Shown here: one piece after another, positions 1 to 49,298 of the stretch
Numbering within the stretch: the first letter of the stretch is position 1
Layout: every line of letters begins with the position of its first letter
NCBI GenBank assembly: GCA_945900945.1
Contig: CAMDKL010000025.1
Coordinates: forward strand, 1 to 49,298
DNA from: Pirellula staleyi DSM 6068
GTDB lineage: Bacteria; Planctomycetota; Planctomycetia; Pirellulales; Pirellulaceae
Direction of reading: 5' to 3'
DNA: 49,298 nucleotides
Notes under the pieces: generated by a model
Database searches by the model: none
The model's input: the letters and a program-made list of their open reading frames with translations, nothing else
What the model was told of the DNA's origin: nothing
Program-made: the position numbers and the translations under genes

Positions 1-145
1 GTACCAAAGTTTCGCCGGCGATCGTTTCCCTTTGCCCTAATGCAGTAGCGGATTCGAAGCAGATGACAACCATAGCCCAAACAACCAAAAATCTTAAAGT
101 TCGGGTAACTCCCAGCACTCCAAATCTGAATTGCTCCAATTTCAT
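1..145 (-). CDS. Secreted protein, N-terminus only (runs off left edge)
   Basis: An open frame starts with ATG at 145 and stays open to the window edge, giving 48 residues. It begins MKLEQFRFGVLGVTRTLRF and continues with a hydrophobic stretch (LVVWAMVVICFE) ending at SATALGQ, which reads as a signal peptide with cleavage near ATA/LGQ. The start lies 26 bases after the stop of the anti-sigma-like gene, so it is probably the third gene of the sigma-factor operon. Downstream genes of planctomycete ECF operons are often exported proteins, but nothing of the mature domain is visible, so no function is given. The ORF is too short inside the window to be found by length alone. Confidence 0.6.
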   Translation of the reverse strand, partial: MKLEQFRFGVLGVTRTLRFLVVWAMVVICFESATALGQRETIAGETLV

Positions 146-171
146 CGAAGCTTGATGATGGATCGGACGCT

Positions 172-747
172 TCACTGGACGAGTGCCTTTGCATCTTTTG
201 GATCAATACCATCCTCAAGTATGTCCGTTGTCGCCAAAACGAGCCACTCGGGAACATCTCTCTCGGTAAACGGATCCATCATGGCAAGAGCATTTTCGAA
301 TTCGCCATCGCCAACATCGCGAGGCAATTGCGATTCTGGATCATCTGCTTTGAGTTCTCCCCAAGCCCATACGACATTGCTCAACGAACCATTCTCGGTG
401 CTGGACGCAGTGATTTCGGTCGAACCAGAACGAATCGAATGAAGAGTTTGCCAACCCAAATAACCCATCACAGTTAACGACGCTGCGATGGTTGCTAGGG
501 ATATCCACGAGCGATAGATTTCGCCTGACCCTTGGGCAACAGGAACAATGGCTTGCGAATCAAACTTAATGGATTCCAAGGACTGAAAGACTGTTACGGA
601 CTGCGCGAGTATTTCAGCAAGTTGCGGATTATTCGCCAACCGAGCCTCAAATACCTCCCGATCGACTGTAGGATCCTCGAGCAAATAAAGCATGGCCTCT
701 AAATGCAGCTGCGACTCGTTTGAGTTGTTTTCTACGCTTGCCATCAT
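172..747 (-). CDS. Probable membrane anti-sigma factor
   Basis: The 191-residue protein has one membrane segment at about residues 81-99 (WISLATIAASLTVMGYLGW). The N-terminal 80 residues are acidic and helical and would lie in the cytoplasm; the C-terminal 90 residues would lie outside. The architecture and the position 29 bases downstream of an ECF sigma gene fit an anti-sigma factor that holds the sigma factor at the membrane. No zinc-binding HxxxCxxC motif of the ZAS type is present, so it belongs to another class, and the family cannot be named from sequence alone. The start is one of two adjacent ATG codons. Function is inferred mainly from context. Confidence 0.7.
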   Translation of the reverse strand: MMASVENNSNESQLHLEAMLYLLEDPTVDREVFEARLANNPQLAEILAQSVTVFQSLESIKFDSQAIVPVAQGSGEIYRSWISLATIAASLTVMGYLGWQTLHSIRSGSTEITASSTENGSLSNVVWAWGELKADDPESQLPRDVGDGEFENALAMMDPFTERDVPEWLVLATTDILEDGIDPKDAKALVQ

Positions 748-776
748 GATATTTCCGTTTTTAGTCGCAATCCAGT

Positions 777-1301
777 TTATCTTGTTATCGATCGCAATCG
801 ATCGAGCGCCAGTCGCATCCTGGAAAGCGCTGTGCCGATTGGAATTTGCACCGACTCTGCGATCTCCGCAAAGGTTTTGTTTTCAAAAAAACGAAGCCGT
901 AAAACCTGTTGTTGCTCCTGTGGCAGCTCACTGATCCGTTTGGTCAATTCATCAATGTCTTCTTGGTCCGCCATCTTAGACAGAGGGTTTATTTCATAGG
1001 TAGCCTGAGCTTCGAAGACCGATGCCGTCAGCTCCTTACTCGATTGGATGTAAGGTTTCTGACGTTCGCGGACCCGTATCGCTTCTCGATGTGCGACCCG
1101 AAAGAGCCAGCTTTTCCGTGCTTCTGGGGCCACATCGCCACCGAAACGAGAAAGAGCTACGAAACTAGTTTGGACGACATCAGCCGCTAGTGACCAGTCC
1201 CGAACTATTGCCCAAACGTACCTTTCAAGGATATTCGAGAAGGCCGTATGGCATTCTGCGACGGTTGTTGGATCAAGTGGTCTGTCAGGCACCGCCGCCA
1301 C
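777..1301 (-). CDS. ECF-type RNA polymerase sigma factor
   Basis: This 174-residue protein has the two-domain layout of an extracytoplasmic-function sigma factor. Region 2 spans about residues 18-82, with DVVQTSFVALSRF and the core-binding/-10 recognition helix around WLFRVAHREAIRVRERQK. Region 4 spans about 118-171 with LPQEQQQVLRLRFFE followed by the helix-turn-helix FAEIAESVQIPIGTALSRMR. It would direct RNA polymerase to a small regulon in response to an envelope signal transmitted by the downstream membrane protein. The start is a GTG at 1301: an in-frame stop lies just upstream and a GAGG ribosome-binding sequence precedes it. Length is normal for the family. The regulon is unknown. Confidence 0.93.
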   Translation of the reverse strand: MAAVPDRPLDPTTVAECHTAFSNILERYVWAIVRDWSLAADVVQTSFVALSRFGGDVAPEARKSWLFRVAHREAIRVRERQKPYIQSSKELTASVFEAQATYEINPLSKMADQEDIDELTKRISELPQEQQQVLRLRFFENKTFAEIAESVQIPIGTALSRMRLALDRLRSITR

Positions 1302-1507
1302 AGTCGCAAATCCTCACTGGAGCGTCGTCAAAAACCGATCCGCCTTTAGAGAGTCGAGGGGAGTAGGATTTATTCATCGAGTTTAGAAAAAAAAAGGATA
1401 TAAGCACCTACGCATAAGTTTTCAAACAAAATAATCACTATGAATGAACACAATGAATAAACAGGGATGGACAAGATCTACAGGATGATTTCAAGTCGCT
1501 CGCAGAT

Positions 1508-1768
1508 TCACTTGGGTCGTGTGAATCGTTTGGTTTCGAGTTTCGGATTACCAAAAGGGATCATTAGGCCGACCTCGATTCCAGGTGCCTTTAGTTAGTT
1601 AATAATCTGGGCCTAGTGCTCGGGAGCGATCGCCTTTTCAGACATGATCTCGTCGGTTCCCAACTCATGGATGACTTCAAATGCACCACCGATGATTTCC
1701 TCAGTGATTTCTCCAAACTGGTATTCGGATCGACGATTATCCTGTAAAGCATGTAGATCCATGTTCAT
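1508..1768 (-). pseudogene. GxxExxY family gene remnant
   Basis: Reading the reverse strand from an ATG at 1768 gives a frame of 86 codons interrupted by a TAG and a TAA. It starts MNMDLHALQDNRRSEYQFG and continues ITEEIIGGAFEVIHELG, the N-terminal signature of GxxExxY proteins (E-I-I-G-A-x-E-V-H-x-x-L-G). After a jump it reads EKAIAPEH-stop-AQIIN-stop-LKAPGIEVGLMIPFG, which is the family's C-terminal motif (A-L-x-P-x-H-x-A-Q-L-L-x-Y-L-K ... G-L-x-I-N-F-G). About 40 codons of the middle, including the GxGxxExxY core, are missing. The two in-frame stops and the internal deletion make it a pseudogene. The intact family is of uncertain function, with a PD-(D/E)XK nuclease-like fold suggested. 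Confidence 0.85.
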
Positions 1769-1955
1769 TTCTTGGGTTGTGTCGAGTATTCAGGCTCTTA
1801 AAGTATAATGGAGGCCCGGGACGGAAAGGGCCTTTTCTTCTCCTGTTCATCCCCAGCCTGACTAAGACGCCTGTATCATCATGATGAACCAAACTATTTG
1901 TGCATGGGTGCTTAGAGGGCCACCGAGGCCGCCGTGCCACACTTGGCGTAGGGGG

Positions 1956-3938
1956 CTAAGCGATAACTTTGCAAACCTGCTTGTCTGCCAGGTTCAGCGC
2001 TCCCGCCAGCCCCAACAATTGTACAAGCTGATTTCTCACCGTGTCAGTACCACTATTTGAAAGCAGCTTGGCGATCAACGCCGCAACGCTCAAATCCTTT
2101 ATATCCCCCGAGTCCAAATGGAATTGTTCCAAGAGTCCGCCGAGGCGTTCCTTGAATTGCTCAGGGTTTCCTGTAAAGAAAGTGTCTTTAATGTCGGTCG
2201 CAACTTTTGAACTCAAAACAAATCGGTCGATCGCTTTGCCTCCCTGTACCGCTGCACTAATCTGATCAAAAAACTGACCATCGCCGCCGATGATATCGAT
2301 TTTGGCGGACCTCAGGGCCTCGCTGAGAACCAATGCTTGGCTTTCCGATATGGACTTCTGAGCCGAAATCGCGGCGATCTCAATTTGCTTGTCCTTGTCG
2401 AGGCGGAGCTTGAACTCCTCATGGTCTTTACCGACCGTGTCGAGGATCTTCATCGCATTGGCTTTTTCCGTAATCCCTTGGGCCTCTGCTGTATATTTTT
2501 CACGAAGCACTCGAGCCTCAGCCATCCCCTGTTCTTGAGTCGCTGTTGCTTTGGCCTGCATGACCTCCGCTTCGGCTAGCCCCTTGGCGGCAAAGTCAGC
2601 CCTGGCGGCACTGGCCATTAGCTTCATCCCCTCCGATTTCTTTTCGGCTTGGTCTCGGTTCGCTTCGGCTTCGAGGCGAATCTGAGCGGTCTGGCTTTCG
2701 GCTGATTTGAGGGCGGCTTCAGCTGCTTTGATCTCTTTGACTAAAGACTGCTCCGCAGCCATCTCGGCAGCAGTTACCTCGATCCGTTTGGTTCGATCCG
2801 CTACAGCAAACGCTTCGGTATCGAGGATCTTTTGTTTTTCTTCGACGACGGATCGCTCGACCATCACCCGTTCGCGAATCACTTCCTGGATGTTGCGTCG
2901 TTCCGTTTCGAGGACTTTGTCTTTTTCAACGGTAGCCAATCCAACAACTCGTTCCCGCTCAGTAATCTCCAACTGCCTATCGCGTTGGATGCGTTCGAGT
3001 TCGATTCCGTCGGTTCGTTCCTTGTTGCGTTGAGCGACAAGAATCGTTCGATCCTTGTTTTGAGTTGCGATCCCGATTTCTTCTTCGGTCGTGATACGTG
3101 CTCGTTCGCCTTCCAATCGATTTTCTTCACGTGATTTGGTTGCGGTCGCGTTCTCTCGGGCTTGGATTTCCGCTACCTCGCGCTTTTGGCGTTCGGTCGC
3201 TTCAATCCGCTGACGTTCTAATTCGAGAATCGCTTCTTGGGCTTCCACGTCTTGCTTCTTGAGAGTTTTTTCCCGTTCACGCGTAAAATAGTTTTCTTTG
3301 ATTTTTTCGTTGGACGTTAGTTCCGTGATCTTCTTGATACCCTCGGCATCCAGAATGTTGTTTGGATTGAGCAGTTCGAGGCGTGTTTGTTCTAAATAGT
3401 CGATCGCACAGTCGTCTAGTCGGTAACCGTTCAAGTCTGTTCCGATGACTTTCAAAATTTCATTCTTGAACTTATCTCGCTTATCGTACAACTCAACGAA
3501 CTCAAACTGTTTTCCGACCGTCTTAAGCGCCTCGGAAAACTTTGCGTCGAACAATTCACGCATGGTTTCAATTTGAGAGGCACGTTTGCAGCCGATGGAC
3601 TGCGCTACCTCTTTGATTTCGTCCGCTGTTTTATCTACGCGAATAAAGAACGCCGTTTTAATGTCGGCCCGGATGTTGTCTTTGCAAATAAGACCTTCTG
3701 ATCCTTCTCTCGCAATTTCAAAGCTCTTGAGGGTCAAGTCCATTTTTTCGTAGCGGTGGATCACGGGCCAAATCAACGCACCGCCATCAATTACGACCTT
3801 TAGCCCCCCCATGCCCGTCTTTACGATTGCCTCATCGGGGCCGACTTTCACGTAGAACTTACCGGCCACGATCGCAAGCGAGACGATAAAGAGCAATACC
3901 GCAAAAACAATAGAAATGATAGTAAATACAATAGTCAT
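1956..3938 (-). CDS. yqiK: Flotillin-like SPFH-domain protein, YqiK type
   Basis: The 660-residue protein begins with a membrane segment at residues 2-26 (IVFTIISIVFAVLLFIVSLA), followed by an SPFH/band-7 domain (about 28-200) and a long charged coiled coil (about 240-560) rich in EKxxE/RQREA patterns. The C-terminus (about 565-660) has the flotillin-like GGDGQFFDQI motif. Such proteins oligomerise on the inner membrane and organise membrane microdomains. The ATG at 3938 is chosen over an in-frame upstream start because it overlaps the stop of the YqiJ-like gene as ATGA, showing translational coupling. It is longer than E. coli YqiK (about 550 residues), mostly through the coiled coil and tail. 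A partner role with YqiJ is inferred from this conserved pairing. Confidence 0.92.
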   Translation of the reverse strand: MTIVFTIISIVFAVLLFIVSLAIVAGKFYVKVGPDEAIVKTGMGGLKVVIDGGALIWPVIHRYEKMDLTLKSFEIAREGSEGLICKDNIRADIKTAFFIRVDKTADEIKEVAQSIGCKRASQIETMRELFDAKFSEALKTVGKQFEFVELYDKRDKFKNEILKVIGTDLNGYRLDDCAIDYLEQTRLELLNPNNILDAEGIKKITELTSNEKIKENYFTREREKTLKKQDVEAQEAILELERQRIEATERQKREVAEIQARENATATKSREENRLEGERARITTEEEIGIATQNKDRTILVAQRNKERTDGIELERIQRDRQLEITERERVVGLATVEKDKVLETERRNIQEVIRERVMVERSVVEEKQKILDTEAFAVADRTKRIEVTAAEMAAEQSLVKEIKAAEAALKSAESQTAQIRLEAEANRDQAEKKSEGMKLMASAARADFAAKGLAEAEVMQAKATATQEQGMAEARVLREKYTAEAQGITEKANAMKILDTVGKDHEEFKLRLDKDKQIEIAAISAQKSISESQALVLSEALRSAKIDIIGGDGQFFDQISAAVQGGKAIDRFVLSSKVATDIKDTFFTGNPEQFKERLGGLLEQFHLDSGDIKDLSVAALIAKLLSNSGTDTVRNQLVQLLGLAGALNLADKQVCKVIA

Positions 3939-4675
3939 TGCTGGGATCCAATGGAGGTCGGTTTCGAGGTGGTTGTCGTTGCAGAAACGATGTAGATGCG
4001 TTTTTTTTCGTCGTAATGTGTCAGCCAAACCCGAGTGCCTTTGGGTAAATGCGGGCCATCGGTTCGCACATTCAAAAGAAGAGGTGCGCCTGGGGTTTTA
4101 TATTTGACTTGTCCGTTCTCTGGTGTTGCGTCGAACGAGCTGATTTCAGCTTCCTCACCTACCAGAGAAATCGATGTCAACTCGTTGGAGTCAAACCAAC
4201 CTCGCATCGGCTGGGTTATCAGTTTGGTAACAAGCAATCCCAAGAAGAGGTTTCTAGCGATCATGATATTGACTGCTAGGAAACCTGGAACTTCAAAAAA
4301 AGTGGTATCGATACAGACCCAAAACAGTATCGAGACAGACCACCAAGTGAGCGTGAAAATCCCGGCCCACAAAACAATCGGCAACCGCTTCAAATTCAAC
4401 CACTTTGCAGGCGTTAGTACGACGGATCCCATTGCGTCACCAAGTGCATGCGAAATGGTGTGGCTCAGTCCATCCCCATCTCCGTGACCGCCCGAAAACG
4501 GATTGTGGAAATGCCACGATGCAGCAAGATGGCTATCCAATCCACCCATGACGATTGTCATAAGACTCCAAACAACGAGAACACCGAGTATTATCGTTGC
4601 TGGAAGAACCGGCGCAGCTAGGAGTGATGAAGCGAATTCAAACACGAGAGTTCTCGATGAAAGGAGCCAATCCAA
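3935..4675 (-). CDS. yqiJ: YqiJ-like OB-fold inner-membrane protein
   Basis: The 246-residue protein has three hydrophobic segments (about 24-46, 97-122 and 132-153), then a soluble C-terminal domain of about 75 residues with the alternating strand pattern of the NfeD/YqiJ OB fold (ISLVGEEAEISSFD ... GTRVWLTHYDEKKRIYIVSA). The linker after the first segment is rich in His, Gly and Asp, as in the YqiJ N-terminal domain. Proteins of this class are encoded next to flotillins and are thought to work with them at membrane microdomains. Here the stop codon overlaps the flotillin start by four bases. No catalytic serine protease domain of the long NfeD form is present. The identification rests on layout plus partner. 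Confidence 0.8.
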   Translation of the reverse strand: MDWLLSSRTLVFEFASSLLAAPVLPATIILGVLVVWSLMTIVMGGLDSHLAASWHFHNPFSGGHGDGDGLSHTISHALGDAMGSVVLTPAKWLNLKRLPIVLWAGIFTLTWWSVSILFWVCIDTTFFEVPGFLAVNIMIARNLFLGLLVTKLITQPMRGWFDSNELTSISLVGEEAEISSFDATPENGQVKYKTPGAPLLLNVRTDGPHLPKGTRVWLTHYDEKKRIYIVSATTTTSKPTSIGSQQ

Positions 4676-4892
4676 CTTCTGGTTTCACAATATTATCGAT
4701 GAGCTAGTATCATCCAAACCGCAACTTGTTCAATCCTCTAAGTGGCAGCCACGAGCCTATATTGGGTTGGATTGAGTTAATTGGCCATGAAATTGCCCAC
4801 CCGGGGCGCGGAGACTTCAGAAAGTTTCGCTAACCGATGGGAGCTGGCACCTGTGCCGTGAACGATGTCCTCGGCTGGATAGACAACGCCAT

Positions 4893-4913
4893 GTCACTCT
4901 CGGCAAGAGTGAC
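4893..4913 (-). terminator. Perfect 8-bp hairpin after the ABC ATPase gene
   Basis: GTCACTCT, a five-base loop (CGGCA) and AGAGTGAC form a perfect stem starting 10 bases after the ABC ATPase stop codon. No T-tract follows on the minus strand, so it may be an RNA 3'-end stabiliser rather than a classical intrinsic terminator. Confidence 0.4.
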
Positions 4914-4923
4914 CCACCGAGTC

Positions 4924-5835
4924 TCAAATTCCAGCCACACTGTTTGCGAGCGTACCCAGTTCTTTCCAGAAGGTTACGTACTGGTTTCGATCTTTGATAT
5001 AGTTTTCGTCGAATACTGCTCTGCGAAGCTCCTCACGCTGTTCCACAAATTTGGAGAAATCACGCGGGTCATCGGGGCGGAAAACTGGGCAAGGTCGGTC
5101 GTATACAATCGCGGCACCCTGCTCGCCCTGGGTATGAAAGCGTGAAAGTCCAATGACCCGATCGGCAACATAGATCGCTTCATTCAATTCGTGTGTTACC
5201 ATTAGAATTGTATACTCCGGTCGTCGACCTTCTCGCTTAGCGATCAGGTTTTCTTGGTAGAACCGCAAGAGCATCATCTGCAAATCCTCCCGCATCGCTT
5301 CATCGAGTGCGCCAAAGGGTTCGTCCAATAAAACGATTTTTGGACGCATGATAAAAGCTTGTGCTACCGCGACCCTTTGCTTCATTCCACCAGACATTTC
5401 ATGTGGGTATTTGCCACATGCTTCGGATAGCCCAACAACATTCAGAAAGTCAAGAGATTTCTTCAAATGGTCTCGGCGTTTGGCAAAATACTTTCTCGTT
5501 GCTAAGAATCGCATCCACATGGACGTTTCATCCATCTTGAGCCCAAAGCTAACGTTCTTCTCGGCTGTTAGGAAATCGTAAAGGGCATAGTTCTGGTATA
5601 CGATTCCAACGTTTCGATTCGGTCCTCGCACTGGCATTCCATCGGTAAGGATCTCACCATGGGTTGGCGGATGCGTACCAAGAATGGCTTTGAGAAGCGT
5701 GCTTTTGCCGCAACCGCTGGGCCCGACCACGGCTACGATTTGGCCGGGTAGGACTTGCAAATCGATGTTGTCGAGGACTCGGAACGAACCGAAAACATGA
5801 CTCAAGGATTTTATTTCTAAGGCGTATTCACTCAC
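4924..5835 (-). CDS. ABC transporter ATP-binding protein, nitrate/sulfonate/taurine class
   Basis: The 303-residue protein carries all ABC ATPase motifs: Walker A GPSGCGKST (38-46), Q-loop Gln81, signature SGGMKQR (148-154), Walker B IVLLDEP (167-173) and switch His215. GPNRNVGIVYQNYALYDFLT and the overall order match the SsuB/TauB/NrtD class that powers uptake of small anions or organic nitrogen/sulfur compounds. The C-terminal 65 residues (from about 239) extend beyond the usual 255-residue core and contain a charged helical segment. It is encoded 26 bases downstream of its permease. No periplasmic binding protein gene lies next to the pair in this window, so the substrate cannot be assigned. 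Confidence 0.92.
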   Translation of the reverse strand: MSEYALEIKSLSHVFGSFRVLDNIDLQVLPGQIVAVVGPSGCGKSTLLKAILGTHPPTHGEILTDGMPVRGPNRNVGIVYQNYALYDFLTAEKNVSFGLKMDETSMWMRFLATRKYFAKRRDHLKKSLDFLNVVGLSEACGKYPHEMSGGMKQRVAVAQAFIMRPKIVLLDEPFGALDEAMREDLQMMLLRFYQENLIAKREGRRPEYTILMVTHELNEAIYVADRVIGLSRFHTQGEQGAAIVYDRPCPVFRPDDPRDFSKFVEQREELRRAVFDENYIKDRNQYVTFWKELGTLANSVAGI

Positions 5836-5861
5836 GAGTTAACTTCCTGTTCGTGTCGACT

Positions 5862-6671
5862 TTAGTCTACGCACCATGGGCAAAGTTTCTGACGCAAAGT
5901 ATCCAGACCCCATTCCACAATCAAGCCGATAAACGCAAGTATCGCGAGGTAAACAAAAACGATGCTCATATTTAAAATGCGAGATTGCATTCGAATTTGG
6001 TATCCCAATCCAGCATTGGCGACGGCCATTTCGGCCGCTAACAGAAAGATAATGGCGGGTCCGGTTTGTAACCGTATGTTATCTATGATTTTTGGCAAAA
6101 TCTGCTTCCAGATCACTTCGTAAAGAATCTCGAATTCCGATGCCCCAAGCGTGTAAGCTTTATTGATCGCTTCGTCGCTAACATCTTGCCGGACGGCAAG
6201 ATAAATCGACTGTGTCATAGAAAAAAAGATACCCAGTGCAACCAATGAAGTGAACAACACCTCCCCTGTTTCGAAAATATTAAAGTAAATGGACAACATG
6301 GCAATCTGAGGTATTTTTGACAGAAATTTGAAACTTAAAAAGAGCGGAGCTTCTATCCATCGGTAGGCGCCCATCAAAACGCCAACAACAACAGAAGCCG
6401 CCACGCCGATGCCCATTCCAATAATCAAACGTGAAAGTGTCGCGCGCATGTCGACCCAGAACATGGGCGATTTGGGATTCTCCGGCTCGCCCTGCGGCTG
6501 AAATATCTTGTTGAGCCCTTTCACTAGCATTTCGAAGGAGGGAATAGTTGTTTGCAGCGGATTAGTACGAGTTGCCCTGGCTGCGAGCATCTCATAAGCA
6601 CCTAGCAATACAGCAACTCCACCAATAGCGAGCAGCCAGAATAGCCACCGAGGAATGTCACGTCGAATCAT
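5862..6671 (-). CDS. ABC transporter permease, nitrate/taurine class
   Basis: The 269-residue protein has about six membrane segments, starting with WLFWLLAIGGVAVLLGAYE, and the binding-protein-dependent permease (BPD_transp_1) fold. The cytoplasmic coupling loop reads EAINKAYTLGASEFEILYEV, the EAA motif that docks on the ATPase encoded just downstream. In place of the usual P-I-P-x-x-A-x-x-P-L of taurine/nitrate permeases it has SKIPQIAMLSIYFNIFETGE, a divergent form. It is the first gene of a two-gene operon whose promoter should lie in the 306-base divergent region shared with the Uma2 gene. Confidence 0.9.
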   Translation of the reverse strand: MIRRDIPRWLFWLLAIGGVAVLLGAYEMLAARATRTNPLQTTIPSFEMLVKGLNKIFQPQGEPENPKSPMFWVDMRATLSRLIIGMGIGVAASVVVGVLMGAYRWIEAPLFLSFKFLSKIPQIAMLSIYFNIFETGEVLFTSLVALGIFFSMTQSIYLAVRQDVSDEAINKAYTLGASEFEILYEVIWKQILPKIIDNIRLQTGPAIIFLLAAEMAVANAGLGYQIRMQSRILNMSIVFVYLAILAFIGLIVEWGLDTLRQKLCPWCVD

Positions 6672-6977
6672 TCAGTCACTTTTCCAAAGGAATTTCCCGT
6701 CGATGGAAAGCAGAAAATTCCGCGATCAAGTCGATTGGTATAGCTACGGTTAATGGCAAAGGTTGTTAAAAAAACGATGCACTCGCTACCGATTGCGACG
6801 CTAAATTCAATTCCGCCCAGTCTACCACAACGGATTCAACTGCCAAATGAGAGCCATAGGAATAGCTAGAAACAGCAGCGAAATGCGTCCTTCCGGGCCA
6901 AAAAATGCATAGCTTGTTTCCGTTCGGACAGTACAATGGGAAGGGGGGAATTTAACCCATCTTTTAATTGGTGATCC
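6672..6977. other. Divergent intergenic region
   Basis: This 306-base region separates the leftward ABC transporter operon from the rightward Uma2 gene and must hold promoters for both. I could not assign reliable -35/-10 elements or an operator, and saw no gene remnant, tRNA or strong hairpin. Confidence 0.5.
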
Positions 6978-7553
6978 GTGGAAGCTATCGTTTCGTCTGA
7001 AATGCGCACTGTGTTGGAAAACATCCGTTGGGAGACGTTTGTGGATCTTGCCGAACAACGTCGAGGCAGTGTTCCGAGGATGACGTTTGATAATGGAGTG
7101 CTCGAACTAATGAGTCCGCGAAGACAACACAAAAACATCGGTTGTTTGATCGGTCGATTAGTCGAGACCTATACCGAGGTCCTAGGGATCGAAATACAGA
7201 GCGTTGCGTCGACAACTTTTAAGCGAAAAGATTTGCAAAAAGCCTTTGAGGCCGATGAATCATATTACATTCAACATGCAGAACAGATTCGCCCGAAGGA
7301 AGAGATTGATCTCGCGATCGATCCGCCGCCTGATCTCGTGATTGAGGTAGAAATCACATCGTCGGCGATTCGCAAACTGAAGCTCTTCGCCGCGATGGGC
7401 GTACCCGAAGTTTGGCGTCACGATGGTGAACGGTTGCAAATGTTCGCGTTGCAAGACGATCAATACGAAGCGATCCATTTCAGCAAGTCCTTGCAAGTCC
7501 TTGCCAGGGCTTACCCCCACGGCAATCAATTTGATATTGAATCGACGGTTTGA
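6978..7553 (+). CDS. Uma2 family putative restriction endonuclease-fold protein
   Basis: The 191-residue protein matches the Uma2 (DUF820) family: an N-terminal strand-rich part with YxxxxG-like context (MTFDNGVLELMSPRRQHKNI), FEADESYYI (Glu91/Asp93), then the PD-(D/E)XK-like core PPDLVIEVEITSSAIRKLKLF (Asp119, Glu123, Glu125, Lys134) and GVPEVWRHDG. Members are abundant in cyanobacteria and planctomycetes, usually as isolated genes of unknown role with a nuclease-like fold. The predicted start is a GTG at 6978; an ATG at residue 9 (7002) is an equally good choice. It stands alone, 165 bases before the large ATPase gene. Confidence 0.88.
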   Translation: MEAIVSSEMRTVLENIRWETFVDLAEQRRGSVPRMTFDNGVLELMSPRRQHKNIGCLIGRLVETYTEVLGIEIQSVASTTFKRKDLQKAFEADESYYIQHAEQIRPKEEIDLAIDPPPDLVIEVEITSSAIRKLKLFAAMGVPEVWRHDGERLQMFALQDDQYEAIHFSKSLQVLARAYPHGNQFDIESTV

Positions 7554-7718
7554 TTGCGGCGAAACGTTGCTGGTGGGAGGGTTTCGAAAATCCTTGCTTG
7601 GCTAATTTTTAGCTACTAGGTGAAACCGGAGCCTAGGTCGCCAGGTTTTTCGGCCTACTGTAAATGGTACGGTCCCTTTTACACCGTATTCCTGGCAAAC
7701 TGACCGCTTCAAGCTAAT

Positions 7719-10700
7719 ATGAGATGGAAACCACAGTTACCATTTCGCGTTGGCCCAATGTCTGAAAGTTCAATGACCGAATCCGCTCTGGCCTCCGGAA
7801 CCTATGCAGTGCTTCGCAATCGTCTGCGCGAGGCGGCAAGCGATCTCCGTCAGCGTTTCGAAAAACTTCATGCCGAGCGGGCTGCTGTTTTCGGTACTAT
7901 CCAGACCCGTTTGAATTCAACCACGCACGTTACCACCGACCATAACTGCATTCCTCGCGACCTTTTCGCGACGGACACGCACATTCTCCTTGGGTACAAC
8001 GTCCAATTTGGCCTCAAGACAGAAATCGTTCCAAGCGACGTTTTCTCCTACTACCGCTTCGATGGTCAACATGCGCGTCAGGAATCGCTCGACCCGTTGC
8101 TTAGCGAAGCGTTTAGGCGGGATTTTCAAGAACTCTATCGATACTACCGCAATGCAACTTTCCTGCGATTCTTTCAAAGTGGTCCGTTGCTCTACATGGT
8201 TTTTCAAACCGGCAAAACCACAACCAATTTCAAAGCCTTCAAGTGGTCCCTGAATGGCAAGGAATTGCAATACGTCGATAATCGTAGCGAAGCCGAAGTC
8301 CGCGCACCCTCGCAACATGCTTTCCAATGGAAACGAGCCACACGTGAAGACCATCGGCACGGAGCACATCCACACATCTCCATCGAAGACAAACTCTTCG
8401 TTGAGTGCATTCGTGGCGACCTAACCATCAAGGTAGAGGACAATACGGAGGATGGGCTTGGGATATATCGTGAACCAGTCGATAGCCTAGACCAAACGCT
8501 CGACGACGCCGAAACATTCTATGCGATCGTCGGCAATTTAATCCTGCTTAAAATCAAACCGTACCAAGAACAAAACTATCGCTATTTGGTATTTAGCACA
8601 AAACGCTCCGAGGTCACACGGCTCGATTCGATTGGAACTGCATGCGGCCTGCTTCCAAACGACCACGGCATCATTTTTTCAAACGGATTCGTATTGCAAA
8701 CCGGCGTCGCCAAGTGTTTTGACCATGGACTAGCGGACCTCGCATTCGATCGGTTAATAAAATCCTCCAATGGCGAAGATTTTCTGTATCTTTTCTACCA
8801 CCCAGAGTCAGGTACGTATCTCCAGCTTCGTTACAACTTGATTAGCCAAGAAGTGGATACGCCTTTGGTCTGTCACGGTCAAGCATTTCTTCACGATGGC
8901 GTGATGATCAGTATGCGGGCAGTCGACACGCCACAGAAGCACCACGCCCTTCAAGTTTGGCAGACGCCGTTCACCGGTCCTGATTATCGCCCGAGCGTTC
9001 AATCCGATTCGTTGCTGTTCAAGATCGGCAACCACGACCTTGTTCGAGGTATGGCCGAATGCCAAGAGCTGCTGACTCTGATCGACAAGGATGAATCGTA
9101 CGCCGACTTGTACGCGGATCTCGCAAAACGTGCGACCGATGTACTCGATGGCTTTTTTTGGCTGGATCGCGAGGAGGTGTTCGTCCTTTCTGAACCTGTC
9201 CTCAAGATTCGCGAGGCGGCAACCGCCGCAGTGGATGAGTTTGAAAAGGTTGTCCGCGCTCGAAACGAAACCGCAGCCTCGCTCGCCAAAACACAAAACG
9301 ACACACAAGAGCTGCTCAAAACGATAGAACGAGCGAGGTTCGAACAGATCGACGATTTCGTCGATAAACTGGCTGCCATTCGGACCCAACGCGGAGCAGC
9401 CATCCAGCTTCGAGGGTTGCGATACATAGAGCTTCCAGCCGTTGCGACTATGGAGTCCCAATTAATCGAAGCGGCGGATCGGCTGGGTGTTCGGTGCGTT
9501 CAGTTTCTTTTGTCCCCCAAGTCATTGCTGCCGTTCGCAACGCAGATCGAAAAGCTATCAACGGCTGTGCCCGCGGTCAGCAAGTCGGCCACCGGCAAGG
9601 AACTCGATCGCGAGTTTGAAAAGATCAGTGGCGCCCTGAAACTTTTGATCGAAACCATTTCGCAACTCCAAATCGATGACTTGGCACAGCGAACTACGAT
9701 CATTGACGGTGTTGGGGACTGCCTGTCCCAGCTCAACAAGGCCCGATCGATTCTCAGAATGCGGTTGCGAGACTTAACGACCAGCGAGATGGAGGCTGAT
9801 TTCGCGTCGCAATCGAAACTGCTGGATCAGTCAACCGCCGGTGTGCTGGACTCCGCCGATAAGCCGGACAAAGTCGATGCCTCGTTGACGCGTGTGTTGA
9901 TGCAAATCGAGGAATTGGAAGGACGTTACGCAGACTCCGAGACTCTGCTACTACGGTTAACCGAGAAAAGGCAAGCGATCTGCGATTCGTTTGAGACTAA
10001 ACGGCAACAGTTGGTTGAGGTGCAAACGCGCCGAGCCAACTCGCTGGTGGCTGCGGCGGACCGAATCCTTGCCGGTATCGCTTCAAAGACTGCGCGCATC
10101 GATGAGCTCGCGGAGTTGAATTCGTACTTCGCTTCCGATTTGATGGTGGAAAAGGTCCGGCGTATCGCCGATCAATTGATTGAGTTGGGCGATTCCGTTC
10201 GTTGCGAAGACGTTCGGTCTCGGCTTAAGACCATCGCCGATGACTCTGTTCGACAGCAGCGAGATCGTCGAGAATTGCTCAGCGATGGCAACCGAGCAAT
10301 CCGGCTTGGACAGCACAATTTCAGCGTGAATCATCATGCGATCGAATTGACAACGTTGGTTCGCAATGGACAGTTGCAACTGCATTTAACCGGTACACAG
10401 TTTTTTGAACCGCTGAGCGATCCGGCGTTGGATGACGCAAAACAATTATGGGATCAGCTGTTGCCTAGCGAATCAGCCACAGTCTATCGCGGTGAGTATT
10501 TAGCGTATTCGATTGTACAGATGTGGGATTCGAGTCCTGTGATTCCCAAGGATGTTGATACCTCCAACACGATGAATGCTAGTGCGTTCCTATCGCTTGA
10601 CGTCGATGGACGCATCGCTCGTGTGCGTGATACGATGCAGTCTCGTTATCAAGAAGGGTATGTGAGGGGAGTGCATGACTCGGACGCGGCGAGAATCCTG

Positions 10701-12959
10701 GCCGCTGTTCTTGAGAGCAGAAACGCTTTAGGCATGCTCGCCTTCTCACCCAAGTTGCGAAGTATTGCGTGGTATGTTTGGGATCGATTGATTCCGAGCG
10801 TCGTTCGTGCGTCTACGGAGGTATGGGTGATTGCCTTCGGTATGATGGACTCGATGTTGGCAAACACGCAGCGAAACCAGTCGGCATTAAGTCGATTGCG
10901 ACGGCTGTTGAAAGAACACGATCAGGGAATGCTTCGAGGCCTTTCAAGATCGGAAGCCGCTCAATATCTGCTTATGCAAATTCAACAACTACAGCCAGAT
11001 CGAAGCCCGAGTGTTCATCCAAGGGCCAAGGAGATTGTTCATAGGACGAAGAGTTCGATGCCCGAATCGTCATGGAACTCGATACTGTCTGCATTGGCAA
11101 TTCAAAAGAAAAATCCGATGGACGGATGGCTACTTGCATTGCGTATTGCTGACGGATTGATCCACCAATTTTCCGCAAAATTAGAGCAGGATGCCAAGGA
11201 CCCAGCCAGCGACTATCGGGAGGAAGTGGTATTGCAACTCCTCATTGAACCAATGGCAACTACGGTCGTAGCGAGCAATACGAGGCCTTCGCACACATTG
11301 CAGTCCACGATTCTGCATCTTTCAGGAGATCACTCTCGTATTTCCAATGGTGCAATGCCTTTCCATTATCACGAATTCCAAGAGCGTGTTGCCAACCATG
11401 CGAAACAACATGTTCCGCGTTGGTTGCAACTGCAAGCCACCAAACAACGATTGATCGCACAAGCTGAAAAACGCCTACGGTCCCATGAGTTTCAGGCCAA
11501 GGTTTTGACAAGTTTTGTCCGCAATCAGCTTATCGATCAAGTCTATTTGCCACGTATTGGCGACAACATGGCCAAGCAGTTGGGCGCTCTTGGGGACAAC
11601 AAACGAACGGATCGGATGGGTTTGCTGTTGCTCATTAGCCCACCGGGTTATGGCAAGACGACATTGATGGAATACGTTGCCAACCGTCTTGGACTGGTTT
11701 TTGTGAAAGTCAATGGACCAGCAATTGGCCATTCAGTAACTTCGCTCGATCCAAGCGAAGCGACGAATGCCGCCGCGAGAGAAGAAGTGCAGCGTATCAA
11801 TCTGGCTTTGGAGATGGGTGACAACACCATGTTGTATCTAGACGACATCCAGCATTGCAACGTGGAGCTGCTCCAGAAATTCATTCCGTTGTGCGATGCA
11901 ACGCGACGGATCGAAGGGGTTTGGAATGGACAATCCAAAACGTATGACTTGCGCGGTCGCAAGTTTGCAGTGGTGATGTCGGGCAATCCTTATAATGAGA
12001 GCGGTGAACGCTTTCAAATCCCTGATATGCTTGCCAACCGAGCTGACGTCTACAATCTGGGGGAGATTATTGGAGATAGCCGCGAGGCGTTCGAATTGTC
12101 GTACCTTGAAAATTGCCTTACAAGCAATTCTGTACTCCAAGCTCTTTCGCGATGTTCAAATGCCGATCAACGAGCCGTTATTGCAGCTGCAACGCGAGGC
12201 ACAACAGAGGGGCTCTCGCTTGAAAGCAATTTATCGCCGGATAGTGTTCAAGAGATGATGTCGGTTTTGAGCAAACTCAATACGGTACGCGATGTGGTTT
12301 TGGCGATGAATCGAGAATACATTCGCAGCGCATCGCAATCGGATGACTATCGCACCGAACCGCCTTTTAAATTGCAAGGTAGTTACCGTAATATGAATCG
12401 AATCGCTGAAAAAGTAGTTCCCGTCATGAACGATACCGAGCTGCATACGCTAATTCTTTCATGCTACCAACAGGATTCGCAAACACTGTCCTGCGATGGG
12501 GAGTCGAATAGGCTCAAGTTCAATGAGCTGCTTGGGGTACTAACTGCCGATGAACAAAAGCGTTGGAATTCAATCAAAGCAACTTTTTCGCAAAAGACGA
12601 AGCTCAAGGGGCTTTCGGGGGTGGATTCGACAGCACAGGTGTTAGATTCGATTTTGAGCCTGCGAGATGGACTGGATGCTATTCAGAATGTGCTGCTAAC
12701 GGCTACAAATCAACGTGCGGTGGAGGCTAACAAACCGCCGGTCGACCCAAGAATTGTGGTTCAGCATTCTGTGCCGAGGGTCATGACGGAGTTGATTCGG
12801 AGTCAGTTTCAGTTGCTATACGATGGTCTGCGACCCTTACTTGAAAATGCGAGCCAGCAAACGCAGACCCAAGAGCGACTCCGGGCCGCTATTGAAAACT
12901 GCCTTCAACGCTACAAGGAACTGGAAAAGGAAGCAAACGAAGCCAAGGAGTTGGAGTAG
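7719..12959 (+). CDS. Giant DUF3686-type AAA ATPase (annotated elsewhere as DNA repair ATPase)
   Basis: This 1746-residue protein starts SGTYAVLRNRLREAASDL and DHNCIPRDLF ... LLGYNVQFGLK, the hallmark N-terminus of the large family labelled 'DNA repair ATPase' with a DUF3686 domain. Residues about 85-480 form the DUF3686 region, about 500-860 long coiled coils, and about 1255-1560 an AAA domain with Walker A PPGYGKT (1308-1314, Lys1313) and Walker B LYLDD (1372-1376). A sensor-like region reads FAVVMSGNPYNESGERFQIP. The label DNA repair comes from weak SMC-like coiled-coil similarity and is not proof of function. The first ATG (7719) is used; ATGs at 7758 and 7773 are possible and the conserved homology starts after both. 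It ends 21 bases from the converging MoxR cluster. Confidence 0.88.
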   Translation: MRWKPQLPFRVGPMSESSMTESALASGTYAVLRNRLREAASDLRQRFEKLHAERAAVFGTIQTRLNSTTHVTTDHNCIPRDLFATDTHILLGYNVQFGLKTEIVPSDVFSYYRFDGQHARQESLDPLLSEAFRRDFQELYRYYRNATFLRFFQSGPLLYMVFQTGKTTTNFKAFKWSLNGKELQYVDNRSEAEVRAPSQHAFQWKRATREDHRHGAHPHISIEDKLFVECIRGDLTIKVEDNTEDGLGIYREPVDSLDQTLDDAETFYAIVGNLILLKIKPYQEQNYRYLVFSTKRSEVTRLDSIGTACGLLPNDHGIIFSNGFVLQTGVAKCFDHGLADLAFDRLIKSSNGEDFLYLFYHPESGTYLQLRYNLISQEVDTPLVCHGQAFLHDGVMISMRAVDTPQKHHALQVWQTPFTGPDYRPSVQSDSLLFKIGNHDLVRGMAECQELLTLIDKDESYADLYADLAKRATDVLDGFFWLDREEVFVLSEPVLKIREAATAAVDEFEKVVRARNETAASLAKTQNDTQELLKTIERARFEQIDDFVDKLAAIRTQRGAAIQLRGLRYIELPAVATMESQLIEAADRLGVRCVQFLLSPKSLLPFATQIEKLSTAVPAVSKSATGKELDREFEKISGALKLLIETISQLQIDDLAQRTTIIDGVGDCLSQLNKARSILRMRLRDLTTSEMEADFASQSKLLDQSTAGVLDSADKPDKVDASLTRVLMQIEELEGRYADSETLLLRLTEKRQAICDSFETKRQQLVEVQTRRANSLVAAADRILAGIASKTARIDELAELNSYFASDLMVEKVRRIADQLIELGDSVRCEDVRSRLKTIADDSVRQQRDRRELLSDGNRAIRLGQHNFSVNHHAIELTTLVRNGQLQLHLTGTQFFEPLSDPALDDAKQLWDQLLPSESATVYRGEYLAYSIVQMWDSSPVIPKDVDTSNTMNASAFLSLDVDGRIARVRDTMQSRYQEGYVRGVHDSDAARILAAVLESRNALGMLAFSPKLRSIAWYVWDRLIPSVVRASTEVWVIAFGMMDSMLANTQRNQSALSRLRRLLKEHDQGMLRGLSRSEAAQYLLMQIQQLQPDRSPSVHPRAKEIVHRTKSSMPESSWNSILSALAIQKKNPMDGWLLALRIADGLIHQFSAKLEQDAKDPASDYREEVVLQLLIEPMATTVVASNTRPSHTLQSTILHLSGDHSRISNGAMPFHYHEFQERVANHAKQHVPRWLQLQATKQRLIAQAEKRLRSHEFQAKVLTSFVRNQLIDQVYLPRIGDNMAKQLGALGDNKRTDRMGLLLLISPPGYGKTTLMEYVANRLGLVFVKVNGPAIGHSVTSLDPSEATNAAAREEVQRINLALEMGDNTMLYLDDIQHCNVELLQKFIPLCDATRRIEGVWNGQSKTYDLRGRKFAVVMSGNPYNESGERFQIPDMLANRADVYNLGEIIGDSREAFELSYLENCLTSNSVLQALSRCSNADQRAVIAAATRGTTEGLSLESNLSPDSVQEMMSVLSKLNTVRDVVLAMNREYIRSASQSDDYRTEPPFKLQGSYRNMNRIAEKVVPVMNDTELHTLILSCYQQDSQTLSCDGESNRLKFNELLGVLTADEQKRWNSIKATFSQKTKLKGLSGVDSTAQVLDSILSLRDGLDAIQNVLLTATNQRAVEANKPPVDPRIVVQHSVPRVMTELIRSQFQLLYDGLRPLLENASQQTQTQERLRAAIENCLQRYKELEKEANEAKELE

Positions 12960-12980
12960 CTTGCGGAATGTATTTCGGTA

Positions 12981-13343
12981 CTAGCATACGGCTATTAGTC
13001 GAATCGGTTGGTCCAATTGAGACAACACGAATGGCGATAGGATCGATGCACTTGGTCGTTTGCTGGTGCATTCGAATTGCCAATCAATTGAAATCAGCGT
13101 GCCTTGAACACTGATCGGGCCGCGTGGCATTTGGATTTGGAATTCCTTTTCGCCACTCTTGGAATCGGGGGAACAGTTCTCTGAAAAAACCACTTCGGAA
13201 TCGTCAGTTCCCTTGCCGGAAGTCCGCCAAGATAATTCTAGAGTCCATTGAGATGGAGGAGAATCGAACTCCCAAACCACCTTTACATCTAGCATTTGGC
13301 CAGGTCGGCAAATGGAATTCTCGAGCTTGATTTGTAATGTCAT
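12981..13343 (-). CDS. Small arrestin/Spo0M-like beta-sandwich protein (tentative)
   Basis: The 120-residue product starts MTLQIKLENSICRPGQMLDV and has the pattern of an immunoglobulin-like or arrestin-like sandwich: G-Q-x-L-x-V-x-V-x-W, then LELSWRTSGKGTDDSEVVF and IQMPRGPISVQGTLISIDW. The P-x-S-x-x-G-x-L-I-x-I-x-W ending recalls arrestin/Spo0M-type proteins, but this is fold-level resemblance only. The ATG at 13343 is one base past the stop of the peptidase gene, so it is coupled to it; a longer in-frame ORF upstream overlaps the peptidase gene and is rejected. No signal peptide, so it is probably cytoplasmic. It is the last gene of the MoxR cluster. Confidence 0.7.
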   Translation of the reverse strand: MTLQIKLENSICRPGQMLDVKVVWEFDSPPSQWTLELSWRTSGKGTDDSEVVFSENCSPDSKSGEKEFQIQMPRGPISVQGTLISIDWQFECTSKRPSASILSPFVLSQLDQPIRLIAVC

Positions 13344-13344
13344 T

Positions 13345-14358
13345 TTATAGACCGATCGATTCGTTTGCCTTTGCGATTTCCAAAAACAGACGCTCCAGCT
13401 CATGATAATAGTCGTCTTCAGGAAGTTCTTTCTTTCGCGCCCGCAGCGATTCGATTTGGTCTGACAGCAAATCCGACTGAGCCCTTTGTTCACTGGTTCT
13501 CAGGTCCGATATCCCGAAGTTGGAAACAAGCATTCGACTTGCAAACGGTCCATCCAATTTTAGACCATTGGCCGGGGCCTTAACGGGACGAGCTCCGCGA
13601 TAAAACGAGGCAGGCGTGCCGCGACCGTCGCCATTGTCGTCCAACAACGCTTGCTCAGACGCTAGTCGTCCCTCATTGGCATAGAACTGGGCGACCCGAT
13701 TCGATGCGGCTAGGAATGCCTCAAGGATCGATACGCAATCGTCGTGATCGAGATCCGTTGATGGATCGGTAATCGTTTGCGAAAGATACTCTCCAAATCG
13801 TGCGTAGTTCTGTTCCGATCCACTTTTGGTCGCCGTTATCACAATTCGATTTTCTCCAGATAATGCATTGATAAACGGGCCGCTACTCGACGAGCAATCA
13901 ATAATCAACCATTTTGCCTTGACTTCTGCTAAGGCTTTCGAAATTGCATCGGCGGAAATGTCTGGACCCTTCAAGTTGAACTTGGCCGAAGTTTGATCGT
14001 GCGACCCGTGTCCGATGAGTACCAGCCATCGTTCCTGAAGCAATTCGTTGGGGCTCGTTCCTAATTCGACTTTTGAAATCCAATCAAGGATCTGGGTTCG
14101 ATGCTCTTTTTCGTCGAGCTTCGTGGCGTTCGTTCCATCAATTAGCTGAAAGTCGTCCGATTGAAACGCCGCTCGCCAACGATCCGACCACTCGCGAAAG
14201 GCTTTTCCGTATTCTTCTTCGCCAGCTGCACCGATCACGACCAGAATGGAACGATGAAGCTTTTGCGCTAATGGTTTGGCGGGAAGAACACCCTCCCCCG
14301 TTTCTGCGTAAATCGATAAAAAGAGACAACCAAACCAAAAAAATTTAGGCCATGCCAT
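13345..14358 (-). CDS. Exported C13/caspase-like cysteine peptidase
   Basis: The 337-residue product begins with a short signal peptide (MAWPKFFWFGCLFLSIYA). A caspase/legumain-like core follows: strand SILVVIGAAG, then WLVLIGHGSHDQ with His117 in a GHG motif, and KWLIIDCSSSSG with Cys155 directly after Asp154. RIVITATKSGSEQNYARFG follows, equivalent to the C13 specificity region. In family C13 and caspases the dyad is exactly such a His-Gly and a Cys after a strand-ending Asp. A later segment LLDDNGDGRGTPASFY is also typical of planctomycete C13-like proteins. The ATG at 14358 overlaps the preceding gene by 14 bases; an earlier ATG at 14382 would lengthen the overlap and remove the signal peptide position. 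Substrate unknown; role inferred from the cluster. Confidence 0.78.
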   Translation of the reverse strand: MAWPKFFWFGCLFLSIYAETGEGVLPAKPLAQKLHRSILVVIGAAGEEEYGKAFREWSDRWRAAFQSDDFQLIDGTNATKLDEKEHRTQILDWISKVELGTSPNELLQERWLVLIGHGSHDQTSAKFNLKGPDISADAISKALAEVKAKWLIIDCSSSSGPFINALSGENRIVITATKSGSEQNYARFGEYLSQTITDPSTDLDHDDCVSILEAFLAASNRVAQFYANEGRLASEQALLDDNGDGRGTPASFYRGARPVKAPANGLKLDGPFASRMLVSNFGISDLRTSEQRAQSDLLSDQIESLRARKKELPEDDYYHELERLFLEIAKANESIGL

Positions 14359-16768
14359 AGCGTCGTCGAAGCCCCCACTCAAAACAAAGACAGGTTAGTG
14401 CGGATAGCAACACCCAGCTCTGATGCCACAAAGGATAAATCTTCGTTTCCATAACTGGCATCTTTGTCGACGGTACGTTTGCAACAAAGGAATCCAAATC
14501 AGTCCAGTTAATCATGGAGCCACCGGTTTCGTCAGCAATACTCTGTAAGCTACCTACATTCTCGCCAAGTGATTGGAACTCGGAAGCGGACGGTTGATAG
14601 ACCCAGCCGAGTTGTGCTGTTCCAAGTTTGCTTCCGTCCGGAGACGCAATGTCGGCGGTAGCGGAGTACACACCCTCCTCCTCAGCCACGAAAATGCCAT
14701 CGTATTGACCCGCTGTCTTCGCGGACGCTTCGGCATCTGCCACGATTTTGGCTCCGCTTGGCGATGTGACGGAAATCTTAACGATTGCATTGTCGATCGA
14801 CTTGAAATCCGTACCTTTTACCTGAACGGAAAGGTTTGCGACTTTACTGCTTCCGCAGGACTCCCCCAATTGCATTTGAATCGATTTGGGAACGTCAGCG
14901 ATCATCCAGCGAATCATCTGACGCCATGCTTGAAAGATCGGCGACGGACCAGAACCCTCATGCTGCAACCCCCATCTCCACATATCGCCGATCATGAACG
15001 TGGCCGTTCGCCCTTTTCCAAATCTTTGTGAGATGAAAACGGGTACTTTCTCCTTTCCGTCGATGGTTGCATCGGCCAGGATTGATGCGCCTGGTTTTAC
15101 TTTGCTCATCCGATTCAGTACCTGAAACGAAGGCATTCGCTCCAAACGTGCGCGTTCCGCTTGTTCATTGTCAGCCAACCGCAAAAAAGGTTGCAACCAG
15201 CCTTCGCGACTTAACTGATACCGTATCGTCGATTGCTGCTCACCTTCGAAAGAGTCTTCCGTGGCCTTCGTGGATCCATCTTCGCAGTAGATAGGCAGTA
15301 GTTGGCTCAATACCGAATCGGAAAACCCTCGGCCTCGCATGGATTCCTGACCGCCAAGAACCAGAAGTCCTCCCCCTCGAATTGTTACAAATTGCCTCAG
15401 GAGCGACTGCTGATCCTGTGTCAAAAACTCATGCTCAAGATCATCAATGATGATGGCGCTGTACTCAAATAGTTCGTCAGCATCTTTCGGAAACCCCTTC
15501 TGCAATTGGTTTGCCTCTGTCAATCCAAGCCTTGCAAAGACCGGTTCATCGAACTTGGCCTTCTCCTCGTCCAAGATGTCTTCGAAACCGGAAAACAGTG
15601 GGTTCGACGAATCGACTCTCGAATCGCGAAAGCTAAACTTTGGCTCCTTTCGAGCGATACGGATAAGCGAAGTGAGACGAATTTCGTCATCCTCGTCTAA
15701 TGCTCGCTTAAGGAACTTATACTCCCAATTCGGGCGACCGGCCAGATAAAGAATTCTAAATGGACCGCGCCCTCGATCGACAACCTGAAAGCGTCGGTTG
15801 TTTCCCAAAGTTACCTCCACGTTGCTGTCGTTCCTGTTCGCTTCAGCGGCGGCACTCATTGCGAGTTCGCGGCGCACCGCAACCTGGAAACCCTGCACTC
15901 CCGACTTGTCGGGTCTAAACCGAAATTCGACAGGAATATGCTCGCCATCGTTTTTCATTTTGATGGATTGGGATTGAACGATCTTGCTGCTTCCGTCCAG
16001 CAAATCGACAATAACGGCTTCACCCGAAAAACCTTTGTGAGTCACGCTTGCGTGAATGGTGACAGGTGACGTTTCAAAATCAGATTGACGGGTCGTCGTC
16101 GACAAAATATTGACATCGCGTTGATTTATGGAGGTTCCAATACGCATCGGATGAACCGGAAACCCAAGCTTAGAGAGTCCATCGACAGGCTTGCGATCCG
16201 TTGCATTTCCATCGGAAAAAAGCAACACTCCAGCGAGAGGCTGGCCTAAATATCGATCACGCAGTGATTGCAGTGAATGAAACAGAGCGGACTCGTTTCC
16301 GCCTGAACTCCGTCCGACAAAGGTATCGACTGGCTCCACCGCTGAATCGAAAACGTAACGACGCATTCGGAATTCGTCGGCAATCTTTCTTTGCCAGTCA
16401 GCATCATCGCTCAGACTTGGCTCAAGATCAAGTCGCCCGCCTTTTGCCGCCTCTTGCATAAGGATTCCCATGCTCTGACTGTTGTCCAGCAAAACGGCAA
16501 AGACGTTGGCCTGCGATTTTGGACGTTGCAAAGACCCTAACGGTTCAAGCAAACAAATTAGCAACAATGCAATACCAATGATACGCAGCGTAACAGCCAA
16601 GCACTTCCATTTAAGTGGCATTGAGCTTCGTCGATACGACCACATGGTAAACACAGCCAAGAGCACGGCCACCGACAAAACAGCATAGAACCAATCGGGG
16701 TTTCCGAAAACGATATCTTGAAAGCCCATTAAATCAAATAGGTTCGAGTTTTGCGATCCTGTTTTCAT
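14345..16768 (-). CDS. Membrane protein with VWA and GATase1-like domains
   Basis: The 807-residue protein has two N-terminal membrane segments (about 27-44 and 54-76), a VWA-like domain with the MIDAS motif DNSQS (95-99) followed by GVLLFSDGNATD, and Ig-like regions. A class I glutamine amidotransferase-like domain follows (RILYLAGRPNWEYKFLKRAL ... IIIDDLEHEF ... GGGLLVLGGQESM). A C-terminal membrane segment (WVLLSALTCLCFEWGL) ends in RRRYGMA. The GATase-like domain lacks the usual nucleophile Cys, so it is probably a binding module. Its start overlaps the upstream stop as ATGA. The bulk of the protein should lie outside the cytoplasm. It is a normal member of planctomycete MoxR/BatA clusters. 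Confidence 0.85.
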   Translation of the reverse strand: MKTGSQNSNLFDLMGFQDIVFGNPDWFYAVLSVAVLLAVFTMWSYRRSSMPLKWKCLAVTLRIIGIALLLICLLEPLGSLQRPKSQANVFAVLLDNSQSMGILMQEAAKGGRLDLEPSLSDDADWQRKIADEFRMRRYVFDSAVEPVDTFVGRSSGGNESALFHSLQSLRDRYLGQPLAGVLLFSDGNATDRKPVDGLSKLGFPVHPMRIGTSINQRDVNILSTTTRQSDFETSPVTIHASVTHKGFSGEAVIVDLLDGSSKIVQSQSIKMKNDGEHIPVEFRFRPDKSGVQGFQVAVRRELAMSAAAEANRNDSNVEVTLGNNRRFQVVDRGRGPFRILYLAGRPNWEYKFLKRALDEDDEIRLTSLIRIARKEPKFSFRDSRVDSSNPLFSGFEDILDEEKAKFDEPVFARLGLTEANQLQKGFPKDADELFEYSAIIIDDLEHEFLTQDQQSLLRQFVTIRGGGLLVLGGQESMRGRGFSDSVLSQLLPIYCEDGSTKATEDSFEGEQQSTIRYQLSREGWLQPFLRLADNEQAERARLERMPSFQVLNRMSKVKPGASILADATIDGKEKVPVFISQRFGKGRTATFMIGDMWRWGLQHEGSGPSPIFQAWRQMIRWMIADVPKSIQMQLGESCGSSKVANLSVQVKGTDFKSIDNAIVKISVTSPSGAKIVADAEASAKTAGQYDGIFVAEEEGVYSATADIASPDGSKLGTAQLGWVYQPSASEFQSLGENVGSLQSIADETGGSMINWTDLDSFVANVPSTKMPVMETKIYPLWHQSWVLLSALTCLCFEWGLRRRYGMA

Positions 16769-19700
16769 CGATTCTTAGCGCCCCCAAGGTTTTCATAATA
16801 GCGATCCTGCTGTTGTTGATATTTACTTGGGACCGGATCGTGGTCAATCGGTACGATCGCATTGCGTTCGGAGGTTTTACGTAGCAGTTCTTCGTGGACT
16901 TTTTCCCGCAACTGTCCAATGGGATCCGCTATCAGCTTTCGAACCAATGGCCATTGCGGTTCCTTGGAGTGACGCTTGTATTCAACCCGCATTTCGCGAG
17001 CCGCCTCGCGAATCCGTGCTGCTTCCGCCTTCATCTCAGGATCACTAACCAACTCCTCGACATCACGCAATGAATCAACCCAATTCGAATAATTCTCACC
17101 AGTTAACGGTCCATTTGCATAAGTGCCAGGTGCCATTCGCTGCAAAGCACCATCATTTCGATTGCCTGATGCTTGCTCACCACCTCGAGCTGGATCGCGA
17201 GCGTTGAGCTCTCCGTCAAGCTGCCGCTGTGCCCGTTCCAGTTCCGCAAGTGCTCGCCTCAAGGACTGCTCCTCGTTTCCCAATACGTCCTCTGCCGCCT
17301 TTTCAATATTTTCTTTGAGGGAGCGAATTCCATCATTCAATTCATTGGCTACACGGCGAGCTGGTTCTTCGAGCCCACGCTCAACAAGAATAGGAATCTG
17401 ATCCATACGTTGCTCGAGTCCCTTCTGCTTGCTTTCACGAAACGACTCGTACAGCTTTTCAGCCAATAACGGTTCGCTCGACTCAGCTTCTGATACTGTT
17501 TCCTGGACCTTCTCCAGCAATTGCTTTAGATCCTTTTTTTGATCCTGCCAGTCTTTTCTCGTGGACTTTTCTGGTTCAGAATCCCCTTCGGGTCGAAGTG
17601 GTGATGCGGATTCATCGAAAGGATCTGGCGTGTTCGCGCCATCTGATTTCGAATCGGAGGTACGGTTTGCAGATGGGATCTTTTCATCGAGCTTTTTTTG
17701 CTGCTCCTCGAGTCGCTTTGCATCCTGAACCAAATCTCGCATTGTCTTCTCGAGCTGGTTCGATGAGGTCTGTCGCAACTGTTCCTTTGTTTCATCCATC
17801 TGCCGCTGAGCCCGAGTGCCGGATGAAATCGCCGGTGACGTCTCACCCTTGGACAAGGCCTCAGACGATTTTTGCATATCGTTTCGGGCTTGCTCAGTTT
17901 GCTCTCGAGCTTCCTGCATCGCCTGACGATTTTCTGGTTGGTTCATTCGTTCAAGTACTTCGTCAGAGTCTCGTAAAAGCTCCTCTTGGCTTTCTCGCAA
18001 CCGCTTCAACTGTTCCTCAAGCTCCTGCTTAGTTTCCTCTGTCTTGGCCTCCTGCAAAGCCGTTTCAAGATTCTTGATCTGTTCATTGAGATCATCTTGT
18101 CGTTTTGCAAGTTCAGCAAGCCTGTTCATCACTTGCCGAGTCTCACGCTCTGCCGTCGGTTCAGCCGCATCCGCTTTCTGTTCCGTCTCGTAGCGATTTT
18201 CATCGTCATTCAATTTCAACTGATCGATTTGTTGCTGGCGATTCTTTTGAGCGCCGCTTTTCGAGGATTTCTGCTGCTGTTGCTGTTGCGATTGAACGAT
18301 CTGGTGCTCGCGTGCTCGAAGTCTCAACAACCCCTCATAGGCTTCACGTTCTTTACGGAGTGCACCGCGCAGTGACATCAGATCGGAATCAATCGCCGCT
18401 GTTCCGAGCAAGTCTTTGGCTGCCGCCATTGCATCTCGCACTTGCTCAAGGTACTTTTCAGATTGTGCGTCCTCAATTTTCTCAGCCAGTTTATCGGTCA
18501 TATCGAACGCATCTTGTTGCGATTCAACCAAGAGTTCGGTATCAGCGGCAAACGTTTTGCTGATCGACTTCGGCTTTTCGCGTCGAACCACATTCCATGT
18601 TCCGCTGATAATTTGCTTTTGAAGCTCAGCCAGCTCCTCGGCCTTCTGGGCACTTTCGCTTTGCTGCTGCTCCTTCTCTTGTTGTTTCCTTTGTTCCGCT
18701 GACATGCTTTCGCCTTCGCGGAAAATTTCTTCAAAAGGACGCACCTCTGCGAAGAACATGTCGCCATCGGCTCGCCGTATTTCCCCGTCGCGGTCGAGAT
18801 CCTCAGCCCAAAAATAGTAGCTGAGTAGTTGATCCGGCTTGGCTTGTAATGCTTCCAACTCGATGAGATGTGATAGCTCTACCTTGCCCGCTTTGGCTTC
18901 GCCGACGGGAATATTCACCTCAGTCGGTTCCGCGTCCCCAAGCATAAAGATCAAGCCTGTTCGCTGAATTCCAAAGTCGTCCTTGGCGATCGCTTGCATT
19001 TGCAATTCTTGCAGTGGAGAAACATTTTGATCCTGTGCACGGACCAATTTGGTTTCTGGCGGCCCGTTTGGAATTACTTTGGCCGACAACTCTTCTTCAA
19101 ATTTGGGAGCTCGATGATCCTGATCGATCAGCCGAATCCTCCATCGTTGCGACTCGGTCATGACGAAGCTCGCTTCGTAAAGTAGCGGATCGTCCTTGGA
19201 TGCAACCAACGGAGTCGTGTTGCCAGTTTGGTCGACTAGCTCTGCTACCGAAACGGGTTTGTTCAGTTGGCATTTCCAGGTGAGCGTCGCTCCATCTACA
19301 ACGGATACTCGGCGAGTGTCCGCGATCTCCTTGTTCGAGAGTTGCGAGTACTTTGGGGATTCAATCTTCGCATCGCTTTGCGTCAGAGCTGGATACTCGA
19401 ATACCTTTATCTTGAAACTCGAGCTCGTCCCTGATACGTAATCAATTCGGTACGATTGATCGATTTGAATGTTTCGTAAATAGCCGCCAAACAATGGATC
19501 TTTTAGACTGCGCTGCATCGAGTGCCGGGTTTTTTCACCGGTCTTGTCTTCCGAATCGATCCAAGCCTCTTCTGGAACATCGTTTGCGAATCGAACGCTG
19601 ATAACGAGATCGCTTCCACGTTCAATTTCGGTATCTCCTGGCTCAACTTTGATTTTACCGGCATCAATCACCAATGTCAGTTGTTTCAAAACGGCGTTTT

Positions 19701-20184
19701 TCGATAAACTCTTGTTTGAATAGACAAAAAAGCCAGTCACCACTGCCAACCCTAACGCCAAAAACTGGGAGATCCATGCGCCTCGCATGCTGCGGGTTGT
19801 AATGGTTTGCCTCCAATCGTTGGATCGAGAATGGCTGATTGTCTCGTCGATTAAAGATCGACTCAAATAAGTAGACGTGCTAGGTTGTTCAGGTTGGATT
19901 GCTGTAACCAAACGCTGCTCGAGCGACGGGAATTGCTCCTCGATACGATTGGCAATCCAACGTCGATCACGATAAGCCAATTTGCATCCCAACCCTAGAC
20001 AGGCAATGACACCGAGCGTAGCTAGGAAATACCAGCCGCTGAGCTGCGGAAGCGTACCGAGCTGCGAGAGCCCGATCGCTGCGAAGGCGATAATCAGCCA
20101 ACCTACGGCTAGCAACTTAGCGAAATGAACCGTACGGTAACGGTTTGCAACGCACGAAAGTAAATATGCAATTTGCGGATCCAT
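16765..20184 (-). CDS. DUF4175-like large membrane protein with glutamine-rich coiled coil
   Basis: The 1139-residue protein has three N-terminal membrane segments (LLAVGWLIIAFAAIGLSQLG, WYFLATLGVIACLGLGCKLA, WISQFLALGLAVVTGFFVY), then about 300 residues of beta-rich Ig-like extracytoplasmic sequence. A very long Glu/Gln/Lys/Arg-rich coiled coil (about residues 470-1000) follows, including a poly-Gln run (QQQQQQ). This layout matches DUF4175 proteins found between BatA-type and VWA genes. The ATG at 20184 is chosen because it lies two bases after the upstream stop; a longer in-frame ORF would overlap the BatA gene by 79 bases. Function unknown; the coiled coil suggests a scaffold in the envelope. 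Confidence 0.82.
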   Translation of the reverse strand: MDPQIAYLLSCVANRYRTVHFAKLLAVGWLIIAFAAIGLSQLGTLPQLSGWYFLATLGVIACLGLGCKLAYRDRRWIANRIEEQFPSLEQRLVTAIQPEQPSTSTYLSRSLIDETISHSRSNDWRQTITTRSMRGAWISQFLALGLAVVTGFFVYSNKSLSKNAVLKQLTLVIDAGKIKVEPGDTEIERGSDLVISVRFANDVPEEAWIDSEDKTGEKTRHSMQRSLKDPLFGGYLRNIQIDQSYRIDYVSGTSSSFKIKVFEYPALTQSDAKIESPKYSQLSNKEIADTRRVSVVDGATLTWKCQLNKPVSVAELVDQTGNTTPLVASKDDPLLYEASFVMTESQRWRIRLIDQDHRAPKFEEELSAKVIPNGPPETKLVRAQDQNVSPLQELQMQAIAKDDFGIQRTGLIFMLGDAEPTEVNIPVGEAKAGKVELSHLIELEALQAKPDQLLSYYFWAEDLDRDGEIRRADGDMFFAEVRPFEEIFREGESMSAEQRKQQEKEQQQSESAQKAEELAELQKQIISGTWNVVRREKPKSISKTFAADTELLVESQQDAFDMTDKLAEKIEDAQSEKYLEQVRDAMAAAKDLLGTAAIDSDLMSLRGALRKEREAYEGLLRLRAREHQIVQSQQQQQQKSSKSGAQKNRQQQIDQLKLNDDENRYETEQKADAAEPTAERETRQVMNRLAELAKRQDDLNEQIKNLETALQEAKTEETKQELEEQLKRLRESQEELLRDSDEVLERMNQPENRQAMQEAREQTEQARNDMQKSSEALSKGETSPAISSGTRAQRQMDETKEQLRQTSSNQLEKTMRDLVQDAKRLEEQQKKLDEKIPSANRTSDSKSDGANTPDPFDESASPLRPEGDSEPEKSTRKDWQDQKKDLKQLLEKVQETVSEAESSEPLLAEKLYESFRESKQKGLEQRMDQIPILVERGLEEPARRVANELNDGIRSLKENIEKAAEDVLGNEEQSLRRALAELERAQRQLDGELNARDPARGGEQASGNRNDGALQRMAPGTYANGPLTGENYSNWVDSLRDVEELVSDPEMKAEAARIREAAREMRVEYKRHSKEPQWPLVRKLIADPIGQLREKVHEELLRKTSERNAIVPIDHDPVPSKYQQQQDRYYENLGGAKNR

Positions 20185-20186
20185 GC

Positions 20187-22364
20187 TCAACCAGCCTTTC
20201 GTATGCACAATAAAGATTCCAAACCAACGACCCCAATGACACCAACAATGACCCAACGCCACCAACCCTGCTGCGATTCGAGCTCGACTGCTCGCAATTG
20301 TCTGCGAGATGCATCCTCTTTTATTGTTGATTTGCGGTCTGACATCGCTACGCCTAGCTTTTCTAATCGCTCCAAACCACCCACCGAAGTATTGCTTTCC
20401 GATTCCACCAGATTAACTGCAAGTAAGGATTCTGTTCCGTTTGGAACTATTCGACGATAGATGCCTGGCTCTGAAAACACAATCATCTTACTGGTTTTTT
20501 TATCGAGGCCATCAGCTCTTATCTCATTGCCCGAAGGATCAAGGATTCGATGATCGTTTGGGATTTCCAGAGACATTCCTACCAGATAGGAGGACGGATC
20601 CTGAATGACTGGTGTAGCCATTCGATACAATCCAGATAATAACGGCACAAATTTGGTAGACAGTGCAAGTTGGCTCTCAAGGGGTTGCCAGCCGGCCGTG
20701 AGAATCCAAATCGTCCCAGTTCCTCGCTCTTTGCAGATCAGGGCCGGCGAGCCGTCATCGAATTTCGCCAAAACTCGCCATGCGTCAAGCTGTTGCGTTT
20801 CGAGTCTGCGATGCTTCCAAAAACGTATTTTAGAAAAATCATTGAACTTGGAATCAGCAAGATCGGCGAACAACGGATGCTTGAAATCGATCGCTTCCAA
20901 CATTGCGTATTGTCTAACATTGGCTTCCGATACTTTAAAATCGCTCATTCCCGACAGCTTTTCAAGCCCTAGCGTGTAGTCGAACGGTTTGCTCGTCGAG
21001 TCTCCTAACTTTGTAGGAGCCAACGAATCCCAAACCCACAATAAATTTCCACCTTGATTTAGATAATTAGCAAGCCCATCCAGATCCGAACTGCTCAAAT
21101 CATGTGCGGCCACAATCAACGGTGTATTTACCACGGACGGCCATGGCTCTTGCGATGCTGGTTCTCTCGACTGGAAAGTGACCGTTCGAGCTGCATCGCT
21201 CATCGGTAACTGGCGCAGGAAATAGCCGAGGGACTCATCAGGCGCTCTCGATGCGGCTTCAACACACAGCAATCTCGACTGAATAGGTTCGTTGGGACTC
21301 CTATAGTACCGATTGTCAAAGTCCGAACTATCCCCTTCGAGTTGCAACACAAACGCCCCCTTCGGCGGTACCGCGATTCGGACCGTCAACGAGCTCCCCG
21401 ACGGGACTTGATACGCCGAACCAGTATTCTCTATCGGATGCAATTGTTCATCGAGCCACTGTAAACGCAGTGCATCCGAGTTGGAGTTGGAAGAGCTCGT
21501 AACGCGAACTCGGAGCTTCTCTGCGTCAGTCGTCAGAGGAGGGGCCGTAGTCCCGCCCACCAGGGGTGACCTCCTCTCCATCCTACCCTGCAAGCTATTC
21601 CAGCTATCCGACTCATCTGCAGTCAGCAAAGTAGCTCGTGCATTTCCCTTCACGACCGACTCCACTCTCTCAATACGCACTTTGCAGGAAGCCGGCCAAG
21701 CGTATTCCGCGAGCCTCTCCACCTCCGAGCCATTCTGAAAATCAGTTACAACAACGATCTCACTCGATGTCGCATTCGAATCCGAGGACGAATCCCAATC
21801 TGTTTGAAGCAGGTCGGCTGCGGTCAACAACGACAATCCTAGATCGGTATGCAACCAAGTGGGAACGACCCCCTGCAACGCTGCAATCGCTTGCTGCTGG
21901 CGTTGAGAAGCCGGAGTTTGTAGGGCGCTGTCGATCGCCACCAGCGGTCGTAAGGAGCTATCAAATTGATAAACCGAAATCGCGTCGGTAGGTCCCGATT
22001 GTCGAATGATCTGCTCCGCTCGCTGAACGGCAGCTTTCCAAATGCCTTCGCGTCTCATGCTGGCACTCGTATCAATCAGCATCATCCTTTGCAATCCGAT
22101 TCGATCCGCATCTCGATCTGCGGGAATGTTCCAATACGGGCGTGTAAAAGCAAAAGCGAGCAATGCAATCGCGGTGGCTCTAATCAACAGTAACAACCAC
22201 TGATCTATACTGCTTTGACGAGTCAAACGGGGCGGGGTGGGATCCAGGAACATGAGCGAACTCATCAGTTTCCGCTCCTTTGGACGTCGCCGAATCAAAT
22301 GGAAGATTATTGGCAACGCGATTGCCAATCCAGCCAGAGCGTAAAATGGAGCTAAAAAACTCAC
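20187..22364 (-). CDS. BatA-type membrane protein with VWA domain
   Basis: The 725-residue protein opens with the BatA N-terminal domain: a membrane segment at 6-24, HLIRRRPKERKLMSSLMFLD, and a second segment at 56-73. The VWA domain (about 92-250) has a MIDAS DTSAS (98-102) and the sequence SEIVVVTDFQNG. Two Ig- and GATase-like regions follow (PLIVAAHDLSSSDLDGLANY, GTIWILTAGWQP), and a C-terminal membrane segment (WWRWVIVGVIGVVGLESLL). BatA-like proteins are partners of MoxR ATPases in aerotolerance-type operons. The start overlaps the DUF58 stop by four bases (ATGA). Confidence 0.87.
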   Translation of the reverse strand: MSFLAPFYALAGLAIALPIIFHLIRRRPKERKLMSSLMFLDPTPPRLTRQSSIDQWLLLLIRATAIALLAFAFTRPYWNIPADRDADRIGLQRMMLIDTSASMRREGIWKAAVQRAEQIIRQSGPTDAISVYQFDSSLRPLVAIDSALQTPASQRQQQAIAALQGVVPTWLHTDLGLSLLTAADLLQTDWDSSSDSNATSSEIVVVTDFQNGSEVERLAEYAWPASCKVRIERVESVVKGNARATLLTADESDSWNSLQGRMERRSPLVGGTTAPPLTTDAEKLRVRVTSSSNSNSDALRLQWLDEQLHPIENTGSAYQVPSGSSLTVRIAVPPKGAFVLQLEGDSSDFDNRYYRSPNEPIQSRLLCVEAASRAPDESLGYFLRQLPMSDAARTVTFQSREPASQEPWPSVVNTPLIVAAHDLSSSDLDGLANYLNQGGNLLWVWDSLAPTKLGDSTSKPFDYTLGLEKLSGMSDFKVSEANVRQYAMLEAIDFKHPLFADLADSKFNDFSKIRFWKHRRLETQQLDAWRVLAKFDDGSPALICKERGTGTIWILTAGWQPLESQLALSTKFVPLLSGLYRMATPVIQDPSSYLVGMSLEIPNDHRILDPSGNEIRADGLDKKTSKMIVFSEPGIYRRIVPNGTESLLAVNLVESESNTSVGGLERLEKLGVAMSDRKSTIKEDASRRQLRAVELESQQGWWRWVIVGVIGVVGLESLLCIRKAG

Positions 22365-23383
22365 CGCTGGCCCCCCATCGCGACGCCACCACGCATAGCG
22401 GACCGAGTCCTCGGGCTGCCGACACTCGAACGCTGTTGTCGGCTTAGGAAATCAAACAGCACATGCTCAACAGATTCATTTGTCTGCAGGGAAGTCCAGC
22501 CTATACCGAGTTGACCTGCCAGCTCTAAAAGCGATGCTTCGTGTTTTCGAAACTTGGCCTGATAGGACGCTTTGGCGAGGTTGGGGTCGACATAGATTTC
22601 ACGCCCGGTCTCCAAATCTTCAAGCATGCTTGCTTTTTCCAAATCGAGCGTCACCTCACTTGGGTCAAGCACACGCAATAGTACAACTTCATGACGGCGA
22701 GCGCGCAGCATCGACAATGGTATCCTCAGCGACTCAGCAGGCACGAGGAAGTCAGAAACAATAATGATCAGACTGCGTTGCCGAACAATGTCGGCAAGAT
22801 GCGAAAGTGGCCGTTGCAAATCGGTGGACGCCCCTGACGAAGGTTTCTCCAGCAAAGACAGGATGCGTTTTAGCTGGCCCGTTCGAAACCGGGCCGTTAG
22901 CACATCCGAAATATCATCATCAAAAGTCAAAAGTCCGACCGCATCGCGCTGCAGCGTAAGATAATAAGCGAGTGTTGCTGCAACGGTCCTGGCATAGTCG
23001 CATTTGGTATAAGCAAGCGATCCAAAATCCATTGATTTGCTCTTATCGACCACCAAGTAGCATCGACGATTTGTTTCGTCTTCGAATTTTTTGATGTAGT
23101 AACGATCGCTTCTAGCGAACAACTTCCAATCGATTGTGCGCGGGTCATCGCCAGTGCTGTAGGGTCGATACTCGCTAAACTCTACGGAGAATCCATGCAA
23201 CGGACTTCGGTGCAGACCATTGTGAAAACCGTCGACCACCGACTTGGCCCGCAGTTGCAGATTTTTGATCCGCATCAATGCAGACATGTCGATCCAACGA
23301 TCCATGGCTGATCCACCGCTCGGCAAACCGAGATCTGCAGACAAAGGAACGCTGGATGCCGTGCTGGATGTCGGGATGGACAT
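22361..23383 (-). CDS. DUF58 (VWA-like) protein
   Basis: The 340-residue soluble protein has the DUF58 signature EYRPYSTGDDPRTIDW (71-86) and a VWA fold with MIDAS DKSKS (113-117). RQRSLIIIVSDFLVPAESL and RRHEVVLLRVLDPSEV follow. DUF58 proteins are the standard second gene after moxR and are thought to be adaptors or substrates of the MoxR ATPase. The start lies two bases after the MoxR stop. The Arg/Gly-rich C-terminus (RQQRSSVGSPRTRSAMRGG) appears disordered. No membrane segment is present, unlike some other DUF58 proteins. Confidence 0.93.
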   Translation of the reverse strand: MSIPTSSTASSVPLSADLGLPSGGSAMDRWIDMSALMRIKNLQLRAKSVVDGFHNGLHRSPLHGFSVEFSEYRPYSTGDDPRTIDWKLFARSDRYYIKKFEDETNRRCYLVVDKSKSMDFGSLAYTKCDYARTVAATLAYYLTLQRDAVGLLTFDDDISDVLTARFRTGQLKRILSLLEKPSSGASTDLQRPLSHLADIVRQRSLIIIVSDFLVPAESLRIPLSMLRARRHEVVLLRVLDPSEVTLDLEKASMLEDLETGREIYVDPNLAKASYQAKFRKHEASLLELAGQLGIGWTSLQTNESVEHVLFDFLSRQQRSSVGSPRTRSAMRGGVAMGGQR

Positions 23384-23385
23384 AG

Positions 23386-24384
23386 CTACTGGACCTCAAT
23401 CAATAACCGGTCGACACAATCTTCGACCGAAACGCCTTCGGCCTCAGCCTTGTAGCCCAGCAGCAATCGGTGTCGCATGACGGGGTGTACCAACGCCCGA
23501 ATATCTTCCATCGCGACGTGAGACTGGCCGTTGAGCAGAGCGCGGGCTTTAGCACCGAGAACGAGCATTTGAGCCGCTCGCAATCCCGCCCCCCAATTGA
23601 TCCATTGATTCACGAATGCAGGCGCTTCGGGACGGCCAGGTCGGGATGCGGCAACCAGACGTACGGCGTACCCCGCCACCTCTTCGGCGATCGGCATACG
23701 GCGCACCATCGCATGGAACTTCAATACATCCTCACCAGTAAACAAGGCTTCAATTTTTTCCGGTGTCTTGCTTGTGGTATCTAAAACCACTTGCAACTCA
23801 TCCTTGAATGGCAAGTAATCGATCATCACATTGAACATGAATCGATCTAGCTGTGCCTCGGGTAGTGGATACGTACCCTCCATCTCAATTGGGTTCTGCG
23901 TGGCCAAGACAAAGAACGGCTCTGGCAACGCAAATCTCTTGCCAGCCGATGTCACTTGATGCTCTTGCATGGCTTCGAGCAGTGCCGCTTGTGTCTTGGG
24001 GGGCGTTCGATTGATTTCGTCGGCCAGGATCACGTTAGCAAAAACCGGACCTTTGACAAATTGTAGTGAACGCCTTCCGTCCACTTCGTCTAGTATCTCT
24101 GTCCCGGTAATGTCCGCCGGCATCAAATCTGGCGTAAACTGGATGCGTCGGAACTCCAAATGGAACACCTGCGCTACACTTCGAACTAGCAGGGTCTTGG
24201 CCAGACCAGGCGCACCTGTGATCAGGCAATGTGCACCGGAAAAGAGACAGATGAGTAGCTGCTCGATAACATCCTTTTGACCTACGATCGATTTGGAAAG
24301 CTCCGCATCGATCCTCGCTCGACCTTCGCGTATCTGTTTTACTACCGCTGCTTCTTCGTCGTATTTCTGAGTGACCGTGCTCAA
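23386..24384 (-). CDS. MoxR family AAA+ ATPase
   Basis: The 332-residue protein shows Walker A GAPGLAKT (57-64), Walker B VILADE (118-123), the MoxR pattern NRTPPKTQAALLEAMQEHQV, and the sensor/arginine region ATQNPIEMEGTYPLPEAQLDRF. MoxR ATPases act as chaperones that mature or assemble VWA-containing complexes. It leads the tightly coupled run of genes down to 12981. The start is TTG at 24384: the frame has a stop about 45 bases further upstream with no ATG or GTG between, and the product then begins just before the conserved helix. Upstream lies an unusual leader with telomere-like repeats and three hairpins. Confidence 0.94.
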   Translation of the reverse strand: MSTVTQKYDEEAAVVKQIREGRARIDAELSKSIVGQKDVIEQLLICLFSGAHCLITGAPGLAKTLLVRSVAQVFHLEFRRIQFTPDLMPADITGTEILDEVDGRRSLQFVKGPVFANVILADEINRTPPKTQAALLEAMQEHQVTSAGKRFALPEPFFVLATQNPIEMEGTYPLPEAQLDRFMFNVMIDYLPFKDELQVVLDTTSKTPEKIEALFTGEDVLKFHAMVRRMPIAEEVAGYAVRLVAASRPGRPEAPAFVNQWINWGAGLRAAQMLVLGAKARALLNGQSHVAMEDIRALVHPVMRHRLLLGYKAEAEGVSVEDCVDRLLIEVQ

Positions 24385-24400
24385 GGTGGAAATCCAGTAA

Positions 24401-24444
24401 GGTTTAGGGTACAGGGTTTAGGGTTTAGGATCAGGGGTTTAGGG
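24401..24444. repeat. Telomere-like GGTTTAGGG repeats
   Basis: Four near-copies of GGTTTAGGG occur within 44 bases (24401-24409, 24414-24429 as two overlapping units, 24435-24444), separated by TACA and ATCA. On the minus strand they read CCCTAAACCC. They lie 17 bases upstream of the MoxR start. Confidence 0.8.
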
Positions 24445-24514
24445 GTACGCATCGTAGGAAAAACAAGTGGTGTAGGCTTCTAGCCTTTTTTATACCCTAT
24501 TTGTTTTGGATTTT

Positions 24515-24531
24515 CGCGAGCTTGTCTCGCG
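24515..24531. terminator. Hairpin 3 of 3 in the DUF4159-MoxR gap
   Basis: CGCGAG, loop CTTGT, CTCGCG form a perfect 6-bp stem. It is the last of three hairpins encountered by leftward transcription after the DUF4159 stop codon. No clear T-tract follows. Confidence 0.45.
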
Positions 24532-24542
24532 GGTGAATTAGG

Positions 24543-24570
24543 TTCGCAGGCTAGGTACCTAGCTTGCGAA
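24543..24570. repeat. 28-base near-perfect palindrome (hairpin 2 of 3)
   Basis: TTCGCAGGCTAGG and CCTAGCTTGCGAA flank a TA centre; all pairs match except one that becomes G-U in RNA. Dyad symmetry with almost no loop is better suited to a protein-binding or cruciform site than to an ordinary terminator. Confidence 0.55.
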
Positions 24571-24576
24571 CTTGAC

Positions 24577-24603
24577 CTCCCGCCAAACAAGCTGGCAGGG
24601 GAG
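24577..24603. terminator. Hairpin 1 of 3 in the DUF4159-MoxR gap
   Basis: CTCCCGCCA pairs with TGGC-A-GGGAG around a seven-base loop, with a single bulged A and a spare G. It lies about 70 bases after the DUF4159 stop and could end or protect the TPR-DUF4159 transcript. Confidence 0.4.
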
Positions 24604-24673
24604 CGATCCGCACGGCGCAAAGTTATATGCTATTTGTCGTTTGCTATATGGTTTATCCATTAGGGCTGATCGC

Positions 24674-25534
24674 TCAATGTGTCATGGCATACGTGACGAT
24701 GTTGATGCCGAGTGGATAGGCTTTCTTGACCGAGAACTCTTCGAAGTACCAAGGATCTTCGCCTTCACGTTCCCAGCCGTCGCCCAAGTCCGTATTGTGG
24801 CAAATAAAGACCATGATTCGATTTGCATCGTCTCGAATGGCACGGTAATGCGGGACACTCGTATCCGAACCATCTCTACTACGTTCCCATGTTACACCAG
24901 TACCACGCCCAGCCTGAGCATGGCCGATACTAGGCAGTTGCGGTTTCTCCTTGAGGTCGTATACACAATGGAATATTTCATGTTCTAAAGGCACCTCGGC
25001 GGGTTCGCGGTCAGGGAATACCCGTTTGATCTCTTGGTAAAAATTGAAGTACTGGTCATCACCCCAAAAATCGTCCACCATCAAAAAACCACCGTTGAGG
25101 AGGTAACGTCGCAATGCAACCACTTCTTCGGGATGGAACATCAGCGAACCCGGTTCGATAATATAGATAAACGGATAGTCAAAAAGTTTTGGGTCCGTTA
25201 ATTCAAGCACGATTGGTTCTGGATCTACTTTCATCGAAGTCAACTGCTGAAGCCGAAAAGAGAAGTTCAATTCGCTGTCTCGAAAATCGGTTGCCCATCC
25301 GCCTCCACCTCGACCATACCCGTATCCACCAGAATCATACTTGATCCTTACGAACGTAAACAAGTCTTTGCTAAACGGCTTGTCGACCTCCCAAGTTGGG
25401 ACTCCGTTGCGACCAACCGATTGCCAATCACTGTTTCGGCCTCGCCGCCCAAATTGTTGGGCAATCAATGCCATCGAACACATGGCAGTCAGCAACAACG
25501 CAATGATGATGCGGCGGAAACATACTCCGTTCAT
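24674..25534 (-). CDS. DUF4159 exported protein
   Basis: The 286-residue protein has a signal peptide (RRIIIALLLTAMCSMALIAQ) and the DUF4159 pattern: FTFVRIKYDSGGYG, then WATDFRDSELNFSFRLQQLT, PFIYIIEPGS, LRRYLLNGGFLMVDDFWGD, and near the end INIVTYAMTH. The fold is related to the GATase-like domains also present in the VWA proteins of the cluster, without an obvious nucleophile. A Gly/Tyr-rich loop (GGYGYGRGGGG) follows the first strand. It is coupled to the TPR gene by a four-base ATGA overlap. DUF4159 genes commonly accompany MoxR/BatA clusters in planctomycetes. Role unknown. Confidence 0.88.
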   Translation of the reverse strand: MNGVCFRRIIIALLLTAMCSMALIAQQFGRRGRNSDWQSVGRNGVPTWEVDKPFSKDLFTFVRIKYDSGGYGYGRGGGGWATDFRDSELNFSFRLQQLTSMKVDPEPIVLELTDPKLFDYPFIYIIEPGSLMFHPEEVVALRRYLLNGGFLMVDDFWGDDQYFNFYQEIKRVFPDREPAEVPLEHEIFHCVYDLKEKPQLPSIGHAQAGRGTGVTWERSRDGSDTSVPHYRAIRDDANRIMVFICHNTDLGDGWEREGEDPWYFEEFSVKKAYPLGINIVTYAMTH

Positions 25535-28116
25535 GGTTCTTCTGTTCTTTTCGTTGATACCGCTGGCTCACGCAATTTCGAAATCCTAACCAATAACTCC
25601 AACGCAGCCTTATACCGAGGGGATTCTTCTAAGGCCATTAGTACCTGTCGTTTGGCAAGTTCGTTCCTACCAAGAGATTCTAAGGATAACGCCAAGCGGT
25701 AGTGGACGTTAGCGGGGTCGGTGGGCTGCAAATCCAGACAGGCAGATAGCGCCTCCGCTGCTTTTGTTGCATTTCCAAGCTTTTCATAAGTCATTGACCG
25801 CATTTGCTGAAGGTCACTTCGAATGGGATTGATGGCTTGCATTTGCTCGCACCACTTTTCTAAAGACGACCAATCGGAACGCTTTTCATCAATTTCAATG
25901 AGCCGAAGGAGTGCTTCACGGCAATCGGACGAACGTTCCGTAAGTGCCACCAGAGCACTCCGCTCTTCCTCGTCATTCTCCTTGACTCGGTATATGTTTG
26001 CCAAAATCGCATATACCCCTTCGTTAGAACAATCCTCTGGTAACAGAGTTCGCAGCTTTTCCGCAATGACCAAGGCTTCGTCCCATTTCTTCGTATTTAC
26101 CATAACTTGGCATTGACCACGAAGCCCCCAGTAGGATTCAGGGTGCTCGGCCAACCAAGTTTCAACGTTTGTTTTTTCCTCCGCGTTTGCCCGATCGAAA
26201 TCGACTCCTTCGCCATACTTAGCTGCCATTGCCATGGCGTAATCGCGGAATTCAATGTCCAGTGATTCCAACGTCCCAGGAGCGCGCTTGAGCGCTTCGG
26301 ATGCAGGCATGCCGATCGCAAGGTCCTCGAGCAGTCGTCGCAGGACTTCGATGCCGTATTTTTCAATCCAGTATTCCACCACCAGGGAGGACTCATAATA
26401 GGCGAACTGCAGGTGCATGGGCGTCTTGGGTTGCAAGAAAGCACCACTGAGCTGACTCACAGGCACCAAGCCGGTACCTAGAATCATCTCGCGATAATTT
26501 GGGTCCATAGACTGTCCCCAGGAAATATTTCGCTGCCGTTCCTCGTAGACAGAGATACCCTCGGAAAGCCACCGCGGCATCTTGTTCTTTGTTTTTTGCA
26601 AAGTAACGACGTGGCAGTATTCATGCCAAAGCACGGATTTCCAGTTGGAGTCGACCTGGAGAGCAGCGGGCGAATTCGCGGTGATCAAACGCCCGAAGCA
26701 AACGCCCAAAAAGCCTTCGCCACCTGGCAATCCAAAAGTGCGAATTGCAAACTCTTTTTGTTTAGGAAAAATCTCAACAAAAACCGGTTCCTCTAACTGG
26801 ACGGCATACTTCTTCGTTAGAACATCCCTTGCTTCACTTAAGAGTTGCACAACATCGCGACCGTAGATTCTGGATTCGCGTGCGTCCATGCGAATAACAA
26901 AACCAGGGGCCTCCAGCGTTGCAAATTTCTCCAATTCAGTTTTGAGCTGCTTCAGATTGAAAATGGTCACTTCATAAGGATCTTTCGTACGGACGTTATC
27001 TACGACATCCCATCCAGTCTCTGTTTCGCCCAACCTCAATAGGTCTTGTGCTAGTTGAGTTTTTGCAGGAGTGAAATCGGAATCCATAATCAACGCGCGA
27101 CGCTGGTAATCGACTGACTCAGAAAATCGATAATGCATCGACAACTGTTTGCCGATGGTATAGTCGACTTCGGGATTGAGAGCCCATGGACCAAGTGCCT
27201 TCCGACGCTCTTGGCCTTCCGCTTCATACCGGCCCTGAAGATGCGCGATGGCTGCCCTCAATGCCCAGAGTCGAGGAAGCTTCGGATTTACCTTTTCGAC
27301 TTCAGCCAAAATGTTTTCGGCAGATTCATAGTCCTCCGCCGACATCCTCGCTTCAGCGCGATGGATCAAACTAGGAATAAACCGAGGATTCAGTTCAAGC
27401 GACTTGGCAAAGTAATCGCTCGCTTTCGCAGGATCGCTAGCGCTCCAACTTCTGCCTAACAGATAAAAGATTTCCGGATCAGACTCGTCTATCTGGATCG
27501 CTTTGGCAAGCGATTGCGAAGCCACCTTGTCGTCATTCTTTTCGATCGCCAACCTCGCTGTGGCCAGATGCGCCTCTACCACGTCAGCTTGAGTGTTCGA
27601 CTTAATGCCTTGATCGTAGCAGTTTTTGAGAACTGCTTTGGGATCTTCACCTCTTGCAAGAAAGAAGTCCCCGACAGGCACAATATCGCTCCGGTTGCTG
27701 AATCGCCAAGGGCTTTTGAAAAGCATCGCATCGAGATAGGCCATTTGATCATTCGCCTTAGCGAGCGAGTTGTTCATTTTGTAAACACGCACACCGAGGA
27801 GCCTCATACGAATACTCTCAGGAAATCGCTCCAGCGCTTTTTCGTAGACATGCAATGCAGCTGGATAGTCACCTGTTACCAAGTAAGATTCGATGAGCAT
27901 TCGGGGCCAAAGTTCGTTCCAAACCCCTTTTTCCACTTGAGCGGCCGCCAACTGAATGCAAGCTTCATAGTCGCCCGTCCGATAGAAATTCTTAACGTCA
28001 TCGATTTCTGAGCATTCCGAGCACGCAGCGAAACAAAAAAGAATTACCAAACCCAACATAGGTCTCGTGATCGCGATTTTCGCTATCCATGCCAATTTTG
28101 AACTGCAACACGTCAC
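25531..28116 (-). CDS. TPR protein with a gluzincin-like HExxH peptidase domain
   Basis: The 861-residue protein combines TPR arrays with a putative zinc peptidase. TPR-type helices cover about residues 40-390 (YFAKSLELNPRFIPSLIHRA) and about 660-850 (CLDLQPTDPANVHYRLALSL). Between them lies LWHEYCHVVTLQKTKNKMPR with HEYCH at 498-502 and the downstream WLSEGISVYEE, the usual HExxH plus Glu arrangement of MA-clan metallopeptidases. The N-terminus has a hydrophobic stretch ending FCFAACSE, possibly a lipoprotein signal. The start is uncertain: GTG at 28116, or an ATG at 28059. It is coupled to DUF4159 and probably opens the whole cluster. Confidence 0.82.
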   Translation of the reverse strand: MTCCSSKLAWIAKIAITRPMLGLVILFCFAACSECSEIDDVKNFYRTGDYEACIQLAAAQVEKGVWNELWPRMLIESYLVTGDYPAALHVYEKALERFPESIRMRLLGVRVYKMNNSLAKANDQMAYLDAMLFKSPWRFSNRSDIVPVGDFFLARGEDPKAVLKNCYDQGIKSNTQADVVEAHLATARLAIEKNDDKVASQSLAKAIQIDESDPEIFYLLGRSWSASDPAKASDYFAKSLELNPRFIPSLIHRAEARMSAEDYESAENILAEVEKVNPKLPRLWALRAAIAHLQGRYEAEGQERRKALGPWALNPEVDYTIGKQLSMHYRFSESVDYQRRALIMDSDFTPAKTQLAQDLLRLGETETGWDVVDNVRTKDPYEVTIFNLKQLKTELEKFATLEAPGFVIRMDARESRIYGRDVVQLLSEARDVLTKKYAVQLEEPVFVEIFPKQKEFAIRTFGLPGGEGFLGVCFGRLITANSPAALQVDSNWKSVLWHEYCHVVTLQKTKNKMPRWLSEGISVYEERQRNISWGQSMDPNYREMILGTGLVPVSQLSGAFLQPKTPMHLQFAYYESSLVVEYWIEKYGIEVLRRLLEDLAIGMPASEALKRAPGTLESLDIEFRDYAMAMAAKYGEGVDFDRANAEEKTNVETWLAEHPESYWGLRGQCQVMVNTKKWDEALVIAEKLRTLLPEDCSNEGVYAILANIYRVKENDEEERSALVALTERSSDCREALLRLIEIDEKRSDWSSLEKWCEQMQAINPIRSDLQQMRSMTYEKLGNATKAAEALSACLDLQPTDPANVHYRLALSLESLGRNELAKRQVLMALEESPRYKAALELLVRISKLREPAVSTKRTEEP

Positions 28117-28560
28117 AGGTTAGGTTCTCGTCAGAGCAAAAATGAGCCGATCCTACAAACTAACTCCTTCACCATAACCATTTGGTGTCATCTTCGCAGC
28201 ACCACACGCAAAAAAAATGGAAATCTGGTCCAACCAAGTTCACGAGACTGGAAATTCAGAAATATTTCAACCAGCAGGCCGAAACTACTACGTCCAGCCG
28301 GTGTTTTAGCGAGCCATTCGTTTTTTTTCTTGAGGCGAGCGGAATAGTGGAACGTACCTCAGCACGACTCGCAATCTAGTGGTCGCACGTGATTTCGTTA
28401 GTTCATTTTTTGCGAAGCAATTACGCTGTCCAAATGTGGCCGCCAGGGGCGTATCGAAAAAGCATTGAGGGTCCGAGCTGATTTTTGCCGTCGCCACAGA
28501 ACCATGTAGTTCTAGTTGCCCTCATCTGAATATACGGCTTCAAGAATCTTGTCTGGGATC
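28117..28560. other. Intergenic region, no gene recognised
   Basis: This 444-base gap lies upstream of the TPR gene and downstream of the esterase gene. It should hold the promoter of the TPR-DUF4159 operon. I read all frames and found no recognisable remnant. It has one run of eight or nine T at about 28320. Confidence 0.5.
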
Positions 28561-30564
28561 CTATTTGAGAACCACTTTTCCTGCAGGCAACGACTGCAAA
28601 AGGTCTGGAAGATCATAGGTTTGCAGACCGCCGTGGACCGTGGCCGTCAACCACTTAGCGTCCTCCGCAGATCCGGCAATCGCTGACCAGGATTTCGGCG
28701 TACCTCGCAATGTGACCGTCGTAAACAAGTCTGGGGTAAGGGTAGCGGCGTGCAACGCCGCTACTCCGGTTCGGCCAACAGCGATCACGTGGACCTCACG
28801 CGGCTTTTTGGATTTATAATCTGCGGCCCACTTGCCCGCTGCCAGAATGTCTTCTGCATTTGCGCCAACCACCGATTTCCCTAATAGGTAAGCCAGAGAA
28901 AACGTCTTCAAATCGCCAAACAATGAATCGGGCTTTCCCTCAGCCGTCTCACCTTGACCTCTCAAGTCGACGGACACGACGACGAATCCCTCGCGTACTA
29001 GCTTCTCAATCGGCCCACCTACCGCTCCATCAGCTTCTTTTCCCCCATCGTGAAGATAGAGATAAGCGGACTCAGCTGGATCAACCGGATGAAAGGTCAA
29101 TGCGGATAACGGCACGCCGACGCCATGATGAATGACGAGTTTGTCGATGTGATAGCCATCGCGCTGAACCTTGCCAGATTTGTTTGATGTTGGTTCAGTG
29201 AGTTGCGAGAGCGGACGAATGCCGGCTGCCTTGCGAACCATATCGAGATGCTGTTCGCGATTAGCTGACTTCCATATCATTTCCCTTTGGGCCGCGAGAC
29301 CCTTCTCAATTTCGGCATTTAAGTCGAATACGGAACGCTCGCCCGGAAGCAGCAATACTTGCCCTTTCTCAGTACACAGCAATTCGGATTCCGGACGAAT
29401 ATCGAACTCCTTAAAGTCTACAACTGGAACCGCTTTATCTTGTCCGACCAGCCAACGGCACATCCACTGAGCGATGGCGGCCAAGTTTGCAGGTTGCACG
29501 CCGTGACCTCCTTCGGCTTCCACTAGATCAACACGTTCCGAGGAACCGAGTCTCGTGTAAACTCGTTTAGACTGACGGAAATTGTCCCAAGAGCCACCGA
29601 TGTCGAAGAAATCGCCAGTCGTTGAACTGATCAAGGTAGGCTTGGGGGCTCGCATAATAACGTAGTCGGGATGGTCGAGGCCAAACGTCAGCTGTCCAAA
29701 AATATTCTGCTCGGCATCCTGTGGTCCAATCGTGTCGATCAAACGGCGAAACGTAGTGAGGTAACAAGCGGGTGCGGCGCATACGACGCGATCGTCGAGC
29801 GCCATGACGTAACTGGTCAACGTGCCACCACCTGAGCATCCGGTCATACCGATCCGCTTTGGGTCGACCTCCGCGCGAGACTCCAAGTAATCGATCGATC
29901 GCATCGCGTCCCAGACACGATAAGTAGCGGTGTTCTTTCCGACAAGGATAGAGCCAGTTCCCACCCTATAGTGCTCTAGGGTCGTTTCGCTAAACTGAGG
30001 ATTGCCATCTGCGGTGAGAATTTGTGATCGTTCGCCTTGGCCGATCGGATCGTAACACAGTGCAACCATACCATGCTGAGCCAAGATGATCCCGAAACGC
30101 TGATTGTATTCCGCAGTCTTGGCCGTTCGGCTGTGTCCACTCGAGACAATCACTCCTGGGAACGGGCCAGATCCCACTGGGACATAAAGGTTGCCGGTAA
30201 CATGGTGATTTGGCTGGCTCTCGAATATTACCTTTTCGATGCGATAACCGTTTCGTTCTAATTGGCCAACGACTTGACCGTTGAGCGGATTTCGTATGGG
30301 GAAGCCGCCGAGTTGTTGTATCATGAATTCTCTCAACGATTTTTGGTAAGCGAGAATCTGGTCAGTCGTTTTCAGTTTCGCTACCTTTTCGCTTCTGCGA
30401 TCGAGTGCCGCATAAGCTTCCTTCTGAAGATTCTGGTACCAAGTTACTCTTTGGCCCGTTCCATCGACTTCGGACTTTAGGCAAGTCAGATCCTCTGCGA
30501 TCGCAGTTTCGCGACGCAACAAAAGTGCGAGGCAGAAAATAACAAGTCGCAATTGAGTATTCAT
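28561..30564 (-). CDS. Exported tandem alpha/beta-hydrolase esterase (acetylxylan esterase-like)
   Basis: The 667-residue protein has an N-terminal signal (LRLVIFCLALLLRRETAIA) and a first alpha/beta-hydrolase domain related to acetylxylan and glucuronoyl esterases. FPGVIVSSGHSR is the oxyanion region, VALCYDPIGQGERS follows, the nucleophile elbow GCSGGG has Ser244, and EGGHGVQ has His354. A second alpha/beta-hydrolase-like domain (about 470-667: DGYHIDKLVIHHGVGVPLSA ... VSVDLRGQGET ... HVIAVGRTGVAAL) has Thr at the elbow in place of Ser and no evident catalytic His, so it looks inactive. It would act on acylated sugars or similar esters outside the cytoplasm. Neighbours do not indicate the substrate. 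Confidence 0.85.
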   Translation of the reverse strand: MNTQLRLVIFCLALLLRRETAIAEDLTCLKSEVDGTGQRVTWYQNLQKEAYAALDRRSEKVAKLKTTDQILAYQKSLREFMIQQLGGFPIRNPLNGQVVGQLERNGYRIEKVIFESQPNHHVTGNLYVPVGSGPFPGVIVSSGHSRTAKTAEYNQRFGIILAQHGMVALCYDPIGQGERSQILTADGNPQFSETTLEHYRVGTGSILVGKNTATYRVWDAMRSIDYLESRAEVDPKRIGMTGCSGGGTLTSYVMALDDRVVCAAPACYLTTFRRLIDTIGPQDAEQNIFGQLTFGLDHPDYVIMRAPKPTLISSTTGDFFDIGGSWDNFRQSKRVYTRLGSSERVDLVEAEGGHGVQPANLAAIAQWMCRWLVGQDKAVPVVDFKEFDIRPESELLCTEKGQVLLLPGERSVFDLNAEIEKGLAAQREMIWKSANREQHLDMVRKAAGIRPLSQLTEPTSNKSGKVQRDGYHIDKLVIHHGVGVPLSALTFHPVDPAESAYLYLHDGGKEADGAVGGPIEKLVREGFVVVSVDLRGQGETAEGKPDSLFGDLKTFSLAYLLGKSVVGANAEDILAAGKWAADYKSKKPREVHVIAVGRTGVAALHAATLTPDLFTTVTLRGTPKSWSAIAGSAEDAKWLTATVHGGLQTYDLPDLLQSLPAGKVVLK

Positions 30565-30580
30565 TATTGCATTCTCTGAA

Positions 30581-30622
30581 GTTGGCGGAGAAAGAGTATA
30601 GAGTTGGCGGAGAAAGAGTATA
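30581..30622. repeat. 22-bp tandem repeat, two copies
   Basis: The unit GTTGGCGGAGAAAGAGTATA plus GA occurs at 30581-30602 and again at 30603-30622, exact over 20 bases. It lies 17-58 bases upstream of the esterase start, in the expected promoter or 5'-leader region. Confidence 0.85.
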
Positions 30623-30661
30623 GTTATCAGATGGTTTAGTCAACGCTTGGACTCGAGTAAC

Positions 30662-31714
30662 TCATTTTCCAAAAGTGCGCCAGTGGCCGCAGTTGCGAAA
30701 TTGCTCAACGGCATCGACAAGCCGATCGGGTCCATCGCGAATAACGTCCACCACGGGCAAGTTCAATTCTGCTTCGACGCATTTGGCGATCTCGTGTGCT
30801 TCATACGGAGTGACGCGACGGCCATTCATGGCCACGCCAATTGTCGCGCACGGCTGATGTATGCTAGCCATTGCCTCATACAGTTCTCGTATCCTCACTA
30901 GTTTCGGCAGTGGTACATGTTCCAAACCGTCGACCGTAACACGGCCTGCTTCAAAACCAAGGATCATCGCATGAGGTAAGCAGCCATGTAGCAGGCTGAG
31001 TGTTACACCTGAATAGGAAGGATGGACAAGGCTCCCCTGTCCTTCAACGAGTAGGACGTCATGATGCTGGTTTTCAAGCACCAACTGTTCTGCACCACCG
31101 CTTACGAAATCGGACACGATGCAATCCAGCGGCAATCCGCTCCCTTCGACCATAATTCCAGTTTGGCCAGTGGCAACAAATTTCGCATCGACTCCTCGCT
31201 TCTTTAAGCCATTGGTCACTTCGAGACTGACGACCATCTTGCCAACGCTACAATCGTGGCCGACGGTATGAATGCGCAGGCAGCTGGGGTTGAACCCTGT
31301 GCGCTTAGCAATCTGCTTAAAGTTATTCTTGCGCACGTCCGTGATCGTAACACCGCGTTTGGCTGCGGTCGCTGCCAGCTCAACATCGTCCGACAAGAAG
31401 TCGTGCAATCCACTCAGCAAGTTCATGCCGCGCCCAATGGCCTCCAATAGAACAACCCGCCAAGCCTCCGGTATTCGTCCACCTGGTGGCGCGATACCCA
31501 TGACCAGCGTGTTGGCACTGGGTGCCTCATCGAGTCGGGCGATGATGGGTATGTCACCTCCCGCCTCGAGGAACTCTTGGGACTTGCGTCCCGCATTGTC
31601 TGGATCGAAAACTGCCACACATTCACCGGGGCAGTACCTGAGCAACCCGGCAGCCGTTTTTGCGATGGAGGGATTTGAGTACCCCCAGGTCAATAACACC
31701 ATTCGTCGAGACAT
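30662..31714 (-). CDS. DUF1611 protein, DgcN-like (D-glutamate N-acetyltransferase family)
   Basis: The 350-residue protein belongs to DUF1611: an N-terminal Rossmann-like part (CVAVFDPDNAGRKSQEFL ... VMGIAPPGGRIPEAW), a central P-loop-like motif GHDCSVGKM (152-160), then FVATGQTGIMVEGSGLPLD and VLLVEGQGSLVHPSYSGVT. Characterised members (DgcN) acetylate D-glutamate in a two-step deacylation route with DgcA, a dipeptide-epimerase-like enzyme. No DgcA partner is seen here, so the substrate is uncertain. The ATG at 31714 is preferred to an upstream in-frame start because homology begins at once (VLLTWGYSNPS). It follows the sugar dehydrogenase by 96 bases. Confidence 0.82.
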   Translation of the reverse strand: MSRRMVLLTWGYSNPSIAKTAAGLLRYCPGECVAVFDPDNAGRKSQEFLEAGGDIPIIARLDEAPSANTLVMGIAPPGGRIPEAWRVVLLEAIGRGMNLLSGLHDFLSDDVELAATAAKRGVTITDVRKNNFKQIAKRTGFNPSCLRIHTVGHDCSVGKMVVSLEVTNGLKKRGVDAKFVATGQTGIMVEGSGLPLDCIVSDFVSGGAEQLVLENQHHDVLLVEGQGSLVHPSYSGVTLSLLHGCLPHAMILGFEAGRVTVDGLEHVPLPKLVRIRELYEAMASIHQPCATIGVAMNGRRVTPYEAHEIAKCVEAELNLPVVDVIRDGPDRLVDAVEQFRNCGHWRTFGK

Positions 31715-31810
31715 GCTTGTTCTATTATCCTCGGATTGAATTACAAGGTGATTACAGGGCCTCTTGCCCATGTGGCGTTGGGGAACCGGACATTTTGATC
31801 AGCGCAGCCA

Positions 31811-33091
31811 TTACGCTTTCCAGATTCGGCCGTCGGGAGCATCGATTCCAAGCGTCGCATTCCGAGTATCCACAACCAATTTCGATTCACCGACAATGAG
31901 TTCATAGTCGAACGCAGAGTGATCCGTCGCAATAAGAGCACAGTCGAGCGATTGAAGATACTGCGCCGAAATGTCGTGACTTGATAATGCAGGGACTTGA
32001 TACGATCGCATTTTTGGTAGCGTTGGCACGTGTGGGTCAGTGTAGGAAAGAATAGCCCCACGCTCGGAAAGCAACTCCATCAATTTAAAGCTCGGACTTT
32101 CTCGAGGGTCATCGATGTTTTTCTTGTACGCAACTCCTAGAATGCCTACGTGCGAGCCTTTAACCGGTTTGCCCATTGCGTTGAGCGCTTCCGCTACTCG
32201 ATCCACAACAAACCGCGGCATGGACATATTGATCTCACCCGCAAGTTCAATAAAGCGAGTCGGCATCTCATGGCAACGAGCTAGCCAAGTAAGGTAGAAC
32301 GGATCGATGGGTATGCAGTGACCACCGAGACCTGGCCCTGGGTAAAAGGCTTGAAAGCCGAACGGTTTTGTTTTGGCTGCGTCGATCACTTCCCAAATAT
32401 CAATTCCGAGCCGCATGAACAGCAGCTTCAATTCGTTGACCATGGCAATGTTCACGCTGCGATAGGTGTTTTCTAGGATCTTGCTAGCCTCTGCAACTTC
32501 ACAGCTACCAACAGGAACGACATGTTTCATTACGATCGAGTAGAGCTCTACGGCTCGCAGTTTGCTAGGCAAGTCAATGCCACCGACAACTTTGGGAATG
32601 GTTTGCGTTGAGAACTGAGAATTGCCTGGATCCTCGCGCTCCGGACTGAAAGCGAGGAAATAGTCGGAACCGCAGACCAGTCCCGATCGATCCAATATTG
32701 GCTTGACCACATCGCGAGTCGTACCAGGGTAGGTAGTGCTCTCGAGCACAACCAATTGACCTAGCCTGAGCTTTTTAGCAATCGCTTTAACGGTGTTCTC
32801 GATATACGTCATATCGGGATCGCGACTGGCGTTTAATGGCGTCGGCACACAGATGACGATGGCGTCCGGTTCATCGAGTCGGTCCATATTGCAAGTAGGT
32901 TGAAAGGACTGGTTCGCGATCGCGGGTGCGAGCCAGGACGATTCAAGATGGCGAATATAGCATTCACCTCGGATGAGCGAGTCGACTTTGCGATTGTCTA
33001 CGTCGAACCCAATCACACTTGCACCGCAGTTTACGAAAGCTCGGACCAGAGGTAGTCCGACATAACCAAGTCCCATAATACCAACGTGCAT
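31811..33091 (-). CDS. Nucleotide-sugar dehydrogenase (UDP-HexNAc 6-dehydrogenase family)
   Basis: The 426-residue enzyme has the NAD-binding GLGYVG (7-12), ESTTYPGTT (117-125), FSPERE, the Lys of EASKILEN (Lys204), and the catalytic Cys259 in GPGLGGHCIPIDP. GVAYKKNIDDPRESPS is the C-terminal domain signature. These enzymes oxidise C6 of a UDP-sugar in two NAD-dependent steps to a uronic acid for surface polysaccharide. Similarity is closest to the WbpA/UDP-N-acetylglucosamine dehydrogenase group (FSPEREDPGN, FGFQAFYPGPG), not to UDP-glucose dehydrogenase. No glycosyltransferase genes adjoin it, so it is not in a classical capsule locus. Confidence 0.92.
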   Translation of the reverse strand: MHVGIMGLGYVGLPLVRAFVNCGASVIGFDVDNRKVDSLIRGECYIRHLESSWLAPAIANQSFQPTCNMDRLDEPDAIVICVPTPLNASRDPDMTYIENTVKAIAKKLRLGQLVVLESTTYPGTTRDVVKPILDRSGLVCGSDYFLAFSPEREDPGNSQFSTQTIPKVVGGIDLPSKLRAVELYSIVMKHVVPVGSCEVAEASKILENTYRSVNIAMVNELKLLFMRLGIDIWEVIDAAKTKPFGFQAFYPGPGLGGHCIPIDPFYLTWLARCHEMPTRFIELAGEINMSMPRFVVDRVAEALNAMGKPVKGSHVGILGVAYKKNIDDPRESPSFKLMELLSERGAILSYTDPHVPTLPKMRSYQVPALSSHDISAQYLQSLDCALIATDHSAFDYELIVGESKLVVDTRNATLGIDAPDGRIWKA

Positions 33092-33539
33092 GTTTTTGAG
33101 AGGGTAAGTGTTTCGGCTTGCTTTACTGGATACAATTTGTCACTGGATATTGTAGCCGATCCGCTGATGGATGAGCTGGAAGTCTCACTTTCTTTATTGT
33201 TCAGAAGACTTGAGATTCACAACCCGTCAGTCGCTACTACCAACAACTAGCAAATATCCAACCCAGATTGCCAATCGTACGATATTTTTTACTCGTTCCT
33301 CAACACACGCTCATTTGGATCGACGGTCAAAAGGTTCCGACCTTCGAAGAGTATAACTTTGTCCAGTGGCGTGTACTGTCGGTTGCATGTGCCCATCCCC
33401 TGTGAACACGTGCGATTACCGAAAGACCTTTTCTTAATTTCCACACGGTTTAAGTTGGCAAACTTGTGAGCGTATCTATCGACTCAAGGATCTTGCTTGC
33501 AGCTCAACGCTCCCAGGTTTGGATAGACTACAAAAAGCC
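33092..33539. other. Intergenic region upstream of the sugar dehydrogenase
   Basis: About 450 bases without a recognisable gene separate the sugar dehydrogenase from the ilvD remnant. It probably holds the dehydrogenase promoter. It may also contain unrecognisable C-terminal debris of the ilvD remnant, which decays gradually leftwards. Confidence 0.4.
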
Positions 33540-34190
33540 ATAATCATATCCTCAATTTGGTAGCATCCCAAGAATAGCTAAGTACCCTGAGATTACGATG
33601 GTTGGTTCTAGGATGATTTACTGGTCGCAATCGAAGACAGCCGCGCCCTCTTCATTGAATACCTGTCGGCCAGCTCTACCGAGCCGTTGACCTACGATAT
33701 CTTTCCAATACGGGTTGGCCGAACACAAAGGAAGCTTGTACATCGTGGGATTTCTCGTCCTCTCTTTGGATTGACTGAATCTCCAACACGGCTTGGCCGC
33801 CAATGGCTCAAGTTCTTTCGCCTAACCGTCATACACCTGCCCAATGCGAACTCGGGCTTGAGCATCGTAGACGTCGAAGATAGTGGTCGGTTTCCCTTGA
33901 TGACAGCCAGGCATGATCGAGCCACCGTTGACAATCAGTCCTGGAAAATTGGTCCTTGCAAGAGCCATTGCAAACCCAGGCCCATTCTTGTCACAGTGAT
34001 GTAAGCCTACCAGGGAATCATGGATAACTGTGTACGTTGCACAGATTTCCGTCTAGCAACGGTATGCCGATGCCAATGTGAGGTTTGTCAAAGTCGGCTT
34101 CAGTGAATCCAAGCCCCCCAAAAAAGTGTTAACACCTTTTTGCCAACCCTGGGTAAGTTGGCGAGAATTCCAATTAAGGTGTGAAATCAT
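33540..34190 (-). pseudogene. ilvD: Decayed ilvD-like dehydratase gene (IlvD/Edd family)
   Basis: Reading the reverse strand gives SRQLTQGWQKGVNTFLGGL, then after a frameshift GFTEADFDKPHIGIGIPLLD and GNLCNVH, the N-terminus of IlvD/Edd dehydratases. After a deletion of about 80 codons it resumes LVGLHHCDKNGPGFAMALAR, TNFPGLIVNGGSIMPG and TTIFDVYDAQARVRIGQ, which carries the Fe-S cluster Cys motif (C-D-K-N) and the G-G-S-I-x-P-G motif. Further left, weaker fragments read AVLEIQSIQREDEKSHD and RQVFNEEGAAVFD, resembling the family's middle and C-terminal segments. About 650 of an expected 1700-1800 bases remain, with frameshifts and stops. Its ATG (34190) overlaps the alkaline phosphatase stop as ATGA, so the two were probably once an operon. 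The left boundary is approximate. Confidence 0.82.
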
Positions 34191-35881
34191 TTGCCCGTAA
34201 GTACTTCTGGCTGAAGTAGATGGAAATAGTGACCATGATCGGCGGTGACAATTACCAAGGATTGGTCCCAAGCGTTGCGAGCATCGATCCAGTTGAATAT
34301 TTTTTCAATCGCAGCGTCGCCACTGAGAACCGCGCCAATAGAATTGTCGATATTGTTGCCGTGGTTTGCCCAGTCGACGTCCCCAGACTCGACCATCAAC
34401 CAGAACCCATCTGGGTTTTCTTGCAGAACTTGAATTGCCGCTTCTGTCATTTGTGCGAGCGTAGGATTTTCGTCGATATCGGCTTGGGAATAGACCTCAG
34501 CCTCTTTTACGTCCAGGACCGGTTTGTAATCGCCATTCGCAGTTTGGAAGGGCAAATGACCCTTGTTGACACCAAAGAAGCCCAGCAACCGCTTTTTTTG
34601 AGATGCAGCCCGGGTCGCTGCATCTGCTAATAATTTGGCACCATTGCTCCCACTGGTGCGTTGTGCGACAACATACTTGGCCGTCGGATTACCGGTGCGC
34701 TCGTCAACCATTTGCAAATCTTCGTTGGCCAGGTATCGATTGCCGGGGATGAAGTTCTGTCCCTGGCCTTTTCCGTCTTTGGTTTCTTCGCCGATACCAC
34801 AACCCAATAGGACATCGAGTCCTGGTAGCGGCTTCGACTTGCGCGATACACTTGGCAACCCCAGCATGTCGCGTGTTAGATCCTGATAGTCATCTCGGCT
34901 AACATTGTGTGCGTAGGCGGCAGCAGGCGTCGCATGACTGATTGGGACGCTCGTGACCGCTCCAACCGAAAAGCCTTTCGTGCGTTGCAGCCATTGTCCA
35001 ATTGTTTCGACCTGTTTGAGTTGATGGTCTAAATTTACGGCACCATTGATCGTTTTGATGCCTGCTGTAAGCGAAGTCGCAGCGGAGGAAGAGTCCGTGT
35101 AGGAATGCACTGAGACCTTTGATCGCCCGATTGGGTATTCGGTATCCACTTCAGCTTGCCAAGGAAAGGATCCAGCCAAACGAGAGTCATAGCCTCCGAA
35201 CTTGATCATTGGCTTGATGTTCAATTGTGCGTCGACGTCCGTTTCTACTTCATCGCCGTACGGTGCAGTCACAAAATAGCCAAAGTCGGTTTGGCATTTA
35301 TTGTAATCTTGGAATAAGAGACCGGTGCCCCGGCCCTCCGAGTATCCGACTTTTCCGGATTGGTAGATTGCTGCCGCTTGAGTGGTTTGCCAATCCATAC
35401 CATCGAAGACAACCAAAAAAACAAACTTCTTGCCAAGTTCCTCGGTGGCTTTGCGTTGCAGATGATAAACGTCTGTTTGATCGGCGTAGGGTGCATCGAA
35501 TCGGAGGGTTTTGGTTGGCATCTTACGATACAACTTCTCCAGTTTTTCACTGTCGCGATAGACGCTTCCCTCGTTCATGTAACTGGCGAACGACCCACCA
35601 AACACATAGACAGGAATCAATCGATTGGAATGGTTTGTCCAAGCGTTGTAGCTGCTCGGGCGACTCCCCCAGTGCCCCCACGTTGCGATTTTGTCAGTGA
35701 TCGCCATCGTTTGTAAGTGTGCGACTTTGTCAGTCGTAACCACATTGCCATTTGTACTTTCAATTGGAGCCGAGACATGAACCTTGGATACCGATTTCTC
35801 CTGCGCCTGAGTCAGAGACATCTGCGCCAAAAAGATTAGTATCGAAAAAGCTAAAATGTTATTACGAACTAGGAGACTCAT
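34187..35881 (-). CDS. Exported alkaline phosphatase (PhoA superfamily)
   Basis: The 564-residue protein has a signal peptide (NILAFSILIFLAQMSLTQAQ) and alkaline phosphatase motifs: the first metal ligand in VVFDGMDW (Asp160), the nucleophile region YTDSSSAATSLTAGIKT (Ser264 likely phosphorylated), VESGDVDWANHGNN, and VTADHGH (Asp548, His549) near the end. It would release phosphate from organic esters outside the cytoplasm using zinc and magnesium. The protein ends at VLTGK a few residues after the last ligand; this short tail is plausible, but the adjoining remnant means a lost tail cannot be excluded. Regulation by phosphate is likely from the family; no Pho box was identified. Confidence 0.9.
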   Translation of the reverse strand: MSLLVRNNILAFSILIFLAQMSLTQAQEKSVSKVHVSAPIESTNGNVVTTDKVAHLQTMAITDKIATWGHWGSRPSSYNAWTNHSNRLIPVYVFGGSFASYMNEGSVYRDSEKLEKLYRKMPTKTLRFDAPYADQTDVYHLQRKATEELGKKFVFLVVFDGMDWQTTQAAAIYQSGKVGYSEGRGTGLLFQDYNKCQTDFGYFVTAPYGDEVETDVDAQLNIKPMIKFGGYDSRLAGSFPWQAEVDTEYPIGRSKVSVHSYTDSSSAATSLTAGIKTINGAVNLDHQLKQVETIGQWLQRTKGFSVGAVTSVPISHATPAAAYAHNVSRDDYQDLTRDMLGLPSVSRKSKPLPGLDVLLGCGIGEETKDGKGQGQNFIPGNRYLANEDLQMVDERTGNPTAKYVVAQRTSGSNGAKLLADAATRAASQKKRLLGFFGVNKGHLPFQTANGDYKPVLDVKEAEVYSQADIDENPTLAQMTEAAIQVLQENPDGFWLMVESGDVDWANHGNNIDNSIGAVLSGDAAIEKIFNWIDARNAWDQSLVIVTADHGHYFHLLQPEVLTGK

Positions 35882-35947
35882 AGGTTTACACGAACAAGCT
35901 AGGTGGAGAATAGAAAGCGAAAGGATACATTCTAAGTCAAAAGGGGC

Positions 35948-35965
35948 CTTTGCCTATATGCAAAG
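35948..35965 (-). terminator. Weak terminator-like hairpin after prfC
   Basis: CTTTGC, a six-base loop and GCAAAG form a stem immediately after the prfC stop. On the minus strand it is followed by GCCCCTTTT. The stem is short, so termination is only suggested. Confidence 0.35.
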
Positions 35966-37639
35966 CTAAAACGTCGAAGCGCGGATAGAGCAGAATCGTA
36001 TTTTGGGGTTTTCACGCTCTAGCACCTTATCGTCCCATTCTGACTGCAACAGTATTGCATCATGACCAAAGTGGTCGCAGACCAATTTTGCAGCATAGGA
36101 CAATTTCAGGTTTTTCGTCTCTTCGGCAGTGGCGTTGAACCACCTTGCTAACTTATATGGACGCCAGCTAAGGGATGTGGGCGCATTGTACTCAGACTCA
36201 AGTCGAAATCGGACGACATCGAATTGCAATTCACCCACAGCCGCCAAAATCATTTCACGACGCATTGCTTTGGCTTCATAAAAGACTTGAATGGCTCCTT
36301 CCTCCACCAGTTGCTTGAGCCCTCGATCGAATTGCTTACGACGCGAGGTATCCGGGCAATCGAGAACGGCGAAGAACTCAGGCGAAAATTGAGGCAGCGG
36401 TTCGAACTGAATCGTCGCTCCCTGGCACAAAGTGTCGCCGAGCTGGAACTCGCCTGGGCAAACCACGCCGATAATGTCTCCTGGAAATGCCTGATCCATC
36501 GTCTGTCGATCTTGACCAAAGATACGTAACGCGCGCGGTATGCGCAGCCGCTTACCCGTTCTCGCTACAACCACTTCCATATCCCTCTGAAACTTGCCTG
36601 TGCAGATTCGAAGGAAGGCAACGCGGTCTCGATGCCTAGGATCTAGATTCGCCTGAATCTTGAAAATGAAGCCGGAAAAATCGAGCTGGCTCGCCTGCAC
36701 CATACCCAAGTTGCTAAGTCGATCGCTTGGCGGTGGGCATAACTCAAGAAAGCCTCTAAGGAAATGCTCGACACCAAAGTTCGTCAAAGCACTTCCGAAA
36801 AACACGGGTGTCTGTTGGCCACGCAGGAACCTGTCTGCTTCAAGCGTCGCACCTGCCATTCGAACCAAATCGACTTCTTCACGCGTCGTATCCAACAGGG
36901 ATTGAGAAAGCGTTTGAGTCAGCTCGCTTGCCGACCGCGCAGGGCCCGAATCGCTATCTGAACTGTTTTCAGCAAAGTCTGACCACTGCTGCACCGAGGC
37001 AGAAACCCTGTGATCATTATCTCGTTCGTTGAAAAGGTGGATATCGTCTTGATTCAAATCAACGAATCCACGAAACTCTTTGCCACTTCCCAAGGGCCAA
37101 TTCTGAGGAACTGGCTCGATCGAAAATTTCTTTTCAATTTCCGCGATGATTTCCAAGGGCGAGCGCCCCGGTCGGTCCACTTTATTTACGAACGTTATGA
37201 CCGGAATCTTTCGCAAGGCGCAGACTCTAAACAGTTTTTCCGTTTGCGACTCAATCCCCTTAGCTAAGTCGATCACCATCACCGCTGCGTCCGCAGCCAT
37301 CAGCGTGCGATACGTGTCTTCACTAAAATCATGGTGTCCAGGAGTGTCTAATAGATTGATCTGACAGCCATGGAATTCGAAGGTGAGCACTGTCGAACTG
37401 ACTGAAATCCCGCGCTGCTTTTCTAGTTCCATCCAATCGGAGGTGGCTGCTCGCTGCGATTTACGCCCGCGAACGGCGCCAGCAACTTCGATAGATCCTC
37501 CATAGAGCAACAGTTTCTCCGTCAGTGTCGTTTTGCCTGCGTCGGGGTGCGAAATAATAGCGAACGTGCGTCTTCGCTTGCGCTGCGCGTCGATCGCCGC
37601 TGAGATTAGGCTCAACGTTGAATCTATCTGGGCTGTCAT
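35966..37639 (-). CDS. prfC: Peptide chain release factor 3 (RF3)
   Basis: The 557-residue translational GTPase has G1 HPDAGKTT (31-38), G3 DTPGHHDF (98-105) and G4 NKVD (152-155), and RF3-specific sequence (SDWMELEKQRGISVSSTVL, GAVRGRKSQR). The C-terminal domains hold the RF3 pattern VGELQFDVVRFRLESEYNAP. RF3 removes RF1/RF2 from the ribosome after termination. At 557 residues it is slightly longer than E. coli RF3 (529), with a Ser/Asp-rich insertion (ENSSDSDSGPARSAS) after the G domain. The ATG at 37639 overlaps the upstream stop as ATGA; an in-frame ORF extension of 74 codons upstream is rejected. Its place as the third gene behind a WXG100-like pair is unusual. Confidence 0.95.
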   Translation of the reverse strand: MTAQIDSTLSLISAAIDAQRKRRRTFAIISHPDAGKTTLTEKLLLYGGSIEVAGAVRGRKSQRAATSDWMELEKQRGISVSSTVLTFEFHGCQINLLDTPGHHDFSEDTYRTLMAADAAVMVIDLAKGIESQTEKLFRVCALRKIPVITFVNKVDRPGRSPLEIIAEIEKKFSIEPVPQNWPLGSGKEFRGFVDLNQDDIHLFNERDNDHRVSASVQQWSDFAENSSDSDSGPARSASELTQTLSQSLLDTTREEVDLVRMAGATLEADRFLRGQQTPVFFGSALTNFGVEHFLRGFLELCPPPSDRLSNLGMVQASQLDFSGFIFKIQANLDPRHRDRVAFLRICTGKFQRDMEVVVARTGKRLRIPRALRIFGQDRQTMDQAFPGDIIGVVCPGEFQLGDTLCQGATIQFEPLPQFSPEFFAVLDCPDTSRRKQFDRGLKQLVEEGAIQVFYEAKAMRREMILAAVGELQFDVVRFRLESEYNAPTSLSWRPYKLARWFNATAEETKNLKLSYAAKLVCDHFGHDAILLQSEWDDKVLERENPKIRFCSIRASTF

Positions 37640-38112
37640 TGGGTAGCGTATTTCTTGAGGGTATCGTGGGTGGTTTGTAATCGAGTCCAAGCGTTGAGTA
37701 AAGTCGACTCGCCTAAGTCGTCTATTTGCCTCACGTCGGTCGATATCTCCTGCAAAAATTGGTTCCACTGCATTAAACATTTCGGAATCAATCTCATTCG
37801 GTCTTCGCACAAAGCAAACCGTTCCGTAGCCTTGCGAAGGGCCTTTCGTTGCACCGAGCATGACGTTTCGTCCTCAGCCCGCGTCTTGGCGGTGCACCTC
37901 AGCAGCTCCTCGCGTGCTTCGACCCACCGCGTCTCCGCAATGCGCTTCTCATTTGACCAATACTCCGGCAGTTCCTTTTCGAGCCATAAAGTTACGCGCT
38001 GGAACTGTTGCCGAATTTCGTCGGTTTGCTTGCGAGTGTCGTGGCGCAGTTTACCAATCGACTCGATAAAGATTTCGATCGCTTCCAGACTCTTGACGTT
38101 CGCTTCAGCCAT
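37636..38112 (-). CDS. Coiled-coil protein, partner of WXG100-like protein
   Basis: The 158-residue protein is almost entirely helical: MAEANVKSLEAIEIFIESIG, a heptad-rich middle (LRHDTRKQTDEIRQQFQRV ... EARKALRKATERF-like segments) and a C-terminal helix (LLNAWTRLQTTHDTLKKYA). It has no signal peptide or membrane segment. It begins inside the WXG100-like gene (8-base overlap) and ends on the prfC start (ATGA), so all three are co-translated. I do not recognise a named family. Its length and helical hairpin character resemble the larger partner of ESX/LXG-type substrate pairs, which is an inference. Confidence 0.8.
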   Translation of the reverse strand: MAEANVKSLEAIEIFIESIGKLRHDTRKQTDEIRQQFQRVTLWLEKELPEYWSNEKRIAETRWVEAREELLRCTAKTRAEDETSCSVQRKALRKATERFALCEDRMRLIPKCLMQWNQFLQEISTDVRQIDDLGESTLLNAWTRLQTTHDTLKKYATQ

Positions 38113-38380
38113 TACCGCGTTGATACTCCTCGATCAATTCAGCTTTCCGCATGAGGTAAGGAACGTGCCGCTCACTCGTCTCAATCAATCGCACCAATTG
38201 TTTCATCTCTTTCTCAAAGTCAGCGGAAAATTTCACGTGCTCTTGGTCCCGCCACGAGGCTGCTAACTGCTGCATCTGCTGCGACAGCTTACCGGATGCA
38301 TCGGAAAGCAATCCTGAAAACCTCTTTAATTGCATCGCAAAATTGCGAAGCTGCTCAGGGTCAACGATTGCTTGCGCCAT
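38105..38380 (-). CDS. WXG100-like small helical protein
   Basis: The 91-residue protein has the size and layout of WXG100 (ESAT-6/YukE) proteins: a helix (PEQLRNFAMQLKRFSGLLSD), a central turn and a second helix. At the turn it reads ASWRDQEHVKFSADFEKEM, with Trp43-Arg-Asp45 in place of W-x-G, and the hydrophobic spacing x-x-F-x-x-x-F after it that is typical of the family. WXG100 proteins are usually secreted dimers of type VII systems. No EccC/FtsK-like ATPase gene is in the window. A T7 C-terminal YxxxD/E signal is not present in strict form (ELIEEYQRGNG ends the protein), so secretion is unproven. Confidence 0.78.
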   Translation of the reverse strand: MAQAIVDPEQLRNFAMQLKRFSGLLSDASGKLSQQMQQLAASWRDQEHVKFSADFEKEMKQLVRLIETSERHVPYLMRKAELIEEYQRGNG

Positions 38381-38446
38381 GTCCTACTCGATTCTGATCA
38401 TTGTTGCACGTCGTATTTCGCTCGACCGTAACTGCATCCACTCGTA

Positions 38447-38464
38447 CCCAAGCTTCGGCTTGGG
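38447..38464. terminator. Perfect hairpin with TTCG tetraloop
   Basis: CCCAAGC-TTCG-GCTTGGG forms a perfect 7-bp stem with a UUCG tetraloop, a very stable RNA hairpin. It lies between the PQQ-like gene stop (38559) and the WXG100-like start (38380), both leftward. Confidence 0.6.
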
Positions 38465-38474
38465 AAAGCACACT

Positions 38475-38493
38475 CTGTAAGCTCCGCTTACAG
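38475..38493. terminator. Perfect 8-bp hairpin
   Basis: CTGTAAGC-TCC-GCTTACAG forms a perfect 8-bp stem with a three-base loop, 10 bases from the TTCG hairpin. The pair may end the PQQ-like transcript or act on the leader of the WXG100 operon. Confidence 0.55.
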
Positions 38494-38558
38494 GCCCCTG
38501 AACTCTACAAGTACGACCACCAACCCTTGGAACCTCCGGCGGGGTGCTGCAGTAGCCG

Positions 38559-39857
38559 CTACTCACCAATACAATAAAGGAACTCCTCTCGGTCCGTTCC
38601 GGTGAGAGTTGCGGCACGGTAGTAGATACGGCTATCGCATATTACCATCGTCGACAGTATTTGATCGCCTAAATGGTTCTTGCCAAGCTCAATATATTCT
38701 TTTGGATCAACTCGATACACAAATGTATCGCCTGCCTCATTGGTCGTATAAATTTTGTCACCGACAAGTACTGGCGATGATGAAAATGTACCTCCCAAGC
38801 GAGCTTTCCAGAGCTCCTTTCCAGTCTCCGCTGTCCAGCAGACCGCAATTCCAGCGTCCAAGACTCCGTACAAGTATGCGTCGCGAACAAGCAAGGACGG
38901 CACGTAGAGACGGCTTTCATTTTCCCATTCAAGCCTACCTGAACCGTCAGCCGAGACCGCTGACATATGGTTTTTTGGATAGCCACCACTTGAGAATACG
39001 CGCTTTCCGTCCGTAACTGTCGATGTTACACATTCGGTAGTTGCGCCTGCTACCTCCCAAAATGTTTTTCCGGTTAACGGCTCAAAGCTTGAAATCAAGT
39101 CACAGCCCGTCATTATCAATTGATCTTTGCCAGCAGCGTGGAGCAAAATGGGGGAAGGATAGTTTGGCTGCATGGGCCGTTCGCGACGCCAAACGAACCG
39201 ACCTGAAATTCGATCTAGGCCTGCAATCGCGCCCCCTGCTTTGTTATCTGCGGAAATGATTGCAAGCGATTGGTAGAGAGCCGGTGATGAACCAAAGCCT
39301 TGATGTTCGACATAATCACAAATTTTGGTCTGCCAAATTTGCTGTCCATCCAAACTAAGCGCCGTCGTCATCAACGCTCCGTTGTTTGGGAAATTGACGA
39401 TCACACGTTCACCATCGCAAGCTGGCGTGCTCGATGCTGCGGTAGACTTATTGTTTTTCCTCATCCCGCCGCTTGCATGAACGACCGTCCTCCAAAGTTC
39501 CTTGCCTGTGGAACGACTCAAGCACAGAACCAATTGAGCACCGTTGGATTCATCAGCGGTCTGTAGAAAAATTCGATCCCCCACCAGTGTTGGCGAGCCG
39601 TGTCCACGCCCAGTCAAGGGAGCCTTCCAAATGATATTGCGGTCCTCACTCCAATCTACAGGTGGAGTTTGATTTGGCGAAGCCGAACCGTTTCGATGTG
39701 GTCCACGCCACCAAGGCCAGTCGCTTTCTGCGAATCTAAATCCGTCGTCTAACTTGGCGACGTCCTCGGACCGCATCACGCTCGGGCACGCGAGAATTAA
39801 CAGGACAAATAGATTGGCGATTCGAACCATTCGAGAGTTGGAAGTACGACGATTCAT
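38559..39857 (-). CDS. Exported PQQ-like beta-propeller protein
   Basis: The 432-residue protein has a signal peptide (MVRIANLFVLLILACPSVMR) and the planctomycete motif DWPWWRGPHRNG. Repeated blades follow: GSPTLVGDRIFLQTADE, STGKELWRTVV, SSPALYQSLAIIS, TGKTFWEVAG, ETGKELWKARLGG and SSPVLVGDKIYTTNEAG. The blades with GxxxW are typical of PQQ-binding-like (outer-membrane BamB type) propellers. No catalytic residues for a quinoprotein dehydrogenase are visible, so it is probably a binding or scaffold protein. The start may be the ATG at 39857 or the one at 39830. Expressed upstream of two hairpins that separate it from the WXG100-like operon. Confidence 0.87.
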   Translation of the reverse strand: MNRRTSNSRMVRIANLFVLLILACPSVMRSEDVAKLDDGFRFAESDWPWWRGPHRNGSASPNQTPPVDWSEDRNIIWKAPLTGRGHGSPTLVGDRIFLQTADESNGAQLVLCLSRSTGKELWRTVVHASGGMRKNNKSTAASSTPACDGERVIVNFPNNGALMTTALSLDGQQIWQTKICDYVEHQGFGSSPALYQSLAIISADNKAGGAIAGLDRISGRFVWRRERPMQPNYPSPILLHAAGKDQLIMTGCDLISSFEPLTGKTFWEVAGATTECVTSTVTDGKRVFSSGGYPKNHMSAVSADGSGRLEWENESRLYVPSLLVRDAYLYGVLDAGIAVCWTAETGKELWKARLGGTFSSSPVLVGDKIYTTNEAGDTFVYRVDPKEYIELGKNHLGDQILSTMVICDSRIYYRAATLTGTDREEFLYCIGE

Positions 39858-40098
39858 TGGATTTTCCGAATGAGGAACTTGACGTTTTATGGTAACAGTT
39901 AGCGATAGACAAAGACAAATGGCAGTCGCTTTAAACCTGTGTCGCTAGCTTAAGCCTACGTATTAACTGATTTTAAGTCTGGGGCTACCGCCCAATGGTT
40001 CACGAAATAGCAAAATGAGCGCCATTTGGCGTGCACCGCACCCCCACCCAAGTGCCAGACACGATCAGTTTAGTCGCGAAGGCATCAAGACCACAGGG

Positions 40099-41118
40099 CT
40101 ATTCGTAAATCGGGAAAAAACATCCAAAAGCGCTTTCGCAGAATGCACCCGGATCATTGAATCGCTGGTTCCGGTTCAGGGCATGGATGCTTTCCATTTC
40201 CGGCTGCGTGAGTTCAAAGCCAGTCAGATCAATATTCTCCCGAAGTCGTTCCAGTTTGCTAGATTTTGGGATGACAGCCGTACCTCGTTGCACACCCCAG
40301 CGAAGCACGATTTGGGCGGTCGATCGACCATGGTCACTCGCGATCTTCTGAACTACTGGGTGATTCAGAACGGACTCGCTTTCGCTTGCCATACCCAACG
40401 AAACGTAGGACGGTGCACCCAAGGGCGAAAAGGCGGTGACCGCAATGGAAGCTTCGTTGCAAAATCGAATAAGCTTTTGTTGTACCAAATAGGGGTGTGA
40501 CTCCACTTGCAAAACACTTGGCCGAATTCGGCACTGTGACAGGAGATCTCGGATGAGCGATACCCCAAAATTACTTATCCCAATCGAACGTACTAAACCC
40601 GCGTCAACCAATTCCTCCATTGCTTGCCAGGTCTCTCGAATGGGAACGGAGTCCGGCACCATCCGTGGCTGGGAATCATTCGGATCTACGAACCAGCCCG
40701 GCGGATAGTGAGTCTCCATAGGCACATACTGAAGCGCTACTGGGAAATGGATTAAATACAAGTCTAAATAATCTAGCTTCAAGTCGCGGAGCGAACGAAT
40801 GAAAGCTGGCTGGACATGCTCTGGCCTGTGATACGTGTTCCACAATTTGCTAGTTACCCAAAGGTCATCGCGTTTGCAAAGCCCTTGACGAACGACTTCA
40901 GCAATTCCGTCACCGACATTGGCTTCATTGCCGTAGTCGGCAGCACAATCCAAATGACGATAGCCGATTTTCACAGCATCAATAGTAAGCGCTGCCGCCG
41001 CAGATTGCTCTACTTTCCAATAACCAAGCCCAATGGCGGGCATTGGACTGGAATTGGAAACGGGGACAGTAAAGCCGCTATTCTCAGAAGCAATTTTCTT
41101 TCGGTTTGGAGTCGACAC
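40099..41118 (-). CDS. Aldo/keto reductase (AKR2/xylose reductase-like)
   Basis: The 339-residue enzyme has the complete catalytic tetrad: Asp57 (HLDCAADYGNE), Tyr62, Lys91 (VTSKLW) and His124 (LIHFP). GISNF and the NADP-binding region VIPKSSKLERLREN follow. FPVALQYVPMETHYPPGW is an insertion also found in xylose reductase-type AKR2 members, and the end (RFNDPGAF) is similar to theirs. It reduces aldehydes or ketoses with NADPH; the substrate cannot be read from sequence. The start is GTG at 41118, since the conserved PMPAIGLGYWK begins only at residue 25. It is monocistronic, 36 bases after the DUF1501 gene stop. Confidence 0.9.
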   Translation of the reverse strand: MSTPNRKKIASENSGFTVPVSNSSPMPAIGLGYWKVEQSAAAALTIDAVKIGYRHLDCAADYGNEANVGDGIAEVVRQGLCKRDDLWVTSKLWNTYHRPEHVQPAFIRSLRDLKLDYLDLYLIHFPVALQYVPMETHYPPGWFVDPNDSQPRMVPDSVPIRETWQAMEELVDAGLVRSIGISNFGVSLIRDLLSQCRIRPSVLQVESHPYLVQQKLIRFCNEASIAVTAFSPLGAPSYVSLGMASESESVLNHPVVQKIASDHGRSTAQIVLRWGVQRGTAVIPKSSKLERLRENIDLTGFELTQPEMESIHALNRNQRFNDPGAFCESAFGCFFPIYE

Positions 41119-41154
41119 GGCGTTGGATTGATCGATGGGGAAAGAAACAACAAA

Positions 41155-42621
41155 TTAAGCAAACAGCTCGGGCACTGCGAGAGCTTTTACTAACTCTCGC
41201 GGCTGATTGAGATGATTGTAAACAATCGTCTCTGGGTCGATACCAAAGGAATGATAAATCGATGCCAACAATTGAGCTGGATGCAAAGGGGACTCGATAG
41301 GCGCACTAGCGGTTTTGTCGCTTTTTCCATGGACATAACCTCGCTTGGTACCCGCGCCAGCAACGACTGCGGTGTAACAGTAAGGCCAGTGATCACGACC
41401 ATCGTCCGTGTTACCATTTCCGCTTGTACTCACTCCGCGTTCCGGAGATCGACCGAACTCGCCAACAGCCACTACCAAAGTATCCTCAAGCATCCCGCGT
41501 TGATCCAAATCCTCAATGAGAGTAGTTAGCCCAGCGTCCAACATGGGTGCCGATTGGTTTTTCATCCGCTTCGACAGGTCGACGTGATGATCCCACGAAT
41601 GGTTATCGCTATTTGCAACTTTTGGCCAAATAACCTCTACCACTCTTGTGCCCGCGTCCACAAGTCGACGCGCTAATAGGCAACTCTGACCAAACGCGTT
41701 GCGGCCATATGCATCGCGAAGCACTTCAGGTTCCTGGCTTAAATCGAAGGCTTCTCGGGCCTTTCCTGATACCACCAAGGAAAGCGCTTGCGAGAAATAC
41801 TCATCCAACTGTTGGTTCTCGACCGCTGCATTAATAATCGGCATCTGAGCGTTGATGAGGTCTCTCAATGCAGCTCGTCGTTGCAACCGGACTGCAAACA
41901 CCTCTGGGCGTAATTGAAGGTCGCTAACGTTGATGCGGTCCATCTTATTCACGTCCAAATCATCGCCGTCGGGGAATAAAGTGTATGGATCGTATGCTTT
42001 GCCCAGGAACCCGGCATAGCCTCCTTTTCCAACCACATTGGACTCTTGAAGCGGCCTCGGCAAAGTTACAAAGGGTAACATGGGTTCGTCGGCTGGACGC
42101 AAACGAACAATGTTCGAACCGAAATTTGGAAAGTCCTTTGGCGTCGGAGGTTCGAGTTGGCCCGAAGGGCTGACCTTATCAGTCGTGTAGCCCGTCATCA
42201 TTTGATAGATCGCCGCAGTGTGATTGAATAGACCGTTCGGAGTATAACTCATCGAACGAATCATCGTAAATCGATCGTTGATCGTGCTCAATCGAGGCAA
42301 ATTTTCAGTAAACTGGATGCCGGGAATCTTTGTCGAAATGTTGCTGAATACGCTTTTGACTTTGTCCGGAACGTTTTCCTTTGGATCCCAAAGGTCCAAA
42401 TGACTTGGGCCACCTTGCAGATACACCATGATCATCCGTTTGGCTTTGTTCCAACCTGGGGCTTTGCTGCTTTCGCTGGCTTGGGCCGACTTCAGTTTGA
42501 GGAGATTCGCCAAACTTAAACCAAATAGGGTCGATCCACCGACTTTCAAGATGTCTCGACGCGAAACACTGAGGTGACTATCGCAAAGATCTTTGCCTGC
42601 ACTGCCAATCAATCGAAACAT
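41155..42621 (-). CDS. DUF1501 protein with Tat signal
   Basis: The 488-residue protein has a twin-arginine signal ([11 protein letters not shown], Arg21-Arg22) and DUF1501 motifs: [20 protein letters not shown], the alkaline-phosphatase/sulfatase-related core [16 protein letters not shown] and [22 protein letters not shown] and [17 protein letters not shown]. It belongs to the alkaline phosphatase superfamily fold, with unproven activity. It follows the DUF1549/DUF1553 gene by 77 bases; this gene pair is one of the most repeated operons in planctomycetes and is thought to act in envelope or polysaccharide metabolism. Confidence 0.93.
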
Positions 42622-42698
42622 GTTAGTTGGTCCCCTTTGGTAATTGTGGCCGATCGCTCCGCGATCGTTACTGTTTGTTATTTAAAAAATCGACATTC

Positions 42699-45600
42699 CT
42701 AATGATTAAACAAAAACGCTGGACTATTGATTAACGCCCAGGCTATATCCTCGGCTGCGGTCAGTCGAGATTGGATTCGCTGAGTCTCACTCTCCTTAAC
42801 GTCATTTCTTAATCGCACCAACCTGTTGTCGTCAACAAGCGGTACGGATAGTCGTTCGATCCGCTTCTTAAACGTTGCTACTTGCTCGTCTTCAGCCAAT
42901 GGTTTGTTTTCCTTGTTCAAGGTTTCGTTGAGCTTTTTAATTTCCGGCGAAGATACTCGGAAATAGGCTAGCGATTCCTTGGTAACCAATTCCGTCCAAG
43001 CAGATTTCGGTACTTGTGCCACTGAATATAGCGATTCGGACAGGCCAAGCGCCAACTCTCCCTGACGATTCGCGATACTTAATCGGAATCGGCCAACTCG
43101 ATGGTCCACAGCATCATGGAACTGGTGAATTCGCCATTGAATGACTTCACCTGGCTGAATCTTTACCGGCTCCTCTGTTGAAAAAACGGCCCAATGCTCG
43201 GTCCCCTCTGCACCGTTAATGGCCCACCCACCTTGATCCTTTAGCTTGGTATCGATGACCGCCGCTGCGGAAAAACCAGTTTGATCAAAGTCTGTCAGGC
43301 CTTTGGTCAATTTCAGTTTCCGCATTTCCTTTGGCTTATCCGCCTTTCCCACAAAGACTTCCAACTCCGTGATAACGAAGTTTCCGTTAGCAGATAGTCC
43401 AGGTCCTGCTGTCTTGAACTCGGTGCCTGTCAACGCTTCCAACCGGACCGTATTGAAGTCCGAGGGATCCACAGGCGTGTCGATCGTGTAAACCCCCTTG
43501 TCTGCCGAACCACGAGCGATAATGGAGCGATCACTTTGTGGTACTAAGGCTGCTTTGTTGGACGCTTCAGAACTGTTTGGCATGAGGGTACGCCAAACCG
43601 TCGCATTCTTTCCTTTGTTCAAAAACTCTTCGAGTTTGTTCGGTAGAACGGTTTCAAAGGCATCGACGGCTGCCTTCGCCACAGCGCTTCTTTCGAGTCG
43701 ACTTTTTTCAGCTGCATCGCGTTCGGGCTGGATCAATTGTATCCGGGTATCCAACTTGTTTTGCGCGTCAACTCGATCGGTGTCCAATTGAGCTTGGCGC
43801 TTGCCTTTCTCATCCAACCACCAGGCCTCACGCTGAACAAGTGACTTTGCGAGGGATTCGTGATCGATTGCAATAAGGCTAGTGACGGAAGTGGCTGCCA
43901 CAATTTCGGCAGGTTTCGCGGGTCTACTAAGGACACGCATAAAGAGCTCATTGATCAGATCGGAATCGTTCGAAAACTGTTGTACCAACTGACCAATGGA
44001 GTTGCTTTGATCCGAAATGGCGGACCCGAGTGTTGGGCCACTGACCAGCGCCATGATCGACCCAAGCCGCAATTCGCTTGATCGTTCGCATTCACAAGCG
44101 CTTTCGCGTGGCGGTCTACCCAAATTCGTCAAAAACCCATCCTTCAATCCAGACTCGGCGTCCGACAAGGAAGCAGCTCGGGCACCGGGGGTCATACCCG
44201 GCAAATGTGATACCGAACCGGTAACTTGGTGAATGGCATCGTACAGAACCTCGGCTGGTAAACGACGAGGCAAAGCGTGCGAATAGTTGCGATCATCGTC
44301 TGCATTCCATTGGTTAGATTCCATTGCGAGCTGATAAATTCTCGAACGGCAGATCGTTCGTATAAGATGCCGTACGTCAAACGCATGCCCCACAAAGTCC
44401 TTTTCCAGAAACTCAACGAGCTCCGGAATGCTTGCTGGGTTTCCTGCCCGTATATCATCGATAGGCTCGATGAGGCCTTTACCAAGCAGATAACCCCACA
44501 TTCGATTTACATAGCTGCGAGCGAAATAAGGATTTTTTGGGCTGGTAAGCCAAGAACCAAAATGCTTCCGTCGCGAGGCATCTGCAGCCACAATGTATTC
44601 CGATTGAAACGGGAACTTGGGTGCAACAACTTGTTGCGTTTTCTGGTGCTTCATTTCGCCGGTGCCGCCGTCCGATACTTCTTCGAAAAGTGGTTTTGCT
44701 CCGTCGACGGCCGTTCCACCAATTGTCTTGTCACCAGAAGCATCGTCCTTTTTTAACGATACTTGCGAGAAATAGGCTGCTGTTTCGTAATATTGATCCT
44801 GGGTCCACCGCTCGAACGGATGGTCGTGGCACTTGTTGCAATTGAACCGAACACCCAGAAATAGATGCGTGGTGTTCTCGAGAGTATCCTCGGGCGTGCG
44901 CAAGATCTTAAAATAAGACGCGGCGGGGTTTTCGCGATTAGAGCCGGAGGCCGTAACGATATCATGAACGAACTTATCATACGGTTTGTTGGTGGCAACG
45001 CTCTCTCGAATCCATTCCCGGAATTTGGTCGCTCCCTCTTTGCCCAGAAACTTGGAATTGACCTGCAACAAGTCCGACCACTTGCTGGTCCAGTGGTCGA
45101 CAAAGGCTTCGCTGGCAATCAACTGGTCAATGAGTTTTTCCCGCTTTTCTTGAGTCGGCGTTGTGTCGGCCAAAAACGCTCGCACTTGTTCTGCCGTTGG
45201 CGGCAGCCCTGACAAGTCCAAAGTCACTCTTCGCAAAAAATCCGCATCATTGCAGATCTCAGACGGCTTGATCTTCATACGGTCCCATTTCGCAGCCACA
45301 AGAGCATCGATAGGGTTCTCGGAGGCCGTCGGCTGCCAATCGAAACCGGATCGATCTCCCATGACGGTCAGAGTTGTTGCAGAATAAGCTCCTTCGTATC
45401 TAGCTAATATAGGAGCTTCACCTCGACGAATCGCCTGGATACGACCTCCGTCGATTACAACTGCAACCTCACCGTTTCCGGTTTCTATGTAGGCTTCCCG
45501 AGTTACGTCGCGAGTTCTGCCATCCGGATAGGTCGCAACCACACGAAGCTGCTGCACTGCTCCGGGCATGGGCGCAATGGGATTCAGTGGAGATAGCTCA

Positions 45601-47837
45601 ATTCGAGCAACTTTTGTGTTGGATGTGTTCACGTTGGCTCCCTCCGAAATCCACTGTCGAATGACGAGCGCATGGTTGTCCCCCGCCTCAAACAGCTTGC
45701 CACCGACGTGAGCCACCAACCCCAACGGTTTAGTCATGATGAGGCTGTCGGTTGGGGACGACGGATTGATGCGTCTGCCAGCCAAATCGTCTGACAATGC
45801 TCGGACGTCGTAAATGGGATCGTATCCACGAAGAGACAGTTTGAATCCACCTTTGCCAGCCTGGGCGCCGTGACAAGTTCCTGCGTTGCATCCAATTCGC
45901 GAGAGTACTGGGTTCACGTCCCGGATAAAGTCCATTGGCTTCTTTGCATCCATGGCAACCGTTACTGGCAGCAATTTCTTATGGCCGCCAATCTGGATTT
46001 CGATATTGCAGGTTCCGTTTTCTAGCGGTTGAACCCATCCACGCTTTGATAACCAAATATTCGACGACGCGGTCGAAAGCAATGCGACCCGAGTTGCATC
46101 GCGAACTTCACCATTGTCCAACGTAGCGGATACCGTGATCTGTGCGGATGCGTTCCAAGAATCCAGCTCGAGAGATGCCGGTTGGACTTCGATGGCCGTC
46201 ACTCGCGAAATCAAGAAGTTGTCAACTTCTTTAAGGAATTCAGCCGAAGCGCGTTCATTGGTGTGAACAGCCGCAATCTCGGAAAGGCGCTCCGCTCGAA
46301 GCTTGGCAATCAATCCGGTATCGGTAGCGATCGTGGTTGAGCTAGGGTTAACATCTATATCGAAAACCGATTCGCTATTGGCACTGTTCCAAACGCGGAG
46401 TCGACCGTCTGAACCGCCCGCTGCAAGTCGACCATTCGAATCCAAAGCGATCGAGTAGATTGCAGCCGTAGGCACCGTCCAGGTGGCAATTACCTTGGGT
46501 TGAGCAGTAACGTAGGCCTCGAGTTTCTTCTTCTCGTCGCCTTGGAGAGACGCAACGCGCTTTGCTTGGATATCCCTGATTTCCCTTGGCAGTTCCTCGT
46601 CGACATCGTACGACCAGACTTTGATAGTGCTCTGATTATCAAGTGTTGCGGCGGCGGCCAGAAATCGGCCGTCAGGGCTGATTGCTACGCTGAAAATACG
46701 TCCCGGCAATGGTTCCAATTGCCGAATCAGATTCGCATCGTCGCCGATCGCTCTGGCTGTTTGTCGAAACACCCGATAGATCTTAGGAGTACCGTCAGCC
46801 CCCCCCACCAGAATTTCATTTCGAAACGGATGACGAGCGAGCGACTGAACCCCGCCTCGAAGAGCACCTGGAGTGATTGAGGTAATATTGTCGACGAAGC
46901 GTTCCGTATCGACCTCGATTAACTTTACCGTCATATCACGGCTAGCGGAGATTAAATGTTTTCCGTCTGGGGTAAACACAGTCGCGCGCGGCCAATCTTC
47001 ATGCGCTCTTTGATAAAGTTTTTGCTCGCCGTCGAGGTTCACTGCGCGGACGGTATTGTCGGTCATTCCAAAAGAGATCAAGGTCGAGTCCGGAGACCAA
47101 TTCACACCAAAGAGCGTATCGCTCCCAAGCTGGAGGCTTCGTTCGAGCTTATTGGTCTCAACATTCCAAATTTGCAACTCGCCACTAACGGCTTGCTCGC
47201 CAGATGCCACCGCCAGCCACTTGCCATCTGGTGAATAACTGATGGACTCCACACGCGGGCTTAGTCCAATCAGACGCTGTTGAAGTTGTCCGTTCTCGGA
47301 ATTGAGAAGAAGCGTTTCATGAAAACCGGATACAGCAATTAACTTTCCATCTTTCGAAAAATCTATGCTGCTGATAGTGGGTGACCTTGTGTAGATGGGG
47401 GGCAGGGCCAATGAATAGCGTGGTCCTGCCGGTTTAGAGTCATTGATTGCACCAGCATCGACCCAACGTTTAAGGATTTCGATCTCGACGTCGCTAAGCG
47501 GCTTGCCTTTTTTTGGCATTTCCGACTTGCCATCTATCGGGACAATTTCGCGTATCAAATGGCTCTCGCTAGACCTGCCTGGAACAACTGCCGCCAAACC
47601 CGATTCACCACCGTCGAGCAAGGCTTGGAAATCGGTCATCATATAACCACCTAGCTTCTTGGCACCTTGATGGCAGCCGAAGCAATTGGCTCGAAGAATG
47701 GGAAGGACTTCGTTACTAAAACTCGGCGATGCGGCTTTTAAAGTTTCATTACCCCACAAACCACTCGCACTAGGTATGGAAAGAAAAGCGACCAAAGTTG
47801 CAGTGGAGAGAACAATACTGCGAAGGCCAAGGGACAT
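42699..47837 (-). CDS. Giant exported c-type haem/WD40/Big/DUF1549/DUF1553 protein
   Basis: This 1712-residue protein has a signal peptide (RSIVLSTATLVAFLSIPSAS) and a planctomycete cytochrome domain with a c-type haem site CFGCH (52-56) and GGYMMTDFQALLDGG. WD40 repeats (about 120-540, such as GKWLAVASGEQAVSG, GKHLISASRDMTVKL, GRFLAAAATLDNQS) and a Big2-like stretch follow. The second Cys motif is CNAGTCHGAQ (about 650). DUF1549 (NKCHDHPFERWTQ, about 1005) and DUF1553 (about 1090-1330) come last, with a long C-terminal region. The ATG at 47837 is chosen because an AAGGAG ribosome-binding site lies nine bases upstream; the longer ORF start at 47879 has none. Precedes DUF1501. Confidence 0.93.
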   Translation of the reverse strand: MSLGLRSIVLSTATLVAFLSIPSASGLWGNETLKAASPSFSNEVLPILRANCFGCHQGAKKLGGYMMTDFQALLDGGESGLAAVVPGRSSESHLIREIVPIDGKSEMPKKGKPLSDVEIEILKRWVDAGAINDSKPAGPRYSLALPPIYTRSPTISSIDFSKDGKLIAVSGFHETLLLNSENGQLQQRLIGLSPRVESISYSPDGKWLAVASGEQAVSGELQIWNVETNKLERSLQLGSDTLFGVNWSPDSTLISFGMTDNTVRAVNLDGEQKLYQRAHEDWPRATVFTPDGKHLISASRDMTVKLIEVDTERFVDNITSITPGALRGGVQSLARHPFRNEILVGGADGTPKIYRVFRQTARAIGDDANLIRQLEPLPGRIFSVAISPDGRFLAAAATLDNQSTIKVWSYDVDEELPREIRDIQAKRVASLQGDEKKKLEAYVTAQPKVIATWTVPTAAIYSIALDSNGRLAAGGSDGRLRVWNSANSESVFDIDVNPSSTTIATDTGLIAKLRAERLSEIAAVHTNERASAEFLKEVDNFLISRVTAIEVQPASLELDSWNASAQITVSATLDNGEVRDATRVALLSTASSNIWLSKRGWVQPLENGTCNIEIQIGGHKKLLPVTVAMDAKKPMDFIRDVNPVLSRIGCNAGTCHGAQAGKGGFKLSLRGYDPIYDVRALSDDLAGRRINPSSPTDSLIMTKPLGLVAHVGGKLFEAGDNHALVIRQWISEGANVNTSNTKVARIELSPLNPIAPMPGAVQQLRVVATYPDGRTRDVTREAYIETGNGEVAVVIDGGRIQAIRRGEAPILARYEGAYSATTLTVMGDRSGFDWQPTASENPIDALVAAKWDRMKIKPSEICNDADFLRRVTLDLSGLPPTAEQVRAFLADTTPTQEKREKLIDQLIASEAFVDHWTSKWSDLLQVNSKFLGKEGATKFREWIRESVATNKPYDKFVHDIVTASGSNRENPAASYFKILRTPEDTLENTTHLFLGVRFNCNKCHDHPFERWTQDQYYETAAYFSQVSLKKDDASGDKTIGGTAVDGAKPLFEEVSDGGTGEMKHQKTQQVVAPKFPFQSEYIVAADASRRKHFGSWLTSPKNPYFARSYVNRMWGYLLGKGLIEPIDDIRAGNPASIPELVEFLEKDFVGHAFDVRHLIRTICRSRIYQLAMESNQWNADDDRNYSHALPRRLPAEVLYDAIHQVTGSVSHLPGMTPGARAASLSDAESGLKDGFLTNLGRPPRESACECERSSELRLGSIMALVSGPTLGSAISDQSNSIGQLVQQFSNDSDLINELFMRVLSRPAKPAEIVAATSVTSLIAIDHESLAKSLVQREAWWLDEKGKRQAQLDTDRVDAQNKLDTRIQLIQPERDAAEKSRLERSAVAKAAVDAFETVLPNKLEEFLNKGKNATVWRTLMPNSSEASNKAALVPQSDRSIIARGSADKGVYTIDTPVDPSDFNTVRLEALTGTEFKTAGPGLSANGNFVITELEVFVGKADKPKEMRKLKLTKGLTDFDQTGFSAAAVIDTKLKDQGGWAINGAEGTEHWAVFSTEEPVKIQPGEVIQWRIHQFHDAVDHRVGRFRLSIANRQGELALGLSESLYSVAQVPKSAWTELVTKESLAYFRVSSPEIKKLNETLNKENKPLAEDEQVATFKKRIERLSVPLVDDNRLVRLRNDVKESETQRIQSRLTAAEDIAWALINSPAFLFNH

Positions 47838-47846
47838 AAATTCCAA

Positions 47847-47852
47847 CTCCTT
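47847..47852 (-). promoter_or_regulatory. Ribosome-binding site deciding the 47837 start
   Basis: The minus strand reads AAGGAG, nine bases from the ATG at 47837. It supports that start over the upstream in-frame ATG. Confidence 0.75.
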
Positions 47853-48131
47853 GTTTGCGGAGCCTAAATTGCAAAGCAATTAAGGGCACCGTGGGTTGCG
47901 GGTCGTACTTTGAAGCCGAAGAGCGTGGAAATTCAAAGAACGCGAATTTTCTAAGGTGGGACGATCTTGGAGCTGCGCTTCCAATTAACACTAGAGTAAC
48001 TGGTCGGCCCCCCAAAGTCAACGACGGCGCGAAAGCCCTCTTAGCTTAACAGTCACATCCTTTCGGTAAGGCTAAATTGTCGCTCTCGCAGTAATTTCGC
48101 CGCCAATCGCTCCTCGAATCGGGATTTTGAA

Positions 48132-48350
48132 TTGGTGGCGTGGAATCGCTTCGGCAAGCTGTTCAGGCGGATCTTGGAACGAGTTGGACTATCAGGCGAA
48201 TTGTGGTGCGACTTAGTCAATCGGTTCGGCAAGATCTTCAAACGTGTCGCCGGGACGCCGGAGTCACTTGCTCTAGAAGCGAACCTGCGAGGGAAGAGCG
48301 GCTATCGCACGGGGTCGGGAGCCTTTTTCACGAAAACTGTCGTTCGGTTC
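48132..48350 (+). pseudogene. Transposase tail remnant, opposite orientation
   Basis: The plus strand reads [40 protein letters not shown] and then GKSGYRTG. This is homologous to the C-terminal part of the neighbouring minus-strand gene (ILKRIGIDGRMWVDLVWRFK, SPQSLKESAAQ), including the order W/L-V-x-R-F-x-K-x-F and x-x-x-x-P-x-S-L. No N-terminal transposase part is present, so it is a truncated copy. Boundaries are approximate. Confidence 0.72.
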
Positions 48351-48410
48351 AAGATGCGTCGCATCGCAAATAAGACTCCCGCCCCCCTTTCGCGACAAGG
48401 AATGATGTTG

Positions 48411-49298
48411 CTATCCAGATACAAAGCAGGCGGACGAGGATCGCTGGCCTCTTGCGAATTTGCGGTTGTTCTGAGCCGCTGATTCTTTCAAGCTTTGCGG
48501 TGAGCCTGCGGCTCCGCCCCTACCGAAGTATTTTTTAAATCGCCAGACCAAGTCCACCCACATTCGTCCGTCGATTCCAATGCGTTTCAAGATCGGATCT
48601 AGTTCCTTGGGTATGTCGGCTTTCTGAGCACTGCCTCGCTGTCGTCCCGTCCAGTCGAGCAATGTCAAATAGTCTCTTATATCAAGCGACAAGAAACCCT
48701 TGTCGCTCGCACGAACACCCGTCGAGCTTGACTGCGGCCCAGAAGGGACTCGTTCGTTGATAGTTAACGGAGACAGCCAAGCATCTCGAGGGATCGATGG
48801 TCCCCTGTGTTTCTTTGCCGCAGCATTCATTTTTCGTAGCTGATCAGGTGTTGATGTTCTCAAGATTCGACCTGCCTCGGAAGTTTCAATGGCAACCAAC
48901 TCAGCTGCCGCCGATGGGATCGTTGCACCTTGGAGCGACTTGATACGATCATAAGCCGAAGTATGGACCGATTCTTCTGGAGTTTGTGCCATGGCCGCTC
49001 GAATTGGATTCAAATCGACGTACATACTGCAAGCCAGGAGACCCGCCTCGTCGGTGATAGCTAGGGCTTTGAATCGTCCCTCCCAAAAGTGGCCAGTCGC
49101 TTCGTCTTGTTTATTGGCAAGTCGAGCGATGGGTTCGCAGAGCGCCTTCATAAACCAGGAGGGATTCGACAATCGCGTACGAATTGCTTGAATGCGTTCG
49201 GAGTTGTTAGCCAGTGTTTCGACATCGTTAGAGGTCGGATCGGCCAGATGTTCATCGAGTCGGCGGCCAGGAAAGACACGCAGCCAACGCAGAGCGAC
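48411..49298 (-). CDS. Transposase-like protein of the IS200/REP-associated type, C-terminal part
   Basis: The frame is open to the right window edge, so only the last 295 codons are visible. It contains CEPIARLANKQDEATGHFWE, GRFKALAITDEAG and SMYVDLNPIRAAMAQ, the family motif G-H-F-W-E-G-R-x-K ... Y-V-D-L-N-P-x-R-A of Y1/REP-associated transposases. A C-terminal extension specific to planctomycete members follows (PKELDPILKRIGIDGRMWVD). The catalytic HUH and Tyr of the N-terminal half would lie beyond the window or upstream of the visible part. The in-frame TTG at 49172 is not the start. It is intact as far as seen. Confidence 0.85.
   Translation of the reverse strand, partial: VALRWLRVFPGRRLDEHLADPTSNDVETLANNSERIQAIRTRLSNPSWFMKALCEPIARLANKQDEATGHFWEGRFKALAITDEAGLLACSMYVDLNPIRAAMAQTPEESVHTSAYDRIKSLQGATIPSAAAELVAIETSEAGRILRTSTPDQLRKMNAAAKKHRGPSIPRDAWLSPLTINERVPSGPQSSSTGVRASDKGFLSLDIRDYLTLLDWTGRQRGSAQKADIPKELDPILKRIGIDGRMWVDLVWRFKKYFGRGGAAGSPQSLKESAAQNNRKFARGQRSSSACFVSG

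Follow-up and report, generated by a model that had tools for sequence, protein, structure and literature searches.

A giant DUF3686 ATPase is a near-constant companion of flotillin and probably the motor of a three-part flotillin system

The window (the whole stretch of 49,298 bases analyzed here) encodes a giant DUF3686 AAA+ ATPase, a type of protein whose co-occurrence with flotillin is near-absolute and exceeds chance. We think it likely that this ATPase is a MoxR-type remodeller, not a DNA-repair enzyme, and that it serves as the soluble AAA+ motor in a system of three parts, together with flotillin and a YqiJ-like membrane partner. The genes for the YqiJ-like protein, the flotillin and the ATPase usually form one same-strand operon; in this genome that operon is split, with its halves still less than 4 kb apart. 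An operon of PspA, a band-7/flotillin protein, an AAA+/beta-propeller/coiled-coil protein and YqiJ was published in 2024 (PMC11237479, section 19). We identify its AAA+/propeller protein with DUF3686 on the basis of a predicted DUF3686 structure that is a beta-propeller, and the flotillin-ATPase association is therefore already known. Our literature search found no mention of the name DUF3686 and no joint mention of 'DNA repair ATPase' and flotillin; a DUF3686-type ATPase was likewise not found in the sections of PMC9239133 and PMC13086221 that were covered.

The ATPase gene (7719..12959, plus strand) is an ORF of 1746 aa beginning with ATG, although translation may well begin at the second in-frame ATG, at 7758. 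The protein belongs to DUF3686 (PF12458): the match spans aa 42-480 (E 4.6e-177; 589.5 bits, with the cut-off at 25), covers positions 1-448 of the 448 in the profile and is the only one in the whole 6.47 Mb genome. Pfam also detects DUF7902 at aa 602-684 and a single AAA+ domain, AAA_5, at aa 1303-1429 (E 5.3e-8); AAA_3 gave no match at E≤0.001. The predicted models show a helix (16-58), a propeller (61-417), long helices (438-639) and an AAA+ module (about 1260-1608). The propeller (7899..8969, plus strand) lies inside the DUF3686 match; its AlphaFold2 model has a pLDDT of 88.8 and resembles WD40/YncE-type propellers with a moderate Z of up to 10.1 and a best Foldseek E of 9.9e-8. The AAA+ module (11496..12542, plus strand; pLDDT 85.2) is, as modeled, of the MoxR type. 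Its ten best structural matches are CbbQ and NorQ proteins (Z 15.4-17.5), with 251 of the 267 CbbQ2 residues aligned at Z 17.5. Walker A (aa 1307-1314, positions 11637-11660, plus strand) lies inside this module, and the other motor residues are the Walker B pair D1375-D1376, N1423, R1441 and R1557; K1313, T1314, D1375, D1376, N1423, R1441 and R1557 are invariant across 55 sequences. No hydrophobic segment was found in the ATPase, and its Pfam matches include neither a protease domain nor a DNA-binding domain.

Both putative partners are encoded on the minus strand. The flotillin/SPFH gene (1956..3938, in an ORF extending to 4028) was recognized by the identity of its product to the counterpart encoded next to the ATPase gene of a Hymenobacter plasmid (50%) and to the SPFH protein of pQBR103 (37%), which itself matches Band_7 (E 9.3e-11). 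The window flotillin has no Pfam match at E≤0.001 and matches the NCBIfam model FloT weakly (E 3.6e-8; 32.9 bits, with the cut-off at 700). Translation probably starts at the ATG at 3938, which overlaps the stop codon of the YqiJ-like gene as ATGA. That gene (3935..4675) encodes a protein similar to a DUF1449-annotated protein of the Hymenobacter locus (25% identical, pairwise E 7e-10) and 55–56% identical to the product of the same-position gene in genus mates; we take DUF1449 to be YqiJ. At the thresholds applied, Pfam recognizes neither the YqiJ-like protein nor its Hymenobacter relative. The flotillin has one hydrophobic segment and the YqiJ-like protein three, so that a band-7/flotillin protein with a transmembrane segment is present near the ATPase, as in the system of PMC11237479. 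Only one gene of this flotillin clade was found in the window genome (two matches, both within the same gene). Measured between ORF edges, the flotillin lies 3691 and the YqiJ-like gene 3044 bases from the ATPase, both on the opposite strand; the sequence-only reading had rightly placed the pair within 4 kb of the 1746-residue ATPase, the distances being 3.0–3.7 kb.

That reading also expected SPFH genes near DUF3686 genes in general, and our survey strongly supports this. DUF3686 is present in 39 of 294 Planctomycetota genomes, and in 39 of these 39 a genome-wide profile search placed a flotillin of one clade on the same contig (for nine of them, one being the window genome, this search alone gives the position of the flotillin). 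Conversely, 39 of the 41 genomes with a strong flotillin match carry DUF3686, the two exceptions being 72% and 68% complete; the line between these 41 and five distant matches was drawn after seeing the gap from 1.6e-167 to 5.5e-67. In the same family, 57 of 100 genomes have DUF3686 (fragments in G316, G326 and G359 were left out of the neighborhoods). A flotillin gene lies at most 2 kb upstream on the same strand at 29/29 Planctomycetota loci, 40/41 same-family loci, 56/60 assessable GTDB loci (from the best 80 of 582 confirmed relatives, a set that leans to relatives of the window) and 9/9 plasmid-collection loci (9 of the 12 matching records were used), a figure that is partly circular since five of the six seeds of the flotillin profile, the window being the sixth, are plasmid loci that were themselves counted. 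At 29/29, 38/41, 53/60 (again from the best 80 of 582) and 8/9 of these loci, respectively, the same strand also carries a YqiJ-like gene upstream. The other profiles were also seeded from counted loci (YqiJ-like, the window and three more; PspA, two; Tir, one), all profiles were iterated on the surveyed ORFs, and the locus sets overlap in species (e.g. L044 and G345). Loci counted as assessable had at least 4.5 kb of upstream DNA, which left out 0/9 plasmid, 20/80 GTDB, 1/30 Planctomycetota and 11/52 family loci; 12, 1 and 8 of those omitted from the last three sets still show a flotillin. Five assessable loci show no flotillin on the ATPase strand in those 2 kb: for four of them the gene lies beyond the sequence examined, and at the fifth (L103) it is close by on the other strand. 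The distance matrices of ATPase and flotillin correlate with r 0.896 over 115 loci (shuffles ≤0.12), but shared descent alone would produce much of this, and our phyletic correlations ignore shared ancestry.

Genus mates retain the whole operon, in which 15 bases separate the flotillin gene from the ATPase gene. In the window, by contrast, the ATPase gene and the YqiJ-like/flotillin pair are divergent on opposite strands, with three genes between them: an ABC transporter ATPase (4924..5835, minus strand, PF00005), an ABC permease (5862..6671, minus strand, PF00528) and, 5' of the DUF3686 gene, a Uma2-family gene (6978..7553, plus strand, PF05685, E 7.2e-19). A local rearrangement in this lineage would have brought the ABC pair and the Uma2 gene between the two halves. 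The ABC permease is 70–71% identical to the permease that closes an OmpA/coiled-coil/PspA-like operon in the genus mates G303 and G364, and the ABC ATPase is 67% identical to that of an OmpA/coiled-coil/ABC operon in G388. Gene order is fluid in this genus, as the ABC ATPase and the permease are on different contigs in G303 and G364, and the new adjacency of the ABC genes to YqiJ-flotillin may be due to chance. We rejected the idea that a mobile repeat had caused the split: positions 6672-7757 match elsewhere in the genome only within query positions 308-894, i.e. the Uma2 gene, which has DNA-level relatives there (71% and 68%), and this search showed no repeat flanking the split. The idea that ABC genes are general neighbors of the system was also dropped, because the permease profile has no match at any other surveyed DUF3686/flotillin locus. 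With its halves so close, the split operon offers a natural test of whether the system needs co-transcription.

On its other side, the ATPase gene does end 21 bases from a MoxR cluster, as had been noted from the sequence. The convergent stops lie at 12959 and 12981, and the gene facing the ATPase is the small last gene of a BatA/DUF58/MoxR cluster (12981..13343, minus strand, an ORF with a probable start at 13343). The cluster encodes BatA, DUF58, MoxR (23386-24384) and DUF4159 proteins. No terminator-like site was found in 12700-13300 (shuffle mean 0.8), a result that bears neither way on the suggested overlap of transcripts. A functional link between the ATPase and this cluster was considered and rejected: profiles of seven genes match only the window among 120 loci, except for one extra MoxR locus, and the small gene has no relatives at the other 119. 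Since relatives of the cluster genes are nearly absent from those loci, the adjacency looks incidental.

PspA genes had been expected beside DUF3686 as well, which holds for Bacteroidota but seldom for Planctomycetota. Of the assessable loci assigned to Bacteroidota by record titles, 19 of 26 have PspA close by, as do 19 of 60 overall, all from the best 80 of 582 GTDB relatives, whereas it is adjacent in 1/29 Planctomycetota and 0/41 same-family loci. PF04012 is close to DUF3686 in at least two of the 39 Planctomycetota genomes (G142 and G027), many contigs being short; genome-wide it occurs in 28 of these 39 against 48 of the 255 others. In the window genome, PF04012 yields nothing at E≤1e-6 and only a sub-threshold match (20.4 bits against 33.9), and the window contains no match to the PspA or Tir profile. 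Judged by its genes, the window thus lacks the CesT/Tir-PspA dyad and represents an abbreviated form of the PMC11237479 system.

A different coiled-coil protein might fill this place. Contig C20 of the window genome encodes a PspA-like protein of a divergent family that we call PSPA2. It falls short of PspA/IM30 membership (21.3 bits against the PF04012 cut-off of 33.9) and reaches a probability of 3.4% in a profile-profile comparison with PspA; only general coiled-coil models match it in NCBIfam, and its six best PDB matches are Vipp1/PspA structures, albeit weak ones (E 0.009–0.04). C20, G303, G364 and G388 share orthologous genes for an OmpA-domain protein, a transmembrane-coiled-coil protein and a putative binding protein, a label given by eye: two of these binding proteins have no Pfam match at E≤0.01, and that of G303 weakly matches NMT1 (E 0.051). 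The operons of C20, G303 and G364 include the PspA-like gene and that of G388 does not; a permease gene ends the operon in G303 and G364, and in G388 both a permease gene and an ABC ATPase gene follow. Of the DUF3686 genomes, 11 lack a PF04012 match, and PSPA2 occurs in 6 of these but in 0 of the 28 that have one. In five of the six, its gene and the flotillin operon are side by side on one contig; the sixth is the window genome, where the ABC permease and ATPase adjoining YqiJ-flotillin have orthologs in PSPA2 operons elsewhere. DUF3686 is absent from 4 of 10 PSPA2 genomes. The idea that, in Planctomycetota, PSPA2 takes the part of PspA in the flotillin/DUF3686 system, replacing it genome by genome, is speculative, and we regard it as rather doubtful. 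If true, the flotillin motor and a PspA-like ABC module would be one membrane-remodelling machine.

The three parts of the proposed system would be a YqiJ-like membrane partner, a flotillin SPFH scaffold on the membrane and the ATPase with its predicted beta-propeller, long coiled coils and one AAA+ module. Propeller and coiled coil could dock the motor onto the flotillin/YqiJ scaffold, and an ATP-driven ring might then remodel or disassemble a membrane-bound partner under envelope stress. Candidate partners are PspA/ESCRT-III-like polymers, where present, or membrane-protein complexes. Vps4 works with ESCRT-III, and remodelling of this kind would be analogous to that pair and to FtsH with HflK/C. 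A widespread giant ATPase with a misleading 'DNA repair' label would thereby become a testable SPFH-linked remodelling machine.

The label itself comes from the Pfam description, 'ATPase involved in DNA repair', and from record annotations. If it were right, the conserved neighborhood would be a coincidence of old operon structure, which we regard as very improbable given the near-obligate partnership with flotillin. The RuvB_N match is weak (E 1.9e-4, 21.6 bits against a cut-off of 27) and the NCBIfam RuvB equivalog scores 21.5 against 282, so that the protein is not assigned to RuvB. RuvB chains, and also MCM, do appear among the Foldseek matches of the AAA+ part, and together with the weak RuvB profile matches this means that the fold alone does not exclude a nucleic-acid role; however, MoxR-type proteins take the top ten places when structural matches are ranked by Z, and the Pfam matches offer nothing that binds DNA. 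The label is most likely wrong, and calling it misleading, as the sequence-only reading did, agrees with the modeled structure, since little but a faint RuvB likeness speaks for it and the best matches are MoxR-type remodelers. A role in anti-phage defense or conflict, instead of routine upkeep of the envelope, would fit the patchy distribution (39/294 phylum and 57/100 family genomes), the 12 plasmid-collection records with DUF3686 and the neighboring Uma2 protein, which matches the PADLOC model PDC-S17 (E 4.5e-39). We judge this unlikely: ATPase, flotillin and YqiJ-like protein have no PADLOC match at E≤0.001, some of the plasmid records are chromosome-sized, and the steady companions are flotillin plus, in Bacteroidota, PspA and Tir.

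The split could also be an assembly chimera hiding an ordinary operon, as the window is one contig of a 313-contig assembly and genus mates have the operon intact. But one false join would be insufficient, because the window departs from genus mates on two sides: 3' of the flotillin, where it has an ECF-type sigma gene (777-1301), and 5' of the ATPase, where it has Uma2. G+C is even over the region, one clade flotillin and one ATPase were found in the genome, L103 is a second known split, and flotillin lies apart from the ATPase in G367, L057, L058 and L063; a chimera is therefore improbable. Finally, the flotillin/YqiJ pair might here work with the adjoining ABC transporter while the ATPase drifted into a separate role. 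The ABC permease, ABC ATPase, YqiJ-like and flotillin genes do form a same-strand series of four, and they could share a transcript that crosses the 248 bp before the YqiJ-like gene. This scenario seems scarcely credible to us, since the ATPase has kept all its motor residues and the permease adjoins DUF3686/flotillin at no other surveyed locus. Moreover, the ATPase, the flotillin and the YqiJ-like protein of the window each find their top-scoring match in the same genus mates (65, 81 and 56%); G388 has a YqiJ-like fragment of 108 aa with 67% identity, yet it scores below those matches.

The proposed flotillin motor shares with CbbQ/NorQ the AAA+ module that aligns so extensively with CbbQ2, but it is one polypeptide with propeller and coiled coil, and sequence identity is only about 15%. 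The usual partner of CbbQ/NorQ is a VWA protein (NorD/CbbO); a search with one VWA protein found no match at the surveyed loci. HflK/C-FtsH likewise combines an SPFH membrane scaffold with an AAA+ machine, FtsH being a protease, whereas the DUF3686 ATPase has neither hydrophobic segment nor Pfam protease domain; the likeness is functional and not one of membership. The PspA/Snf7-linked ABC-PBP-OmpA operons of PMC11237479, section 18, recall the OmpA, transmembrane-coiled-coil and putative binding-protein genes of C20, G303, G364 and G388, but the window genome has its permease and ABC ATPase apart from these genes, beside YqiJ-flotillin, and the C20 protein is far from PF04012. Closest are the section 19 operons of the same paper. 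The window differs from them in being split and divergent, in having no canonical PspA nearby and in its intervening ABC and Uma2 genes, but it shares their gene set, namely a flotillin, a YqiJ-like protein and an AAA+ ATPase that combines coiled coil and beta-propeller, and Bacteroidota loci such as L075 of Dokdonia show the order Tir-PspA-YqiJ-flotillin-ATPase on one strand.

The DUF3686 ATPase is encoded on the plus strand (7719-12959, 1746 aa) and carries a full-profile DUF3686 match followed by DUF7902 and AAA_5 (Pfam). To its left, on the minus strand, lies a flotillin ORF (1956-4028, probable start 3938), which overlaps at ATGA with a YqiJ-like gene (3935-4675) and is thereby coupled to it. 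An ABC ATPase (4924-5835, minus strand), an ABC permease (5862-6671, minus strand) and a Uma2 gene (6978-7553, plus strand) separate this group from the ATPase gene. The Uma2 gene matches the PADLOC model PDC-S17 (E 4.5e-39) and has a relative (71%) on contig C3 of the same genome; an ECF-type sigma factor gene (777-1301) lies directly downstream of flotillin. As the sequence-only reading had stated, the ATPase faces a MoxR cluster: convergent genes, with BatA/VWA, DUF58, MoxR and DUF4159 proteins among their products, start 21 bases past its stop. The ORF at 12981-13493 has a GTG start, which places 149 bases of it inside the next gene; the ATG at 13343, directly after the stop of that gene, is the likelier start.

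We found DUF3686 in 39 of 294 Planctomycetota genomes. Matches to the flotillin clade were strong in 41 genomes; a further 5 had distant matches (E 1e-61 to 1e-67). Every one of the 39 DUF3686 genomes belongs to the 41 (Fisher p ~1e-46, uncorrected for ancestry), with both genes on the same contig each time, and the two remaining genomes of the 41 are 72% and 68% complete. We also surveyed 120 loci (9 from a plasmid collection, 80 from GTDB as the best 80 of 582 relatives, 30 from Planctomycetota, and the window) and a further 52 from the window's family, limiting upstream counts to loci with at least 4.5 kb readable upstream. SPFH genes had been predicted near DUF3686, and indeed a same-strand flotillin lies less than 2 kb upstream at 9/9 plasmid, 56/60 GTDB (from the best 80 of 582), 29/29 Planctomycetota and 40/41 family loci. 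A YqiJ-like gene stands upstream on the same strand at 8/9, 53/60 (from the same best 80), 29/29 and 38/41 of these loci; it was not detected beside flotillin at L040, L072, L116, L119, G335 and G381. At four of the exceptions (L057, L058, L063, G367) flotillin lies beyond the stretch read, and at L103 it is near the ATPase on the opposite strand. None of the DUF3686 genomes searched whole (39 and 5) lacks flotillin. L103 (5986-14914, a Bacteroidetes MAG) is another split, in which the YqiJ-like gene and flotillin diverge from the ATPase, with about 320 bp between the YqiJ-like gene and the ATPase.

The window is the entire contig C25 of a 6.47 Mb assembly in 313 contigs. Its ATPase, flotillin and YqiJ-like protein share their best-scoring relatives, the genus mates G303 and G364 (65/64%, 81% and 55–56% identity, respectively), in which flotillin and ATPase stand in an unbroken operon, 15 bases apart. 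This suggests vertical descent of the three genes and a recent split. The window permease has a 70–71% ortholog in both genus mates, on another contig than the flotillin operon. It closes an operon there that also holds genes for an OmpA-domain, a TM-coiled-coil, a PspA-like and a putative binding protein. In a further relative, G388, the matching operon has no PspA-like gene and the ABC ATPase follows the permease. Contig C20 of the window genome carries the orthologous operon genes; these are followed by neither the permease nor the ABC ATPase. Since relatives have these genes there, the ABC pair (4924-6671) next to YqiJ and flotillin probably represents the end of the PspA-like operon, broken off from it. 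Gene order is fluid in the genus, because the ABC ATPase of G303 and G364 lies on yet another contig; the pair may have come to stand next to YqiJ-flotillin by chance.

PspA was searched for with a profile seeded from two plasmid loci. It was near the ATPase at 19/60 GTDB loci (from the best 80 of 582), 18 of them also with a Tir-like gene; going by record titles, all 19 are among the 26 Bacteroidota loci of that set. In Planctomycetota it was nearby at 1/29 phylum and 0/41 family loci. By PF04012 coordinates at least 2 of the 39 DUF3686 genomes (G142, G027) have PspA within ~7 kb; the true number may be higher, given how many contigs are short. Across whole genomes, PF04012 occurs in 28/39 DUF3686 genomes versus 48/255 others. 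From these counts, the proposed PspA link holds as co-occurrence; as adjacency it holds mainly in Bacteroidota. A PspA-type gene begins 15–31 bases past the DUF3686 stop at L055, L101 and PH_G142 (G142:C89), two of which are titled Anaerohalosphaeraceae and Phycisphaerae, and G142 has two additional PF04012 matches just upstream of flotillin. On plasmid pQBR103 (L033, 2010-15214) two operon groups are united in one same-strand island of YjfI-PspA, rhomboid, DUF2491, DUF350, DUF1190, glutathionylspermidine synthase, YqiJ-like, SPFH and DUF3686 ATPase genes, with a phospholipase D gene 8.6 kb beyond it. These groups are given separately in PMC11237479 (2024). The same paper already describes operons that combine PspA, band-7/flotillin, YqiJ and an AAA+ protein with beta-propeller and coiled coil, as well as abbreviated forms of them; this AAA+ protein appears to be DUF3686 by our own identification, from the propeller/AAA+ models and the matching Bacteroidota gene set.

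The PspA-like gene on C20 (46588-47397; L272:16589-17398), which shares its operon with genes for OmpA-domain, TM-coiled-coil and putative binding proteins, encodes a divergent coiled-coil protein below the PF04012 cut-off. Its family occurs in 10/294 genomes, six with DUF3686 (Fisher p 5e-4) and four without; in G079, G111, G144, G262 and G288 it shares a contig with the DUF3686 gene, less than ~4 kb from it. Among DUF3686 genomes it is found in 6/11 without a PF04012 match versus 0/28 with one. The family, whose kinship to PspA is putative, complements canonical PspA in these genomes.

AlphaFold2 models of the ATPase were built with 55 homologues. Residues 1–640 (pLDDT 88.8) form an N-terminal helix, a beta-propeller (61–417) and long helices. 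Sequence profiles yielded no solved relative for the N-terminal part, and no hydrophobic segment was found in the ATPase. The propeller resembles those of the WD40 and YncE types, with Z reaching 10.1 (moderate) and a best Foldseek E of 9.9e-8; the fold is a common one. For residues 846–1746 (pLDDT 85.2), the best structural matches of the AAA+ part are CbbQ2 (Z 17.5, 251 aligned) and NorQ; the hits of sequence profiles were short, confined to the surroundings of Walker A and mostly with Cdc48-type ATPases. RuvB and MCM are also among the Foldseek matches of the AAA+ part; DNA repair, a label the sequence-only reading had suspected to be misleading, is an unlikely role for DUF3686 ATPases. K1313-T1314, D1375-D1376, N1423, R1441 and R1557 are invariant across the 55 sequences, and by general AAA+ convention we take them to be Walker A, Walker B, sensor 1, arginine finger and sensor 2, respectively.

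As far as limited literature searching tells, what is new is the set of counts given here, the assignment of a MoxR-type fold, the split of the operon and the lead from the PspA-like and ABC genes. Domain composition, flotillin partnership, operon and motor residues of the ATPase system are matters of observation. Propeller and coiled coil may dock the ATPase onto flotillin/YqiJ, and the ATP-driven motor would then remodel membrane-bound polymers or complexes during envelope stress. This proposed mechanism is akin to HflK/C-FtsH and to Vps4, both as analogies and not as membership in those systems.
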